From: Aquabacterium lacunae
GTDB taxonomy: Bacteria > Pseudomonadota > Gammaproteobacteria > Burkholderiales > Burkholderiaceae_C
NCBI RefSeq assembly: GCF_004310865.1
Contig: NZ_SIXI01000002.1
Location: 558,001-622,000, forward strand
Direction of reading: 5' to 3'
DNA: 64,000 nt
The notes under the pieces are model-generated. The model ran no database searches. It worked only from the letters and a program-made list of their open reading frames with translations, and had not been told where the DNA came from. The position numbers were made by a program, and so were the translations under genes. Below are positions 1-64,000 of this stretch, piece by piece (position 1 is the first letter of the stretch; each line of letters starts with the position of its first letter).

Positions 1-30
1 CAGGGCCAGCACGTCATTCGCGGAAGTCAT
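1..30 (-). CDS. possible 5' end of a leftward gene cut by the window edge
   Basis: Reading leftwards from position 30 an ATG opens the peptide [10 protein letters not shown] before the window ends. A GGAGA sequence lies about ten bases upstream of that ATG, a believable ribosome binding site. Only ten codons are visible, so neither the product nor the reality of the gene can be judged. If real, it is divergent from hisI, with roughly 70 bases between them. Confidence 0.3.
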
Positions 31-103
31 GTGGGTATTGTCTCCGCGCACAAGGCCCGAGGACCAGTGCTTCGGCCGACGCCCCGGCGGGTACACTTGC
101 AGC

Positions 104-493
104 ATGAACTGGCTGGATGATGTCCGCTGGGATGACCAGGGCCTGGTGCCTGTCATTGCCCAGGAAGCGAGCACGGGTGACGTGCTGATGTTTGCATGGA
201 TGAACCGTGAGGCCCTGCAGCGCACGGCCGAACTCGGCGAGGCGGTGTATTACAGCCGCTCCCGCAAGCGCCTGTGGCACAAGGGCGAAGAGTCTGGCCA
301 CATCCAGAAGGTGCACGACATCCGGCTCGATTGCGACAACGACGTGGTGCTGCTGAAGATCACGCAACTGGGACACGAGCCCGGCATCGCCTGTCACACC
401 GGCCGCCACAGCTGCTTCTTCCAGCGCCACGAAGGCGGCCAGTGGGTGAGCGTGGACCCCGTGCTCAAAGACCCGGAAAGCATCTACAAATGA
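104..493 (+). CDS. hisI: phosphoribosyl-AMP cyclohydrolase HisI
   Basis: A 129-residue protein that opens the adenine ring of phosphoribosyl-AMP, the third step of histidine synthesis, in the cytoplasm. The single-domain form is seen here, with HisE encoded separately. Family hallmarks are visible: [11 protein letters not shown] and the zinc-ligand stretch [11 protein letters not shown] near residues 95-105. The ATG at 104 gives the usual N-terminus ([10 protein letters not shown]); upstream in-frame codons lack family similarity. It overlaps hisE in an ATGA junction, so the two are translationally coupled. It is unusual here in pointing away from the rest of the his operon. Confidence 0.95.
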
Positions 494-855
494 CCGAACA
501 CGCCAACCTGGATGTGCTGCGCCGCGTCGCAGAGACCATCGAGTCGCGCAAGGGCGGTGACCCCGACCAGAGCTATGTGGCCCGGCTGTTTCACAAAGGC
601 ACCGACACGGTGCTCAAGAAAGTGGGCGAAGAGGCGGTGGAAGCCGTGATGGCCGGCAAGGACCACGCCACCGCCCCCTCAGAGGCCACCCGCAAGGCCC
701 TGGTGGGTGAAATGGCCGACCTGTGGTTCCACAGCCTGGTGGCCATGTCGCACCTGGGCATCGGTCCAGACGACGTGGTGGGCGAACTGGCGCGCCGCGA
801 AGGCCTGTCGGGCCTGGTGGAATTCGCATCGCGCCCGGGCAACGCCGGTCGTTGA
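490..855 (+). CDS. hisE: phosphoribosyl-ATP pyrophosphatase HisE
   Basis: A 121-residue all-alpha MazG-like enzyme that hydrolyses phosphoribosyl-ATP to phosphoribosyl-AMP, the second step of histidine synthesis. The helical core [14 protein letters not shown] followed by the [11 protein letters not shown] helix carries the metal-binding Glu and Asp residues expected for the fold. The start codon overlaps the hisI stop by four bases. The 173 bases that follow before tatA contain no convincing gene; many relatives carry a HIT-family gene there, so its absence may be a lineage difference (recalled from related genomes, not tested). Confidence 0.95.
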
Positions 856-1028
856 GGGGCAAATCCCTTCTGCCGTCGTGAAGTTTTGAAACCCCTTATG
901 CACTGTCATCTTTCTGTGGACAATGCACAAGGGCATGGCACTTGCTTGGTGCACCTCCATGCCCTGCTGGGGTATCTGGTTGGACAATGTTGTCAAGAGG
1001 GCCGATTCAGGGCCCCAAGGAGTCTGAA

Positions 1029-1235
1029 ATGGGATCGTTGAGCATTTGGCACTGGCTGATCGTGCTGGTGATCGTGGTGATGGTGTTTGGCACCAAGAAG
1101 CTGAAGAACGTGGGCGCCGACCTGGGCTCCGCGGTGAAGGGCTTCAAAGACGGCATGAAGGACGGCACCCCGTCGGACCCGGCCGCTCAGGCCAAGACCG
1201 AGGTGATCGACGTCGACGCCAAGTCCAAGTCCTGA
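1029..1235 (+). CDS. tatA: twin-arginine translocase subunit TatA
   Basis: A 68-residue protein with one N-terminal transmembrane helix (about residues 5-22), the hinge sequence [10 protein letters not shown] and a charged amphipathic helix, the standard TatA layout. TatA oligomerises to form the pore through which folded twin-arginine proteins cross the inner membrane. AAGGAG lies eight bases before the ATG. It begins the tatABC set; the gap to tatB is 26 bases. Confidence 0.95.
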
Positions 1236-1261
1236 CACCGGGCGTGAAGGACTGAACGCAC

Positions 1262-1726
1262 GTGATCGATTTCGGCATCGACAAGCTGGCCATCATCGGG
1301 GCCGTGGCCCTGATCGTGATCGGCCCTGAACGGCTGCCCCGGGTGGCACGCACGGTGGGCGCCCTGGTGGGCAAGGCCCAGCGCTATGTGTCGCAGGTGC
1401 AGTCGGAGGTGAACCGCTCGATCGAGCTGGAGGAGTTGCGCAAGGTGCAAAGCAGCGTGCAGAACGCCGCCAGCGACCTTCAGCAGTCGGTCCAGAGCGG
1501 TCTGAGCGATGCCGATGCGGCACTCAACGGCACCGACACCGAATCGCACACGTCAGCCAGCACCTACACCCCGTCGTACAGCCACCTGTACGCGCCTCGG
1601 CGCAAGAGCTTCCGCCTCAAACGCGGCGCCACACCGCTCTGGTACAAGCAGAAAAACGGCGTGAAGCGCCATGTGCAGTCTGGCGCTGCACGTGTGGCGC
1701 GGTTCCGCCCGCCCGCTGGCCGATGA
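1262..1726 (+). CDS. tatB: twin-arginine translocase subunit TatB
   Basis: A 154-residue protein with an N-terminal transmembrane segment (IDFGIDKLAIIGAVALIVIG) followed by the conserved PERLPRVARTVGALVGKAQ hinge and amphipathic helix. This distinguishes TatB from TatA; it works with TatC in recognising twin-arginine signal peptides. The start is GTG at 1262. The C-terminal 60 residues are low-complexity and basic, as is common in TatB. Confidence 0.92.
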   Translation: MIDFGIDKLAIIGAVALIVIGPERLPRVARTVGALVGKAQRYVSQVQSEVNRSIELEELRKVQSSVQNAASDLQQSVQSGLSDADAALNGTDTESHTSASTYTPSYSHLYAPRRKSFRLKRGATPLWYKQKNGVKRHVQSGAARVARFRPPAGR

Positions 1727-1747
1727 GCCGCGGGGGAGACCCCTCTC

Positions 1748-2530
1748 GTGAGCCAAGACCCACGTCCTGACGAAATGCAGGGCACCGAACAGCCGTTCGT
1801 GGCCCACCTGGTCGAATTGCGAGACCGCCTGATCCGCGCCCTGCTGGGCGTGGGGGTGTGCTTCATCGCCCTGGCCATCTACCCGGGGCCTGCAGGCCTG
1901 TACGACCTGCTGGCCGCGCCCCTGATGAGCGCGCTGCCCACAGGCGCCACCATGATCGCCACCAGCGTGATCTCGCCCTTCATGGTGCCCATCAAGATCA
2001 CCATGCTGGCGGCCTTCGTGATCGCACTGCCGGTGGTGCTGTGGCAGGCCTGGGCCTTCATTGCGCCTGGGCTTTATTCTCACGAGAAAAAGCTGGTGCT
2101 GCCCCTGGTGGTGTCCAGCACGGCCCTGTTCTACATGGGCATGGCCTTCTGCTACTTCTTCGTGTTCGGCAAGGTCTTCACCTTCATCCAGCAATTCGCA
2201 CCCAAGAGCATCACGGCCGCCCCGGACATCGAGTCCTATCTGAGCTTCGTGATGAACATGTTCCTGGCCTTCGGAGCCTCATTCGAGGTGCCGGTGGTGG
2301 TCGTGATCCTGGCCCGCATGGGCATCGTCACCATCGAAAAGCTCAAAGATTTCCGCGGCTACTTCATCGTGGTGGCCTTCGTGATCGCGGCCGTGGTCAC
2401 GCCCCCTGATGTGGTCTCGCAACTGGCGCTGGCCATCCCGATGTGCATTCTCTATGAGGTGGGCATCTGGGCTGCGCAGCTGTCAGCGCCCAAGGAAGAA
2501 GCCAAGCCGGCGTCTGCCGACAAGGCCTGA
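1748..2530 (+). CDS. tatC: twin-arginine translocase subunit TatC
   Basis: A 260-residue polytopic inner-membrane protein, the signal-peptide receptor of the Tat system. The N-terminal QPFVAHLVELRDRLIRALL signature and WQAWAFIAPGLYSHEKK loop are characteristic, followed by six hydrophobic segments. The start is GTG at 1748, 21 bases after tatB. Length and topology match the family. The gene ends about 55 bases from the convergent protease gene. Confidence 0.95.
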   Translation: MSQDPRPDEMQGTEQPFVAHLVELRDRLIRALLGVGVCFIALAIYPGPAGLYDLLAAPLMSALPTGATMIATSVISPFMVPIKITMLAAFVIALPVVLWQAWAFIAPGLYSHEKKLVLPLVVSSTALFYMGMAFCYFFVFGKVFTFIQQFAPKSITAAPDIESYLSFVMNMFLAFGASFEVPVVVVILARMGIVTIEKLKDFRGYFIVVAFVIAAVVTPPDVVSQLALAIPMCILYEVGIWAAQLSAPKEEAKPASADKA

Positions 2531-2560
2531 GGTGCGGGCCCCGCCAGAGGGCCCCCGACA

Positions 2561-2585
2561 CCATCACGCTTCCATCACGCTTCCA

Positions 2586-2590
<5 letters not shown>
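2561..2590. repeat. short tandem repeat, 11-base unit
   Basis: The unit CCATCACGCTT occurs twice in a row and then as a partial third copy (CCATCACT). It lies between the convergent tatC and htrA-type genes and runs into the last codons of the protease gene. No function is evident; slipped-strand duplication is the simplest explanation. Confidence 0.6.
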
Positions 2591-3770
<1,180 letters not shown>

Positions 3771-3786
3771 GCAAGGAATACTGTAA

Positions 3787-4548
3787 ATGAGCACCCCGAT
3801 GATCGATCGCGACCTGCTGGTCCGCCACCTGGACGAACAACTGGAGGCCGCACGGTTCAAGGATTATGGGCCGAACGGTTTGCAAGTTGAGGGCAAGCGC
3901 GAGATTCGCAAGATTGTCTCGGGCGTGACCGCCAGCAAGGCCCTGATCGACGCGGCCATTGCCGCTGGCGCCGACGCCTTGCTGGTGCACCATGGGCTGT
4001 TCTGGCGCGGCATGGACGGCCGTGTGACCGGCTGGATGAAGGAGCGCATCGCTGCCCTGCTGCGCCACGACATCAACCTGATCGCCTACCACCTGCCGCT
4101 GGACGCCCACGCGCAATGGGGCAACAACGCACAATGGGGCCAAAAGCTGGGCCTGCAAGCCGATGCGCGCTTTGGTGAGCAGAACCTGGGCTTCATCGGC
4201 ACGCCCGAGGCCGGGCTCACGCTGGACACCCTGATCGAGCGGGTCGGCCACGCCATGGGCCGCGCGCCCATTGCCATCAAGGGGGATGGTCGCCCCTTGC
4301 GGCGCGTGGCCTGGTGCAGTGGCGGGGCACAATCGTATTTCGAACCTGCCATGGCGGCGGGCGCCGACGTGTTCCTGACCGGAGAGATCTCGGAGCCACA
4401 AGCCCACCTGGCACGCGAGACCGGGGTGGCCTTCCTGGCCTGCGGGCACCACGCCAGTGAGCGCTACGGAGCCCCTGCTCTGGCACAAGCCGTGGCCGAG
4501 CAGTGGGGCCTGGCGCACGAATTCATCGACATCGACAACCCGGCCTGA
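3787..4548 (+). CDS. Nif3-like dinuclear metal-centre protein
   Basis: A 253-residue member of the Nif3/YbgI (DUF34) family, which form toroidal hexamers with two metal ions per subunit. Metal-ligand motifs are present: LVHHGLFW, IAYHLPLDAH and, near the C-terminus, ACGHHASERYG. The precise reaction of the family is unsettled; some members are annotated as type 2 GTP cyclohydrolase I. AAGGAA is placed nine bases before the ATG. In related Burkholderiales this gene commonly sits beside the tat and htrA genes, as here. Confidence 0.9.
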   Translation: MSTPMIDRDLLVRHLDEQLEAARFKDYGPNGLQVEGKREIRKIVSGVTASKALIDAAIAAGADALLVHHGLFWRGMDGRVTGWMKERIAALLRHDINLIAYHLPLDAHAQWGNNAQWGQKLGLQADARFGEQNLGFIGTPEAGLTLDTLIERVGHAMGRAPIAIKGDGRPLRRVAWCSGGAQSYFEPAMAAGADVFLTGEISEPQAHLARETGVAFLACGHHASERYGAPALAQAVAEQWGLAHEFIDIDNPA

Positions 4549-4558
4549 GGCCCTGGCC

Positions 4559-6277
4559 ATGATGCCCTGTACACCGCTGCCCGACCTGCCGCCCCACGCT
4601 GATTCGCACACCGCTGCAGCCCGATTCCCGTGGGTGCTGGCACTGGCGCTGTGCCTCAGCGCCCTGCCGCAGCCCGGCGCCTCGGCGCCAGCCCTGCCCC
4701 CCGCCGAGGTCTACACCCATGTGGCGCAACCCGGCGACACCCTGATCGGCCTGGGCGAACGCCTGCTGAGTCAGCCGGCCGATTGGCCGCAGCTGCAGCG
4801 GCTCAACCGCATCGCCGACCCGCGGCGCATCCCGGTGGGCCAGGCAGTGCGCATTCCGGTGGCGCTGCTGCGCCACGTGCCGCGAGATGCCGAAGTGATC
4901 ACGGTGAGCGGCCAGGCCCGACTCAAACCCGCCGCAGGTGCCGAACAGGTCGCCCAGGTTGGCATGCGCTGGGCACCCGGCGGCCAGATCCAGACCGGGC
5001 CCGACGGGTTCGTGACCGTGAAACTGGCCGACGGCTCGCTGCTGCGCATCCAGTCATCCACCAAAGTGAACTTGCAGCAAAGTCGTCACTACGAAGCACC
5101 CGGCTTCTTCAGCAACCTGTTGCAGGTCATCCAGGGCCGCATCGAGGCCGCTGTGGCCCACCTGACCGGCGGCGAGCCTCGCTTTCAAGTGCGCACGCCG
5201 CAGGCCACTGTCGGGGTGCGGGGCACCGATTTCCGTGTGGCGGCCGATGCCACCGAGCAGACCAGCCAGAGCGAGGTGCTGACGGGCCGAGTGGCCCTGC
5301 GCAGCGAGCGCAGGACCGATCAGGCTGAACTGTCCGCTGGCCAGGGCGCCCGTGTGGATGCACAGGCACGCGTGTCGCCCCCCACCCCTCTGCCCCAGCC
5401 CCCCGCACTGGACGCCCTGCCCACCCTGCATGAACGCCCCCTGGTGCGCCTGAACCTGCCACCCCAGTCCGCAGCGACGCGCTACCGGGCCCAGGTGGCC
5501 GCAGACGCGCAGTTCCAGGACGTGCGGGCCGAAGTGGTCTCCAGCGCCCCCGAGCTGCGCATTGCCGGCCTGCCCGATGGGCTCTGGCACTTGCGCGTGC
5601 GCAGCATCGATGGTCAAGGCCTGGAAGGCCCGGACGCCACCCGCACCTTCACCCTGGCCGCACGCCCAGAACCACCGCAGCCCATGGCCCCGGCTCCTGG
5701 CGCCAAGCACCGGGGCCTCAGTCTGCCCCTGCGATGGGCCCAACCCGATGAGGCAGCTGCCTTTCGCCTGCAAGTCAGCACCCGCGCCGACTTCCAGGGC
5801 CCGCTGCAGCTGGATCAACGCGTGACGACCACGCAGCACCCATTGCCACTGCCCCAAGGCACCTGGCATTGGCGCCTGGCCAGCCTGACCGGCGCAGGCC
5901 GCCAAGGCCCCTGGGGCGACACCCAGACGGCGCACCTGCTGCCCCCGCCCGCCGATGTGCCCGCGCCAACGCTCAGCGAAACCCACCTCAGTTTCCGTTG
6001 GCCAGCCGAAGCGGGCCAGACGCACCTGTTGCAAATGGCCCGCGACCGCGACTTCCAGCAGCAACTCACCAGCGTGCACGTCGCGAAGGCCGAAGCAGAA
6101 CTGCCGCGCCCCCCTGAGGGTGGCACCTGGTGGGTGCGTGTGCAGTCGACCGACCCCGACGGGTATGTCGGTCCGTTCAGCAGCCCACAAAAGATCACAC
6201 TGCCCGGCTGCACCGCCGACCGCGAGGGCCAATGCCTGCGAGCCATGGACGGCAGTGTGGTGCGTGGCCGTCCATGA
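4559..6277 (+). CDS. secreted LysM- and FecR-domain protein
   Basis: About 572 residues. A signal peptide (residues about 22-44) leads to a LysM domain (about 50-98, VAQPGDTLIGLGERLL) expected to bind peptidoglycan, then a FecR-type domain (about 110-260) containing TPQATVGVRGTDFRV, the hallmark of this group. The remaining 300 residues hold fibronectin-like beta repeats (GLWHLRVRSIDGQG, GTWHWRLASLTGAG, GTWWVRVQSTDPDGY). It precedes a CHASE2 kinase by ten bases, a pairing common in betaproteobacteria, suggesting that the periplasmic protein presents a signal to the CHASE2 sensor. Two adjacent ATGs (4559, 4562) can serve as start. Confidence 0.85.
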   Translation: MMPCTPLPDLPPHADSHTAAARFPWVLALALCLSALPQPGASAPALPPAEVYTHVAQPGDTLIGLGERLLSQPADWPQLQRLNRIADPRRIPVGQAVRIPVALLRHVPRDAEVITVSGQARLKPAAGAEQVAQVGMRWAPGGQIQTGPDGFVTVKLADGSLLRIQSSTKVNLQQSRHYEAPGFFSNLLQVIQGRIEAAVAHLTGGEPRFQVRTPQATVGVRGTDFRVAADATEQTSQSEVLTGRVALRSERRTDQAELSAGQGARVDAQARVSPPTPLPQPPALDALPTLHERPLVRLNLPPQSAATRYRAQVAADAQFQDVRAEVVSSAPELRIAGLPDGLWHLRVRSIDGQGLEGPDATRTFTLAARPEPPQPMAPAPGAKHRGLSLPLRWAQPDEAAAFRLQVSTRADFQGPLQLDQRVTTTQHPLPLPQGTWHWRLASLTGAGRQGPWGDTQTAHLLPPPADVPAPTLSETHLSFRWPAEAGQTHLLQMARDRDFQQQLTSVHVAKAEAELPRPPEGGTWWVRVQSTDPDGYVGPFSSPQKITLPGCTADREGQCLRAMDGSVVRGRP

Positions 6278-6287
6278 TCCCCACCGC

Positions 6288-8639
6288 ATGAACCCGTTCG
6301 ATCGCCACCGCTGGTCGCGCCAGTGGGCACTGACCACGGGCGCGCTGGCACTGCTGGCGGCACTGGCCACCGCAGGTCAGTGGCTGTGGCGACTGGACCA
6401 AAGCATCCACGATGCCGCACTGAGCCTGTTCCAGCGGCCATCACCAGACAACATCGTGCTGGTGCGCATCGACGACGAGAGCATCCAGGCCCTGGGCCGA
6501 TGGCCCTGGCCGCGGGCGGTGCACGCCACCCTCCTGGACACGCTGCAGCCCGCAGAACCTCGCTCGGTGCTGCTGAATCTGCTGCTCAGTGAGCCCTCGG
6601 CCGACCCGCTGCAAGACGAGGTGCTGGCGCGTGCCATGGCGCAATCGGGCAAGGTGGTGCTGCCCGTCAGCCCGCTGGCCACGGACCCGCAGGCGCCCAC
6701 CCTGGCCGATGCGCCGTCCACCGGTGTGCTGCTGCCCCTGCCCCTGTTCCGCGCACGCGCCACCCTGGGGCATGCCGACGTTCCCATCGACGCCGATGGG
6801 GTGGTGCGCCACCTGCACCTGCGGGCTGGTCCTGGGCTGGCCAGCTACCCGCACCTGGCCGAAGCCATGCTGAGCCGGGCCGGCGAGCGCCTGCCCCTGG
6901 GCCTGGACACCCAGAAATCTCCTCTGCGCGACGGACTGCAGCCCCACTGGGTGCGAGACGAGCAACTGCAACTGCGCTACGGCGGGCCCCATGGCTGGAT
7001 CCCCTCGGTGTCGTACGCGGACGTGCTGCGAGGCCTGGTCCCCCTAGAAACGTTCCGCCACAAGCACGTGCTGGTGGGCGTCACCGCCATGGGCCTGGGC
7101 ACACAGTTCACCACCCCGCTGTCCAGCCGGGGCGAAACCTTCAGCGGCATCGAGCTGGCCGGACAGGCCCTGGGCATGCTGCAGCGTGGCGACTGGATCA
7201 CGCCGGTGTCATCGGGCGTGGGCGCCGCCATGGCTGCCCTGGGCACGCTGGCCCTGATGTGGGCTGTGTGGCGTTTGCCGCCACACCTCGGCTTGCTCAC
7301 GGCCCTGGGCAGCACCGTGCTGGCCGCGCTGGGGGCCATGCTGGCCCTGGGGTGGGCCGGCCTGTGGTGGCCGCCGGGCGGGTTCATGCTCACGGCCCTG
7401 CTGTGCTACCCGGTGTGGAGCTGGCGCCGACTGGCGCTGAGCCAGCGCGCCATGCGCGACACCGTGGCGCACATCGAACGGGGGCTGCCTGCGCACCTGA
7501 GCGCCTCCAGCGCCCGCCACGCAGCCGCTGGTCACATGGGTGATGCCATGGCCCGCAGCGTCGACCTCACGGTGCAGGCCACCGAACGATTGCAACAACA
7601 CCGCCGCCAGCTCGAAGACCTGCTGGCCACGCTGCCTGTGGCCGTGTTCGTGATCGATGCACAAGGCCACATTGAAACCAGCAACCCGCTGGCGCTGGCC
7701 CTGCTCAACCGCCCCACACCGTCCAGTGTGCATGGGCGCCCTCTGGCCGTGCTGCTGCATGGCTACAAGCCCATGGAAGCCACCAGCTGGCAGGCGCTCT
7801 TTCAGCAAGGTCTGAGCACCACAGCAAGTGTGTCAGGCGAGATCCAGGGGCCCGAGCAAAGCGTGCACTGGGCCTGCCTGACGCCCTGCCAGAGCCTGCT
7901 GCACGGTGGGCCGGCGCTGATGATCAGCATGATGGACGTGACCCGCCTGCGCCTGGCCGAGCGCCAGCGCGAAGACCTGCTGGGCTTCATTGCGCATGAC
8001 ATCCGCTCACCTCAGGCCTCGCTGGTGTCGCTGGTGGAAATGCATCAGCTGGGCCTTCAGCAAATGCCGATGGACACGCTGATGGAAACGGTCGACACCC
8101 TGGCGCGCAACACCATCGACCTCTGTGAGGAGCTGCTGCTGGTGATGCGATCGGAAAGCCAGCCGCTGCTCACGCAGGACTGCTCACCGGTGGACCTTGT
8201 GGATGAGGCCCTGGCCGAGGTCCTGCCTCGCGCCCAGGCCCGTCAGATCCGGCTGCAGGTCGACAGCAAGGGCTGGCATGGTGAGGCGGTGCGGGTCGAC
8301 CCCGCCCAATGGCGTCGGGTGCTGATCAACCTGCTCGGCAATGCCGTCAAGTTCAGCCCCGACGGCGGCACGGTGCGGGTGGTGCTGACGCAGAACATCG
8401 AAGGCATCCACACGGCCATCGAAGACCAGGGCCCCGGCATTCGCCCCGAAGACCTGGCCCGCCTGTTCAGGCGCTACCAGCGGCTCGACCACGACCCGCG
8501 GCTGCGCATGGCCACCGGCATCGGCCTGGGGCTGGTCTATGTGGACACGGTGGTGCGCCGCCACGGCGGCGACATCGACGTGAACTCGGTGGTGGGCGAA
8601 GGCTCGACCTTCACCCTGCACCTGCCGCGCACCTCCTGA
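6288..8639 (+). CDS. CHASE2-domain sensor histidine kinase
   Basis: A 783-residue membrane sensor kinase. A first membrane helix (residues about 13-32) is followed by a periplasmic CHASE2 domain (about 40-300, with VLVRIDDESIQALGRWPWPR), then three clustered membrane helices (about 305-380), a PAS domain (about 440-550) and the kinase core. The phosphoacceptor is His570 in FIAHDIRSPQAS; the N box (INLLGNAVKFSPDG), DQGPGIRPEDLARLF and GIGLGLVYVD ATP-lid motifs are intact. The start at 6288 lies ten bases after the FecR-protein stop. There is no response regulator nearby, so its partner is encoded elsewhere. Confidence 0.9.
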   Translation: MNPFDRHRWSRQWALTTGALALLAALATAGQWLWRLDQSIHDAALSLFQRPSPDNIVLVRIDDESIQALGRWPWPRAVHATLLDTLQPAEPRSVLLNLLLSEPSADPLQDEVLARAMAQSGKVVLPVSPLATDPQAPTLADAPSTGVLLPLPLFRARATLGHADVPIDADGVVRHLHLRAGPGLASYPHLAEAMLSRAGERLPLGLDTQKSPLRDGLQPHWVRDEQLQLRYGGPHGWIPSVSYADVLRGLVPLETFRHKHVLVGVTAMGLGTQFTTPLSSRGETFSGIELAGQALGMLQRGDWITPVSSGVGAAMAALGTLALMWAVWRLPPHLGLLTALGSTVLAALGAMLALGWAGLWWPPGGFMLTALLCYPVWSWRRLALSQRAMRDTVAHIERGLPAHLSASSARHAAAGHMGDAMARSVDLTVQATERLQQHRRQLEDLLATLPVAVFVIDAQGHIETSNPLALALLNRPTPSSVHGRPLAVLLHGYKPMEATSWQALFQQGLSTTASVSGEIQGPEQSVHWACLTPCQSLLHGGPALMISMMDVTRLRLAERQREDLLGFIAHDIRSPQASLVSLVEMHQLGLQQMPMDTLMETVDTLARNTIDLCEELLLVMRSESQPLLTQDCSPVDLVDEALAEVLPRAQARQIRLQVDSKGWHGEAVRVDPAQWRRVLINLLGNAVKFSPDGGTVRVVLTQNIEGIHTAIEDQGPGIRPEDLARLFRRYQRLDHDPRLRMATGIGLGLVYVDTVVRRHGGDIDVNSVVGEGSTFTLHLPRTS

Positions 8640-8660
8640 GACCGCCTGGCGTCCGCAGGT

Positions 8661-9245
8661 TCAATGGGCCAGCACGGCTTCCAGCTCGGCGAAGCTGTGG
8701 GCGTGAAGGTCGTCTTCAATGGCCTGCCCCAGCGCCATTTCCAGGCGCTTGGCCGAAAACAGGCCCCGCAAGGTGGTCTGGCCTTCGTGCTGCTCGGTCA
8801 CCAGGAGGTAGCGCATGCCATGCTCGCGCAGGGTGGCCACGATGTCGCCCACCCGAGCCGTGCGCACATGGGCCAGATCGGTCACTTCCCAATGGTTCAG
8901 CGGCGTCATCAGGTCGGCCACCGTCAGGTCATCGTGGTGCACCTGATCGGTCATGGCACGCTGCACAGGGCGCTCGCCCATGATCACATCGGCCGTGACC
9001 AGACCGGCCAGGTGTCCATCGGCGCCCGACACGAAGGCCATGCGCACACCGGCGCGCATCATCACGTGCAGGGTTTCATCGAGCCCGTCGCGGTGACTGG
9101 CCACCACGACCGGCGCAAAACGCAGGTCGGTGAGCAACGGCAGGGCACGGTCTTGAGGCTGGGCAACGCGCTTGAGCTGCGGGAGGCTGGGCGCCACGTG
9201 CAGCGACGTCAGCGGCACCGGCTGGAAGCGTTGGCTGGACGACAT
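8661..9245 (-). CDS. CBS-domain pair protein
   Basis: A 194-residue soluble protein composed of two CBS motifs: residues about 40-95 (TLHVMMRAGVRMAFVSGADG) and about 110-175 (TVADLMTPLNHW, LREHGMRYLLVTEQ). CBS pairs bind adenine nucleotides or related ligands and usually regulate a partner. No enzymatic domain is attached. It converges on the CHASE2 kinase gene with 21 bases between, and lies directly before the presumed rearrangement junction separating hisF from hisI. Its physiological role cannot be inferred from sequence. Confidence 0.8.
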   Translation of the reverse strand: MSSSQRFQPVPLTSLHVAPSLPQLKRVAQPQDRALPLLTDLRFAPVVVASHRDGLDETLHVMMRAGVRMAFVSGADGHLAGLVTADVIMGERPVQRAMTDQVHHDDLTVADLMTPLNHWEVTDLAHVRTARVGDIVATLREHGMRYLLVTEQHEGQTTLRGLFSAKRLEMALGQAIEDDLHAHSFAELEAVLAH

Positions 9246-9457
9246 CTTCGATTCCTTTTCCCGACGGCTGAGGCACTGGTGGCCTCCGGTCGCCTCTGAC
9301 CGGACAGGCGCGGTGCCTTCTGTGCATGCCGCCGAGCCCTCAGATTACGCCGGTTGCTCTGGGGCTGAATGGCAAAAATGAAAGACCTGTCGCCCGGTGA
9401 TGTGACGGTCTTCACGCTTTGCCTTCTGGCGCGCTGAGGGCCTGCACGGCAAACACG

Positions 9458-9494
9458 AAAAAACGGCGCCAGGGCCTGAAAGCCATGACGCCGT
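9458..9494 (-). terminator. rho-independent terminator after hisF
   Basis: On the minus strand ACGGCG pairs with CGCCGT across a 20-base loop and is followed by a run of T. It lies about 40 bases past the hisF stop and would end the hisC-to-hisF transcript. This fits hisF now being the last gene of the block, since hisI and hisE are elsewhere. Confidence 0.65.
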
Positions 9495-9531
9495 CTGCTT
9501 TGCCAACGCCGGCAGACCGCCAGCGCCTGGC

Positions 9532-10311
9532 TCAGAGCCGAACCGGAATGCCGCGCTGGGCCATCAGGGCCTTGGCCTGGGCCACCGTGTATTCGCCGTA
9601 GTGGAAGATGCTGGCGGCCAGCACCGCATCGGCACCGCCTTGCTGCACACCGTCGGCCAGGTGGTCGAGGTTGCCCACCCCACCGGAAGCGATCACGGGC
9701 ACGCCCACGGCATCGCTGACCGAGCGGGTGAGCTCGAGGTCGAAGCCCGATTTGGTGCCATCACGGTCCATGCTGGTCAGCAGGATCTCGCCGGCACCGT
9801 GTTCAGCCATCTGCCGGGCCCAAGCCACGGCATCGAGGCCCACGTTCTTGCGGCCGCCGTGGCTGTAGACGTCCCAGCCGGGGCCCTTGGCGGCCAGGTC
9901 GTCACCCTGGCGGCGCTTGGCGTCGATGGCCACCACGATGCACTGCGAACCGTATTTGTCGGACGCATCGCGGATGACCTGCGGGTTGGCAATCGCGGCC
10001 GAGTTGAAGCTGACCTTGTCGGCGCCGGCGTTCAGCAGGCGACGCACGTCTTCCACGGTGCGCACGCCGCCCCCCACGGTCAGCGGAATGAACACCTGCG
10101 AAGCCACCGCCTCGATGATGTGCAGGATCAGGTCGCGGCCGTCGGAGGTGGCCGTGATGTCGAGGAAAGTGAGTTCGTCGGCGCCCTGCTCGTTGTAACG
10201 TGCCGCGATTTCGACCGGGTCACCGGCGTCGCGCAGTTCCACGAAGTTGACACCCTTGACGACGCGCCCGCCTGTGACATCCAGGCAGGGAATGATGCGT
10301 TTGGCCAGCAC
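9532..10311 (-). CDS. hisF: imidazole glycerol phosphate synthase subunit HisF
   Basis: A 259-residue TIM-barrel cyclase subunit. With HisH it converts PRFAR and glutamine-derived ammonia to imidazole glycerol phosphate and AICAR. The N-terminal [16 protein letters not shown] carries the catalytic Asp; the second catalytic Asp lies in [23 protein letters not shown] and [10 protein letters not shown] are the phosphate-binding loops. It follows hisA by 15 bases. Confidence 0.97.
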
Positions 10312-10326
10312 TGTGCGCTTTCGGTC

Positions 10327-11073
10327 TCAGGCGGGGCCGTTGAGTTCGTCAGCGCGCTTCTGCGCCGCGGCCAGGTCGAGGTCACCGGTGTAGATGGCGC
10401 GACCGCAGATCACGCCCTCCACGCCCTCGTCTTCGACCGCGCACAGCGCTTCGATGTCGGCCAGGTTCGACAGACCGCCCGAGGCGATCACGGGCACGCT
10501 CAGGGCCTGGGCCAGCTTCACGGTGGCTTCGATGTTGATACCCGACAGCATGCCGTCTCGGCCGATGTCGGTGTAGATCACGCCTTCGACGCCGTAGTCT
10601 TCGAACTTCTTGGCCAGGTCGATCACTTCATGGCCCGACAGCTTGCTCCAGCCGTCGGTGGCCACCTTGCCGTCCTTGGCATCGAGGCCCACGATGATGT
10701 GGCCGCCGAAGGCACTGCAGGCGTCCTTCAGGAAGCCCGGGTTCTTCACCGCCGCGGTGCCGATGATGACGTAGCTCAGTCCGTCGTCCAAGTAGCGCTC
10801 GATGGTGTCGAGGTCACGGATGCCCCCGCCCAGCTGCACGGGGATCTCGTCGCCCACGGCCTTGATGATGGACTTGATCGCCGCCTCGTTGACCGGCTTG
10901 CCCGCGAACGCGCCATTGAGGTCCACCAGGTGAAGGCGGCGTGCACCGGCCTCCAGCCAGCGACGCGCCATGGCGGCGGGGTCTTCGCCGAAGGTGGTGG
11001 AATCGTTCATGTCGCCTTGTTTGAGGCGAACGCACTTGCCGTCTTTCAGGTCAATGGCAGGAATCAGCAGCAT
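10327..11073 (-). CDS. hisA: ProFAR isomerase HisA
   Basis: A 248-residue TIM-barrel isomerase that opens the ribose of ProFAR to give PRFAR in histidine synthesis. [17 protein letters not shown] holds the catalytic Asp, and [14 protein letters not shown] the second acidic residue. [10 protein letters not shown] and [10 protein letters not shown] are the phosphate loops. It lies 26 bases after hisH and is homologous in fold to its neighbour hisF. Confidence 0.97.
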
Positions 11074-11099
11074 GGCAACAGCCAGAGGGGGTCAAAAAA

Positions 11100-11786
11100 T
11101 CAGGGACGCCAGAGGAGGAAATTGCGGTACAGGGCCAAACCATGGGCCGCGCTTTTCTCGGGGTGAAACTGGGTCGCGAAAATATTATCCCGGGCCACCG
11201 CGCAGGTAAAGCGAACGCCGTAATCGGTCTCGCCCGCGCTGTGTTGGGGATTGTCCACAAGCGCATGGTAGCTGTGGACGAAGTAAAAGTAACTGTCCTG
11301 GGGAATGCCGGCCCACACGGGGTGCGGCTTGCCGCCAAAAACGCCCGGGTGCTCAGGCTGGTGCACGCGGTTCCAGCCCATCTGGGGCACCTTGTAGCGG
11401 CTGCCATCGGGCTGGGTCAGGCCGTCGAGGCGGAACTTCACCACCTTGCCAGGGAACAGGCCCAGGCCGGGCGTGTCCTGCTCTTCGGAATGGTCCAGCA
11501 GCATCTGCATGCCCACGCACACACCCATCAAGGGCTTGTGGGCGGCGGCATCCAGCACGGCACCCAGCAGGCCACCACCGTGGGCTTCGCGCAGTTCGCG
11601 CATGCAGTCGCGCATGGCGCCCTGGCCGGGCAGCACCACGCGTTCGGCCTGGTGCACCACCTCGGGGTCGTTGGTGACCACCACGTTCAGGCCCAGGCCC
11701 TCGGCGGCATGCTGCACGGCCTGAGAGACCGAGCGCAGGTTGCCCATGCCGTAGTCGATGACGGCAACGCTAGCTTGTTGGCTCAT
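11100..11786 (-). CDS. hisH: imidazole glycerol phosphate synthase subunit HisH
   Basis: A 228-residue class I glutamine amidotransferase that feeds ammonia to HisF. The N-terminus [14 protein letters not shown], the nucleophile motif [15 protein letters not shown], and the C-terminal His-Glu pair in ATQFHPEKS complete the Cys-His-Glu triad. [12 protein letters not shown] forms the oxyanion region. It lies between hisB and hisA. Confidence 0.97.
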
Positions 11787-11806
11787 GGTTCAGCGCGCAG
11801 GAAAGG

Positions 11807-12433
11807 TCAGAGCGAGCCCTTGGTGGACGGGATCACGCCGGCCATGCGGGGGTCGCGCTCAAGAGCGGCACGCAGTGCACGGGCAAAGGCCTTGAAGATG
11901 GTCTCGCACTGGTGGTGGGCATTCACACCGCGCAGATTGTCGATGTGCAGGGTGACACCGGCATGGTTGACGAAGCCCTGGAAGAACTCGAACGTGAGCT
12001 GGGTGTCGAACTGGCCGATGCAACCGCTGGTGAAATGCACGTCCATGGTCAGGCCCGAACGGCCGGAAAAGTCGATCACCACGCGCGACAGGGCCTCATC
12101 GAGCGGCACGTAGGCATGGCCGTAGCGGCGGATGCCCTTCTTGTCGCCCACGGCCTTGGCCACCGCCTGGCCCAGGGTGATGCCCACGTCTTCCACCGTG
12201 TGGTGGCCGTCGATGTGCAGGTCGCCCACGGCATGGATGTCGAGGTCGATCAGCCCGTGGCGGGCGATCTGGTCGAGCATGTGGTCGAAGAAACCGATGC
12301 CGGTGTGCAGATTGGCCTGCCCGGTGCCGTCAAGGTTGACCTTGGCGGTGATCTGGGTTTCGGCGGTATGGCGGGTGACTTCGGCCACGCGGGCCTCGCA
12401 GGGGGTGCCTGCGACCGGATCGGGTGCGTTCAT
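11807..12433 (-). CDS. hisB: imidazoleglycerol-phosphate dehydratase HisB (monofunctional)
   Basis: A 208-residue enzyme that dehydrates imidazole glycerol phosphate to imidazole acetol phosphate. The two manganese-binding motifs [24 protein letters not shown] and [12 protein letters not shown] are present. It lacks the N-terminal histidinol-phosphatase domain of enterobacterial HisB, so a separate phosphatase must be encoded elsewhere. Its start overlaps the hisC stop in an ATGA junction. Confidence 0.97.
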
Positions 12434-13542
12434 GCGGCGTTGAGGGGCAAGGGTTCGCGCAGCAATTCGGCCAAGGCCGCGATCTGCGCGTCATTTTCTG
12501 CGGGGGTACCCACGGTCAGACGGACACAGTTTGCCAGCAAAGGGTGCAAGGCGGACACATTCTTGATGAGGATGCCCCGCGCCTTGAGGGCGGCAAAGGT
12601 GCCTGCGGCATCGGCCACGCGCACCAGCACCATGTTGGCCTGGCTGGGGTAGGCCTTGGCGCCGGGCATGGTAGCCAGCGCCGCCATCAGGCGTTCGCGT
12701 TCGGCCTTGATGGTCTCGGCCTGGCGGGCGAATTCGTCGGCGTGCTCCAGGGCGAACAGGGCCGCCTCGATGTTGAGCACGCTCACGTTGTAGGGCGGGC
12801 GCACCTTCTCGACCTGCTCGATCAGGTCGGCACGGCCCACCATGTAGCCCAGGCGCACACCGGCCAGGCCAAACTTGGAGAGCGTGCGCATCAGCAGCAC
12901 ATGCGGCTGGGAGGCCAGCTTGTCAAACCAAGAGCGACTGGCAAAGGGCTGGTAGGCCTCGTCGATCACGACCAGGCCCGTGCCATTGGCGGCCACGGCA
13001 TCGACCACGGCCTGCATGGCGACTTCGTCCCACAAGTTGGCCGTGGGGTTGTTCGGGTAGGCCAGGTAGGTCAGCGCCGGGCCGTGCTCACGCACGGCAG
13101 CCACCATGGCGGCAGTGTCCAGCTCGAAATCGGCCGTGAGCGGCACGCCCACGAACTTCATGCCGGTCTGCCTGGCAAAGGCTTCGTACATGACGAAACC
13201 GGGCAGCGGCGCCAGGGCCACCGCGCCTGGGCGCGCGCAGGCCACAGACAGCAGGGAGATCAGTTCGTCAGAGCCATTGCCGAGCACAAGGCCCATCTCG
13301 GCCGGGATGCGGGCGTGGGTGCGCAGGGCCTGATGCAGGTCGAACACCCGGGCGCCGGGGTAACGGTTCAAGGCCACACGGCCCAGGCGCTCCCCCAGGG
13401 CGGCTTGCAGGTGTGCAGGCAGCTCGAACGGGTTCTCCATCGCGTCGAGCTTGATGTAGCCCGCAGCGCTTTGCACCACATAGGCGTGCATGGCCAGCAC
13501 GTCAGGGCGGAAGGTGTTCAGCACAGTTGAAGGAAAACTCAT
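12430..13542 (-). CDS. hisC: histidinol-phosphate aminotransferase HisC
   Basis: A 370-residue PLP-dependent aminotransferase (fold type I) that converts imidazole acetol phosphate to histidinol phosphate. The motifs [10 protein letters not shown] and [10 protein letters not shown], the Schiff-base lysine in [15 protein letters not shown], and the C-terminal Arg (CVRLTVG) are visible. It is now the first gene of its block: the insertion of about 1.95 kb upstream separates it from hisD, so a promoter is needed within 13543-13833. Confidence 0.96.
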
Positions 13543-13833
13543 TCAGAGAGCTCGGATTCCGAAAATCAGGCGCGGATTGTCTCATGCCATGCCTGAACTG
13601 CTGGGCGGCACACCGTTGCCCCCACAGGCCAAATGCCACGAGGTGAAATCCATGGGTCGCAACCGGTCACCCTGATGACATGAACAGACACTGACAGAGC
13701 AACAGTGACCATTCAAGATCAGCGCTGCCTGCTGACCAACGAACGCGCTTGACGACAACGAACAGACGGCGGGCAAGTTTGACCAACAGGCCATGCCTGC
13801 TGGCCACCATTCAACAGACTCAAGGAGCCATTC

Positions 13834-14175
13834 ATGCACAAAACCATCCGCACCCTGGCCGTGGCCGCCCTCGCCACCCTGTCGGCCTCTTCGTTCGCAC
13901 AGCTTCAAGCCGAGTACACCTGGACGGGCACCTTGGCTGGCACCACCCTGACCTATTTCCCAAGCAACGGTGCTGAGGGTGCCGAAGGTCTGTTCCTCGG
14001 CGGCACCAAGATCCCGTGCGAACTGAATACCTCGCGCAAGTCTTTCTATGTGGGCGGCAATGATGTCAGTGACGCCTACCGCGTTCTGGCAGACGCCAAG
14101 GCTCAAGGCGCCACCGTCACCATCGCCTACACGAAAGACAAGCTTCTTTGCCGAGTGGTCTCGATCACCCGCTGA
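13834..14175 (+). CDS. small secreted protein of unknown function
   Basis: A 113-residue protein with a clear Sec signal peptide, cleaved after SSFAQ or nearby (residues about 1-22), giving a mature domain of about 90 residues. The mature part has two cysteines (PCELN and LLCRV), which could form a disulfide, and several predicted beta strands (YTWTGTLAGTTLTYF, ATVTIAYT). I do not recognise a family. AAGGAG stands ten bases before the ATG, and its own terminator follows. It sits with an AraC-type gene in DNA that interrupts the histidine operon and looks less GC-rich than the flanks. Confidence 0.75.
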   Translation: MHKTIRTLAVAALATLSASSFAQLQAEYTWTGTLAGTTLTYFPSNGAEGAEGLFLGGTKIPCELNTSRKSFYVGGNDVSDAYRVLADAKAQGATVTIAYTKDKLLCRVVSITR

Positions 14176-14195
14176 TCAGATCAACAGCTCGAGAC

Positions 14196-14227
14196 AAGGC
14201 CTCGCACCCAAGGGCGCGAGGCCTTTT
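14196..14227 (+). terminator. rho-independent terminator after the small secreted protein
   Basis: AAGGCCTCGC pairs perfectly with GCGAGGCCTT across a ten-base loop and is followed by TTTT on the plus strand. It is positioned 20 bases after the stop of the secreted-protein gene and just before the convergent AraC-type gene. Confidence 0.85.
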
Positions 14228-14240
14228 CGCTACCCAAGGG

Positions 14241-15320
14241 TCATGCCGCAGGGCCTTGCGCTCGGTACGTCACGGGGCTGAGCCCCGTCCATCGGCGCAC
14301 AGCGCGGTGGAAGGAACTGAGCTCTGCGTAGCCGGCCTCGGCTGCGATCTGAGCCAAGGTGTGATTCGAATGGCGCAGCTGATCAAGCGCTCGCTCCCTG
14401 CGAACCTCTGCCACCTCTTCACGGAAACTGAGTTCACTGGCAGCGAGACGCCGCTGCAACTGCCGCAACCCGACTTGTGCATCGCCGGTCATCCGCTGGA
14501 GCCTTGGTGCCAACGAGTGCAGCGTGGGCACGAGGCCGCGGTCCAGGTCTGTGCGAATTGCCGCGCGAACAGCTCGCCGAAGGGGCTCTCGACCGGAGCG
14601 ATCCAAGTCAGCAGGCAGCACGCTGAACACCGCCACGCTCTGGCAAACAGCCTGATGAACTTCGGGGTGCGCATTCGGGTTGGCACGCACCAGCGCGTTT
14701 TCGAGGTGCCACTCCTGGTAGGCCCCTTCAGAGAAGGCCACGCGCATGCCAGCCGCGTGCAGTAAGTCAGCCACCTGGGCATCATGCGCAGCAGGCAACT
14801 GCACACGGCGTACGCGTTGATCCACGCCGCCCACGGCCTCAAGCAAAGACTGGCGACAGCCACACACAAACAGCCAGAACGCCAGCCCCTCCCCCTCATC
14901 CGGCCCCAAGGCAGTGACCGCCCACTCTTCTGATGGCTGCGTGGAGGAAGGCGCATGCGCCATGAACCTCAGCCCACAGGGCGTGAGTGATTGCACGCGC
15001 TGGTCGAGCTGAATGGCAGCCAGGGCATGAGGTGCCGTCATGAGACCGTACCCCACCGCCCCCCACTGCGCAAGGCCCAAGCTTCGGGCGAGCGCCCAGA
15101 CGGCCGGCAGGCCTGAGGTCGTTCGTTGAAAAGCAGACAGCAAGGCGCTGAGGTTGTAGGCCCTGCCTGCTGGCGCGTGCTGGCTCTGCAGCCAGCCGTT
15201 GGCCTCTTGTTCGACTGAAGCCCACGGGCGCCCATGCAACAGCAAGTGTTGCCGGATCTGTCGGATGACCGCAAACACGAAGCCACTCTCCGGCGGCACA
15301 AAGCTCGTCGTGAGACTCAA
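14241..15320 (-). CDS. AraC-family transcriptional regulator
   Basis: A 359-residue regulator with an N-terminal ligand-sensing domain of the arabinose-binding-like type (about residues 25-215) and a C-terminal AraC/XylS double helix-turn-helix (about 255-355, HTLAQIAAEAGYAELSSFHRAVRRWTG). Length and layout resemble OruR/ArgR-like members. The target is unknown; the neighbouring secreted-protein gene is a candidate. It is encoded in the same direction as the his genes but is not part of that pathway. Confidence 0.85.
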   Translation of the reverse strand: MSLTTSFVPPESGFVFAVIRQIRQHLLLHGRPWASVEQEANGWLQSQHAPAGRAYNLSALLSAFQRTTSGLPAVWALARSLGLAQWGAVGYGLMTAPHALAAIQLDQRVQSLTPCGLRFMAHAPSSTQPSEEWAVTALGPDEGEGLAFWLFVCGCRQSLLEAVGGVDQRVRRVQLPAAHDAQVADLLHAAGMRVAFSEGAYQEWHLENALVRANPNAHPEVHQAVCQSVAVFSVLPADLDRSGREPLRRAVRAAIRTDLDRGLVPTLHSLAPRLQRMTGDAQVGLRQLQRRLAASELSFREEVAEVRRERALDQLRHSNHTLAQIAAEAGYAELSSFHRAVRRWTGLSPVTYRAQGPAA

Positions 15321-15497
15321 GACATTCCCCCCTTGAATGACCGAATGTCAGGTCATGAATCACTGCACCGCGGTGTCCACCTCGTGAGCGGGTGGGCTGC
15401 CGGAGCTTTCTGATTCTAGGGAAGCCTTGTCAGAGCGGGCGAGTCGCTCAGCGACTGTTTACCGTGTGTTTCACTTGTGTGGGGAACACGCCGAAAC

Positions 15498-16817
15498 TCA
15501 GCGCTTGAGCCGGAACTCGGCCGCCTGGGCGTGCGCCTGCAGGCCTTCGCCGTAGGCCAGCACGGCCGCGGTCTTGCCCAGCACCTGGGCGCCCGCTTCG
15601 CTGACCTCGATCAGGCTGCTGCGCTTCTGGAAGTCGTACACGCCCAGCGGCGAGCTGAAACGGGCCGTGCCCGAGGTGGGCAGCACGTGGTTGGGGCCGG
15701 CGCAGTAGTCGCCCAGGCTTTCGCTGGTGTAGGCGCCCAGGAAGATGGCGCCGGCGTGCTTGAGCAGGGGCTCCCAACGGTGCGGGTCGTTGCTCGACAC
15801 TTCCAGGTGCTCGGGGGCGATGCGGTTGCTGATGTCGCAGGCTTCTTCCATGCTGCGGGTCAGGATCAGCGCACCGCGCCCTTCCAGCGAGGCGCGGATG
15901 ATCTCGGCGCGGGGCATGGTGGGCAGCAGGCGGTCGATCTCGGCCTGCACCTTCGCGATGTAGGCCGCGTCGGGGCACAGCAAAATGCTTTGCGCCAGTT
16001 CGTCGTGTTCGGCCTGGCTGAACAGGTCCATGGCCACCCAGTCGGGCGGCGTGGAGCCATCGGCCAGCACCAGGATCTCGCTGGGGCCGGCGATCATGTC
16101 GATGCCCACGGTGCCGAACACATGCTTCTTGGCGCTGGCCACGTAGGCGTTGCCGGGGCCGGTGATCTTGTCGACTTTGGGCACGGTGGCGGTGCCATAA
16201 GCCAGTGCGGCCACGGCCTGTGCGCCGCCAATCGTGAAGGCGCGGGTGACACCGGCCACGTAGGCAGCGGCCAGCACCAGCGGGTTCTTCTCGCCGCGGG
16301 GGGTGGGCACGACCATGATGATCTCGCCCACACCGGCCACATGGGCAGGGATGGCGTTCATCAGCACCGACGAGGGGTAGGCGGCCTTGCCACCGGGCAC
16401 ATAGATGCCCACGCGGTCGAGCGGCGTGACCTTCTGGCCCAGCAGGGTGCCGTCTTCGTCACGGTACTGCCAGCTCAGGCCACAGGCCTCTTTCTGGCGT
16501 TCGTGGTAACTGCGCACCCGTCGCGCGGCGCTTTCCAGGGCTTCACGCTGCACGGCCGGCAGGCTGTCGAAGGCGGCCTTGAGTTCGGCCTGCCCCATTT
16601 CCAGCGCGGCCATGGTGTCGGCCTGCACGTGGTCAAAACGGCCCGTGTACTCCAGCACGGCGGCATCACCGCGCAGGCGCACGTCGGCCAGGATGGCACC
16701 CACACGGTCTTCGATGGCCGAATCCGTCTCGGCCGACCAGTGCAGCACCTGCTGGAAGGCGGCTTCGAAGTCAGGCTGGGTGGTGGCGAGGGTGCGGATC
16801 TGGACAGTCATGGGCAC
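15498..16817 (-). CDS. hisD: histidinol dehydrogenase HisD
   Basis: A 439-residue zinc enzyme that oxidises histidinol to histidine in two NAD-dependent steps. The signature region around [13 protein letters not shown] and the zinc/catalytic residues in [14 protein letters not shown] and PEHLEV are all present, as is [10 protein letters not shown]. It follows hisG by about 60 bases. Downstream, where hisC would normally start, lies the inserted AraC block. Confidence 0.97.
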
Positions 16818-16878
16818 AAGGATCGCAGAAAACAGGCAGGCACGTGGCGCGTGGGGTCAGCCCCGGCTCAAAGGGCCA

Positions 16879-17517
16879 TCAGGCCGGGATGGCGGTCTGG
16901 AAGGCCTCGATCATGGCGCGCAGCGGCTCGCGCTTGAGCTTGAGCGCGGCCTGGTTGACCACCAGGCGCGAGCTGATGTCCATGATGTGCTCGACCTCGA
17001 CCAGCTTGTTGGCCTTGAGCGTGCTGCCGGTGGACACCAGGTCGACAATGGCGTCGGCCAGGCCGGTCAAGGGGGCCAGCTCCATCGAGCCATACAGCTT
17101 GATCAGGTCGACGTGCACGCCCTTGTCGGCGAAGTGCTGGCGCGCAATGGTGGTGTACTTGGTGGCCACGCGGATGCGCGAGCCCTGGCGCACGGCGGCT
17201 TCGTAATCGAAGTCATGGCGCACGGCCACGCTCATGCGGCACTTGGCGATGTTCAGGTCCAGCGGCTGGTACAGGTTGTCGCCACCATGCTCGATCAGCA
17301 CGTCTTTGCCCGCCACGCCCAGGTCGGCACCGCCATGTTCCACGTAGGTGGGCACGTCGGTGGCGCGCACCAGCACCACACGCACGTCGTCGCGGTTGGT
17401 CGGCAGGATCAGCTTGCGCGACTTTTCGGGGTCTTCCAGCACCTCGATGCCAGCGGCAGCCAGCAGCGGCAGGGTCTCTTCGAAGATGCGGCCTTTGGAC
17501 AGGGCAAGAGTGATCAT
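16879..17517 (-). CDS. hisG: ATP phosphoribosyltransferase HisG, short form
   Basis: A 212-residue enzyme that joins ATP and PRPP, the first and feedback-controlled step of histidine synthesis. It is the short form, lacking the C-terminal regulatory domain, and this form works only with the HisZ regulatory subunit, which is not encoded in this window. The motif [13 protein letters not shown] is the PRPP-binding loop. It starts five bases after the murA stop, so the two genes are cotranscribed. Confidence 0.96.
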
Positions 17518-17522
17518 GGGGT

Positions 17523-19174
<1,652 letters not shown>

Positions 19175-19230
19175 GGGGGCTGATTCTTTCGAGATATGAA
19201 ATGCGCAGGCGCCGTCGGGGCGCTGTGCGG

Positions 19231-20004
19231 TCAATGCCGGATTTTGTACCCGATGCGCAGGAGGTGCAGGGCCAGGGCCGAAACGGCCAGGGTGGCGCCG
19301 CCCACCACCGCCAGCGACAGCCAGGGCGAAACATCGCTCACGCCGAAGAAGCCGCGCCGGAACCCATCGATCAGGTAGAAGAAGGGGTTGAGGTGCGACA
19401 GGCCCTGCCAGAAGGCCGGCAGCGAGTGCACCGAATAGAACACGCCCGACAAAAAGGTCATGGGCATGATGATGAAGTTCTGGAAAGCCGCCATCTGGTC
19501 GAACTTCTCGGCCCACAGGCCGGCAATCAGGCCCAGGGCGCCCAGCAGGGTGCCACCCAGCACGGCAAACACGACGGCCCACACCGGCTCGGCCAGCCCG
19601 GGTGGCGCGAACCAGGCGGTGACGGCGAACACGCCCAGGCCCACGGCCAGGCCGCGCACCAGCGAGGCGCCCACATAGGCCAGGAACCAGGCGCGGTGCG
19701 ACAGCGGGGTCAGCAGCACAAACACCAGGTTGCCCGTGATCTTGCTCTGGATGAGCGAGGACGAGCTGTTGGCGAACGCGTTCTGCAGCAGGCTCATCAT
19801 GACCAGGCCCGGGATCAGGAAGCGCGTGTAGCCCACGCCTTCGAACACCTCGACATGGTCCTGCAGCACATGGCCGAAGATCAGCAGGTACAGCACGGCC
19901 GTGAGCACAGGCGCCCCCACGGTCTGGAAACTGACCTTCCAGAAACGCAGCACTTCCTTGCGAAACAGGGGCATGGTGCCCGAAAAGCTGTTGGCGAGGT
20001 TCAT
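19231..20004 (-). CDS. ABC-2 type transporter permease
   Basis: A 257-residue inner-membrane permease with six predicted hydrophobic segments and the ABC-2 signature around the fifth (NPFFYLIDGFRRGFFG). It resembles YadH. The partner is the ATPase gene immediately upstream, whose stop overlaps this start in an ATGA junction. The substrate is unknown. The location upstream of bolA and murA is conserved in many betaproteobacteria. Confidence 0.9.
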   Translation of the reverse strand: MNLANSFSGTMPLFRKEVLRFWKVSFQTVGAPVLTAVLYLLIFGHVLQDHVEVFEGVGYTRFLIPGLVMMSLLQNAFANSSSSLIQSKITGNLVFVLLTPLSHRAWFLAYVGASLVRGLAVGLGVFAVTAWFAPPGLAEPVWAVVFAVLGGTLLGALGLIAGLWAEKFDQMAAFQNFIIMPMTFLSGVFYSVHSLPAFWQGLSHLNPFFYLIDGFRRGFFGVSDVSPWLSLAVVGGATLAVSALALHLLRIGYKIRH

Positions 20005-20909
20005 GCGCTCTTCCCCTGCATGATGTTCAAGAAGACGTCTTCCAGGTCGGCCCGGCCGATTTCCAGGTCTTCCACGCGGCAGCCAGCTTCACGCAAGGTG
20101 GCCAGCAGGCGCTCGATGTGGTGGGCGTCTTGCGCAGGCAGTTGCACCACGCGGCCGGTGATGCGGGCCTGAGCCGCCAGGGCGGCCGGCAGGGCGTCGT
20201 CGGTCTTGAAGCGCAGCATGGCGTGGGCCGTGCCGGCCAGCAGCGCCGAGGTGGTGTCCAGCGCCACCAGCTGCCCCTGCTTGATCATGCCGATGCGGTG
20301 GCACAGGGCCTCGGCCTCTTCCAGGTAATGCGTGGTCAGCAGCACGGTGTGGCCTTCGCGGTTGAGCCGCGCGATGAACTGCCACAGCGTCTGGCGCAGC
20401 TCCACGTCGACGCCGGCCGTGGGCTCGTCGAGAACGATCACGGGCGGTTTGTGCACCAGGGCCTGGGCCACCAGCACCCGGCGCTTCATGCCGCCCGAGA
20501 GCTGGCGCATGTTGGCCTCGGCCTTGTCGCTCAGGCCCAGGTTGGCCAGCAACTCGTCGATCCAGTCGTCGTTGCGGCGAATGCCGAAGTAGCCGCTCTG
20601 ATTGCGCAGGGTTTCGCGCACCGAGAAAAACGGGTCGAACACCAGCTCCTGCGGCACCACGCCCAGGCTGCGGCGGGCGGCCTGGTAATCACGGCGCACG
20701 TCGTGGCCCTGCACCAGCACCTGTCCGCCGCTGGCGCGGGCCAGCCCCGCCAGGATGCTGATGAGGGTGGTCTTGCCGGCCCCGTTGGGGCCCAGCAGGC
20801 CAAAGAATTCGCCAGGCGCGATGTCGAAACTGACGCCCTGCAGGGCTTTCACGTCGCGACCCGGGGCCTGGTAGGTCTTGGTGACGTTCTGGAAGGAGAT
20901 GGCATTCAT
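20001..20909 (-). CDS. ABC transporter ATP-binding protein
   Basis: A 302-residue ATPase resembling YadG. Walker A is LLGPNGAGKTTLI, the signature is LSGGMKRRVLVAQAL, Walker B is VIVLDEPTAGVD and the switch His is in LTTHYLEEAE. The last 70 residues form a C-terminal extension typical of ABC-2 exporters. The start at 20909 gives the family N-terminus (MNAISFQNVTKTY). It is divergent from a TetR gene with only 40 bases between. Confidence 0.92.
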   Translation of the reverse strand: MNAISFQNVTKTYQAPGRDVKALQGVSFDIAPGEFFGLLGPNGAGKTTLISILAGLARASGGQVLVQGHDVRRDYQAARRSLGVVPQELVFDPFFSVRETLRNQSGYFGIRRNDDWIDELLANLGLSDKAEANMRQLSGGMKRRVLVAQALVHKPPVIVLDEPTAGVDVELRQTLWQFIARLNREGHTVLLTTHYLEEAEALCHRIGMIKQGQLVALDTTSALLAGTAHAMLRFKTDDALPAALAAQARITGRVVQLPAQDAHHIERLLATLREAGCRVEDLEIGRADLEDVFLNIMQGKSA

Positions 20910-20949
20910 GTGAGGCGACAATTGTAGGAAGTGACCGGCCCTTTCGCCC

Positions 20950-21687
20950 ATGCCTGCCAAAAAGCCCCGCCGAACCAGTGAGCGCATCCTCGATGTGACG
21001 CTGGCCATGTTCAACCGATTCGGTGAGCCCAACGTCTCGACCAGCCAGCTGTGCGCCGAGCTGGGCATCAGCCCGGGCAACCTGTTCTACCACCACCCCA
21101 CGCGCGATGCCTTGATCGAGGGCCTGTTCGAGCGCTACCGGCAGCAGGTGGAACAGGTGCTGCGGAACGACACCCTCGGCCCAACGGGCGGCACTGCGCC
21201 CCCCCTGCTCAACACCGAGGCGGGCTTCAGCCCTGCCTTGGTCCGCCTGGCCGACGCCTGTCGCGGCGTGGCACAGGCGGCCTGGGGGCACCGGTTCCTG
21301 TTCCGCGACCTCAATGACCTGGTCGCCCGACAACGTGTGCTGGAAGATGAACTGCCCGGCTTGCTCCGGCGGCAAGCCGCCTGGCTGCAGGGGCAGGTTC
21401 AAGCCCTGGCGTGGGACAGCGCATCGCCCACCGATGCCCAGTTGCGGCTGTGGATGGGCCCGATGCTGGCCTCGCTGACCCACTGCATGGGACTGGACGG
21501 TGCGCTCGACCCCCGAGAACGTTTGCGGCCGACCGACGCGCAGGCCGTGGAGCGGGCCGTGTGGCGCGCCCTGGGGTTGTTGCTGAGTGCCCTGCCGCCA
21601 ACGGAACAGCAAACCCTGCAGCAACACCTCAGCCGGGGGGAGGCCCTCGGCCCCGACCCATGGTGGCTTGCGAGCGACGGGGGTTAA
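20950..21687 (+). CDS. TetR-family transcriptional regulator
   Basis: A 245-residue regulator with an N-terminal helix-turn-helix (residues about 10-55, ISPGNLFYHHPTRDALI) and a C-terminal ligand domain of the type found in proteobacterial TetR proteins near lipid genes. It is divergent from the ABC exporter, and its stop lies about 50 bases before an acyl-CoA-binding protein gene. Control of either neighbour is possible but not shown by any clear operator. Confidence 0.85.
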   Translation: MPAKKPRRTSERILDVTLAMFNRFGEPNVSTSQLCAELGISPGNLFYHHPTRDALIEGLFERYRQQVEQVLRNDTLGPTGGTAPPLLNTEAGFSPALVRLADACRGVAQAAWGHRFLFRDLNDLVARQRVLEDELPGLLRRQAAWLQGQVQALAWDSASPTDAQLRLWMGPMLASLTHCMGLDGALDPRERLRPTDAQAVERAVWRALGLLLSALPPTEQQTLQQHLSRGEALGPDPWWLASDGG

Positions 21688-21735
21688 GATGCCCTCCGTT
21701 TTCGAAACCCTCACTGAGACCGTAGGAGCCCTCCC

Positions 21736-22005
21736 ATGTCCGACCTGCAAGCCCGCTTCGAGCAAGCCCTGGCCGACTCCAAGCTGCTGCCCGCCAAGCC
21801 CGACAACGACACCCTGCTGAAGATCTACTCGCTGTTCAAGCAAGGCAGCGTGGGCGATGTGCAGGGCGACCGCCCTGGCATGATGGATTTCGTGGGCCGC
21901 GCCAAGTACGACGCCTGGGCCGGCCTGAAAGGCAAGACCAAGGAAGCCGCCCAGCAGGCCTACATCGACCTGATCGAATCGCTGAAGACCTCGCTCAAGA
22001 AATGA
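21736..22005 (+). CDS. acyl-CoA-binding protein
   Basis: An 89-residue four-helix ACBP. The conserved ligand-binding stretch reads YSLFKQGSVGD, then RPGMMDFVGRAKYDAW with the Tyr, Lys and Trp residues that hold the CoA part. It binds medium- and long-chain acyl-CoA in the cytoplasm. The gene has a good ribosome site (AGGAGCC) and is followed by a strong terminator. Confidence 0.93.
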   Translation: MSDLQARFEQALADSKLLPAKPDNDTLLKIYSLFKQGSVGDVQGDRPGMMDFVGRAKYDAWAGLKGKTKEAAQQAYIDLIESLKTSLKK

Positions 22006-22042
22006 GCCTGCGTGGGGGTGACCCCCCCGCCTGCACCAGGAC

Positions 22043-22068
22043 AAAGGGCACCCGAGGGTGCCCTTTTT
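22043..22068 (+). terminator. rho-independent terminator after the acyl-CoA-binding protein
   Basis: AAAGGGCACCC and GGGTGCCCTTT form an eleven-pair stem around a two-base centre (a slightly larger loop in practice), followed by two more T. It lies between convergent genes and may serve both strands, although the T run is better on the plus strand. Confidence 0.88.
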
Positions 22069-22104
22069 GCTGCCCCGCGGCGGGGCGTGACACCCAACAA
22101 GGGT

Positions 22105-22410
22105 TCAGGCCTGCTTGGAGGCCTTTTCGATGATGCGCCCCAGGTTCTTGGCCACTTCGGCTTCGATCATGGGTTTGAAAGCCGACATCATCATGCCGAG
22201 CTTGATGTTCAGGTCGAAGGCGTCGCCCGAAACCACCAGGGTGCCGTTCACGCCCATGCGCTCGAAAGTGATGGTGTCGGCCTGCTCACCCTGCTGGCAC
22301 TGGCAGTTCAACCCCATCTTCTGTGAGGCCTCGGTCATCCACTGACCAGCCAGCTCCCGGGCCTTGTCGAAGCCCAGGGTGTGGGACTGCTGAAACTTGA
22401 TGTCGCTCAT
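22105..22410 (-). CDS. polyhydroxyalkanoic acid system family protein
   Basis: A 101-residue protein matching the PHA granule-region family: MSDIKFQQSHTLGFDKARE at the N-terminus and a C-terminal helix ending IEAEVAKNLGRIIEKASK. Members are found with polyhydroxyalkanoate genes, but the biochemical role is unclear. The gene stands alone here, convergent with the acyl-CoA-binding protein. The identification rests on recalled family sequence rather than a search. Confidence 0.75.
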   Translation of the reverse strand: MSDIKFQQSHTLGFDKARELAGQWMTEASQKMGLNCQCQQGEQADTITFERMGVNGTLVVSGDAFDLNIKLGMMMSAFKPMIEAEVAKNLGRIIEKASKQA

Positions 22411-22464
22411 GGCGAAGGTACCTTTCGATCTGCACAGGCCGATACAAGCGCCTGCAATGCGGAA

Positions 22465-23211
22465 CTATAAATACCTTCGCACGCCAGAAAGTGTCGGATC
22501 TGCGCTGTTTTCAAAGCCCTTCACGATCTGGGTGAATGCGGCGTCGGCCCGCACCGGGCCCACCCACTCAGCCAGGGCCACATAGGCCGCATTGATCAGC
22601 CGGGTGCCCGCACCACGGGCAGGCCAGTCACCAGGCAAGCTGTCGACGTGGCCCCACAGCCATTCAGCCACCTGCAACTGCAGGTGCTTGGGGAAACGGG
22701 CCGTGTGGCGCAGCAGACCCTGCCGCCAGCGCTGAGGGGTGTACTGCGCACTGCACTCGCGTTCGACCACCGTTTCAATGGCCTCCAGAAAACGTTGCAC
22801 CGCCAGATTGGCCAGGCCAGGCGGCACCGAATCGTTGGCGCTGCGAGAGTGCAGGGCATCTTCAAGCGGCGCAGGCCGGGTGTCGACCTTGTCGAGACGC
22901 GCAGCAGGCTCGCTGGTGGCCACGTCGGTCACCGGCCTGGCAGCCCCGCTGGCCTGGATGGCCCGCACGATCCGCAGGTGCAACTCGGCCTCACGCCCCT
23001 GCAAGCCGAACTGCTGGGCCACGCTGCGGCAGTATCGACTCAGACCCGCCAGCGCCGAAGCCTGGGCGGCTTGCTGGGGAGAGGCGCGCCAAAGCCCCAG
23101 CGCCTGCTGGGCCTGCGTCTCACTGAGGTAGCCCCCCAGTGCCCACAGCAGGGCCTGGCGCAAGGGTTCCTGCACAGTGTCGGCCTGCTCACTTGCCACG
23201 GTGGACGGCAT
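22465..23211 (-). CDS. hypothetical protein downstream of the ammonium transporter
   Basis: About 248 residues from the ATG at 23211 (or 258 from an earlier in-frame codon at 23241). The start overlaps the last codons of the ammonium transporter by about 20 bases, suggesting translational coupling. No signal peptide or membrane segment is seen; the sequence is mostly helical, with an Ala/Gln-rich N-terminal half and a more conserved-looking C-terminal half (WLWGHVDSLPGDW, RLINAAYVALAEWVGP). I do not recognise a family. Confidence 0.65.
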   Translation of the reverse strand: MPSTVASEQADTVQEPLRQALLWALGGYLSETQAQQALGLWRASPQQAAQASALAGLSRYCRSVAQQFGLQGREAELHLRIVRAIQASGAARPVTDVATSEPAARLDKVDTRPAPLEDALHSRSANDSVPPGLANLAVQRFLEAIETVVERECSAQYTPQRWRQGLLRHTARFPKHLQLQVAEWLWGHVDSLPGDWPARGAGTRLINAAYVALAEWVGPVRADAAFTQIVKGFENSADPTLSGVRRYL

Positions 23212-24592
23212 CCTGCTGGAATTCCGGGTAGCCCAGTTCATAGTGCTCCGTGAAGTCGAGGCCCCGCTGCTCGTCCAGGGTGGACGCGCGCAGGGGCACG
23301 AACAGATTGATCACGCGGTACATCAGCATCGAGCCACCGAAGGCCCATGCGAAAGCCACCAGGCAACCCAGGGCCTGCACGCCCAACTGATGGGGGTTGA
23401 ACAGGTCACCGGCCTTGAACAGGCCTGCAGCCAACGTGCCCCACACACCCCCCACCACATGCACCGACACCGCGCCCACCACGTCGTCGATGCGAAGGGC
23501 GTCGAGCACCTGGGCCGCCACCACGCTGAGCCCCCCGGCCACCGCCCCGGTGAGCAATGCAAAAGCCGGCTCCATGACGTGGCAACCTGCGGTCACTCCC
23601 ACCAGGCCTGCAATCGAGCCATTGATGGTGCTGGTCATCAGCACACGCTGACGCCCCAGCACCAGCACGGCCATGGCGCCCAAAGCACCGGCTGCGCCGC
23701 CCAGGTGGGTGTTCAACGCGATGCGCCCGAGGCTGACGGAGGCCGATGCCGTGCTGCCCGCATTGAAGCCGAACCAGCCGATCCACAGGATGAAGGCCCC
23801 CAGGGCCACCAGGGTGAGGTTGTGGCCCAGGATCTGGCGGGGCCGGCCATCAGGCCCGAAGCGCCCCAGGCGTGGCCCCACACACAGCAATGCCGCCAGG
23901 GCCGCCCAGCCACCCACCGCGTGCACGACGCTGGAGCCTGCGAAGTCGATGAAGCCCATCTCTCGCAGCCAGCCAGTGCCCCCGTACACGCTGCCCCAGG
24001 CCCACGCACCGAACACCGGGTAGATCACGCCCGTGATGACCACCGAACCAATGATGTAGGCCGAAAAACGCGTGCGCTCGGCCACCGCACCACTGACGAT
24101 GGTGGCCGCGGTGGCGGCGAACATGGTCTGGAAAAACAGCATGCCGTATTCGGCCTCGGGCACATGGTGCAGAGCAAACGCCGTGGTGCCCAGCCAACCT
24201 GACGGGTTGGCGCCAAACATCAGGCCATAACCCACCAGCCAGAACGCAACAGCGCCAAAGCACATGTCGCAGTAGTTCTTCATGATGACGTTGACCGTGT
24301 TCTTCGAGCGGGCCATGCCCGACTCCAGGAAGGCAAAGCCTGCCTGCATGAAGAACACCAGCGCACCGGCAGCCACCAGCCAGAGCATGTCGACCGACTG
24401 CTTCATCGACTCCAGTGTGAGCGGTACCGACGGTGACGCCATGGCCGAAGTGGCCATGGCGCCCGTCAGCCAGCCCAGCCACCGAATGGCCGACCGTCTG
24501 CTTCCCCGTGATTGCTTGGGTCCTGTCCCTGAGGGTGTTGTGTGTGTGCCATCCCTGCCCGTTCTTGTCGACGTTGGAGGTGTCTGTCTCAT
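23189..24592 (-). CDS. amt: ammonium transporter, Amt family
   Basis: About 467 residues. A basic N-terminal extension and signal-like helix (ending SAMAS) precede eleven hydrophobic segments. The family signature is present (FFMQAGFAFLESGMARSKN), as are the two pore histidines in GSSVVHAVGGWAA and VHVVGGVWGTLAAG, and the C-terminal tail GLDFTEHYELGYPEF. It conducts ammonium into the cell and is normally gated by a PII protein, whose gene is not adjacent. The exact start is uncertain because the first 40 residues are atypical. A sigma-54-like promoter lies upstream. Confidence 0.92.
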   Translation of the reverse strand: MRQTPPTSTRTGRDGTHTTPSGTGPKQSRGSRRSAIRWLGWLTGAMATSAMASPSVPLTLESMKQSVDMLWLVAAGALVFFMQAGFAFLESGMARSKNTVNVIMKNYCDMCFGAVAFWLVGYGLMFGANPSGWLGTTAFALHHVPEAEYGMLFFQTMFAATAATIVSGAVAERTRFSAYIIGSVVITGVIYPVFGAWAWGSVYGGTGWLREMGFIDFAGSSVVHAVGGWAALAALLCVGPRLGRFGPDGRPRQILGHNLTLVALGAFILWIGWFGFNAGSTASASVSLGRIALNTHLGGAAGALGAMAVLVLGRQRVLMTSTINGSIAGLVGVTAGCHVMEPAFALLTGAVAGGLSVVAAQVLDALRIDDVVGAVSVHVVGGVWGTLAAGLFKAGDLFNPHQLGVQALGCLVAFAWAFGGSMLMYRVINLFVPLRASTLDEQRGLDFTEHYELGYPEFQQDAVHRGK

Positions 24593-24645
24593 GCACCGGT
24601 CCTGCGCACGTTGTGCGGATGTTTGGAAACTTCTGTTCACAGTTA

Positions 24646-24661
24646 GCAAACTGCAGACCAG
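24646..24661 (-). promoter_or_regulatory. sigma-54-type promoter of the ammonium transporter
   Basis: On the minus strand TGGTCTGCAGTTTGCT matches the -24/-12 consensus at TGG, the G at position 7, and TTGCT, with correct spacing between the GG and GC doublets. Only the CAC after TGG differs. Transcription would begin about 43 bases before the proposed amt start. Nitrogen-controlled amt genes are commonly sigma-54 dependent, which supports the reading. Confidence 0.55.
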
Positions 24662-24761
24662 AACACCCCCAGCGGCGGGAATCCCCACCCGAACCAGGGG
24701 GTGCGCACCAGCCGCCGTCCGCCCGGGTAAGATCACTTGGTTGCCACCATCGAAGCCGTTC

Positions 24762-25982
24762 ATGAGCGCTGCCAGCCTGCCCCCCAGCCCCCGTCTGCTG
24801 CCGGAGATCGTCAGCCAGGCCGCTGAGATCCAGGCCTTGCGTCGTGACATCCACGCCCACCCCGAGCTGTGCTTCGAAGAGGTGCGCACCAGCGACCTGG
24901 TGGCCGAGCGTCTGCGCGCCTGGGGCATCGAGGTGCACCGCGGTCTGGGCACCACCGGTGTGGTCGGCGTGATCGAAGGCTTGCCCGGGCCACGTGCCAT
25001 CGGGCTGCGCGCCGACATGGACGCCCTGCCCGTGACCGAGCGCAACCAGTTCGCCCACGCCAGCCGCCACGCCGGCAAGATGCACGCCTGCGGCCATGAC
25101 GGCCACACCGCCATGCTGCTGGCCGCCGCTCGCCACCTGGCCTCGCACCGCGACAGCTTTGCGGGCCGTGTGGTGCTGGTTTTCCAGCCCGCCGAAGAAG
25201 GCGGTGGCGGTGCCCGCGAAATGATGAAGGATGGCCTGTTCGAGCGCTTCCCCATGGACGCCATCTTCGGCATGCACAACTGGCCTGGCATGCCGGCTGG
25301 CACCTTCGCCATCAAAGACGGCCCCTGCTTCGCTTCCAGCAACGAGTTCCACATCCGCATCGTGGGCAAGGGCTGCCATGCGGCCATGCCGCACTTCGGC
25401 ATCGACCCGGTGCCTGTGGCCTGCCAGCTGGTGCAGGCTTTCCAGACCATCCTGACGCGCAATCTGCGGCCGGTGGAAACGGGCGTGATCTCGGTCACCA
25501 TGATCCAGGCCGGCGAAGCCACCAATGTGGTGCCTGACCATGTGACCCTGCAAGGCACGGTGCGCACCTTCACCCTCGACACGCTCGACCTGATCGAGCG
25601 CCGCATGCGCGAGATGACCGAGCAGTTGTGCGCCGCCTTCGGCGCCACGGCCGAATTCGAGTTCTCGCGCAACTACCCGCCCACCGTGAACCACACCCAC
25701 GAAACCGAGTTCGTGCGCGAGGTGATGAAAGAGGTGGTGGGCGCCGAGCACGTCCAGGCTTTCGAGCCCACCATGGGCGCCGAAGATTTCAGCTTCTTCC
25801 TGCAGGGCAAGCCGGGCGCCTACTTCGTGATCGGCAATGGCGACGGCACGCACCGCGAGGGCGGCCACGGCCTGGGCCCCTGCACGCTGCACAACCCCAG
25901 CTACGACTTCAATGACCAGCTGATCCCGCTGGGTGCCTCGCTGTGGGTGCGCCTGGCGCAGCGCTGGCTGGCGCAACCGTGA
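24762..25982 (+). CDS. M20-family amidohydrolase (hippurate hydrolase-like)
   Basis: A 406-residue metallopeptidase-family enzyme. Metal-binding motifs are MHACGHDGHTAMLL, the catalytic QPAEEGGGGAREM and EDFSFFLQGKPGA near the C-terminus; the dimerisation domain inserts at about residues 195-305. The closest recognisable group is HipO/IAA-amino-acid hydrolase, which cleaves N-acyl or N-aroyl amino acids. The substrate cannot be fixed from sequence. The ATG at 24762 was chosen because the open frame upstream is antisense to amt. Confidence 0.88.
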   Translation: MSAASLPPSPRLLPEIVSQAAEIQALRRDIHAHPELCFEEVRTSDLVAERLRAWGIEVHRGLGTTGVVGVIEGLPGPRAIGLRADMDALPVTERNQFAHASRHAGKMHACGHDGHTAMLLAAARHLASHRDSFAGRVVLVFQPAEEGGGGAREMMKDGLFERFPMDAIFGMHNWPGMPAGTFAIKDGPCFASSNEFHIRIVGKGCHAAMPHFGIDPVPVACQLVQAFQTILTRNLRPVETGVISVTMIQAGEATNVVPDHVTLQGTVRTFTLDTLDLIERRMREMTEQLCAAFGATAEFEFSRNYPPTVNHTHETEFVREVMKEVVGAEHVQAFEPTMGAEDFSFFLQGKPGAYFVIGNGDGTHREGGHGLGPCTLHNPSYDFNDQLIPLGASLWVRLAQRWLAQP

Positions 25983-26012
25983 CGCCCTGCGTGAACCCTG
26001 CATGAATTGCGC

Positions 26013-27791
26013 ATGAGCACCGACGGCACCCAGGGCCTGTACACCGCCTGGTTCGGTCTGAAAGCCGAGCCCTTCAGCATCGCGCCCGATCCGCGCTACC
26101 TGTTCATGAGCGAGCGCCACCGCGAGGCGCTGGCCCACCTGCTGTACGGCGTCAGCGGCGGTGGCGGCTTCGTGCTGCTGACCGGCGAGATCGGCGCCGG
26201 CAAGACCACCGTGTGCCGGGCCTTTCTGGAGCAGATCCCCCGGCGCTGCAATGTGGCCTACATCTTCAACCCGAAGCTGTCGGTGCCCGAACTGCTGCAG
26301 GCCATCTGCGAAGAGTTCCGCATCCCGGTGCCGGTCACGCCCGATTCGAACAAGGCCAGCATCGACGCCCTGAACCAGTTCCTGCTGCGCACGCACGCGG
26401 TCGGGCAGAACAATGTGCTGATCATCGACGAGGCCCAGAACCTGGAGCCCGCCGTGCTGGAACAGCTGCGCCTGCTGACCAACCTGGAAACCAGCGAGCG
26501 CAAGCTGCTGCAGATCATGCTGATCGGCCAGCCAGAGTTGCGGCAGATCCTGCAGCAACCGTCGCTGGAGCAACTGGCCCAGCGCGTGATCGCACGCTAT
26601 CACCTCGATGCGCTGTCACCCAAGGAAACCGCGCAGTACATACGCCACCGCCTGGCCGTGGCGGGCCTGCCCGACAGCGAGCTGTTCGAGGCCCGCGCCG
26701 CTGCGCGCGTGCACCAGTTGACCGGCGGTGTGCCCCGCCGCATCAACCTGCTCTGCGACCGGGCCCTGCTGGGGGCCTTTGCGCTGAACCAGCGCAGCGT
26801 GAGCCAGGCCATGGTCGACAAGGCCGCCACCGAGGTGTTCGACCTGGACCGCTTGCCGGCACGCCTGAGCACACCCGAAAGCCGCCAACGCATGCCCCGC
26901 TGGGCCTGGCCAGTGCTGGGCGCAGCAGCGCTGGCCGCCGGCGGCGCGGTGCTGGCGGTGCAGCACCCTCAGCGCTGGTCAGAAAGTCTGCCCCACCTGT
27001 GGCTGCGCCCGGTGGCCAGCGCCCCCGGCACAGCAGTGGCAGCCTCTGCCGCATCGGTGGCTGCATCGGCGGTCACCCCGATCGCTCGCGGGGCGTCAAC
27101 CGCTGCCCCCGCGGCCTCGACCGCCACCAGCCCCTTGTCTGGCTCAGCCGCCAGCACCTCGTTGCCCCAGCGGCTCGACCTGAGCCAGGCGCCCTGGCGC
27201 AAGGAAGACGACGCGCTGCAAGCCCTGGCGCGACGCTGGGCGCGTGACCTGCCCTCGCGCAACATCTGCACGCAGGCCCTGAAGCAGCAACTGCCCTGTT
27301 TCAGCAGCAGTGCGGGGCTCGCACTGATCCGCCAGCTCGAGCGCCCGGTGGTGCTGACGCTGCTGGACGATGACGGCCGCACCGTGTATGGTTTGCTGAC
27401 GGGCCTGACCGACCGCAGTGCCACGCTGGTGCTTGGTGAGCAGGCCCAGACCGTGAGCCTGACCGCCCTGGCCCTGTCGTGGCGCGGGCAGTTCAGCACC
27501 TTCTGGCAGGCTCCGGAGGGCTACCGCCAGAAGCTGGTGCCCGGCAGCAAAGGCCCGGCGGTCGACTGGCTGGCGCAACGCCTGGCCACCGTGCAGCAGA
27601 CCGAGCCCCCCACAGGTGCACAAACCCTTGACGCCGTGCTGCAAAGCCGCCTGACAGCCTTCCAGGTGTCGCAAGGCATCAAGCCCGACGGCATGGCCGG
27701 CGCCATGACCTTCATGCAGATCAACCGACTGACTGGCGTGCCCGAACCCCGTCTGCTCACCACCGGAGGCGGTCATGTCCTACATCCTTGA
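26013..27791 (+). CDS. gspA: GspA/ExeA-type ATPase with peptidoglycan-binding domain
   Basis: A 592-residue inner-membrane protein. The N-terminal AAA ATPase (residues 1-280) starts with YTAWFGLKAEPFSIAPDPRY, Walker A is GEIGAGKT (58-65) and Walker B IIDEAQNLEP. A membrane helix lies at about 297-315, a Pro/Ala/Ser-rich linker follows, and the C-terminus (about 505-580) is a peptidoglycan-binding fold (LTAFQVSQGIKPDG). With GspB it helps the type II secretin pass the cell wall. The start is ATG 26013 rather than the TTG two codons earlier. Confidence 0.88.
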   Translation: MSTDGTQGLYTAWFGLKAEPFSIAPDPRYLFMSERHREALAHLLYGVSGGGGFVLLTGEIGAGKTTVCRAFLEQIPRRCNVAYIFNPKLSVPELLQAICEEFRIPVPVTPDSNKASIDALNQFLLRTHAVGQNNVLIIDEAQNLEPAVLEQLRLLTNLETSERKLLQIMLIGQPELRQILQQPSLEQLAQRVIARYHLDALSPKETAQYIRHRLAVAGLPDSELFEARAAARVHQLTGGVPRRINLLCDRALLGAFALNQRSVSQAMVDKAATEVFDLDRLPARLSTPESRQRMPRWAWPVLGAAALAAGGAVLAVQHPQRWSESLPHLWLRPVASAPGTAVAASAASVAASAVTPIARGASTAAPAASTATSPLSGSAASTSLPQRLDLSQAPWRKEDDALQALARRWARDLPSRNICTQALKQQLPCFSSSAGLALIRQLERPVVLTLLDDDGRTVYGLLTGLTDRSATLVLGEQAQTVSLTALALSWRGQFSTFWQAPEGYRQKLVPGSKGPAVDWLAQRLATVQQTEPPTGAQTLDAVLQSRLTAFQVSQGIKPDGMAGAMTFMQINRLTGVPEPRLLTTGGGHVLHP

Positions 27792-28470
27792 AGCGCTGAA
27801 GAAGGCCGAAGCCCAGCGGGGCCGTGGCGACGTGCCAGGCCTCGATGCCCAGCACATGCCCGCCGAACCCCTGGCCCTGCAGCCTCAGGCAGGTGGGCAT
27901 GGCCTGCTGATCGGCATCATCATGATGCTGGGGTTGGCCGTGATCGGGCTGCTGCTGTGGTCAGGTCAGGACGCTGCCACCGGCACAGCGCCGCCACCGA
28001 CGGCAGCACCTGCCATGGCTCAGGCCACGCCACCAGCAGCCCCTTCGGCAGCAACCCTGTCTGCACCCACACGCTCCGCACAAGCCACACCGCCCACCAC
28101 CCGGCCCGAAACCACCGCCCCGCCGCCTGTGCTGGTGCCCCCACCGGACACCCGCGACCTGCCGCGCCACTTCCAGGACGCTCCACCGGTCGCCCCCCCT
28201 GAACGCCCCCGCGCCGGGCCTGCCACGCATGCCACTTCGGCCCAGCGCACGGCCGACACCCCCCTGCCCGAGGAGCTCAAGGCCCAGTTCCCGCGCCTGA
28301 GCTTCGGAGGCGCCATGCATTCGGACAATGCCGCCAGCCGCATGCTGATCGTCAATGGCCAGTTGCTGCGCGAGGGTGACACCGTGGCCCCTGACCTGGT
28401 GCTTCAGCGCATCGAGCTGAAATCGGCCACCTTCCGCTACAAGGGCCACACGCACACCGTGCAGTACTGA
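27775..28470 (+). CDS. gspB: GspB-type secretin assembly protein
   Basis: A 231-residue protein beginning MSYILEALKKAEAQRG, the conserved cytoplasmic start of GspB/ExeB. A single membrane helix follows (about residues 43-62), then a long Pro/Ala/Thr-rich periplasmic linker and a C-terminal T2SSB domain (about 165-231, AASRMLIVNGQLLREGD). It overlaps gspA by 17 bases and forms a complex with it. No other type II secretion genes are in the window. Confidence 0.88.
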   Translation: MSYILEALKKAEAQRGRGDVPGLDAQHMPAEPLALQPQAGGHGLLIGIIMMLGLAVIGLLLWSGQDAATGTAPPPTAAPAMAQATPPAAPSAATLSAPTRSAQATPPTTRPETTAPPPVLVPPPDTRDLPRHFQDAPPVAPPERPRAGPATHATSAQRTADTPLPEELKAQFPRLSFGGAMHSDNAASRMLIVNGQLLREGDTVAPDLVLQRIELKSATFRYKGHTHTVQY

Positions 28471-28511
28471 GCCCGGCCGAGCATGCTCCTTCGCTCGGCC
28501 TGACTTTGCCC

Positions 28512-30806
28512 ATGGACACGCCCCTGTCGCCCCACCCTGTGGCCGTGCGCACGTTGTGCGAGTTCACGGCCCGCGCGGGTGACCTCGACCTGCGCTTCAC
28601 GCCCTCGCCCACGGCGCAAGAAGGCATGGCAGGGCACGCGCTGGTGGCCTTGCGCCGACCGGCACATTGGCTGCGCGAAGCGCCCCTGCAAGGCGAACAC
28701 GCCGGGCTGCTGGTGCGGGGGCGCGCCGATGGCATCGACCCCACCGCCCAGCGCATCGAAGAGGTCAAGACCCACCGTGGCCCCTTGAGCAACCAGCCGG
28801 CCAACCTGCGCGCCCTGCACTGGGCCCAGGCCCGTGTGTACGGGGCCTTGTGGGCGCAGCAGCAAGGACTGCCCGACACCGCCCTGCTCGACATCGCCCT
28901 GGTGTACCTGAACATCGACGACGGGGAAGAAACGGCACTGAGCGAAGCCCACACCGTGCAGGCCTTGCGCCAACACTTCCAGTCGCTGTGCGAACGCTAC
29001 CGCCATTGGGCCGACCAGGAGCACGCACACCGCCGCGCCCGCGACCGCGCCTTGCAGGACCTGCGCTTTCCGCATGCAGGGTTTCGCACTGGCCAACGCG
29101 AACTGGCCGAGGCCTGCTGGCGTGCGGCACGGCAAGGGCGTGTGCTGCTGGCCCAGGCCTCCACCGGCATCGGCAAGACGGTGGCCACGGTGTTCGCCAC
29201 GCTCAAGGCCATGCCCGAGCAGGCGCTGGACCGCGTGTTCTTTCTCACGGCCAAGACGTCAGGGCGCCAGCTGGCACTCGACACCCTGCAGCAGTTGCCG
29301 GGCCACGCCTGCCGAGCGCTGGAGCTGGTGGCCCGAGACAAGGCATGTGAACACCCCGACAAGGCCTGCCATGGCGAGTCATGCCCCCTGGCCCGGGGCT
29401 TTTACGACCGCCTGCCTCAAGCCCGCCGGGCCGCCGTCGAGTCGGCCATGCAGGGCCACGCCCTGGACAAGGCGCAAGTGCGCGCCCTGGCCCTGGACCA
29501 CCAGGTGTGCCCCTACTACCTCGCGCAGGAGCTGGCCCGCTGGAGCGACGTGGTGGTGGGCGACTACAACCACTGGTTCGACCTCAGCGCCCTGCTGTTC
29601 GCCCTGCAGCAGCAGGAAGGCTGGAAGGTGGCGCTGCTGGTGGACGAGGCCCACAACCTGGTCGACCGCACCCGCGGCATGCACACGGTGGCGCTGGAGC
29701 AGACCGAGCTGCTGGCCCTGCGCAGGCCGGCGCAGCCCGAGGCCATCCGCAAGGCAGCCGACGGCCTGCAGCGCCAATGGGCCCGGCTCAACCGCAGCGC
29801 CCCGGCCGCCTACCACCCGCTGGAGCCCTGGCCCGAAGGCTGGCACCGCGCGCTGGTCAAGCTCATGCAGGCCCTGGGCGAGCACCAGGCCGAACACCCC
29901 ACCGACATCGACCCGCAACGCCAGGCCTTCTTCCTCAATGCCTGGCCTTTGCAGACCCTGGCAGAGCGCTTTGGCAGCCACAGCCTGATCGACCTGCACA
30001 CCACGCACGAGGGCCCCAAGCCCCTGAGCCGCATCACGCTGCGCAACGTGGTGCCTGGCCCGCACCTGGCCCCGCGGCTGGAAGCCGCCCACAGCCTGGT
30101 GCTGTTCTCGGCCACGCTGCAGCCCTGGCACTACCACCAGCGGCTGCTGGGCCTGCCGGACGACACCGTGTGCCTGGACGTGCCCAGCCCATTCCGCGCT
30201 GAGCAGCTGCAGGTGCAAGTGGCGCACCGGCTGTCCACCCGCTACAAAGACCGCGCGCGCAGCCTGCCGCACATCGTGCAGACCATGGCCCGGCAGTGGC
30301 ACGAGCGCCCCGGCAACTACCTGGCGTTCTTCTCCAGCTTCGAGTTCATGCACCAGGCCGGCGAGGCCCTGCAGGCCGCGCACCCGGACATCCCGCAATG
30401 GCGGCAGGAACGCGGCATGCGCGAAGCCGACCAGGCCGCCTTCCTGGCCCGATTCACACCGCAGGGCCAGGGCATCGGCTTTGCCGTGCTGGGTGGCGCC
30501 TTCGGGGAAGGCATCGACCTGCCCGGCAGTCGCCTGATCGGGGCCTTCATCGCCACGCTGGGGCTGCCGCAGGTGAACCCCGTGAACGACACCTTCGCCG
30601 CACGCATGGACGCCCTGTTCGGCACAGGGCAAGGCCATGACATGGCTTACCTCTACCCCGGGCTGCAGAAGGTGGTGCAGGCCGCAGGCCGGGTGATCCG
30701 CACCCCGCAGGACGAGGGCGTGCTGCACCTGATGGATGACCGATTTGCCCAGGCGCGAGTGCAGGCCTTGTGGCCTGGGTGGTGGAGCGCGCCCAAGCCG
30801 CGCTAG
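28512..30806 (+). CDS. XPD/DinG-like helicase with N-terminal nuclease domain
   Basis: A 764-residue protein. Residues about 60-130 look like a PD-(D/E)XK nuclease of the RecB/Cas4 type, with Asp73 in GRADGID and Glu84-Val-Lys86. The helicase follows: Walker A ASTGIGKT (217-223), four cysteines (279, 286, 291, 333) spaced as in the XPD iron-sulfur domain, DEAH at 378-381 and C-terminal motifs GGAFGEGIDLPGSR and QAAGRVIRTPQDEG. It should unwind DNA 5' to 3' with a linked nuclease, in repair or similar roles. Starts at ATG 28512. Confidence 0.85.
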   Translation: MDTPLSPHPVAVRTLCEFTARAGDLDLRFTPSPTAQEGMAGHALVALRRPAHWLREAPLQGEHAGLLVRGRADGIDPTAQRIEEVKTHRGPLSNQPANLRALHWAQARVYGALWAQQQGLPDTALLDIALVYLNIDDGEETALSEAHTVQALRQHFQSLCERYRHWADQEHAHRRARDRALQDLRFPHAGFRTGQRELAEACWRAARQGRVLLAQASTGIGKTVATVFATLKAMPEQALDRVFFLTAKTSGRQLALDTLQQLPGHACRALELVARDKACEHPDKACHGESCPLARGFYDRLPQARRAAVESAMQGHALDKAQVRALALDHQVCPYYLAQELARWSDVVVGDYNHWFDLSALLFALQQQEGWKVALLVDEAHNLVDRTRGMHTVALEQTELLALRRPAQPEAIRKAADGLQRQWARLNRSAPAAYHPLEPWPEGWHRALVKLMQALGEHQAEHPTDIDPQRQAFFLNAWPLQTLAERFGSHSLIDLHTTHEGPKPLSRITLRNVVPGPHLAPRLEAAHSLVLFSATLQPWHYHQRLLGLPDDTVCLDVPSPFRAEQLQVQVAHRLSTRYKDRARSLPHIVQTMARQWHERPGNYLAFFSSFEFMHQAGEALQAAHPDIPQWRQERGMREADQAAFLARFTPQGQGIGFAVLGGAFGEGIDLPGSRLIGAFIATLGLPQVNPVNDTFAARMDALFGTGQGHDMAYLYPGLQKVVQAAGRVIRTPQDEGVLHLMDDRFAQARVQALWPGWWSAPKPR

Positions 30807-30844
30807 CATGGCGGTCACCTCTGCCCTTGCCTCCCCTCTGCCCC

Positions 30845-31477
30845 ATGAGCGACACCCGCACCTTCCCCGCCGACATCTACACCGAGCCCAAAGCCGACAC
30901 GAACACCCTGGCCAACCTGGGCCCGCTGCGCGCCCTGGCGGGCGTCTGGGAAGGCACCAAAGGCCTGGACATCAAGCCCAAGGCCGATGGCCCGCGCAAG
31001 CAGGCCTATGTGGAGCGCATCAGCCTGCAGCCGGTTGACCCCGTCACCAACGGCCCGCAACTGCTGTACGGCCTGCGCTACCACACCCACGTCACCAAGC
31101 CCGAGCAGGTCAAGACCTACCACGAGCAGGTGGGCTACTGGCTGTGGGAGCCAGCCACCGGCACCGTGATCCACACCCTGACCATCCCGCGTGGCCAGAC
31201 CGTGCTGGCCATGGGCCAGGCCAGCCCGGACGCCCGCCAGTTCGAGCTGGTGGCCACCCGCAGCGGCGGCGGCATCAGCGACATCCCCTTCCTGGCGCAT
31301 GCCTTCCGCACCGACGAGTTCCGCATCACCGTCACCGTGAACGACGACGGCACCTGGAGCTACGACGAAGACACCATCATGGCCATCAAGGGCCAGACCG
31401 AGCCCTTCCACCACCGAGACCGCAACACGCTGAGCAAAGTGGCCGAGCCCACGCCGAATCCGTTGGCTGCAGGCTGA
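30845..31477 (+). CDS. heme-binding beta-barrel (THAP4/nitrobindin-like) protein
   Basis: A 210-residue protein of the FABP-like/nitrobindin group: LRALAGVWEGTKG at the start of the barrel and a conserved C-terminal FHHRDRNTLSKV. Proteins of this family bind ferric heme in a ten-strand barrel and react with nitric oxide or peroxynitrite. It lies 38 bases after the helicase gene and 79 bases before the LOV kinase. A link to light sensing is not shown. Confidence 0.75.
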   Translation: MSDTRTFPADIYTEPKADTNTLANLGPLRALAGVWEGTKGLDIKPKADGPRKQAYVERISLQPVDPVTNGPQLLYGLRYHTHVTKPEQVKTYHEQVGYWLWEPATGTVIHTLTIPRGQTVLAMGQASPDARQFELVATRSGGGISDIPFLAHAFRTDEFRITVTVNDDGTWSYDEDTIMAIKGQTEPFHHRDRNTLSKVAEPTPNPLAAG

Positions 31478-31556
31478 AACGCCCACAATTCCCTCACACC
31501 CGAGCAGGGCTTTCTGCTACAAACTGAGGCATCGCCCCTGATCGCGAGGCCTGTGC

Positions 31557-33401
31557 ATGGTTCCCGACACGGAACGCCATGAAGCGCTGTTGCAGACGCT
31601 GGACACCGCAGCCCGGCAATCGCCATGGCCTGCCTGGGTGTGGTGTGACCTGTTGCCAGGTGGGCTCATGCTCAATCAGGCGGCTCGACATTGGCTGGGC
31701 CTGCAGGGGGCGGTCGACCAGTCCCTGATGGCGCAAGCCCTGTCGGGCCGGCAACCTCAACCCGCCCCTCTGCCGTGGCTGACCGCCAGCACCACAGGCC
31801 ACCTGGGTGCGCAGGAGTGGCCCGATGGCGAGCTGACCTGGCTGCGCCTGCCCCCCGGAGGCCCCAAGGGCTGGTATGTGCGCTTGTGGCCCCGGGCCGA
31901 GCTGCCGGCGCCCGCGCCCTTGCCCCCGCGTGAAGACCGCTTCCGCCTGATCATCGAGTCGGCCCTCACGCGCTCGGTCAATGGCGTGGTGGTGACCGAC
32001 GCCACCTTGCCCGGCAACCCCATCGTGCACGTCACACCGGGCTTCACCCGCCTGACAGGCTACAACGCCGATGAAGTGATCGGTCGCAACTGCGGCTTCC
32101 TGCAAGGCTCAGACCGCGCTCAGGCCGGTGTGTTTCAGCTGCGCGAGGCCATCGCCCTGCAACGCGACTGCACCGTGGTGCTTCGCAACTTCCGCAAAGA
32201 TGGCACCCCTTTCTGGAACCAGGTCGAGATGCACCCGGTGCGCGACGACGCCACCGGCCTGGTCACGCACTTTTTCGCCCTCCAGACCGACGTCACCCTG
32301 CGCAAAGAGGCCGAAGAGGCCGCATGGGTGCGCCACATCGAGCTTGAGCGGGTGTTTGCCGGCAACCCCATGGCCCTGCTCACCCTCGATGCCCAGCAAT
32401 GCGTGCAGATGGCCAGCCCGGCTTTCGAACGCCTGTTCGGCACCCGGCTGGACACCATCAAGGGCTGCCCGCGTGACGAACTGCCCCGGCACCTGCCACT
32501 GCTGGCCACTCAGCCGCCCTCCAATCCGTCCGCAACGCCGCCGTGGACATGGCCGGAGGCTGGGCACAGCGAATGCTGGCACGTGGGGGGACCAAGCCCT
32601 CGGGCCCTGGAGGTCAGCGTGCACCCACTGGGAGGCCCCAGCCCCGAGCGGCTGTACCTGTTCCGTGACGTGACCCAGGCCGAAGAGCAGCAGCAGGCCC
32701 ACAGCGAATTCCTGGCCAAGGCCGCGCATGAACTGCGCACGCCCCTGGGCAGCATCTGCGGCTTCACCGAACTGCTGCTCAGCCGCGCCTACACGCGCGA
32801 ACAGCAACGCCCCCTGCTCGAAACCGTGCTCTCGCAGGCCATGCGCCTGACCTCGCTGATCAACGACCTGCTCGATCTGTCCCGCATGGACCACCTGGGG
32901 GAACAGGCGTTTCCCCTGCGCGCGGTCGACCTGCGCGGGGTCATGCACAAGGCCCTGCAGGTGGTGCAGAACCCAGGGGGTGGCCGCCACTTCGACGTGC
33001 AATGGCCCCCCGCCGGCCCGCTGGTCTGGGGCCATGCCCAAAAGCTGGAGCAGGTGCTGATCAACCTGCTGTCCAACGCGGTGAAGTACTCGCCCGACGG
33101 CGGGGCCGTGCATGTGCGCGCACTGCCCGACCCCACCCCGGGCAGCTGGCGCATCGAGGTCGAAGACCACGGCATCGGTCTGGCGCCCGAGCACCTCGAC
33201 AAGCTGTTCACACGGTTTTTCAGAGCCAACCCTTCAGGTCCCATCCCGGGCACGGGCCTGGGGCTGGTGATCGTCAAGGAACTGGTCGAGCGCATGGGCG
33301 GCCAGATCACCGTGCGCAGCACCCTGGGCCAGGGCACCACGTTTTCAGTGCACCTGGGCCCCCTGCCCGACGTCGCGCCTGCATCTTCTTCCTCATCCTG
33401 A
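31557..33401 (+). CDS. LOV-domain histidine kinase (blue-light sensor)
   Basis: A 614-residue cytoplasmic kinase. A weak PAS-like N-terminal segment (about residues 20-120) precedes a LOV domain (about 130-247): adduct cysteine Cys179 in GRNCGFLQG, flavin-contact Asn211 and Asn221 in NFRKDGTPFWN, and Gln243 in FFALQTDVT, all spaced as in known LOV domains. A second PAS (about 255-370) leads to HisKA with His391 (AAHELRTPLGS) and an intact ATPase domain (INLLSNAVKYSPDG, GTGLGLVIVKEL). The Arg following Cys in the consensus is Gly here. No membrane segment is seen. It heads the photoreceptor operon; no response regulator is adjacent. Confidence 0.9.
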   Translation: MVPDTERHEALLQTLDTAARQSPWPAWVWCDLLPGGLMLNQAARHWLGLQGAVDQSLMAQALSGRQPQPAPLPWLTASTTGHLGAQEWPDGELTWLRLPPGGPKGWYVRLWPRAELPAPAPLPPREDRFRLIIESALTRSVNGVVVTDATLPGNPIVHVTPGFTRLTGYNADEVIGRNCGFLQGSDRAQAGVFQLREAIALQRDCTVVLRNFRKDGTPFWNQVEMHPVRDDATGLVTHFFALQTDVTLRKEAEEAAWVRHIELERVFAGNPMALLTLDAQQCVQMASPAFERLFGTRLDTIKGCPRDELPRHLPLLATQPPSNPSATPPWTWPEAGHSECWHVGGPSPRALEVSVHPLGGPSPERLYLFRDVTQAEEQQQAHSEFLAKAAHELRTPLGSICGFTELLLSRAYTREQQRPLLETVLSQAMRLTSLINDLLDLSRMDHLGEQAFPLRAVDLRGVMHKALQVVQNPGGGRHFDVQWPPAGPLVWGHAQKLEQVLINLLSNAVKYSPDGGAVHVRALPDPTPGSWRIEVEDHGIGLAPEHLDKLFTRFFRANPSGPIPGTGLGLVIVKELVERMGGQITVRSTLGQGTTFSVHLGPLPDVAPASSSSS

Positions 33402-33415
33402 CCGAGACCTTCCTC

Positions 33416-33802
33416 ATGAGCACCCAGGAACTCCCCCACTTCGACGCCCCCGGCCTGTGCCGGCTGCTGAACCAGAGTCCGCCCGACCTGCTCGACGAGC
33501 TCCCCTACGGCGTGATCGGCTTCCTGCCCAATGGCCGCATCCAGCGCTACAACCGGCATGAAAGCCAGATGGCTTTTTTCGACCGCGACTCCGTGCTCGG
33601 ACAGCATGTGTTCCTGGAGCTGGCTCCCTGCCTGAACAACTACCTGGTCGAGACCCGCTTTGCCGATGCCGAAGCGGCGGGGCAGTCGCTGGACGAAACC
33701 TTGCCCTATGTGCTGACGTTCCGAATGCGCCCCACCCGGGTGCGCCTTCGACTGCTCAGCGAACCCGACCAGCCCCTGCGCTTCGTGCTCATCCACCGCT
33801 GA
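33416..33802 (+). CDS. pyp: photoactive yellow protein (PYP) homologue
   Basis: A 128-residue PAS-fold protein close in length to the 125-residue PYP of Halorhodospira. Key residues align with a constant offset of three: Tyr45 (Tyr42), Glu49 (Glu46) and the chromophore thioester Cys72 (Cys69) in LELAPCLNN; Met104 fits Met100. Thr50 and Arg52 are replaced by Ala53 and Phe55, so hydrogen bonding around the chromophore should differ. The C-terminal strand RPTRVRLRLL and FVLIHR fits the PYP fold. PYP binds p-coumaric acid and cycles under blue light. It starts 14 bases after the LOV kinase and lies upstream of a coumarate ligase-like gene. Confidence 0.87.
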   Translation: MSTQELPHFDAPGLCRLLNQSPPDLLDELPYGVIGFLPNGRIQRYNRHESQMAFFDRDSVLGQHVFLELAPCLNNYLVETRFADAEAAGQSLDETLPYVLTFRMRPTRVRLRLLSEPDQPLRFVLIHR

Positions 33803-33825
33803 CCTCATCCACCCAAGGAACCGCC

Positions 33826-34284
33826 ATGTCCCCCGTGCTCCGCGAGGATCTGCCCCTGCCTGGCGATGCCGCCCTGGTCGACGAGTACCGGGCCCTGCTC
33901 CAGTTCATCCACCTGGCGCCGGTGGGTCTGGTCAAGGCGCGGCGCGACGGCAGCATCGACCTCATGAACCCGATGGCTGCACAATTGCTGGCCCCATTGG
34001 GTTTTGGCGAAGGCACCGGCGGGCTGAACCTGCTGACCATCCTCGACCGCGCCTCGCCCGACATCCGCACCCTGGTGCAACTGCAGCAAGGCAGCGCCGG
34101 CGTGGTCTGCGAGAACTACCGCATCACGCTGCCCGAAGCCGACCATGCCCCCGAAGAAGCTCCGGTGGCCCTGGGCGTGACGCTGATGATGCTGGGCGAT
34201 GTGCTCGACAGCCTGATGGCCGTGATCACCGACGAATCGGCCGCCGTGCGGCTGCAGCACCTCAAAGCCAGCTGGCGCACCTGA
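33826..34284 (+). CDS. single PAS-domain protein
   Basis: A 152-residue protein. The region from about residue 25 to 130 has PAS features (LAPVGLVKARRDGSIDLMN, then a helical section and a beta-rich C-terminal half). It has no PYP-type chromophore Cys and no LOV motif, so it is unlikely to be a photoreceptor of either kind. Located between pyp and the ligase gene with gaps of 23 and 10 bases, it could be a signalling partner of PYP or the kinase. That role is inference from position alone. Confidence 0.75.
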   Translation: MSPVLREDLPLPGDAALVDEYRALLQFIHLAPVGLVKARRDGSIDLMNPMAAQLLAPLGFGEGTGGLNLLTILDRASPDIRTLVQLQQGSAGVVCENYRITLPEADHAPEEAPVALGVTLMMLGDVLDSLMAVITDESAAVRLQHLKASWRT

Positions 34285-34294
34285 GCCCTGCGCC

Positions 34295-35590
34295 ATGCCT
34301 GCCCACCTGCCACGTACGTCACCCGTCCCGCACTGGCACACACCCGCCACCATCGACCGCCTGGTGCGCGACCTGCTGCTGTCTGAAATGGCCCAGCTGC
34401 GGCCCGGCGGCTGGCCCCTGCCCACCAGCCAGACAGGGGCAGGGCCAGAGGCACCGCCCCCCGATTGGCACTGGGTGCATGACCTGGGCGCCGACTCTCT
34501 GGAGCTGCTGCAGCTCACCACCGCCCTGGCCGACACCCTGGGCCTGCATGAGCTCGCCCAGGCGCAGGCACTGTTCGAGCAGCCCCGCTGGGCGCACTGG
34601 CAGGCCATGGCCCGCTCGCATTGGCAACAGCCCCCTGAACGCCTGCGCTTTCGCACCTCGGGCAGCACCGGCACGCCGCGCAGCTGCTGGCATGCCCTGC
34701 CCCACCTGTGGGAGGAAATGTGTGCCATGGCCACCGTGATCGGCCCGGCCCGGCGGGTGGTCAGCGCGGTGCGCAGCCACCACATCTACGGCTTCCTGTT
34801 CACCGTGCTGCTGCCGCACGCCCTGCGCCCCGAGCAGCCCCTGCCCGTGCTGGACCTGGCCGGCCTGCCCCCCATTGGCCTGGGCCGCCAGCTGGCGCCG
34901 GGCGATGTGGTGGTGGGCTTTCCCGACTGGTGGCGCGCAGCCTTGCGGGCGACGCCCGAGTGGCCAGACGGCGTGGTGGGCATCAGCTCGACCGCCCCAT
35001 GTCCACCCGAGCTGAGCGATGCCTGCCTGCAGGCCGGGCTGCACCGACTGCTGCATGTGTATGGCAGCTCGGAAACCGCCGGCATCGGCTGGCGCGAATG
35101 GCCCCAGCAGGCCTATACGCTGTTCCCCCACTGGCACCGTGTGCCTGGCGAACCGCAGACCCTGCAACGTGAGGGCCTGACGCCTGAGGCAGCGCCACGG
35201 CGCACCACCCTTCAAGACACCTTGCACTGGGCATCTGCCCACGACACGCCGGCCGACGCTGACACTGCGCGTTGCTTCACCCCGGGGCCGCGGGTGGACG
35301 GCGCGGTGCAGGTGGGGGGTGTGAACGTGCACCTGGGCCTGGTGCAGGCACGGCTGGCCCAGTTGCCTGGTGTGCAGGACATCACCGTGCGACTGGCCGA
35401 CCTTCAGGGCCAGCCCCGGCTCAAGGCCTTTGTGGTGCCCACTCCCGATGCCCCGGCCGACCTGCCCGAGCAGCTGCTGGCCTGGGCCCGGCAACACCTG
35501 GCGCCCCCCGCACGGCCGGTGCACATCACGCTGGGTCAGGCCCTGCCGCGCAACGGCATGGGCAAGCTGTGCGACTGGCCCCTGGGCTGA
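34295..35590 (+). CDS. pcl: 4-coumarate--CoA ligase-like enzyme for PYP chromophore activation
   Basis: A 431-residue adenylate-forming enzyme, shorter than plant 4CL (about 550). The AMP-binding loop is RTSGSTGTPRS (120-130), the A5 motif is VYGSSETAGIGW and the catalytic lysine is in LPRNGMGKLCDW near the C-terminus. It resembles the PYP-associated ligase family that makes p-coumaroyl-CoA for attachment to PYP. The first 100 residues contain DLGADSLELLQL (Ser68), a match to the phosphopantetheine site of acyl carrier proteins. Its stop codon abuts that of the convergent dehydrogenase gene. No tyrosine ammonia-lyase is in the window. Confidence 0.82.
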   Translation: MPAHLPRTSPVPHWHTPATIDRLVRDLLLSEMAQLRPGGWPLPTSQTGAGPEAPPPDWHWVHDLGADSLELLQLTTALADTLGLHELAQAQALFEQPRWAHWQAMARSHWQQPPERLRFRTSGSTGTPRSCWHALPHLWEEMCAMATVIGPARRVVSAVRSHHIYGFLFTVLLPHALRPEQPLPVLDLAGLPPIGLGRQLAPGDVVVGFPDWWRAALRATPEWPDGVVGISSTAPCPPELSDACLQAGLHRLLHVYGSSETAGIGWREWPQQAYTLFPHWHRVPGEPQTLQREGLTPEAAPRRTTLQDTLHWASAHDTPADADTARCFTPGPRVDGAVQVGGVNVHLGLVQARLAQLPGVQDITVRLADLQGQPRLKAFVVPTPDAPADLPEQLLAWARQHLAPPARPVHITLGQALPRNGMGKLCDWPLG

Positions 35591-36406
35591 TCAGCGCAGG
35601 CGGTACGCGGCCTTGTCCAGCGTGCCCTTGATCTCGTGCCAGACCACGGCGGTCAGCCAGCGATGCGGCAACAGGTTGGAGCCCACCCACGTCTTGAAGG
35701 CATCCTGGCCACACACGATCTTGGCCTCGTTGCGCCGAATGCCGCGGATCACGCGCTGCGCGATCTGGTCGGGCGGCACGGTCAGGTAACGCTGCGCAAA
35801 CGCCTGGCTTTCCTGCCGGCGCGCAATGTTGGTGGCCACACCCCCCGGGTGCACCAGGTGCACCGTGACCGGGCTGTCATGCAGCTCGACCATCAGGGCC
35901 TCGGTGAAGCCGCGCACCGCAAACTTGCTGGCGCAGTAATCGCTTTGACTGGGTGAGCCGATCAGCCCCATGATGCTGGACACATTCACCACAGCCCCTT
36001 CGCCCTGCGCCATCAGCATGGGCAGAAAAGCCAGTGTGCCGTTGACCACGCCGAAATGGTTGACGCGCATGATGCGCTGGTGGTCGGCCGGCGAGGTCTG
36101 CCACGCAGGCCGAGCCGCCCCCTCGATGCCAGCGTTGTTGATCACCACATGGGCCGTGCCGAAACGCGCCTGAACCTGTGCGGCAAAGCCCTGCATGGCG
36201 GCTTCATCGGCCACATCGAAGGCAGCGGTCAGCACCTCGGTGTGCCCCCGCTGGCGCAGCAGTTCGGCCGTCTGCCCCAGGCCCACCGGGTCGAAATCAT
36301 TGAGGGCCACCCGCGCGCCTTCGGCGGCAAAGGCCAGTGCATAGGCACGCCCCATGCCGGAAGCAGCCCCCGTGATCACCACCACCTTGCCTTGGAAGTC
36401 ACGCAT
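35591..36406 (-). CDS. short-chain dehydrogenase/reductase
   Basis: A 271-residue classical SDR. The cofactor-binding motif is VITGAASGMGRAYA near the N-terminus, NNAGIEG follows, and the catalytic Ser-Tyr-Lys lie in VNVSSIMGLIG and SDYCASKFAV. Asp in LNDFDPVGLG after the second strand suggests NAD preference. It begins 14 bases after the monooxygenase stop. The pair could oxidise an alcohol to a ketone and then insert oxygen into it; the substrate is unknown. Start chosen at the family N-terminus MRDFQGKVVV. Confidence 0.9.
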   Translation of the reverse strand: MRDFQGKVVVITGAASGMGRAYALAFAAEGARVALNDFDPVGLGQTAELLRQRGHTEVLTAAFDVADEAAMQGFAAQVQARFGTAHVVINNAGIEGAARPAWQTSPADHQRIMRVNHFGVVNGTLAFLPMLMAQGEGAVVNVSSIMGLIGSPSQSDYCASKFAVRGFTEALMVELHDSPVTVHLVHPGGVATNIARRQESQAFAQRYLTVPPDQIAQRVIRGIRRNEAKIVCGQDAFKTWVGSNLLPHRWLTAVVWHEIKGTLDKAAYRLR

Positions 36407-36420
36407 GGCGGGCCCCGGTC

Positions 36421-37878
36421 TCAGCTGAACAGGTGGTGGGCCGGCTTGAACGCTTTGGCCAGCTGGCGGAAGGTGAACGAGAAGCCGGGGAACATGGCGA
36501 TCACATGGCCGCTCTTGCTTTTGTACCAGCTGTTGCAGCCGCCCGATTGCCACACCGTCTGCTTCATCTCGCGGTGGATCATGTCGGTGTAGTCGCGTTC
36601 GGCCTCGGCCTTGACCTCGATCGAGCGGGCGCCCTGCTTCTCGGTGGCCGCAATGGCACGGCGGATGTATTCCATCTGCGCCTCGATCACGAAGATGGCC
36701 GAGGTGTGGCCGATGCCGGTGTTCGGGCCGGTCACCACGAACAGGTTGGGGAAGCCCGGCATGCAGGTGCCCAGGTAAGCGCGCGGGTACTCGGCCCAGA
36801 AGTCCTGCACCGTCTTGCCGCCCTTGCCCACCACCGGGTACGAGATCACGCCATCGGTGGCGTCATAGCCCGTGGAGTACACGATCAGGTCCAGGTCGAT
36901 CTGCTGGCCCTTGGCCGTCAGGATGCCCTTCTCGTTGATCTCGGCAATGCCATCGTCCTTGGGGTGCAACTGCACGTTGGGGCGGCACAGCGCGGGGTAC
37001 AGCGTGCTCGACAAGATGATGCGCTTGCAGCCGATGGTGAAGTCGGGCGTGACAGCCGCCTGGATCTTCGGGTCCTTGATCTGCTTCTTGATGTGGTGCA
37101 GCGCCTCGCGCTGGGCCACCAGGTTCAGCATGGTCTTGGAGTACTTGAAGCCGATCATGCGGGTCTCCAGGCTCCAGTAGATCGCCCGGCGCAGCAGCAT
37201 GTACAAGGGCTTGACCTTCAGCAGGCTGCGCTGCCATGGCGAGAACTTGCGGTCGGGACGCGGCAGCACCCAATGGGGCGTGCGCTGGAACACGTGCAGC
37301 TGCTTCACATCCGGGGCGATGGCCGGGATCACCTGCGCGGCACTGGCACCGCTGCCGATGATGGCCACGCGCTTGCCCTGGTAGGCGTAGTTGTGGTCCC
37401 ACGCGTTCGTGTGGAAGCTGTGGCCCTTGAAGGTGTCACGGCCCTTGAAGTTGGGGATCACCGGCGTGCTCAAGGGGCCCGATGCATTGATCAGGTACTT
37501 GGCCAGGAAGGTGCCCGAGTGCTCGGTGAAGACTTGCCACATCTGGCGGCTGTCGTCCCACTCCACCCGCGTGACATTGGCGTTCAGCACGGTCTTCTCG
37601 CGCAGCTTGTACTTGGCCAGCACGTGGTTGGTGTATTCAACCAGCTCGTGCTGCTCGGCGAACATCTGCGTCCAGGGGTAGGGCTCGAACGACAGCGAAT
37701 ACAGCGGAGACTGCACGTCGACCGCCGCGCCGGGATAGCTGTTCTGGCTCCAGGTGCCGCCCATCCAGGCGCGGCGCTCGAGGATGGCGAAATCATCGAT
37801 GCCGATGCGACGCAGGTTGACCGCGGCGGCCTGGCCACCAAAGCCGCTGCCGATGATGAGGACGAGGTGCTGTTTCAT
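36421..37878 (-). CDS. Baeyer-Villiger-type flavin monooxygenase
   Basis: A 485-residue FAD- and NADPH-dependent monooxygenase. FAD-binding GSGFGG follows the first strand (LVLIIGSGFGGQAAAV), the NADPH Rossmann motif is VAIIGSGASAAQV, and the type I BVMO fingerprint FKGHSFHTNAWD links them. Such enzymes turn ketones into esters or lactones; close relatives also act on cyclic ketones. It is the first gene of a two-gene operon with the SDR and is divergent from a TetR gene, with a promoter-operator between. Confidence 0.9.
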   Translation of the reverse strand: MKQHLVLIIGSGFGGQAAAVNLRRIGIDDFAILERRAWMGGTWSQNSYPGAAVDVQSPLYSLSFEPYPWTQMFAEQHELVEYTNHVLAKYKLREKTVLNANVTRVEWDDSRQMWQVFTEHSGTFLAKYLINASGPLSTPVIPNFKGRDTFKGHSFHTNAWDHNYAYQGKRVAIIGSGASAAQVIPAIAPDVKQLHVFQRTPHWVLPRPDRKFSPWQRSLLKVKPLYMLLRRAIYWSLETRMIGFKYSKTMLNLVAQREALHHIKKQIKDPKIQAAVTPDFTIGCKRIILSSTLYPALCRPNVQLHPKDDGIAEINEKGILTAKGQQIDLDLIVYSTGYDATDGVISYPVVGKGGKTVQDFWAEYPRAYLGTCMPGFPNLFVVTGPNTGIGHTSAIFVIEAQMEYIRRAIAATEKQGARSIEVKAEAERDYTDMIHREMKQTVWQSGGCNSWYKSKSGHVIAMFPGFSFTFRQLAKAFKPAHHLFS

Positions 37879-37905
37879 GGGAGACCACTGCTGAACGATG
37901 GCGGC

Positions 37906-37935
37906 ATCATACACATCTGACGACACTTGTCATCA
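37906..37935 (-). promoter_or_regulatory. monooxygenase promoter with overlapping palindromic operator
   Basis: On the minus strand ATGACA (37928-37933) and TATGAT (37906-37911) are separated by 16 bases and each differ from the sigma-70 consensus at one position. Overlapping the -35 box is the palindrome TGACGACACTTGTCATCA (37918-37935) with eight-base arms and one mismatched pair. This is a plausible binding site for the divergently encoded TetR repressor. A second ACGACA half-site occurs nearer tetR. Confidence 0.5.
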
Positions 37936-38012
37936 CAAAAATTCCCCTGAAACACGGGGCTCGCAACGACAAGGAGGATGCAGGTGACGACAAGCCACCT
38001 CACAATGGCGCC

Positions 38013-38741
38013 ATGCCCCGTCCTGCCCGAGCCCCTGCCCCCGACAGCGTGCCCGCACCGCCCGGTGCGACCGAATCGGCGCCACCGCAAGCGCGCACCT
38101 ACGGTGGCATTGACCTGAATGCCCGCAAGGCGCAACGACGCGAGGCCTTTCTTCAGGCCGGGCTGAACCTGTTCGGCACCCAGGGCTACCGCCAGGCCAC
38201 CGTGCGCCAGGTGTGCCGCGAAGCCCGCCTGACCGACCGCTACTTCTATGAATCGTTCGAAACGCTGGAAGACCTGCTGCTGGCCGTCTACCACCGCGAA
38301 TTCGACCGCCTGCAACACGCCCTGGTGCCCACCCTGATGAGTTCCTTGCAGGCGCGCCAGCCCATCGACGGCATTCGCCGCGGGCTGGAACTCGTGTTCG
38401 ACATGGTGGAAGACCAGCGGGTGGCCCGGGTGTGCTGGCTGGAGGTGCTGGGCGTGAGCGCCCGGGTCGATGCCGAATACAGCCACCGTGTCGAGCAATT
38501 TGCCGGCCTGTTGCTGATGGCCACGCGCCTGCACCTGCCGCAATGGCAACCCCAGCCTCAGCAGGCCCGCTTGCTGGGCCAGGCCATGATCGGTGTGGTG
38601 GTGCAGATCGTGACCCAGGCCTTGCTGCAGGCCGCCCCGCCCTGCAAGGCCGACCGCATCGCGGCCGCCCTGATGGTGTTCGAAGGCCTGTGGATGCGCC
38701 TGCAGACCGAGGTGTCGGCCCCTGCGACGATCAACGCTTGA
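38013..38741 (+). CDS. TetR-family regulator of the monooxygenase operon
   Basis: A 242-residue regulator. A 35-residue Pro/Ala-rich leader precedes the helix-turn-helix (about residues 42-90, TVRQVCREARLTDRYFYESF), followed by an alpha-helical ligand domain. The true start may be further in, since the leader is atypical. It is divergent from the BVMO-SDR operon with 134 bases between, containing the palindrome described there, so local repression is the likely role. Confidence 0.85.
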   Translation: MPRPARAPAPDSVPAPPGATESAPPQARTYGGIDLNARKAQRREAFLQAGLNLFGTQGYRQATVRQVCREARLTDRYFYESFETLEDLLLAVYHREFDRLQHALVPTLMSSLQARQPIDGIRRGLELVFDMVEDQRVARVCWLEVLGVSARVDAEYSHRVEQFAGLLLMATRLHLPQWQPQPQQARLLGQAMIGVVVQIVTQALLQAAPPCKADRIAAALMVFEGLWMRLQTEVSAPATINA

Positions 38742-38832
38742 CCACGCCAAGGTAAACCCTTGATTTGAAAGCGCTGTGGCGGGCTGTCCCAAGCCACCCC
38801 ACAGACTTGTCCACAGAAACTGTGGATAACGA

Positions 38833-39738
38833 TCAGGCCTTGCGCCCCAGGCGCCAGCCCTCGTCGAACACGCGCCAGAAGTTGGCCGCACAGGGCGACG
38901 GCTCACCAGGCAGCCGGGCCAGCCCCAAGGTGGCCTTGGGTGCCGCGCCCACGATGTCGAGGTAGACCACCCCCGGGGCCTGCACCTGGCCCATCGAGGC
39001 CGTGACCACCGACACGCCCATCTCGGCCGCCACCAGGTGAATGACCGAGGCCATCTGTGGCGCGGTCTGCTCCACCCGTGGTTCGAAACCCGCCCGCTGG
39101 CAAGCCGCCAGGATGGCGTCGTACAGGCTCAGGCCCACCGACCGGGGAAACAGCACCCAGGGGTCGTGCGCCAGCCGCGCCAGGCCCACACGCCGCAGGT
39201 GTGCCAGGGGGTGCGACACGGGCAGCACCACCTTCATGGCTTCGTCCTTCAGTCTCAGCACCTGCAGGGGCTCGGTCAGGCTGGCCCCGGGGCGCAGGAA
39301 GGCGCAGTCCAGGCGGCCCTGGTTCAGGTGGGCGGTCAGGCGCGTGGTGTTGGTTTCGGTCAGCTCCAGTTGCACCTGTGGCCACTGCCGACGGAAATCC
39401 CGCAAGGTGCCCGCCACCGCCGGGTGGAACGAGGCAGAGCCGGTGAACCCCACGCGCAGCACCCCGGTGTGCCCCTGCGCTGCGCGCACGGCCGCATGGC
39501 GCGCCACCTCGGCCGCCTGCATGGTGCGCAAGGCCTCGGCCTGGAAAGCTTCACCAGCCGCCGTGAGCTGCATGCCCTGGGGAGAACGCACGAACAGCGT
39601 CACGCCCAGCCAGCCCTCCAGCTCCTTGAGCTGCTGGCTCAAGGGCGGCTGGCTGATGCCCAGGCGCGCTGCCGCCCGCGTGACATTGCCCTCGTCGGCC
39701 ACGGCCAGAAAGTATCGAAGGTGACGCAGCTCCATCAT
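38833..39738 (-). CDS. LysR-family transcriptional regulator
   Basis: A 301-residue regulator. The winged helix-turn-helix (residues 1-60, GNVTRAAARLGISQPPLSQQL) is followed by a periplasmic-binding-like effector domain (about 90-295). It resembles BenM/CatM-type regulators that act on aromatic or short organic acid pathways, but the inducer is not identifiable. Two adjacent ATG codons (39738, 39735) can serve as start. It is divergent from an MFS transporter gene, with two operator-like sites between. Confidence 0.9.
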   Translation of the reverse strand: MMELRHLRYFLAVADEGNVTRAAARLGISQPPLSQQLKELEGWLGVTLFVRSPQGMQLTAAGEAFQAEALRTMQAAEVARHAAVRAAQGHTGVLRVGFTGSASFHPAVAGTLRDFRRQWPQVQLELTETNTTRLTAHLNQGRLDCAFLRPGASLTEPLQVLRLKDEAMKVVLPVSHPLAHLRRVGLARLAHDPWVLFPRSVGLSLYDAILAACQRAGFEPRVEQTAPQMASVIHLVAAEMGVSVVTASMGQVQAPGVVYLDIVGAAPKATLGLARLPGEPSPCAANFWRVFDEGWRLGRKA

Positions 39739-39747
39739 GGCAACCTC

Positions 39748-39793
39748 ATATGTTTCACATATCCATACCAGTCGAACAATATATTGGACATAT
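39748..39793. promoter_or_regulatory. paired LysR-type operator sites
   Basis: ATATGTTTCACATAT (39748-39762) is a perfect inverted repeat with six-base arms. ATATATTGGACATAT (39779-39793) is the same site with one mismatched pair. The centres are 31 bases apart, three helical turns, so both would face the same side of the DNA. Each fits the T-N11-A rule for LysR proteins. The location between lysR and the transporter suits autoregulation plus activation. Confidence 0.65.
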
Positions 39794-39852
39794 GCCAAAG
39801 GGGCTTCCCACAATGCAGGCCTTGCCTTGATAACGCTTTGCCGTCTGCTGCC

Positions 39853-41070
39853 GTGGCCTTGTCTGTTGAACGCACCCGTGCCGACCTGGCCCCCTTCCTG
39901 ATCGGCTTTCTCAGCTTCTCGCTGCTGTACGGCGTGCAGCCCCTGCTGCCGGTGTTTGCCCAGGCCTTTGCCATCGGCCCGGCCGACAGTGCACTGGCCT
40001 TGTCGTCCTCCACCGCCACGCTGGCCGTGTCCATCGTGCTGACGGCCTGGAAAGCACAGGGCATCGACCGACGCAGCTTGATGCTGGGGGCCCTTGCCCT
40101 GTCGATGGCCTGCCAGCTGGCCTCGGCCTGGAGCCCGCACTGGTGGACGCTGGTGCTGTGTCGGGCTGTGCTGGGCCTGTGCCTGGGCGCGGTGCCTGCC
40201 ACGGCCATGGCCTATGTGGCCGACACCACACCACCGGCTCGCCTGGCCACCGGCATGGGCCTTTATGTGGCGGGCACCGCCCTGGGCGGCATGAGCGGTC
40301 GTGTGGGTGTCTCGGCCTTGAGCGACTGGCTGGGCTGGCGAGAAGCCCTGACCCTGCATGCCGCAGGGGCCCTGGTGGTGTGGGCGGTGGTGGCCTGGGC
40401 CATGCCACAGCGTCCCACGGTGGCCCAGGCCCGGAAGGCATCAGCCAAGCCCTGGCCCTGGCTGCGCACCCACCCCACGCTGTGGCGCCTGTTCCTGTGC
40501 GGTGGGCTGGCTTCCGGCCTGTTCGTGGCCACCTACAACTACGCCGGGTTTCGGCTGCTGGGCGAGCCCTTTGGCCTGAGCACCACCCAGGTGGGCCTGA
40601 TCTTCCTGTGCTACCTGTGCGGTGTGGCCTCGTCCAGCCTGAGCGGGCGCTGGGTGCGGCGCTGGGGCTGGGCCCGCGTGCAATGGGCGGCCTGCGGCCT
40701 GACGGGTCTGGGCCTGGTCATCAGCCCTCTGCCGCACCTGGGCAGCTTCGTGCTGGCGCTGTGCCTCATGACCTGGGGCTTCTTCACACTGCACGCGCTG
40801 TGCTCTGGGCGTGTCGGCCAGGACAGCGGCCCGCACCGAAGCCAGGCCACAGCCCTGTACCTGCTGAGCTACTACGTGGGCTCGAGTGTGTTCGGTTACG
40901 CGGCCGGCTGGCTGTGGGACCACGGCGGCTGGCTCGGCCTGTGTGCGGGCCTGGCGGCCATGCTGCTGGCCTTCATGGGGCTGCTGCGCAGCGTGAACAG
41001 GGCGCTGGCTCAGGCCAGCGGCCAGCCCTCAGCCGCGCCCTGCGGGGTGAGCACATCGGCCCAGCCGTGA
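39853..41070 (+). CDS. MFS transporter (YnfM-like)
   Basis: About 405 residues with twelve hydrophobic segments and the MFS loop between helices 2 and 3 degenerate. It resembles the YnfM/arabinose-polyol efflux subgroup (LSFSLLYGVQPLLPVFAQAF at the first helix). No in-frame ATG precedes the first membrane helix; GTG at 39853 or TTG at 39838 is the likely start. The substrate is not evident; the LysR gene next to it probably controls its expression. Its 3' end overlaps a convergent small gene by about 60 bases. Confidence 0.82.
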   Translation: MALSVERTRADLAPFLIGFLSFSLLYGVQPLLPVFAQAFAIGPADSALALSSSTATLAVSIVLTAWKAQGIDRRSLMLGALALSMACQLASAWSPHWWTLVLCRAVLGLCLGAVPATAMAYVADTTPPARLATGMGLYVAGTALGGMSGRVGVSALSDWLGWREALTLHAAGALVVWAVVAWAMPQRPTVAQARKASAKPWPWLRTHPTLWRLFLCGGLASGLFVATYNYAGFRLLGEPFGLSTTQVGLIFLCYLCGVASSSLSGRWVRRWGWARVQWAACGLTGLGLVISPLPHLGSFVLALCLMTWGFFTLHALCSGRVGQDSGPHRSQATALYLLSYYVGSSVFGYAAGWLWDHGGWLGLCAGLAAMLLAFMGLLRSVNRALAQASGQPSAAPCGVSTSAQP

Positions 41071-41423
41071 CAGGCCAGGGGCGTCAGGGCGGACTGATCT
41101 CCCTCGGCAGCCCACCAGGCCTCCAGCATCAACTCCAGCCGCTGGCCATTGAAGGCACCGAACTTCAACACGCAACGGTGCAGCGGCTCGTGTCCCTGAA
41201 CGAACACATAGGGCTCATCGTCATGGCGAGGCTCGGCCCCCGGGCTCAGGTCCAGCACCTGCCCGCCCAGCGCGGCCGGGTCCAGCGTGTCCAGCACAAA
41301 GCCGTGGTGGTACACGTAGGGCCCCCCATCGGTTTCGATGTCGAGCGTGGCCTGACGGCCCGTCAGATCCAGCACCAGGCGGGTGATGGTGAACAGGCGG
41401 TCGCCCAGGATCAGTTGGTTCAT
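41010..41423 (-). CDS. hypothetical protein
   Basis: About 137 residues from ATG 41423 (MNQLILGDRLFTI). It is soluble and beta-rich in appearance, with no signal peptide and no recognised family. The last 60 bases overlap the end of the convergent MFS gene, which lowers confidence a little, but the composition (balanced Leu, Asp, Gly, few Arg) looks like real protein rather than a frame shadow. Confidence 0.6.
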   Translation of the reverse strand: MNQLILGDRLFTITRLVLDLTGRQATLDIETDGGPYVYHHGFVLDTLDPAALGGQVLDLSPGAEPRHDDEPYVFVQGHEPLHRCVLKFGAFNGQRLELMLEAWWAAEGDQSALTPLACHGWADVLTPQGAAEGWPLA

Positions 41424-41509
41424 GGGGTGCATCGGGTCAGAAAAATCGCACCCAGCTTAACCCGCCGCATCCTTGACCTGACCCGGCATCGCGCATCACC
41501 ACATGGTGG

Positions 41510-42004
41510 AACCATCCCATCGTGCTGGTTCACAGCTTCACCGGCTTTGAAAATGTCCTGGGTGTTGACTACTTCTGTCGCATCCCTGAGGCACTGCGCC
41601 GCGAGGGGGCCACGGTCGACATCGCTCGGGTCAACCCGGCCCAGACCACCGAGTTCCGGGGCGAAGAGCTGGTGCAGCAACTGCAGCAGTGGGCGGCCCG
41701 GCCATGAAATTGCTGGGGCAGGCCACGGGCACGCCCTCGCCCGACAGCGCCTCGTTAGCGGCCGCAGCCACCCTTTGCGGCCAGGGGCCCGAAGTCGCCC
41801 AGCGTGGCAGGGCACCCGATCCGCTGGTACTCGTCATCGGCCACGCGCCAGATCACCAACCCGCTGGACCCCTCGGATGCGTTGGTGCAGCTGCTGCGCC
41901 TGACCATGCGGGACCAGGTGCTGGGCCTGATCGGCCCCTTTGCACCGCACCCGGTGGCCCTGTATGTGCCCCACGCGAACCGATTGAAGCAGGCGGGGCT
42001 CTGA
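41510..42004 (+). pseudogene. triacylglycerol lipase remnant (LipA family)
   Basis: Two pieces of a secreted lipase remain. The first (41516-41704) reads PIVLVHSFTGFENVLGVDY and ends with EFRGEELVQQLQQW, matching the N-terminal part of Pseudomonas/Burkholderia lipases. A TGA at 41705 stops it. The second (about 41804-42004) reads ITNPLDPSDALVQLL and ends LYVPHANRLKQAGL, matching the lipase C-terminus. The middle, including the GHSxG nucleophile region and most catalytic Asp/His context, is gone, and the oxyanion Gly after VLVH is Ser. The gene is dead through internal deletion. Confidence 0.75.
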
Positions 42005-42023
42005 GCGGCGGTCTGCGAAATGG

Positions 42024-42059
42024 AAAAACCCTCTGACGTCACAAAACATCAGAGGGTTT
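42024..42059 (-). terminator. rho-independent terminator after tRNA-Ser
   Basis: On the minus strand AAACCCTCTGA pairs with TCAGAGGGTTT across a twelve-base loop, followed by further T residues. It lies six bases past the CCA end of the tRNA gene. Confidence 0.85.
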
Positions 42060-42064
42060 GCATT

Positions 42065-42154
42065 TGGCGGGTGCGGTGAGATTCGAACTCACGAAACGCG
42101 CAAACGTTCGCCGGTTTTCAAGACCGGTGCCTTCAACCACTCGGCCACACACCC
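42065..42154 (-). tRNA. tRNA-Ser (anticodon TGA)
   Basis: A 90-base class II tRNA. The acceptor stem GGGTGTG pairs with CGCACCC (one G-T pair), CCA is encoded, the anticodon loop CTTGAAA gives anticodon TGA reading UCA codons, and a long variable arm (about ACGTTTGCGCGT) precedes the T arm with GTTCGAATC. All features fit serine. A decayed lipase gene lies just beyond its 3' end. Confidence 0.95.
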
Positions 42155-42204
42155 TTCAAGCTGCGCATTGTAGGGCCAAGCGCAGGCAGATCTGGGCCAA
42201 ACGC

Positions 42205-43032
42205 TCAGTGCTTGCCTGGTTGCAACGCCTGTTCACAAGGCACCTGCACCACCTCGCGCCCTTCGGGCGTGAGGCGCACCGCCGTGAGCTGGCCGCCCCA
42301 CACGCAGCCGGTGTCGAGTGCCAGCAGGTTGTCGCGGTTGATCAGGCCCAGCGTGGACCAATGGCCAAAAGCGACCGGTTGCTGCGCGGTGCGCCGGCCG
42401 GGCACCTCGAACCAGGGCATGTAGCCCTCGGGGGCCCCGCCCACGCCTTCCTTGGTGGCGAACTCCATGGTGCCGTCGGCGCTGCAAAATCGCAGCCGTG
42501 TCAGGGCGTTCACCACACAGCGCCAGCGCGCCACGCCTTGCAGGCCATCGTGCCATTGCGCCGGGGTATTGCCGTACATCTGCGGCAGGAAGGTGGCGAG
42601 GTCAGGGCCTTGCAGCATGGCCTCCACCTCGGCGGCCAGGGCCAGGGTCTGGGCGGTGTCCCACTGCGGCAGCACGCCCGCATGCACCATCAGCCAGCCA
42701 TGGGCGCACACGGCCAGCTTCTGCTGGCGCAGCCAGTTCAGCCAGTCGTCACGGTCGGGCGCATTCAGGATGGGGCCCAGCGTGTCGCTGCGGTGGGGCT
42801 GCCGCACCCCATGAGCCACGGCCAGCAGGTGCAGGTCGTGGTTGCCCAGCAGGCAGGTGGCCGCGCCCTCCAGCGCCCGCAGGCGCTGCAACACACCCAA
42901 TGAATCGGGGCCCCGGTTCACCAGGTCACCCAGCACATACAGGTGGTCTCTCGAAGGCGAAAACGCCACCTCGTCGAGCAGGCGTTCCAGCGGGTTGCCG
43001 CAGCCTTGCAGGTCACCAAGCAGATAGATCAT
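42205..43032 (-). CDS. apaH: diadenosine tetraphosphatase ApaH (symmetrical)
   Basis: A 275-residue metallophosphoesterase that cuts Ap4A into two ADP. Family motifs are in order: YLLGDLQGCGNPLE, YVLGDLVNRGPDSLG, LLGNHDLHLLA and, later, VHAGVLPQW, with FGHWSTLGL near the C-terminus. The length matches the family. It is divergent from the CorC/HlyC gene with 72 bases between. Confidence 0.95.
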   Translation of the reverse strand: MIYLLGDLQGCGNPLERLLDEVAFSPSRDHLYVLGDLVNRGPDSLGVLQRLRALEGAATCLLGNHDLHLLAVAHGVRQPHRSDTLGPILNAPDRDDWLNWLRQQKLAVCAHGWLMVHAGVLPQWDTAQTLALAAEVEAMLQGPDLATFLPQMYGNTPAQWHDGLQGVARWRCVVNALTRLRFCSADGTMEFATKEGVGGAPEGYMPWFEVPGRRTAQQPVAFGHWSTLGLINRDNLLALDTGCVWGGQLTAVRLTPEGREVVQVPCEQALQPGKH

Positions 43033-43104
43033 CCCGGCATTTTCAGGGATTCTGTAAAATCGGCGACCTCATCACTGCTGGCCCAGCGTTTGCTGGTGCC
43101 CCTC

Positions 43105-44403
43105 ATGGACCTCGCGTTACTGCTTTTCCTGATCTTCCTCAACGGCCTTTTTGCCATGTCCGAAATGGCTCTGGCCTCCAGCCGCAAGGCCCGCCTGCAG
43201 GTCATGACCGAAGCCGGCGACGATGGCGCCCAGGCCGCCATGGACCTTCAGGACAACCCCACGCAGTACCTGTCCACCGTTCAGATCGGCATCACCTCGA
43301 TCGGCGTGCTCAACGGTATCGTCGGTGAAGCTGCATTCTCGGCACCACTGGCGCAATGGCTGACAGCCAATGTGCCCGTGGTGGCACCTTTCGCCAGCAT
43401 CACGGCCACGGCCCTGGTGGTCATCGTGATCACCTTCGCCACCATCATCTTCGGTGAGCTGGTGCCCAAGCGCATTGGCCAGATGTACCCCGAACCGGTG
43501 GCCCGCGTGGTGGCCATCCCCATGCGCTGGCTGTCCAGCCTGACCAAGCCCTTCGTGAAGCTGCTCACCTTCGCCACAGACGCCACCCTGCGCCTGATGG
43601 GCATCAAGGACAACGGCAACCGCAGCGTGACCGAAGAAGAGATCGCGGCCAGCCTGGAAGAAGGCCTGGATGCCGGTGTGATCGAGGCCCACGAGCACCA
43701 GATGGTGCGCAATGTGTTCCGCCTGGACGACCGCCAGATTGGCTCCATGATGATCCCGCGCTCGGACATGGCCTGGCTAAACCTGGAAGCACCGCTGGCC
43801 GAGAACCTGGCCGTGATCACCGAGCACGGACACTCGCGCTACCCGGTGTGCCGCGGCAGCCTGGACGATGTGGTGGGTGTGATCACGGCCCAGGAGTTGC
43901 TCACGCAGATGGCCACGGCTGGCACCGCCAGCGTGGAGCAAGGCATGCAGCCAGCCGTGTTCGTGCCCGAGACCCTGTCGGGCATGGAGCTGCTGGAGCA
44001 CTTCCGCGCCTCGAGCTCGCAGATGGTGTTCGTGGTCGATGAATACGGCGAAGTGCAAGGTGTCATCACGCTGCGCGACGTGCTGGAAGCCATCACGGGC
44101 GAGTTCAACACCGAGGAAGAAGACAACGCCTGGGCCGTGCAGCGCGACGACGGCTCGTGGCTGATCGACGGCCTGATCCCGGTGCCCGAGCTGAAAGACC
44201 GCCTGGAGATGAAGGAGCTGCCCGATGAAGACCGTGGTCGCTACAACACCCTGGCCGGACTGGTGATGATGCTGCTGGGCCGCCTGCCCCGCACCACCGA
44301 CCAGGTGGAATGGGACGGCTGGCGCTTCGAGGTGGTCGACATGGACGGCAAGCGCATCGACAAGGTGCTGGCCTCGCGGCTGGCCGAGGTCCAGGGCGAC
44401 TGA
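43105..44403 (+). CDS. CorC/HlyC-family membrane protein (DUF21-CBS)
   Basis: A 432-residue inner-membrane protein. The DUF21/CNNM domain with four hydrophobic segments covers about residues 1-190 (FLNGLFAMSEMALASSRKAR, IIFGELVPKRIG); a CBS pair follows (about 205-330, MIPRSDMAWLNL, VVDEYGEVQGVITLRDVLE), then a C-terminal CorC_HlyC domain (about 345-430). Members are linked to magnesium or cobalt efflux, although older annotation says hemolysin. ATG 43105 gives the usual N-terminus MDLALLLFLIFLNG. Confidence 0.9.
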   Translation: MDLALLLFLIFLNGLFAMSEMALASSRKARLQVMTEAGDDGAQAAMDLQDNPTQYLSTVQIGITSIGVLNGIVGEAAFSAPLAQWLTANVPVVAPFASITATALVVIVITFATIIFGELVPKRIGQMYPEPVARVVAIPMRWLSSLTKPFVKLLTFATDATLRLMGIKDNGNRSVTEEEIAASLEEGLDAGVIEAHEHQMVRNVFRLDDRQIGSMMIPRSDMAWLNLEAPLAENLAVITEHGHSRYPVCRGSLDDVVGVITAQELLTQMATAGTASVEQGMQPAVFVPETLSGMELLEHFRASSSQMVFVVDEYGEVQGVITLRDVLEAITGEFNTEEEDNAWAVQRDDGSWLIDGLIPVPELKDRLEMKELPDEDRGRYNTLAGLVMMLLGRLPRTTDQVEWDGWRFEVVDMDGKRIDKVLASRLAEVQGD

Positions 44404-44424
44404 ACACCGGACATCGACCCACGC

Positions 44425-45186
44425 TCAAGGCGCGAAATACACCGCTGTGGGTGGCAGGGCCAAGGGCTCACGGGCCCTTTCCCTCCCCCACAATGCCCTG
44501 GCAATCGGAAGTTGTGACACCCACTGCGCCTGCGCCTCGACGCCCTCGGGCGGTGGCATCATGGCCTGGGCCAGCACGGCCTGTCGGTCGGCACCCTGGG
44601 TGTGCACCAGCAGGTGCCGGGCGCCCAGCAAGGCCGCGGGCGTGAAGCTCAGGCGCGGCTGCGCCACATTGGGTGCAGCCGGCGCAGGCACCTCCATGAA
44701 CCACCCCGTGCCTTCAGGCCATTGGCCGCCAGGAAACCACGAGGCCGTGTGCGCATCGGCCCCCATGCCCAGCACCACCACGTCAAAGGGTTGGCGCCAG
44801 TGGGCACGGAACAAGGCCTCCTGCACCGACAAGGCCTCGGCCAGCGGCAGGCCGTTGTACAGCGGCCACCAGCAGGCCGAGGCGGCCCGCCCTTGCAGCA
44901 GGTGCTGCTGCACCAGGCCGCCATTGCTGTCGGGGTGATCCGGCGACACCCACCGCTCGTCGGCCAAGGTGATGTCCACCCTCGCCCACTCCAGCGGCAG
45001 GTCGCGCAGCACCTGCCACATGGCCACAGGGGTTTTGCCCCCTGAGACCACCAGCGAGGCGCGGCGCCCTGCGCTGAGCGCCTCCTGCAGGCCAACGGCC
45101 ACGGCCTGGGCCACCGCATGGGCCAAGGCATGCGCATCGGGGCGTGTGTGCAGCACCGGGCTGGCGTGAACAGACAGGCATGGCAT
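44425..45186 (-). CDS. pgl: 6-phosphogluconolactonase
   Basis: A 253-residue NagB-like enzyme that hydrolyses 6-phosphogluconolactone in the pentose phosphate pathway. Motifs LVVSGGKTPVAMW, DERWVSPDHPDSNG and VVLGMGADAHTASWFPG are characteristic. The usual neighbours (zwf, edd) are absent, so it stands alone between the CorC-like gene and the thiolase gene. Confidence 0.93.
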   Translation of the reverse strand: MPCLSVHASPVLHTRPDAHALAHAVAQAVAVGLQEALSAGRRASLVVSGGKTPVAMWQVLRDLPLEWARVDITLADERWVSPDHPDSNGGLVQQHLLQGRAASACWWPLYNGLPLAEALSVQEALFRAHWRQPFDVVVLGMGADAHTASWFPGGQWPEGTGWFMEVPAPAAPNVAQPRLSFTPAALLGARHLLVHTQGADRQAVLAQAMMPPPEGVEAQAQWVSQLPIARALWGRERAREPLALPPTAVYFAP

Positions 45187-45328
45187 GCAGGCAGTCTAGG
45201 ACGGCCCGCCTGTTGAAACAAGCGCACCCGAGTGCGCCGGTTGGCGCGATAATCTGACAATGTTCCGAGCCAGATCACCTGGCGCGGCACCGTTCACCTT
45301 TTGACCCCTCTCTCAAGGAACCCTCACC

Positions 45329-46513
45329 ATGACTCGTGAAGTCGTCTTCGTGGGCGCAGCCCGCACCGCCATTGGCTCTTTCGGTGGCTCGCTCAAGGAC
45401 ATCCCCCCGGCCGACCTGGGTGCCCTGGTCATCAAGACCGCGCTGGAGCGTGCAGGTGTGAAGCCCCAGGACGTCGGCCATGTCGTCATGGGCAGCGTGA
45501 TCCCCACCGTGCCGCAAGACGCCTACATCAGCCGTGTGGCGGCCCTGAACGCCGGTGTGCCGCAAGAGGCCCCCGCCTTCAACGTGAACCGCCTGTGCGG
45601 TTCGGGCCTGCAGGCCGTGGTGTCGGCCGCCCAGGCCATCCTGCTGGGTGACTGCGACGTGGCCATCGGCGCCGGTGCCGAATCCATGAGCCGTGGCGCT
45701 TACCTGGTCACCAGCAACCGCTGGGGCGCTCGCATGGGCGACGTCAAGATGCTGGACTTCATGCTGGGCGCCCTGCATGACCCCCGCCTGCACATCCACA
45801 TGGGCATCACCGCTGAAAACGTGGCCGCCCGCCACGGCATCAGCCGCGAACAGCAGGACGCCTACGCCACCGAGTCGCAAGCCCGTGCCGCCAAGGCCAT
45901 TGCCGCTGGCCTGTTCAAGGACCAGATCGTTCCGGTGGAACTGAAGACCCGCAAGGGCGTGGTGCTGTTCGACACCGACGAAGGCGTGAAGGCCGACACC
46001 ACCACCGAAGCGCTGGGCAAGATGAAACCCGCCTTCAAGAAGGAAGAAGGCACGGTCACGGCCGGCAATGCCTCGACCCTGAACGACGGTGCCGCCGCCG
46101 TGGTCATGGCCAGCGCCGAGAAGGCCAAGGCCCTGGGCCTCAAGCCCCTGGCCCGCCTGGTGTCCTACGCCCACGCTGGCGTCGAGCCCGAGTACATGGG
46201 CATCGGCCCGGTGCCCGCTTCGAAGCTGGCCCTGGAAAAGGCCGGTCTGAAGGTGTCCGACCTGGACCTGATCGAGTCGAACGAAGCCTTTGCAGCCCAG
46301 GCCTGCGCCGTGTCCAAGGAAATGGGTTTCCCCGCCGACAAGACCAACCCCAACGGTTCGGGCATCTCGCTGGGCCACCCTGTGGGTGCCACCGGCGCCA
46401 TCCTGACCACCAAGGCCATCTATGAACTGCAACGCACCGGCGGTCGCTACGCGCTGATCACCATGTGCATTGGTGGCGGCCAGGGCATTGCCATGGTCAT
46501 CGAACGCCTGTGA
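45329..46513 (+). CDS. bktB: beta-ketothiolase BktB-like acetyl-CoA acetyltransferase
   Basis: A 394-residue thiolase, the same length as Cupriavidus BktB. The nucleophilic Cys is in NRLCGSGLQAVVS; the His and second Cys are in SLGHPVGATGAI and MCIGGGQG. It condenses acetyl-CoA with short acyl-CoA, or runs in reverse, and commonly supplies polyhydroxyalkanoate precursors. AAGGAACC is placed before the ATG. A strong terminator follows. The assignment to BktB over PhaA rests on recalled similarity along the whole length. Confidence 0.88.
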   Translation: MTREVVFVGAARTAIGSFGGSLKDIPPADLGALVIKTALERAGVKPQDVGHVVMGSVIPTVPQDAYISRVAALNAGVPQEAPAFNVNRLCGSGLQAVVSAAQAILLGDCDVAIGAGAESMSRGAYLVTSNRWGARMGDVKMLDFMLGALHDPRLHIHMGITAENVAARHGISREQQDAYATESQARAAKAIAAGLFKDQIVPVELKTRKGVVLFDTDEGVKADTTTEALGKMKPAFKKEEGTVTAGNASTLNDGAAAVVMASAEKAKALGLKPLARLVSYAHAGVEPEYMGIGPVPASKLALEKAGLKVSDLDLIESNEAFAAQACAVSKEMGFPADKTNPNGSGISLGHPVGATGAILTTKAIYELQRTGGRYALITMCIGGGQGIAMVIERL

Positions 46514-46533
46514 TCCTGGCGCGCTGACGAAGC

Positions 46534-46559
46534 AAAGGGCTCCCTCGGGAGCCCTTTTT
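46534..46559 (+). terminator. rho-independent terminator after the thiolase
   Basis: AAAGGGCTCCC and GGGAGCCCTTT form an eleven-pair stem with a two-base centre, followed by two more T. It stands between convergent genes and may act on both strands. Confidence 0.88.
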
Positions 46560-46600
46560 CATGGCCTGGGCGCAAGCCCTGACAGGTGTGAAAGAGCGTG

Positions 46601-47722
46601 TCAGGCGCCCAGCACCAGCGTGCGCGAGGCCGGGAAGCTGGTGCACAGGTACACGCTGCTGCCCAGCACGTTGCCACAGACCTCGCCTTCGTGCACCGTG
46701 AGCTTGCAGGTGCCGCAGGCCCCCTTGCCACAGCCTTGCTCCAGGTGCAGGCCATGCTCGTTGGCCAGCTGCAGCAAGGTCTTGCCCTGGTCGGCCTTGC
46801 TCAAGGTGATGGCCATGTTGATGTGCTCGAACACCACCTCGGCACCTTCCAGGTCGATGTCGGTGCCCGGGGGCTGAACCGCGGTGGCGATCTCGAAGCG
46901 CTCGGTGTGGATGTTCCGTTGCGGCACGCCCAGTTCGGCCAGCGTGGCCAGCATCTGCTGCATGAAACCGTCAGGCCCGCACAGGTACACGTGGCGCTGG
47001 GCCACGTCGGGGCAGCGGCGGATGATCTGGGTGGCGTCCAGGCGGGTGACCACCTTCAGGCCATCGGTTTCGGTCACGCCCTGCGGCTGGCTCAGAGCCA
47101 CCGTCACGGGCAGGCCCAGGGCGCCCCAGTCACGCAGGTCGGGCTGGAAGACGATGTCGTCGGCATGGCGGAACTGCGCCATCACCTTCACGTCGGGCCG
47201 TTGCGCCAGCGGGCGCGACAGCAGGTGCGTGATCATCGAATGGATGGGCGTGATGCCCGAACCGGCCGCCAGCATCAGCACCTTGGGCTGATCGCCCAGG
47301 GTGAATCGGCCTCGCGGCTTGCCCAGGTTCAGCACCTGGCCGGCACGCACCTGCGTGTGCAGCCACTCCGACACCACACCGCCCGGCTGGCGCTTGACGG
47401 TGATCGAGATGCGGCCATCGGGTCGGGCCGAGGGGCTGTAGCAGCGGTGGTGCACCTGCCCGTTCAGTTCGGCATGTACCTCGATGTGCTGGCCGGCCAG
47501 CATGCCCTGCCAGTGCTGGTTCGGGCGCAGCACGAAGGTCTTCACGTCGGTGGCTTCATCGAGCACCTGCTCGACCACGGCCTTGAGCTCGTAGGTCCAC
47601 AAAAAGGGCATGACCTTGCGGTTGAACTCGGTCATGGTGTTGCTGACCACATAGTCCACGCGCTCGTGGCCCACACGGTCGAGGGCCCAGCGGCTGGCCG
47701 CGTTCAGGGTGCGCTCAAGCAT
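46601..47722 (-). CDS. ferredoxin-NADP-type reductase with C-terminal [2Fe-2S] domain
   Basis: A 373-residue electron-transfer protein. The FAD domain (about residues 40-135) contains HRCYSPSARPDGRISITVK, the NADPH domain (about 140-275) has LAAGSGITPIHSM and YLCGPDGFM, and the C-terminal plant-type ferredoxin domain (about 290-373) has CGKGACGTCKL and a distal Cys. It should pass electrons from NADPH to the adjacent fatty-acid desaturase; the genes overlap by eight bases. This arrangement resembles the DesC-DesB pair of Pseudomonas. Confidence 0.9.
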   Translation of the reverse strand: MLERTLNAASRWALDRVGHERVDYVVSNTMTEFNRKVMPFLWTYELKAVVEQVLDEATDVKTFVLRPNQHWQGMLAGQHIEVHAELNGQVHHRCYSPSARPDGRISITVKRQPGGVVSEWLHTQVRAGQVLNLGKPRGRFTLGDQPKVLMLAAGSGITPIHSMITHLLSRPLAQRPDVKVMAQFRHADDIVFQPDLRDWGALGLPVTVALSQPQGVTETDGLKVVTRLDATQIIRRCPDVAQRHVYLCGPDGFMQQMLATLAELGVPQRNIHTERFEIATAVQPPGTDIDLEGAEVVFEHINMAITLSKADQGKTLLQLANEHGLHLEQGCGKGACGTCKLTVHEGEVCGNVLGSSVYLCTSFPASRTLVLGA

Positions 47723-48875
47723 GGCGAGCCCCAGCGCCCAGGCCCGTGTCGGCCTCGGGCTTCTTCGAGAACTTCCACATGTGCGCCACGTAGTTGCGAA
47801 TGGCATGGCCCCAGGTCTTGTTGACCTGGTAGTTCAGACCGTACTTCTGGCACACGGCACGCACGTCTTTCGACATGGCCGGGTAATGGCGCGACGGGAT
47901 GTCGGGGAACAGGTGGTGCTCGACCTGGTAATTCAGGTGGCCCCACAAGATGCTCATGCGGCGCGAGCCCTTGAAGTTGACCGACGAATCGAGCTGGCTG
48001 ATGTACCAGTGGCCGCGGTGCTTCAAGGCCTCTTCAGGTTGCAGGGGTGCCGTGAAGTGGGTGGCCTGGATGGTCATCGCGATCCAGTAATTGTTGATGC
48101 CATCGGCCAGCATGTTGCCCAGGAACACCTTCCAGAACGAGAACCCCGTGGCGAGAGCCAGCAAGGGGAACACCAGGTATTCCTTGAAGGTCACGCGCAG
48201 CACCGAGCGCCAGCGGCGCTTTTCAAGATCGGCCACCGTCTGGCCCGGGTGGTCGACCGTGGCGTAGCCCTTGTTGCCCTCGGGGAACTTCCTGGCACGG
48301 TCACGCTGGCCGAACCCCAGGTTCTGGTTGTTGAACCCGTACAAAATCTGCGGGTACACCCACAGCAGGTAGATGGGCACCTGCCAGCGGTGAATGGGGT
48401 TCCACGGCGTCTGGTCGTTCATGCGCAGGATGCCGTGGTTCAGGTCGGGGTCCTTCTCGAACACATTGGTGTGCACATGGTGCAGCGCGTTGTGTTCGCG
48501 GCGCCAGCCCTCTTCGTCCACCGGAGCCTTCCACTTGAAATTGCGCGAGTGGAACTGCGGGATCTCGGGGAAGCCGTCGTACTGCCCATGCAGCACGTTG
48601 TGCCCGATTTCGATGGCTTCGATGTTGCGGTGCAACCAGACGAAGAACACGCCCAGCGAGAACATGATGGGCTCTTTGCTGACCCACAGCAGGCCACGCC
48701 CTAGCACCTCGAAGCGGCGCGACCAGCTGCGCAACCCCTTGATGTACGCCACATCGTCAGGGCCCAGCTGCTCGCGGTACTTGCGCTTGATGGCCTCGAA
48801 TTCGGCCTCGATCTGGTCGTACAGGGCCAGCTGGGCACTGGCCACAGCAGCCTGTTCAGTGGGATGTTGATTCAT
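47715..48875 (-). CDS. membrane fatty-acid (acyl-CoA) desaturase
   Basis: A 386-residue membrane di-iron desaturase. The three histidine boxes are HNVLHGQ, HNALHHVH and QVEHHLFPDIPSRHY, flanked by four hydrophobic segments. It introduces a double bond into acyl chains, probably delta-9, drawing electrons from the reductase encoded immediately downstream. ATG 48875 gives MNQHPTEQ; the longer open frame upstream runs through the inverted repeats of the control region. Confidence 0.9.
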   Translation of the reverse strand: MNQHPTEQAAVASAQLALYDQIEAEFEAIKRKYREQLGPDDVAYIKGLRSWSRRFEVLGRGLLWVSKEPIMFSLGVFFVWLHRNIEAIEIGHNVLHGQYDGFPEIPQFHSRNFKWKAPVDEEGWRREHNALHHVHTNVFEKDPDLNHGILRMNDQTPWNPIHRWQVPIYLLWVYPQILYGFNNQNLGFGQRDRARKFPEGNKGYATVDHPGQTVADLEKRRWRSVLRVTFKEYLVFPLLALATGFSFWKVFLGNMLADGINNYWIAMTIQATHFTAPLQPEEALKHRGHWYISQLDSSVNFKGSRRMSILWGHLNYQVEHHLFPDIPSRHYPAMSKDVRAVCQKYGLNYQVNKTWGHAIRNYVAHMWKFSKKPEADTGLGAGARHA

Positions 48876-48912
48876 GTTTGGAATGCGAAAGCGAGCGGGG
48901 GCCATCTGCCAT

Positions 48913-48968
48913 GACAACCAAGCAGTTGTCTGGCGCGCGAGCGTAACAGGCCGCCGGAATATACCGGC
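48913..48968. promoter_or_regulatory. two inverted repeats upstream of the desaturase operon
   Basis: GACAAC-N6-GTTGTC (48913-48930) and GCCGG-N6-CCGGC (48953-48968, centre AATATA) are inverted repeats with the same six-base spacer, 38 to 93 bases upstream of the desaturase start. The AT-rich centre of the second could be part of a -10 box on the minus strand. They may be operators of a lipid-responsive repressor, but no regulator gene is adjacent. Confidence 0.4.
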
Positions 48969-49040
48969 CAATGACTATCCCCTAGCCCCCCTGCAACAGA
49001 CGGTTGGAAAACCGCCAGCCGGAGGCACCGATTCGAGGGT

Positions 49041-52000
49041 TCAAGGCGTCTGGCGAAGCTCCGGGCCAGCCGCTGGCAAAGCGCGGCGGCGGTTGAGCAG
49101 GCCCACCAGGTCATCGACCAGCGTGAACACCACCGGGATCACCAGCAGGCTCAGGAAGGTCGAGGTGATCAGGCCGCCGATCACGACGATGGCCATGGGC
49201 GCCCGGAAGCTGGGGTCGACGCCAATGCCCAGGGCGATCGGCATCATGCCGGCACCCATGGCGATGGTGGTCATGACGATGGGGCGGGCGCGCTTGCGGC
49301 ACCCGTCGATCACGGCTTCCCAGCGGCTCAGGCCATGCTCGTGCCGAGCGATCAGCACGTAATCGACCAGCAAGATGGAGTTCTTGGTGGCGATGCCCAT
49401 CAGCATGATCATGCCGATCATGGCGGGCATGCTGAAGGCCGTGTGCGTGACGTACAGCGCCAGGAAGGCGCCAGGCACCGACAGCACCAGCGCCACCAGG
49501 ATGGTGAGCGGCTGCACGAAACCCTTGAACAGCAACACCAGCACGATGTAGATGCACAGCACGCCGGTGCCAATGGCCAGCATGAAGCTGGCGAACAGCT
49601 CGCCCATGGCCTCGGCATCGCCCACGGCCGTGACCATCACGCCGGGGGGCAGCTTTTTCAGGCTGGGCAAGGCCAGGGCCTGACGCTCGACCTCGCCCAG
49701 GGGCTGCTGGTTCAGCTCGACCTCGAAGTTGATGTTGCGCTGCCGGTCGTAGCGGTCGATCTGGGCCGGGCCACTGCCCAGCGACAGGTCGGCCACATTG
49801 CCCAGCGGCACAGGGCCGCGCGCGCCGGGCACGGGCAGGCGCGAGAGCAGCTCCAGGTCGGTGCGGGCCTCGTCTTTCAGGCGCACCACGATCGGCACCT
49901 GACGCTGGCTGAGGTTGAGCTTGGCCAGCGACTGGTCGAAATCGCCCAGGGTGGCCACACGGATGGCATCGGCCATGGCCGCGGTGCTGACACCCAGATC
50001 GGCAGCACGGGCCGGGTCAGGGCGGATGATCAGTTCAGGGCGCACCAGGCTGGAGGTGCTGGTGACATTGCCGATGCCGGGGATGGTGCGCAACTCGCGC
50101 GCCACCACTTCGGCATGGCGCCCCAGCGCCTCGCCGTCTTCGCTGGCCAGCACCAGCACGTACTTTTCGGCCGAGCCGCCAAAGCCGATGTTCACGCGCA
50201 CACCCGGCAGGTCGACCAGGGCCTTGCGCAGGTCGCCTTCGATGTCCTGCTTGCTGATGCCCGGGCGCTCGTTGCGGTGGGTCATGTTCAGCGTCAGCAC
50301 GGCCTTGCGCACTTCCGACACGCCCATCGACATGAAGGGGTCAGAGCCCGCGGCACCGCCGCCGATGGTGGTGTACACCATCTTCACCTGTGGGTGGCGC
50401 GACACCACCTGGCGGGCCTGCTCGGCCACGGCCTGGGTCTGCGCCAGCGTGCTACCCGGCGGCAGCGTCAGTGTGACCTGGGTTTGCGACAGGTCGTCGG
50501 GCGGGATGAAGCCCGTGGGAAGCTGGGTGACCAGGAAGAAGCTGCCCACGGTGAAGCCCACCACGGCCAGCATGGTCAGCAGCCGGTGCTTGAGGCACCA
50601 GGCGGCCCAGACCAGGTAGATGCTCATCCAGCGGGGCTCGCTTTCCTCATGGCGCGGTGGCTTGAGCAGGTAGGCCGCCATCATGGGCGTGAGCATGCGG
50701 GCGACCACCAGCGAGAAGAACACGGCAATGGCCGCCGTCCAGCCGAACTGCACGAAGAACTTGCCGGCCACGCCGCTCATGAAGGCGGTGGGCAGGAACA
50801 CGGCGATCAGGGTGAAGGTGGTGGCGATCACGGCCAGACCGATCTCGTCGGCCGCCTCGCGTGCGGCTTCCAGTGGCGTCTTGCCCATGCGCAGGTGGCG
50901 CATGATGTTTTCGATCTCGACGATGGCGTCGTCGACCAGGATGCCCACCACCAGCGACAGCGACAGCAGCGTCACCACGTTGATGCTGAAGCCCGAGAAA
51001 TACATGACGCCGAAAGCCGGCAGCACCGACAAGGGCAAGGCCGTGGCCGACACCAGCGTGGCCCGCCAGTCACGCAGGAAGAACCACACCACCACGATGG
51101 CCAGGAAAGCGCCTTCGTACAGCAGGTACATCGAGCCTTCGTAGTTTTCTTCGACCGGGGTGACGAAGTTGAAGGCCTCGGTGATGACCAGGTCGGGATG
51201 GGCCTTGCGGATCTCGTCCAGCCGGGCGGCCACGCCCTGGGCCACATCGACCTCGCCGGCCTTGAGGGCGCGCACGATCTCGAAGGCCACCACGGGCTTG
51301 CCGTCGAGCTGGGCGGTGGTGCGGCGTTCGGCCACGGTGTCCTGCACATCGGCCACGTCGCCCAGGCGCACACGGCGCCCGTCGGCCAGGGTGATGTCCA
51401 GGCGCGCCAGCTCTTCGGCCGACGACACCGTGCCCACGGTGCGCACGGCCTGTTCGCCACGCGCCAGGTCCATGCGGCCGCCCGAGGCGTCCTGCTGGAT
51501 GCTGCGCAACTGGCGGGATATGTCGGCCGCCGTCACCTGCAGGGCCAGCATGCGGGCGGGGTCGAGCGCCACGCGCACCTCCCGCGTGACCCCACCCACC
51601 CGAGACACGCTGCCCACGCCCTTGACGGTGAGCATCTGCTTGGTGAGGGTGTTGTCGATGAACCAGGACAGGGCCTCTTCGTCCATGCGAGGTGAGGCCA
51701 GCGTGTAGGTCAGCACCGGCGTGCCGGCCAGGTTCATCTTGGTGATGACCGGGTCGCGCAGGTCACCAGGCAGGTCGGCGCGGATGCGGGACACCGCGTC
51801 GCGCACGTCGTCGACCGCTTCCTGCGTGGGCTTTTCCAGGCGGAATTCGGCCGACACGGTGGCCACTCCATCTTGCACCTTGGTGTAGATGTGCTTGACG
51901 CCCTGCAGCGTGGCGATCGAGTTCTCGATCTTGCGGGCCACCTCGGTTTCGAGCTGGGCCGGCGCAGCCCCGGGCAGCGAAGCCGTGACCACCACGGTGG

Positions 52001-52127
52001 GCAGGTCGATGTCGGGGAAGTTCTGGATCTTCATGCGCTCGAAGCCCAGCAGGCCCACGAGCGACAGCACGATGAACAGCAGGATGGCCGGAATCGGGTT
52101 CCGGATCGACCAGGTCGAAACGTTCAT
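49041..52127 (-). CDS. RND-family efflux pump, inner-membrane subunit
   Basis: A 1028-residue proton-driven transporter with the RND layout of twelve membrane helices and two large periplasmic loops. IRNPIPAILLFIVLSLVGL starts the first helix, and the proton-relay Asp pair is in VVGILVDDAIVEIENI of helix 4. It pairs with the adaptor encoded 10 bases upstream in the same operon. No outer-membrane factor is adjacent, so it probably shares a TolC-like channel. The substrate is unknown. Confidence 0.92.
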   Translation of the reverse strand: MNVSTWSIRNPIPAILLFIVLSLVGLLGFERMKIQNFPDIDLPTVVVTASLPGAAPAQLETEVARKIENSIATLQGVKHIYTKVQDGVATVSAEFRLEKPTQEAVDDVRDAVSRIRADLPGDLRDPVITKMNLAGTPVLTYTLASPRMDEEALSWFIDNTLTKQMLTVKGVGSVSRVGGVTREVRVALDPARMLALQVTAADISRQLRSIQQDASGGRMDLARGEQAVRTVGTVSSAEELARLDITLADGRRVRLGDVADVQDTVAERRTTAQLDGKPVVAFEIVRALKAGEVDVAQGVAARLDEIRKAHPDLVITEAFNFVTPVEENYEGSMYLLYEGAFLAIVVVWFFLRDWRATLVSATALPLSVLPAFGVMYFSGFSINVVTLLSLSLVVGILVDDAIVEIENIMRHLRMGKTPLEAAREAADEIGLAVIATTFTLIAVFLPTAFMSGVAGKFFVQFGWTAAIAVFFSLVVARMLTPMMAAYLLKPPRHEESEPRWMSIYLVWAAWCLKHRLLTMLAVVGFTVGSFFLVTQLPTGFIPPDDLSQTQVTLTLPPGSTLAQTQAVAEQARQVVSRHPQVKMVYTTIGGGAAGSDPFMSMGVSEVRKAVLTLNMTHRNERPGISKQDIEGDLRKALVDLPGVRVNIGFGGSAEKYVLVLASEDGEALGRHAEVVARELRTIPGIGNVTSTSSLVRPELIIRPDPARAADLGVSTAAMADAIRVATLGDFDQSLAKLNLSQRQVPIVVRLKDEARTDLELLSRLPVPGARGPVPLGNVADLSLGSGPAQIDRYDRQRNINFEVELNQQPLGEVERQALALPSLKKLPPGVMVTAVGDAEAMGELFASFMLAIGTGVLCIYIVLVLLFKGFVQPLTILVALVLSVPGAFLALYVTHTAFSMPAMIGMIMLMGIATKNSILLVDYVLIARHEHGLSRWEAVIDGCRKRARPIVMTTIAMGAGMMPIALGIGVDPSFRAPMAIVVIGGLITSTFLSLLVIPVVFTLVDDLVGLLNRRRALPAAGPELRQTP

Positions 52128-52137
52128 GCGCGACCTT

Positions 52138-53313
52138 TCAGCGGGCAGCGGCGGCGGTGGCCGATGCAGCCGATGCAGCCCCCTGAGCAGAACCCACCAC
52201 GCGCACCGGGTCACCATCGACCAGGAAGCCCACGCCGGCGGCCACCACATCGGTGTTGGCCTCCAGGCCCTGCACCACTTCGACGCGATCACCCTGGCGG
52301 CGACCGACCTGCACCTTGGCCTGCTGGGCCACACCGTCGCGCACCACGAAGACGTAGGCGAACCCATCTTTGAGCAGCACGGCCGTCTGCGGCAGGTGCA
52401 ACGCGGCGCTGCGGGTGATCTCGAAGCGGCCGCTGGCGAACATGCCGGCCTTCAGGCCGCTGGCCTGGGTGGCTGCCACGGGCAGGTCGACCTGCACCAT
52501 GCCGTTGCGCGTGCTGGCGTCGACCGTCGGGGCCACAGCCCGCACCCGGCCCGTCACCGGCGCACCGGCAGGGCCTTGCAATACCACGTCCATGCCCGGG
52601 CGAATGCGTGCCAGATCGGCCGACGGCACTTCAGCCCGCCACTCCAGGCGGGCCTGACGGATCAGGCGGAACAGCTCCTGCCCGGGTTGGGCGGTGCTGC
52701 CGGCGGTGGCTGCACGGCTGGAAATCAGGCCATCGTCAGGGGCCACGATGCGGCTTTGCCCCAGGCGCAGTTCCTGGGCGGCCACCTGGGCTTTCAGGGC
52801 CTCGACACGGGCCTGGGCAGTCTGCAGGGCCGTCAAGGCGCGCTGCAACTCCTGGGCGCTGACGGCATCGCTGTCGCGCAAGGTGCGCGAACGCTCGGCA
52901 TTGGCCTGAGCCTCGAACTGCAGGGCCTGCGCTTCGCTGACCTGGGCACGCAGCGCCAGCAGTTCAGCCTGCAGCCCGTCCTGCCGCAGCACGGCGAGCA
53001 ACTGGCCCTTGCGCACCACGTCACCCACATTGACCAGCACGTCGGTCAGGCGCACGCCACCCACCTCGGCGCCCACGATGACTTCCTGCCAGGGAGCTAC
53101 TGCGCCATGGGCCGACAACTGGGCCACCCACTCGCTGCGTTCGGGCCGCACGGTCTGCACCGTGAGCGCCGCCTTGGCCGCCGATGCGGCGCTGGCAGCG
53201 CCCGCCGGGGCCGAGGTGTCTGAACCGCAAGCCGAGAGCCAAACAGCCAAGGCGCCGGTGCAGGCGAAGGTGAACACAGGCTTCATGCGTTTGCAGAACG
53301 AGGGCTTCGACAT
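52138..53313 (-). CDS. RND efflux periplasmic adaptor (membrane fusion protein)
   Basis: A 391-residue lipoprotein with a signal peptide ending in LSAC, whose Cys would be lipidated. The barrel-sandwich halves (VGDVVRKGQLLAVL and APDDGLISSRAATAGS) surround a coiled-coil hairpin (about residues 110-185), followed by beta-barrel and membrane-proximal domains. AGGGAACC precedes the ATG at 53313. It links the RND pump to an outer-membrane channel. The C-terminus is an Ala-rich tail. Confidence 0.9.
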   Translation of the reverse strand: MSKPSFCKRMKPVFTFACTGALAVWLSACGSDTSAPAGAASAASAAKAALTVQTVRPERSEWVAQLSAHGAVAPWQEVIVGAEVGGVRLTDVLVNVGDVVRKGQLLAVLRQDGLQAELLALRAQVSEAQALQFEAQANAERSRTLRDSDAVSAQELQRALTALQTAQARVEALKAQVAAQELRLGQSRIVAPDDGLISSRAATAGSTAQPGQELFRLIRQARLEWRAEVPSADLARIRPGMDVVLQGPAGAPVTGRVRAVAPTVDASTRNGMVQVDLPVAATQASGLKAGMFASGRFEITRSAALHLPQTAVLLKDGFAYVFVVRDGVAQQAKVQVGRRQGDRVEVVQGLEANTDVVAAGVGFLVDGDPVRVVGSAQGAASAASATAAAAR

Positions 53314-53476
53314 GGTTCCCTGAAGGTGAAAATGGGGCAGCCCGCCACCATACCGCACAGACTGGGGTTCCCGGACGACATGCGGCGGCTGCGTCAGCAC
53401 CGCGGTGGTGCGCGTGGCAAGATGGTAGTGCATGTGCACTCATCGCCGACCCTCTGGGGTCTGCAGGCCCTCACCC

Positions 53477-54382
53477 ATGACCGCCACCAACCGCCCGCTG
53501 GATCTGCAACCCTGGGCCTGGGACACCGGGCACGATTTCACCCTGCGGGGCTGGCACTCGGTGCCCAGCGGCAAACCTTTGCTGCACGTTCTGCACGGCA
53601 ACAGCTTTTGCGGACGGGTGTACGAGCCCTTGCTGCGCCGGTTGTCGGCCCATGTCGACCTGTGGCTGTGTGACGTGCAGGGCCACGGCGACACCGACCT
53701 GGGCGGGCGCTTCAAGGGCTGGAACCTCAATGCGGCCCTGGCGGCCGACGCCTTCGAGACGCTGCGCAAGCCCTTCGGGGCCGTGCCGCGCATCGCGCTG
53801 GGCCACAGCTTCGGGGGCGTGCTCACCCTGCTGATGATGGCCGAGCGCCCCGCCCTGTTCCAGCGCGCCGCCGTGATGGACCCGGTGATCTTCCCGGCGG
53901 CCATGGCCCTGGCCATGACGATGGCCGAAGCCACCGGCATGGCGCAACACAGCCCGCTGGCCCGCGCGGCCCGCAAGCGCCGCCACCAATGGCCCAGCCG
54001 GCAAGACGCCATCGACAGCCTGCGAGGCCGCGGCACCTACAAGGGCTGGAGCGACGAGGCGCTGGCCGCCTTCGGCGAGCACGCCCTGCGCCCAGCCGCC
54101 AACGGCGAAGGGGTGGAGTTGAAATGCCCGCCCAGCCGAGAGGCCGAGGTGTTCGCCAGTGCGCCGGTGGGCCTGTGGTCGGCCCTGCGCCGCGTGAACA
54201 CGCCCACGCTGCTGCTGCACGCCAGCGACAGCTTCCCATTCATCCTGCCGTCGGCGCGCCAGTTAGGCGCCAGCAACCGGCAGGTCACGGTGGAAGAGTT
54301 TCCGGGCAACCACTGTTTCATGCAGTGCGACCCGGACGCTGCAGCCCGACGGCTGCAGGTCTGGTTCAACGAGGCCCGCTGA
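53477..54382 (+). CDS. alpha/beta hydrolase
   Basis: A 301-residue hydrolase. HGNSFCG forms the oxyanion region, the nucleophile Ser111 lies in ALGHSFGG, and the catalytic His is in EFPGNHCFMQ near the C-terminus; Asp in LLLHASDSFPF is a likely third member. There is no signal peptide, so it is cytoplasmic. The substrate cannot be judged. It ends three bases before the convergent DHH gene. Confidence 0.85.
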   Translation: MTATNRPLDLQPWAWDTGHDFTLRGWHSVPSGKPLLHVLHGNSFCGRVYEPLLRRLSAHVDLWLCDVQGHGDTDLGGRFKGWNLNAALAADAFETLRKPFGAVPRIALGHSFGGVLTLLMMAERPALFQRAAVMDPVIFPAAMALAMTMAEATGMAQHSPLARAARKRRHQWPSRQDAIDSLRGRGTYKGWSDEALAAFGEHALRPAANGEGVELKCPPSREAEVFASAPVGLWSALRRVNTPTLLLHASDSFPFILPSARQLGASNRQVTVEEFPGNHCFMQCDPDAAARRLQVWFNEAR

Positions 54383-54385
54383 AAC

Positions 54386-55363
54386 TCAGCTCTGGGCCAG
54401 GTCGGCCGCGGCCTGGCTGGCCTGCTCGGCCCCACGCGCGGAATTGGACCAGAAGGTGCCCGACAGCAATTCGGGCAGGCGCTCCTTGCCCATGCGGAAA
54501 CCGCAGGCCAGCGGGTGCCCGCCACCGCCCATGGCCTCGGCCAGCGGGATGGCATTGAACGGGGCCTGGGCACGCAGGCCCACCTTCACGGTGCCGTCTT
54601 TCGAGACGCTCCACAGCAGGGCAAAGGTGCCGCACTGCGCCGACAGCATGTTGCCCACTTCACTGGTGAAGGCGCCGGGGCAGTTCACCATCACGCCGGT
54701 GTGGCCGTCGAAGACCAACGGGGCTGCCCCCTCGGAGATGTCCTTGCACAGGGCCAGGAACTTCTCGTTCATGGCCGTGCCGCGCTGGGTGAAGGCGGCC
54801 GACTCTTCCGGGGTGAAGGCGGCGATCTGGGCCCAGCGCTCGAACTCGTTGGGCTCCAGGTCAAGTGCGGCCAGGAAGGCTGCGCTGTCGGGGAAAGCCC
54901 AGGTCCAGAGGTCGCGGTCCTGGATGAAGCGCACCAGATCGGGGACGGCCCGCTCGGGGAAGAAGAACTTCCAGGCCAGCATGGCCCCCGACTGGTTCAT
55001 GTCGAAGTGGATCGCGCCGCATCGGCACTGGAACTGGCCCAGCTTGTCGTAGGCGCTCTTGTGGTGGTCGAGCATGACCAGTTTGGCGGCCTGCTCGTCG
55101 AGCGCCTGCATGATGCCAGTCTCGAACGAGAAGTCGAGGATGTACACCGCACGGCCCTGCACCGGGGGCAGGTCTTCGAGGCTGCCGACCTTGCCGTGGC
55201 TCACGCCCACGTACTCGCCCTGCCCGTCGAAATACAACCAGGCGGCCAGCGCAGCGCCAAAACCATCGGGGCACTTGCCGTGATACAGCACCAGGGGGTT
55301 GGGGTCATCGCGGGACGGCTGAACCGCCAGCCCGGGCAGGGAGGTGAAAAGACCAGTGCTCAT
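54386..55363 (-). CDS. DHH-family phosphoesterase
   Basis: A 325-residue protein with the DHH domain (YHGKCPDGFGAALAAW, ILDFSFE, MLDHHKSA) and a C-terminal DHHA1 domain with GGGGHPLACGFRMG. The layout resembles nano-RNase or cyclic-dinucleotide phosphodiesterases, but the spacing of motifs is that of a large uncharacterised bacterial group acting on nucleic-acid or nucleotide phosphates. ATG 55363 was chosen as the first codon giving plausible sequence. Confidence 0.85.
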   Translation of the reverse strand: MSTGLFTSLPGLAVQPSRDDPNPLVLYHGKCPDGFGAALAAWLYFDGQGEYVGVSHGKVGSLEDLPPVQGRAVYILDFSFETGIMQALDEQAAKLVMLDHHKSAYDKLGQFQCRCGAIHFDMNQSGAMLAWKFFFPERAVPDLVRFIQDRDLWTWAFPDSAAFLAALDLEPNEFERWAQIAAFTPEESAAFTQRGTAMNEKFLALCKDISEGAAPLVFDGHTGVMVNCPGAFTSEVGNMLSAQCGTFALLWSVSKDGTVKVGLRAQAPFNAIPLAEAMGGGGHPLACGFRMGKERLPELLSGTFWSNSARGAEQASQAAADLAQS

Positions 55364-55450
55364 GGTGCGCCGAAGGTTGAGGCCGGCACGAAGCCGACAG
55401 AACGCAGGAAGGGGCCGCATGGGCCCCGCAACCTTCAAGGATAAGCGCAA

Positions 55451-55792
55451 TCAGGCCGCCAGGGCGCGGCGCTGCATCACGAAACTCACCCAGCGATCGA
55501 GCAGCACGCGGCGGCCGCTGTGCACCTCGACCGCCTCGGCGATCCGGTTGAGCTTGACACGCAGCAGCCCCTGGCCACCCTGACCGTCGCCACGCGGCGC
55601 AGCCTGCAGCAGCACGGTTCGGTCGTGCGGGGCATAGCCCTGCACATCGGCCACCACTTTCTGCAGCTGGCCGTTGGGGTCGATGTAAAGGACCGACCAG
55701 CGCCCCAGGGTGTCGGGGCTCGCCTGTCGGCCGGCCACGAGCTTGCGAGCCAGGTGGCTCACGAGCTGCAAGGGGGCAAAGGCGTGGGTCAT
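55451..55792 (-). CDS. hypothetical protein
   Basis: A 113-residue soluble protein upstream of the DHH gene on the same strand, with an 87-base gap. It has alternating hydrophobic and basic stretches (RWSVLYIDPNGQLQKVV, LLRVKLNRIAEAVEV) suggesting a small beta-rich fold. No known family is recognised. It could be cotranscribed with the DHH gene. Confidence 0.65.
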   Translation of the reverse strand: MTHAFAPLQLVSHLARKLVAGRQASPDTLGRWSVLYIDPNGQLQKVVADVQGYAPHDRTVLLQAAPRGDGQGGQGLLRVKLNRIAEAVEVHSGRRVLLDRWVSFVMQRRALAA

Positions 55793-55937
55793 GGGGTGAA
55801 CCTGAACAAGGTGTGCGTGTCTCTGAACGTCACACGGATGTTAGAGAAATCGCAACCTCTTGTAACCCCCGCTGGCGAGTGCCCCAGGACGGGGGGGAGC
55901 CCCCCTGAATCAGGTCTTTGCGTTCAGGCGCTTGCGT

Positions 55938-57068
55938 TCAGGCCCGTGCACGCTGCGGCACCTTGCCCAGCACCGCCTCATGCAATTGGTCGAGCGGCAT
56001 GACGTGGTCGGCTGCACCGAGCTTGATGGCCTCCTTGGGCATGCCGAACACCACGCAGCTGGCTTCGTCTTGCGCATAGGTGATGGCGCCGGCCTGGTGC
56101 ATCTCGAGCAGGCCCCGTGCGCCGTCGTCGCCCATGCCGGTCATGATGATGCCGGTGGCGTTGCGGCCAGCGCACTGGGCCACCGAGGTGAACAGCACGT
56201 TCACGCTGGGGCGGTGGCGCGACACGGGCGGGCCGTCCTTGATGACGGCGTAGTAGTAGGCCCCTTGCCGGCGCACCTGCAGGTGGCGCCCGCCCGGTGC
56301 GATCAAGGCCTGGCCGGGCAGCACACGGTCGCCGTCGTCGGCCTGTTTCACACGGATCTGGCACACCGAATCCAGCCGTGAAGCAAAGGCCTGGGTGAAC
56401 TGTTCGGGCATGTGCTGCACCACCACCACGCCCGGGCAGTTCAGGGGCAGGCGCCCCAGCAGCACCTCCAGGGCCTGTGTGCCCCCGGTCGAGGTGCCGA
56501 TGGCCACGATGCGTTCGGTGGTCTCGACCATGGCGCGCTGCACGGGCGTGCCCAGCAGGGCTGCGGCGTGCACGGTCTGGCCCGCAGGGTCCGCATGGCG
56601 CGCGGTTGGCACGGGCGCCGGCGCCGCAGGGGCAGACGCCCTGCGCGACAGCGCGGTCATGTTGGCGCCCGCAGCCGCCTTGACGGTGTTGACCAGGTGC
56701 TGCCCGCTGCTTTGCAGGTGGTCCTTCAGGCCGGTGGTCGGCTTTTCCACGATCTCGAAGGCACCGGCCTGCAGCGCCTCCAGCGTGGTGGGCGCACCTT
56801 TGGTGGTCAATGTGGAGCAGATCACCACCGGCGTGGGCCGTTTGCCCATGATCTGGCGCAGGAAGGTGATGCCGTCCATGCGTGGCATTTCCACATCCAG
56901 CACGATCACGTCGGGCCAATGCTGCTCCATGGCGCGCATGGCAAACAGCGGGTCCGAATACGTGCCCAGCAATTCGATGGCAGGGTCGGCCTGCAGCAGG
57001 CCGCCCACCACCTGGCGGACCACCGCCGAGTCGTCGACCACCATGGCCTTGATGCGTCCGCTTCGCAT
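55938..57068 (-). CDS. cheB: chemotaxis response regulator methylesterase CheB
   Basis: A 376-residue protein with an N-terminal receiver domain ([14 protein letters not shown], phosphoacceptor Asp in [13 protein letters not shown]) and a C-terminal methylesterase domain ([11 protein letters not shown] with the active Ser, VVQHMPEQF with His, [13 protein letters not shown] with Asp). It removes methyl groups from chemoreceptor glutamates. The gene starts two bases after cheD ends. It is the last gene of the visible chemosensory operon. Confidence 0.95.
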
Positions 57069-57069
57069 G

Positions 57070-57630
57070 TCACACCTCCGAAGGGCCCAGGCGGCCGCCG
57101 TGGGCAATGTTGAGGGCGCCGTCTGCCAGCCCGAAACTCAGGCGGCGCACCACACGCCCCCCGACATCCATCTGCATGGGGTTCACACCGTGCGCGTCCA
57201 GCCATGCCTGGGCTTTGCGCACATTGGACGCCCCGATCGACGAGTCGTGCGCGGTGGCCCCGCCCACCAAGGCGATGTCCAGGCTGCGCATGGGGCAGTG
57301 GTGGGCATGAAAGTGCTGTGCCATCCAGTCAAGGGCCTCGTCCACGTAATGCCCGGCCGACATGGCGGGCACTGCACGCGGCAAAGGCCGTGTCGGCAGC
57401 AGGCAGTGGCACATGGCCCCCAGGCTGAGCCGGGGCGACCACATCACCACCGACACGCACGAGCCCAGCATGGTGCTGACCTTGTGTGGGCCGGCCCCGA
57501 AGAACCAGTCACCGGGCCTCAGGAACACCGAGGCCTGCCCATTGAGGCCTTCGTCCACCATGCCGGTGGTCTCGAAAGAACGTGCCCGCGTGCCCTGCCC
57601 TGAATCAGAGGGCTGGCGCCTGCGGGTCAC
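57070..57630 (-). CDS. cheD: chemoreceptor glutamine deamidase CheD
   Basis: A CheD of 163-186 residues, depending on the start. The catalytic Cys is in [11 protein letters not shown] and the His in [11 protein letters not shown]-type context, with VGGATAH later. It deamidates receptor glutamines so that CheR can methylate them. GTG 57630, eight bases after the cheR stop, and ATG 57561 are both possible starts; the second gives a more typical N-terminal length. Part of the operon cheA-mcp-mcp-cheR-cheD-cheB. Confidence 0.88.
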
Positions 57631-57637
57631 CGGCTGC

Positions 57638-58450
57638 TCAAGGGAGCCGGTAGATGGTGGGCACCACGGGCTTGACGACATCGGTGATGCCTCCGAGGGT
57701 TTCAGAGTGGCCGATGAAAAGCAACCCGCCGGGCTTGAGGCGCCTGACCAGTGACTCGACGATCTTCTTCTTGCCTGCGTTGTCGAAGTAGATCAACACG
57801 TTGCGCAGGAAGATCATGTCGAAGGGCTCCATCGCAGGCAAGGGCTCCATCAGGTTCACCTGCGCGAAGCTGACCCGCTTGCGCAGGCCGGGCTCGACAC
57901 GGTAGTAGCCCTCGTACTCGTCAAAGCCCTCCAGCAGGTACTTCACGGCCAGGGGGCGCGGCACTTCGTCGGCCCGCACGGCCGGGTAGATGGCCCGCCG
58001 CGCATCGTCCAGCACTTTGGTGGAGAGGTCGGAAGCGAAGATCTGCCAGGGCCGATCGCCCAGCGTTTCGGCCAGGGTCATGGCCAGGCTGTAGGCCTCT
58101 TCCCCGGTGGAGCTGGCCGCACTCCACAAGCGCAAAGACCCTTTGAGACCCGTGCGCTGCATGCGCGCCAGCTCTTCGCGCAGGAAGTCGAAGTGCTTGG
58201 GCTCACGGAAGAAGTGGGTCTCGTTGGTGGTGAGCAGATCGACCGCGGTCTGTCGCTCGTCTTCATGGCCTTTGGCCTCGATGAAGTCGATGTACTCGCG
58301 GTAGGTCTGCAAGCCCCAGTGGCGCAGGCGCTTGGACAGGCGCCCGCACACCAGCACTTTCTTGCTGTCGGCCAGCTTGATGCCCGAGGCCCCTTCGAAA
58401 AAGCGCCGCAGCCGATCGAACTCGTTGTCAGAGATGGTTGCGCCCAGCAT
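57638..58450 (-). CDS. cheR: chemotaxis methyltransferase CheR
   Basis: A 270-residue enzyme that methylates receptor glutamates using S-adenosylmethionine. The N-terminal helical domain (about residues 1-85) precedes the Rossmann-type domain with LWSAASSTGEEAYSLA, FDMIFLRNVLIYF and LLFIGHSETL. All signature residues for cofactor binding are intact. It lies 20 bases after the receptor gene. Confidence 0.95.
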   Translation of the reverse strand: MLGATISDNEFDRLRRFFEGASGIKLADSKKVLVCGRLSKRLRHWGLQTYREYIDFIEAKGHEDERQTAVDLLTTNETHFFREPKHFDFLREELARMQRTGLKGSLRLWSAASSTGEEAYSLAMTLAETLGDRPWQIFASDLSTKVLDDARRAIYPAVRADEVPRPLAVKYLLEGFDEYEGYYRVEPGLRKRVSFAQVNLMEPLPAMEPFDMIFLRNVLIYFDNAGKKKIVESLVRRLKPGGLLFIGHSETLGGITDVVKPVVPTIYRLP

Positions 58451-58469
58451 GGTGTGCCCCCGATTTGGA

Positions 58470-61085
58470 TCAGCGCACCGTCATGCGGCGGAACTTGCCT
58501 TCGTCGCCGTGGTCGTCCACCGGCATGCTGCGGCGAGGCTCGGGGGCCCTGAACGCGCCGCCTCGGGGCGACATCGGCATCACGGCACCGTCGAGCGCGG
58601 CCTGCCCCACCTGGAAGAAGCCCATGGTCTGGCGCAGCTTCTCGGCCTGTGCCGTCATTTCCTCGGCCGTGGCGGCCAGCTCTTCACTGCCGGCAGCGTT
58701 TTGCTGCGTGAGCTGTGTGAGCTGGCTCATGGCGGTGTTGATCTGGCTGACGCCGGTCGATTGCTCGTCACTGGCGGCCGTGATTTCCTGCACCAGGTCG
58801 CTGGTCTTGCGGATGGCTGGCACGATCTCGCCCAGCAAGGAGCCAGCCCGCTCGGCCGTCTTCACGCTGCCAGCGGCCAGCTCGCCAATTTCCTGTGCGG
58901 CCACCTGGCTTCGCTCGGCCAGCTTGCGCACTTCAGCGGCCACCACCGCGAAGCCCTTGCCGTGCTCGCCCGCGCGCGCAGCCTCGATGGCGGCGTTCAG
59001 GGCCAGCAGGTTGGTCTGGTAGGCGATGTCATCGATGATGCCGATCTTGTTGGCGATGCTCTTCATGGCATCGACCGTCGCGCCCACAGCCGCACCGCCT
59101 TCGTTGGCTTCACCTGCGGCCTTGCGGGCCATGCCGTCAGTGACCTTGGCGTTGTCGGCGTTCTGGGCGATAGAGGCCGACATTTCTTCCATGGCCGCCG
59201 AGGTTTCTTCCACGCTGGCGGCTTGTTCGTTGGCGCCCTGGGCCAGGCTCTGCGAAGTGCCCGAGATCTGCGTGGCGGCCGAGGCCAGCGCGTCGGCGTT
59301 GCTGCGCACCTCGCTGATGATGTGCCGCAGCTTGGACACCGTGTCGTTGAAGGCCTGCTTGAGGTCGTCGAAGGTGCCCTGGAAATCGTCGTCGATGGTG
59401 TGTTCCAGGTTGCCCCGTGCCAAGGCATCGAGGGCGGTGTTGACCGCCTGCAAGCCGTTTTCGACCACTTCCATCAGGTCGTTGGTGCCCTGCCCCATCT
59501 CGAGGAAGAAGCCACTGCGCCCCTGCAGCGGAATGCGGGCCGAGAAATCACCCGCCACGGCGCGCTGCGTGAGGCGTTGCACTTCACGCAACCCTTGCTG
59601 GCTGGCTTCAAGCAGGCGGTTGATGCCTTCGGCGGTCATGCGCTGCACGCCGTCCTTGTTCTCGACCTCGAAGCGCTGGTCGAAGTCGCCCTGGCTGGCT
59701 TCGCCCACCACGCGTTCGAGCTCCTTCTCGAAGTTGCGGGTCGACACCGTGGCGGCCGTGACATCGCTGGCGTACTTGACCACCTTGAACGGCTTGCCGT
59801 TCATGTCCAGGATGGGGTTGTAGCTGGCCTGGATCCAGATCTCCTTGCCGCCCTGCCCCACGCGACGGAACAGCCCGGCCTCGAACTGGCCATTGCCCAG
59901 GCGCTCCCAGAAGTTGCGGTACTCCAGGCTGTCACGGTGGGCTGCGTCGACGAACAGGCTGTGGTGCTTGCCACGGATCTCGTCCAGCGCGTACCCCACC
60001 GTGCGGCAGAAGTTCTCGTTGGCGTGCAGGATGTTGCCCTTGAGGTCGAACTCGATGACGGCCTGCGAGCGACCGATGGCGGCCAGCTGCCCCTGGAAAT
60101 CGGCCTGCTTGAGCTTTTCTGCCGTGATGTCGGTGGCGAACTTGACCACCTTGAACGGCTTGCCGTTCATGTCGAAGATGGGGTTGTAGCTGGCCTGGAT
60201 CCAGACCTCGCGCCCACCTTGCCCGATGCGCTTGTACTGACCTGAATCGTACTGGCCGGCCCCCAGGCGGTCCCAGAAAGCGCGGTACTCGTTGCTTTCA
60301 CGGTAGGCCGGCTCGACAAACAGGCTGTGGTGCCGGCCCTTGATGTCGTCGAGCTTGTAGCCCAGGGTGCGGCAGAAGTTGTCGTTGGCATGCAGGATGT
60401 TGCCCTGCAGATCGAACTCGATCACGGCCTGCGACTTGCCGATGGCGGCCAGCTGGCCTTCGTAGTCGGCATTGCGCAGCTTGTCGGCTGTGATGTCGGC
60501 CGCCACCTTGATCACCTTGGCCACCTTGCCGTCAGGCCCCATGACCGGGTTGTAGCTGGCCTGGATCCAGACCTCGCGGCCTCCCTTGGCGATCCGCTTG
60601 TACTGACCTGCATCGAAGGTGCCACTGCCCAGGCGCTCCCAGAAGCTGCGGTAGGCAGCCGAGTCGCGGTAGGCGGGCTCGACAAACAGGCTGTGGTGCT
60701 TGCCCCGGATCTCGTCAAGGGCGTAACCCAGTGCCTGGCAGAACAGCGGGTTGGCATCGACGATGGTGCCGTGGGGATCGAACTCGATCACGGCCTGCGA
60801 GCGCTTGATGGCGTCCAGCGTGGCCTCGCGCTCCGACAGGCAGGCGTGCGCGGCCACGATCTGTTGTGCATCGGTGGCCTGCTTCGCAGCAGACTCGCTC
60901 GCCTGTTGCACTGCCAGCGCGCGCCAGGCCTCGAACTGCTGCGCATACACCAGTGTCGAGCCCTGGTAGGCGCTCAGGTCGAGGGCTGTGGCCTCCTGGC
61001 CCGCTTTGATCTTGCCCATCGCGTCGCGTGACCAGGCGGCCAGTTGTTCGTGATGGCGTGACAGGAAGAAGTCGATCGTGCCCAT
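58470..61085 (-). CDS. soluble chemoreceptor with three tandem PAS domains
   Basis: An 871-residue methyl-accepting protein with no membrane segment. After a 90-residue helical N-terminus come three PAS domains about 121 residues apart (starting near residues 94, 216 and 337), each with HSLFV and [13 protein letters not shown]-like sequence, then a HAMP-like linker (about 450-590) and a signalling domain whose tip is [20 protein letters not shown]. The PAS type resembles BdlA and Aer2 relatives. It lies beside a close paralogue. The C-terminus has no CheR-binding pentapeptide (it ends FRRMTVR). Confidence 0.9.
59757..60806 (-). repeat. three tandem PAS-domain coding repeats
   Basis: About 365-base units encode PAS1 (60483-60806), PAS2 (60120-60440) and PAS3 (59757-60077) within the chemoreceptor gene. 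The units are strongly similar in DNA as well as protein (for example the stretch encoding [13 protein letters not shown] recurs almost unchanged), indicating recent internal duplication. Confidence 0.75.
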
Positions 61086-61116
61086 GTGGTGCCCCTTAGC
61101 AATCAGTTGGTCGGTC

Positions 61117-63240
61117 TCACTGCATGCGACGGAACTTCATGTCATCGGGCGTCGCACCCGTTTCGATTCGTCGGGCCCCGGGTGCGCGCCACCCCGCCGA
61201 GGGCGATGGTGTGCGCTCGAGGCTGGAGCCAGGCATGGTCCCCTGCATCTGCGCAGGCAACAGGAAGAAGCCCATCAGCTGACGCAGCTTCTCCGCCTGG
61301 GCCGTCATCTCTTCGGCCGTGGCGGCCAATTCTTCACTGCCTGCTGCGTTCTGCTGGGTCAGCTGGCTGAGTTGGGCCATGGCGGTGTTGATCTGGCCGA
61401 CGCCCGTGGACTGCTCGTCGCTGGCGGCCGTGATCTCCTGCACCAGGTCACTGGTGCGCCGGATGGCTGGCACGATCTCGCCCAGCAAGGTGCCTGCACG
61501 TTCGGCGGTCTTCACGCTGCCTGTGGCCAGCTCGCCGATCTCCTGAGCGGCCACCTGGCTGCGCTCGGCCAGCTTGCGCACTTCGGCGGCCACCACCGCG
61601 AAGCCCTTGCCGTGCTCGCCTGCACGGGCCGCTTCGATGGCCGCGTTCAGGGCCAGCAGGTTGGTCTGGTAGGCGATGTCGTCGATGATGCCAATCTTGT
61701 TGGCGATGCTCTTCATGGCATCGACCGTGGCGCCCACAGCGGACCCGCCTTCATTGGCCTCGCCCGCGGCCTTGCGGGCCATGCCATCGGTGATCTTGGC
61801 GTTGTCGGCGTTCTGCGAGATCGACTGCGACATCTCCTCCATCGCGGCCGAGGTTTCTTCCACGCTGGCGGCCTGCTCGTTGGCGCCCTGGGCCAGGCTC
61901 TGCGAAGTGCCTGACACCTGGGTTGCGGCAGAGGCCAGCGCCTCTGCGTTGCCGCGCACCTCGGAAATGATCTGGGCCAGCTGCTGCACCGTGCTGTTGA
62001 ACGATGTCTTCAACTCGGCAAACACGCCCTCGAACTGCTCTTCCATGACGTGGTCCAGGTGGCCCTCCGAGAGGGCCGCCAGTGAGCGGCGAAGGCTCTG
62101 CAGGCTTTGGTCCACCGTGTCGAGCAGGCCGTTGGTGGCGCGGCCCATCTGCTCGAAGAAGCCTGTGCGACCGGCCAACTCCATGCGTGCAGCGAAATCA
62201 CCGCGAGCCGCACGGTCGATCACGGCGGCCAGATCGGCCTCGAAACGCTGCTGGGCCAGGGTCTGCTCGGTGATGTCGGTGGCGAACTTGACCACCTTCA
62301 CGGGCCGGCCGTCGGGGTCGAAGATCGGGTTGTAGGTGGCCTGGATCCAGATCGGTCGACCGCCCTTGCCCAAGCGCAGGTAGCGACCTGTGTCGAAATG
62401 CCCTGCGCCCAGTCGCTCCCAGAAGGCACGGTAGTCCTGCGAATCGCGGTAAGCAGGCTCAGCGAACATGCTGTGGTGGCGCCCCTTGATTTCGTCGAGG
62501 CTGTACCCCACCGTGGCCAGGAAGTTGTCATTGGCCGTCAAGATGTTGCCCTTGAGGTCGAACTCGATGACCGCCTGCGACCGACTGATGGCCGCCAGCT
62601 GTCCTTGCATGTCGGCCTGGCGCATGCGGTGCTCGGTGATGTCCGAGGCGATCTTGACCACCTTGATCACATGGCCATCAGGGCCCATGACGGGGTTGTA
62701 GCTGGCCTGGATCCAGAACTCGCGCCCGCCCTTGCCGATGCGCTTGTAGCGCCCGGCGTCGAACCGCCCTTGCGACAGCCGTGCCCAGAATTCGCGGTAC
62801 TCCGGGCTTTCTCGCTCGGCAGTGCAGATGAACAGGCTGTGGTGCTTGCCGCGGATCTCATCGACCGTGTAGCCCGACACCTTGCAGAAGTTCTCGTTGG
62901 CATCCAGCACCATCCCATGCGGGTCGAAGCTGATCAGGGCCTGAGAGCGACCCAGGGCCTGCAGTTCCGCCTCGAGCGAAGCCTTCTCGGCGCTGACCGC
63001 AGCTTGTGACTGCTTCAGGCACTGCACCTCGTCGGCCAAGGCCAGCACGCGCTGGTCCAGGGCATGGGCCATGTCGTGCCACTGGCGCAGCAGGCCCGCG
63101 TAATCGCCCGCTGTGCCGCTGATCTCGTCGGCGTCCAGGGTCGGTGCGGCTTCGTGGGCCTGAATGGCCTGAAGGGCGCGACGCGAACGTTGTTGCACCT
63201 CGCGGTGGGTGCCACTGGCAAGCAAGTCCAGAATGCTCAT
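61117..63240 (-). CDS. soluble chemoreceptor with two tandem PAS domains
   Basis: A 707-residue paralogue of the downstream receptor. It has a distinct helical N-terminus (about residues 1-95), two PAS domains (about 100-205 and 222-330), a linker and the signalling domain. From [19 protein letters not shown] to LRQLMGFF the signalling half is nearly identical to the neighbour. It has no membrane segment, so it should sense a cytoplasmic cue such as oxygen, redox state or a metabolite. It follows cheA by 18 bases. Confidence 0.9.
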
Positions 63241-63258
63241 GGGGGGTCTCCTCGTACT

Positions 63259-64000
63259 TCAGAGGTGGTGGGTGCTGGCCGCGGCCACACTGGCAGCGGG
63301 CGTGCTGGCACTGGCGGCCGCGGCAGCCATCCGGGTGGCCTTGTCGACCGATCCCTGCACCAGCTGGTTCACATCGAGAATGAGCGCGATGTCGCCCGTG
63401 CCCAGGATGCTGGTGCCACAAATTGACTTCATGTGCTTGAAGATGCCGCTCATGGGCTTGATCACGGTCTGGATCTCGCCGTGCAAGGTGTCGACCAGGA
63501 TGCCGGTCTTGAACTCGCCTGAGCGCACCACGACCACGCTGGGTCGGCGGGTCACCTCGCCGCCGATCTGGAAGGTCTGGCGCAAGCTGACATAAGGCAG
63601 CACCTCGCCGCGCAGGTTCAGGTACATGGGCCGCTCGGGCACCAGGGCATCGGGTGGCAGCTCGATGCACTCCACCACCACATCCAGCGGCACGATGAAG
63701 CGCTCATGGTCCACGCCCACCATGAAGCCGTCGATGATGGCCAAGGTGAGCGGCAGGCGCATCTGCAGCAAGGTGCCTTCGCCCTTGCGGGAGTTGAGCG
63801 TGATGGCACCACGCAGCGCTTCGATGCTCTTCTTGACCACGTCCATGCCCACGCCACGGCCCGACAGGTTGGTGACCTGCTCGGCGGTGGAGAACCCGGG
63901 CTCGAAGATCAGCTGGAACACCTCGGGGTCGGTCAGGCCCTCGGCGGTGGTGATCAGGCCCTTCTGCAAGGCCTTGTGGAGGATGCGGTCGCGGTCCAGG
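63259..64000 (-). CDS. cheA: chemotaxis histidine kinase CheA, C-terminal part
   Basis: The last 246 or so codons of CheA; the gene continues past the window end. Visible are the end of the ATPase domain (LSGRGVGMDVVKKSIEALRG, KGEGTLLQMRLPLTLAII) and the CheW-like P5 domain (about 100 residues, IVPLDVVVECIELP to ILGTGDIALILDVNQL), then an Ala-rich tail. It phosphorylates CheY and CheB in response to the receptors encoded next to it. Confidence 0.93.
   Translation of the reverse strand, partial: LDRDRILHKALQKGLITTAEGLTDPEVFQLIFEPGFSTAEQVTNLSGRGVGMDVVKKSIEALRGAITLNSRKGEGTLLQMRLPLTLAIIDGFMVGVDHERFIVPLDVVVECIELPPDALVPERPMYLNLRGEVLPYVSLRQTFQIGGEVTRRPSVVVVRSGEFKTGILVDTLHGEIQTVIKPMSGIFKHMKSICGTSILGTGDIALILDVNQLVQGSVDKATRMAAAAASASTPAASVAAASTHHL

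Follow-up and report, generated by a model that had tools for sequence, protein, structure and literature searches.

How might a photoactive yellow protein (PYP) pass on its light signal when its neighbours are a second type of blue-light receptor and a PAS protein that stands alone? This question was raised by four genes of Aquabacterium lacunae in the window analysed here (64,000 nucleotides; contig NZ_SIXI01000002.1, positions 558,001 to 622,000). All four genes, and all features described below, lie on the forward strand. They encode a LOV-PAS-HisKA-HATPase histidine kinase of 614 aa (31557..33401; open reading frame and family profile matches), a clade-C type PYP of 128 aa (33416..33802; profile match, residue alignment and tree), a stand-alone PYP-linked, PAS-like protein of 152 aa that we call PASx (33826..34284; co-occurrence with PYP, position after PYP, and tree) and a PYP-type p-coumarate ligase of 431 aa (34295..35590; family profiles and alignment). 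The open reading frame coordinates reproduced exactly the gaps of 14, 23 and 10 bases given in an earlier note on this DNA, and a convergent gene at 35591 closes off the 3' end. No promoter- or terminator-like sites were found in 31300-35700, and the predicted co-transcription of the four genes rests on their spacing and on the conserved order in relatives.

The earlier note had proposed a search for the same four-gene order in other genomes. The full order was found in a Rubrivivax MAG, and a second MAG carries the first three genes up to its contig end. PYP, PASx and ligase were found without the kinase in Comamonadaceae bacterium OS-4 and in genome G736 (16-18 kb fetched); these two are 93.5% identical over 16.4 kb and were counted as separate genomes. 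The grouping is not a chance one, because the same order recurs in other genera. The description of the locus as one compact unit, with two blue-light receptor types and a PYP-type ligase, was thus upheld, and its order is kept in relatives.

The PYP had TIGR02373 as its sole NCBIfam match, at 63.5 bits and under the cut-off of 143.05. The available text of Xing et al. 2022 (PMC9664959) puts the share of BLAST-recovered PYPs that match this model at only 20%, so the model is narrow. Alignment with solved PYPs showed that Tyr45, Glu49 and Cys72 correspond to Tyr42, Glu46 and Cys69 in H. halophila numbering, and Cys72 (codon 33629..33631), aligned with Cys69, is the predicted attachment site of p-coumarate. 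Among 49 other PYP loci, the Cys was present in 48, the Tyr in 47 and the Glu in 47. The clade-C pattern was also observed, with Met100 retained and both Phe92 and Phe96 substituted. Judged by these residues, the PYP is a clade-C member with an intact chromophore site, and a photocycle is predicted.

In the kinase, PAS_9, PAS, HisKA and HATPase_c all exceeded the Pfam cut-offs. An N-terminal extension (about residues 1-125; 31557..31931) was delimited by alignment and is mostly missing from the kinases of two relatives, L063 and L064. It is followed by the LOV domain (about residues 128-250; 31938..32306), which matched Pfam PAS_9 at 143-247 and a YtvA-family model with 131 bits on 132-263. 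The motif GRNCGFLQG contains Cys179 (codon 32091..32093), which we take from the LOV literature to be the flavin-adduct cysteine. A second PAS domain (about residues 259-372; 32331..32672; Pfam PAS_8 at 263-304; 32-34% identity to relatives) precedes the HisKA and HATPase_c core (32700..33356), assigned by Pfam and by motif, in which His391 lies in HELRTP. By these features the protein is a LOV photoreceptor kinase, for which flavin binding and adduct formation are predicted. We know of no link to PYP for the LOV-PAS-HK of Brucella abortus. That protein (6ph4) has LOV, PAS and histidine kinase in the same order; however, the blue-light kinase model NF052306 fits only the LOV part here, with 124 bits against 450, and the core here is HisKA. 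The kinases of L063 and L064 were 57% identical to the operon kinase. Among 190 genomes, only the match in G550 (50%) covered nearly the whole of the LOV and PAS parts at above 38%, and the best match in G736 reached only 34%.

The third gene, PASx, had no Pfam or NCBIfam match. Its predicted structure, of low confidence (mean pLDDT 56.4), showed a PAS-like order of elements, and the top structure matches of this model were PAS/LOV, the best being a LOV-PAS-HK (E 8.1e-5). Across 399 genomes of the family, PASx matches at E<=1e-5 were found in 33 of the 37 genomes with PYP and in none of the 362 without it (Fisher p 3e-44, with kinship among genomes ignored). At the same threshold, a plasmid collection of 72,556 records held PASx in 11, all of them with PYP, and in 10 of the 11 the listed PASx match begins within about 40 bases of PYP. 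The possibility that PASx was just any PAS domain was therefore rejected. To describe its position, 54 wide PYP loci were reduced to 49 by requiring 40% or more identity to P0004 in a match that extends to residue 110, which left out L030, L031, L099, L100 and L101. PASx lay downstream of PYP in 45 of the 49, starting within 210 bases in 44 and at 807 in one. The four loci without PASx were L079, where the contig ends 162 bases on, L074, L091 and L097; a plasmid PYP of 50% identity was also without PASx, and on the Spirochaetes contig L105 the gene after PYP encodes a kinase in which PASx found no match. L074 gave a 27% PASx match in one comparison only and was counted as lacking it. The co-occurrence of PASx and PYP could also reflect joint inheritance of an operon.

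In other PYP loci, PASx is usually encoded at the 5' end of a larger gene with a GGDEF, EAL or kinase output; the fused outputs were GGDEF, GGDEF-EAL and HisKA by Pfam in the partners scanned, and the others were assigned by motif. The four loci with free PASx that were included formed one clade in both trees (100/99 in the PYP tree, 100/100 in the PASx tree). The stem of this clade in the PASx tree is long (1.39), as expected from a changed role of PASx. Two further loci, L028 and L032, encode PASx in its own frame (147 and 162 aa). They were not counted as free-standing because a broken output domain follows, in pieces in other frames in L028 and behind an in-frame stop in L032, and because their genomes are 64% and 68% complete, respectively. 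From these comparisons, PASx of A. lacunae is a detached copy of a PYP-tracking, PAS-like domain that is normally fused to an output domain, and it is a concrete candidate for the signalling partner of PYP.

Two origins of the arrangement were considered and rejected. PASx does not look like a copy of the second PAS domain of the kinase: a profile comparison, with a shallow profile of four sequences, found no similarity to the whole kinase. Nor does the kinase look like a displaced PASx-kinase: its core was 64% identical to those of L063 and L064, whereas kinases fused to PASx reached only 29-38%. This low identity, together with the lack of similarity between PASx and the kinase, speaks against the kinase being simply the output domain that PASx has lost.

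How, then, might PYP, PASx and the kinase work together? We see evenly balanced prospects for a two-input blue-light signalling module in which PASx would act in trans on the LOV kinase. The ligase would load imported p-coumarate onto Cys72 of PYP, and blue light would isomerise it there. PASx would read the signalling state of PYP. In most relatives it serves as the input part of a larger protein with a GGDEF, EAL or kinase output; here, cut free, it would work in trans and would most likely dock on the PAS region of the LOV kinase. How far an unlinked response regulator is phosphorylated would then depend on both flavin and coumarate photochemistry, whose kinetics differ. The lack of similarity in the profile comparison counts against this module. 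PYP may modulate the kinase, as the earlier note suggested, but G736 and OS-4 keep PYP, PASx and ligase without it, so the PYP/PASx pair is not strictly dependent on the kinase.

The same two results are what would be expected if the genes were co-expressed without contact between the proteins, a possible but less probable explanation in which the LOV kinase is an independent sensor, PYP and PASx signal to another protein in trans, and the operon ensures joint production. The LOV kinases of other bacteria signal on their own. Nevertheless, the kinase lies directly upstream of PYP in three of the five known loci of the free-PASx clade, and it is in this same clade that PASx lost its fused output, which argues for the two-input module. 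What weighs against the module is that these three are the only known loci with this LOV kinase, two of them from MAGs.

The earlier note had also called for a partner response regulator. None lies beside the operon; the genome has 86 receiver-domain matches, and the only one inside the window is about 21 kb from the operon. The missing neighbour and the position of the kinase as first gene agree with an unlikely third explanation, namely that light, through the LOV kinase and an unlinked response regulator, controls whether PYP, PASx and ligase are expressed, with a separate function of PYP downstream. Both L063 and L064 have PUCC genes upstream in the same orientation, and a light-dependent regulon is therefore plausible. 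However, nothing specific indicated autoregulation, and the interval 31300-35700 showed no promoter-like site. The genome of A. lacunae has no reaction-centre gene (PF00124) that would indicate phototrophy.

The module would need a loaded PYP, and we therefore turn to the ligase. Its best family was TIGR02372, the PYP-type 4-coumarate--CoA ligase, with a nearly full-length match (residues 19-425) of 281.9 bits, although this is below the cut-off of 334.7; the next family scored 42.4 bits. The AMP-ligase motifs SGSTGTP and YGSSETAG and Lys424 were present in the alignment, and the gene lies two downstream of pyp. A TIGR02372 search of 398 genomes was mostly uninformative, as generic AMP ligases also match. 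The N-terminus contains a putative carrier-protein-like segment (about residues 17-110; 34343..34624), suggested by its motif, its PF00550 score and predicted helices, in which Ser68 of LGADSLE (codon 34496..34498) is the candidate phosphopantetheine site from sequence and motif conservation. All 21 PYP-linked ligases tested retain the D-S-(L/I) motif, a set that does not include Rhizobium H9 and H10, nor L102, in which the motif is present; it was missing from both relatives without PYP in the short stretch fetched. PF00550, the phosphopantetheine carrier domain, scored 18.5 bits on the isolated segment against a cut-off of 20.8, and it matched at E<=0.1 in 8 of the 21 ligases (best 8.6e-4). 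Compared with the four-helix fold of carriers, the model of the segment placed helices at 17-35, 58-82, 87-95 and 100-109, but with block means of pLDDT there of only 36-58. The carrier-like N-terminus appears to be a trait of the TIGR02372 family, because L143 and L144, which score above the cut-off, also have it. We found no published description of such an N-terminus in PYP-type ligases.

The source of p-coumarate was a further point of the earlier note, which had proposed looking for a tyrosine ammonia-lyase elsewhere in the genome. No PF00221 match, and so no aromatic ammonia-lyase, was found in a genome estimated to be 99.99% complete, and p-coumarate is therefore probably imported. Among five other PYP genomes tested, PF00221 was found in G736, G495 and G563, and not in G756 or G550. 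The same negative result, and the absence of PYP from five genomes of the same genus that were searched, would fit a decaying or non-photoactive remnant, whose PYP is never loaded and which is degenerating or has a role other than in light sensing. We consider this very unlikely, given four open frames in which the LOV Cys, the ligase motifs and the PYP residues Tyr45, Glu49 and Cys72 have all been retained. Imported p-coumarate would suffice, and of the 113 pyp operons in the available text of PMC12826048, just 7 contain a TAL. The viral contigs searched held no relative of PYP or of the ligase.

With regard to known systems, the available text of Dohmen et al. 2025 (PMC12826048) surveys 113 pyp operons, of which 17 contain HisKA/HATPase and 42 contain pCL; operons with an upstream HisKA/HATPase resemble the present one in having the kinase upstream of pyp and pCL downstream. 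The operon of Caballeronia sp. SBC2 shares with it a second, flavin-based blue-light receptor, which is BLUF there and LOV on a kinase here (PMC12826048). The earlier note had put the grouping forward as a candidate for an undescribed system, which is partly overstated; upstream kinases and BLUF operons are already published, whereas the available text of PMC12826048 names no LOV as a pyp operon partner and describes no partner PAS protein. In Ppr of Rhodospirillum centenum, as far as the same text describes it, PYP controls a histidine kinase with a second photoreceptor, which in our operon is only proposed; Ppr is one fused PYP-phytochrome-kinase protein, whereas the proteins here are separate and the second photoreceptor is LOV. 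Clade C PYPs with GGDEF neighbours (PMC9664959, available text) are like our PYP and its relatives, where GGDEF/EAL genes adjoin, but the PAS of this operon stands alone without an output domain. An N-terminal PAS common to such neighbours is not described in that text. The operon is thus of a known kind, and its new, testable parts are the free PASx and the carrier-like ligase N-terminus.

A wider proposal would join these parts, and we put it forward as rather doubtful. Throughout clade C, PASx would be the dedicated receiver of the light signal of PYP; here it would be a free adaptor through which PYP tunes the LOV kinase, with two blue-light inputs, and the ligase would carry coumarate on its own phosphopantetheine arm directly to PYP, with no free CoA ester needed. 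Should the ligase segment prove to be a true carrier and to be modified, the currently accepted path by which coumaroyl-CoA yields holo-PYP would have to be revised. The free PASx and the LOV kinase would together be a natural two-photochemistry kinase and an optogenetic part. The available text of PMC12826048 singles out signal transfer from PYP as an important gap. In our searches this PAS-like domain occurred exclusively in the company of PYP, in nearly all cases a short way downstream, and it is linked to varied outputs; with it, the gap becomes a question of binding between two proteins.

The four open reading frames on the + strand are separated by spacers of 14, 23 and 10 bases, as the earlier note had described. 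They encode a LOV/PAS-PAS-HisKA-HATPase_c kinase with its domains assigned by Pfam (gene 1, 31557-33401), a photoactive yellow protein (PYP; gene 2, 33416-33802), a small PAS-like protein whose domain is called PASx (gene 3, 33826-34284) and a PYP-type coumarate ligase matching TIGR02372 (gene 4, 34295-35590), which confirmed the observed grouping. An opposite-strand gene directly follows the operon, its end at 35591. Upstream, 79 bases from the kinase, a + strand gene for a THAP4-like heme-binding barrel (30770-31477; PF08768, E 1.4e-24) possibly shares the transcript.

Alignment with solved PYPs placed Tyr45, Glu49 and Cys72 of gene 2 at the chromophore residues. The TIGR02373 score was below the cut-off (63.5 vs 143.05 bits); according to the accessible text of Xing et al. 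2022 (PMC9664959), this model recovers only 20% of BLAST-identified PYPs. Gene 2 showed the clade-C pattern described there, in which Met100 is kept and Phe92 and Phe96 are replaced. The same text describes GGDEF neighbours for clade C and states that no clade-C PYP had been characterised by then. Clade-C-like PYPs in public plasmid records (L136, L138, L141, L173 and L174) were concealed under the label 'phosphonate transporter'. In L174 (4998-10060), on the Comamonadaceae plasmid CP099603.1, PYP adjoins a PAS protein of very large size and a BLUF protein on the opposite strand, a further PYP-flavin receptor neighbourhood. Distant PYP-like frames were also clustered around a coumarate ligase in two loci, each from a single genome (four frames in L031:6136-9940; two in L101:6995-9451).

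Among 399 members of the same family, 37 carried PYP (E<=1e-5), as did 12 among 399 members of the order, the window's own genome counted in both; the closest three PYPs in these sets (58-65% identity) belonged to G736, G756 and G550. All four genes recurred in the same order in G756 (L063, identical to L103 from the Rubrivivax MAG contig JAIYCN010000086.1). G550 (L064, identical to L104 from a MAG labelled Azohydromonas lata, CAMCTE010000180.1) carried the kinase, PYP and PAS protein, after which the contig ended. PYP, PAS protein and ligase without the kinase were found in G736 (L062) and in a separate genome with 93.5% identity to it over 16.4 kb, Comamonadaceae bacterium OS-4 (L102, AP026970.1). 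Both kinases of L063 and L064 were 57% identical to that of the window, which is longer by about 115 N-terminal residues, and they were the only operon-type LOV kinases among 54 wide PYP loci. A scan with two motifs of the window's PYP clade, which picks up close relatives only, returned four loci from 84,980 species at one genome per species: L102, L103, L104 and one Spirochaetes contig. Since the order recurred in loci of relatives and few loci were found, the arrangement is real, goes back further than one genus and seems to be rare. PYP may modulate the LOV kinase, as the earlier note had considered; G736 and OS-4 speak against such modulation being obligatory. A second LOV-kinase-like protein was encoded in the window's genome (G000:C11:673678-675105, L172; 936-aa frame, 39% identity to the operon kinase).

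In most relatives, the gene directly after PYP starts with a gene-3-like domain, which is followed by an output domain. Pfam confirmed the joined outputs as GGDEF and GGDEF-EAL (two genes of L021), HisKA-HATPase (L020 and L093) and a hybrid kinase (L066); those of the remaining partners were assigned from motifs alone. Gene 3 matched nothing in Pfam or NCBIfam, and the N-terminal part of the L020 partner carried no Pfam mark whatever. Gene 3 matched 33 of the 399 family genomes (E<=1e-5), every one among the 37 with PYP, and none of the 362 without it (Fisher p 3e-44, in a test that ignores relatedness and with both 399-genome sets, which share request and handles, taken as the same). The PYP genomes without a match were G432 and G633, where PYP was merely distant (30-35%), and G506 and G634, where that excuse was absent. 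PASx lay downstream of PYP, with its start at most 210 bases away, in 44 of 49 loci and 807 bases away in one; the other four gave no PASx, including one with no room on the contig. In agreement, from an independent collection of 72,556 plasmid records, 11 matched gene 3 and all 11 carried PYP; among the matches listed, PASx started about 40 bases or less from PYP in ten, and the eleventh, from Caballeronia sp. M1242, had two match places, the listed one 1.5 kb downstream of PYP. Two other PYP-bearing plasmid records had no gene 3 match, and on a Spirochaetes contig (L105:35-1390) PYP (42% identity) was followed by a histidine kinase without a PASx match. Operon co-inheritance would also give this linkage, but it less readily gives one N-terminal domain joined to several different outputs. 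Pairwise distances of PYP and PASx were correlated (0.74, 45 loci), a result that common descent by itself could produce. The PYP tree comprised 49 sequences and the PASx tree 45 domains; the four free-standing loci among them (the window, L062, L063 and L064) formed one group (100/99 for PYP, whose bootstrap had not settled, and 100/100 for PASx), and a long stem led to this group in the PASx tree. We infer that PASx may receive the signal of PYP and that, in the clade of these four loci, it would have become detached from its output domain.

Gene 4 scored 281.9 bits with TIGR02372 over residues 19-425 (cut-off 334.7; next family 42.4 bits). Its AMP-ligase part begins at about residue 117, and Pfam AMP-binding aligned only from model position 170 of 384. 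The segment ahead of this part contains LGADSLE, and D-S-(L/I) was present in all 21 tested ligases with PYP in the same fetched stretch, including L143 and L144, both above the TIGR02372 cut-off. Two ligase relatives, L108 and L145, lacked the motif, and PYP was absent from the short stretch fetched; the P-loop of L145 was altered. A profile of the 21 segments gave 105 matches among PDB sequences at E<=1 (best E 2.5e-5), the best 60 of which were acyl carrier proteins, including complex-I subunits of that family. The Pfam carrier model scored below its cut-off on the window ligase (18.5 vs 20.8 bits) and matched just 8 of the 21 segments (E<=0.1), and the structure model of the segment was of low confidence. 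Because of this score, this model and the CoA-ester route reported for the p-coumarate ligase of the H. halophila pyp operon in the accessible text of PMC12826048, carrier function stands as a lead rather than a result. Literature searches joining PYP with acyl carrier protein or phosphopantetheine gave nothing on point among the papers listed, nor did the accessible part of PMC3992019.

A tyrosine ammonia-lyase, sought elsewhere in the genome at the suggestion of the earlier note, was not found: PF00221 had no match in this assembly, estimated to be 99.99% complete, and matched in G736, G495 and G563. Only 7 of the 113 published pyp operons contain such a gene, according to the accessible text of PMC12826048. 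The p-coumarate is likely taken up from outside. As for a partner response regulator, the genome had 86 receiver-domain matches, none of which adjoined the operon. No reaction-centre gene was found in the window's genome. In L063 (10717-12120, - strand) and L064 (2767-4188, - strand), a PUCC-family gene (PF03209, E below 1e-140) lies upstream of the operon on its strand; this family is known from photosynthesis gene clusters.

In the accessible text of Dohmen et al. 2025 (PMC12826048), 17 out of 113 pyp operons contain HisKA/HATPase genes, with a preference for the upstream side, 42 contain p-coumarate ligase and 2 contain BLUF; LOV is brought in there for comparison and not as a partner in these operons, and the text describes no PAS domain as a partner. 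Our literature searches found no report of this grouping of PYP with a LOV kinase among the papers listed, although supplements or subscription papers may list such loci. The novelty proposed earlier is narrower: upstream kinases in pyp operons, and pyp operons with BLUF, are already published. The window operon resembles published pyp operons in having a kinase gene upstream and differs from them in that the kinase is of the LOV type and the PYP-linked PAS protein is detached. The most valuable outcome is this PAS domain linked to PYP, a candidate signalling partner that can be tested, followed by the carrier-like segment of the ligase.
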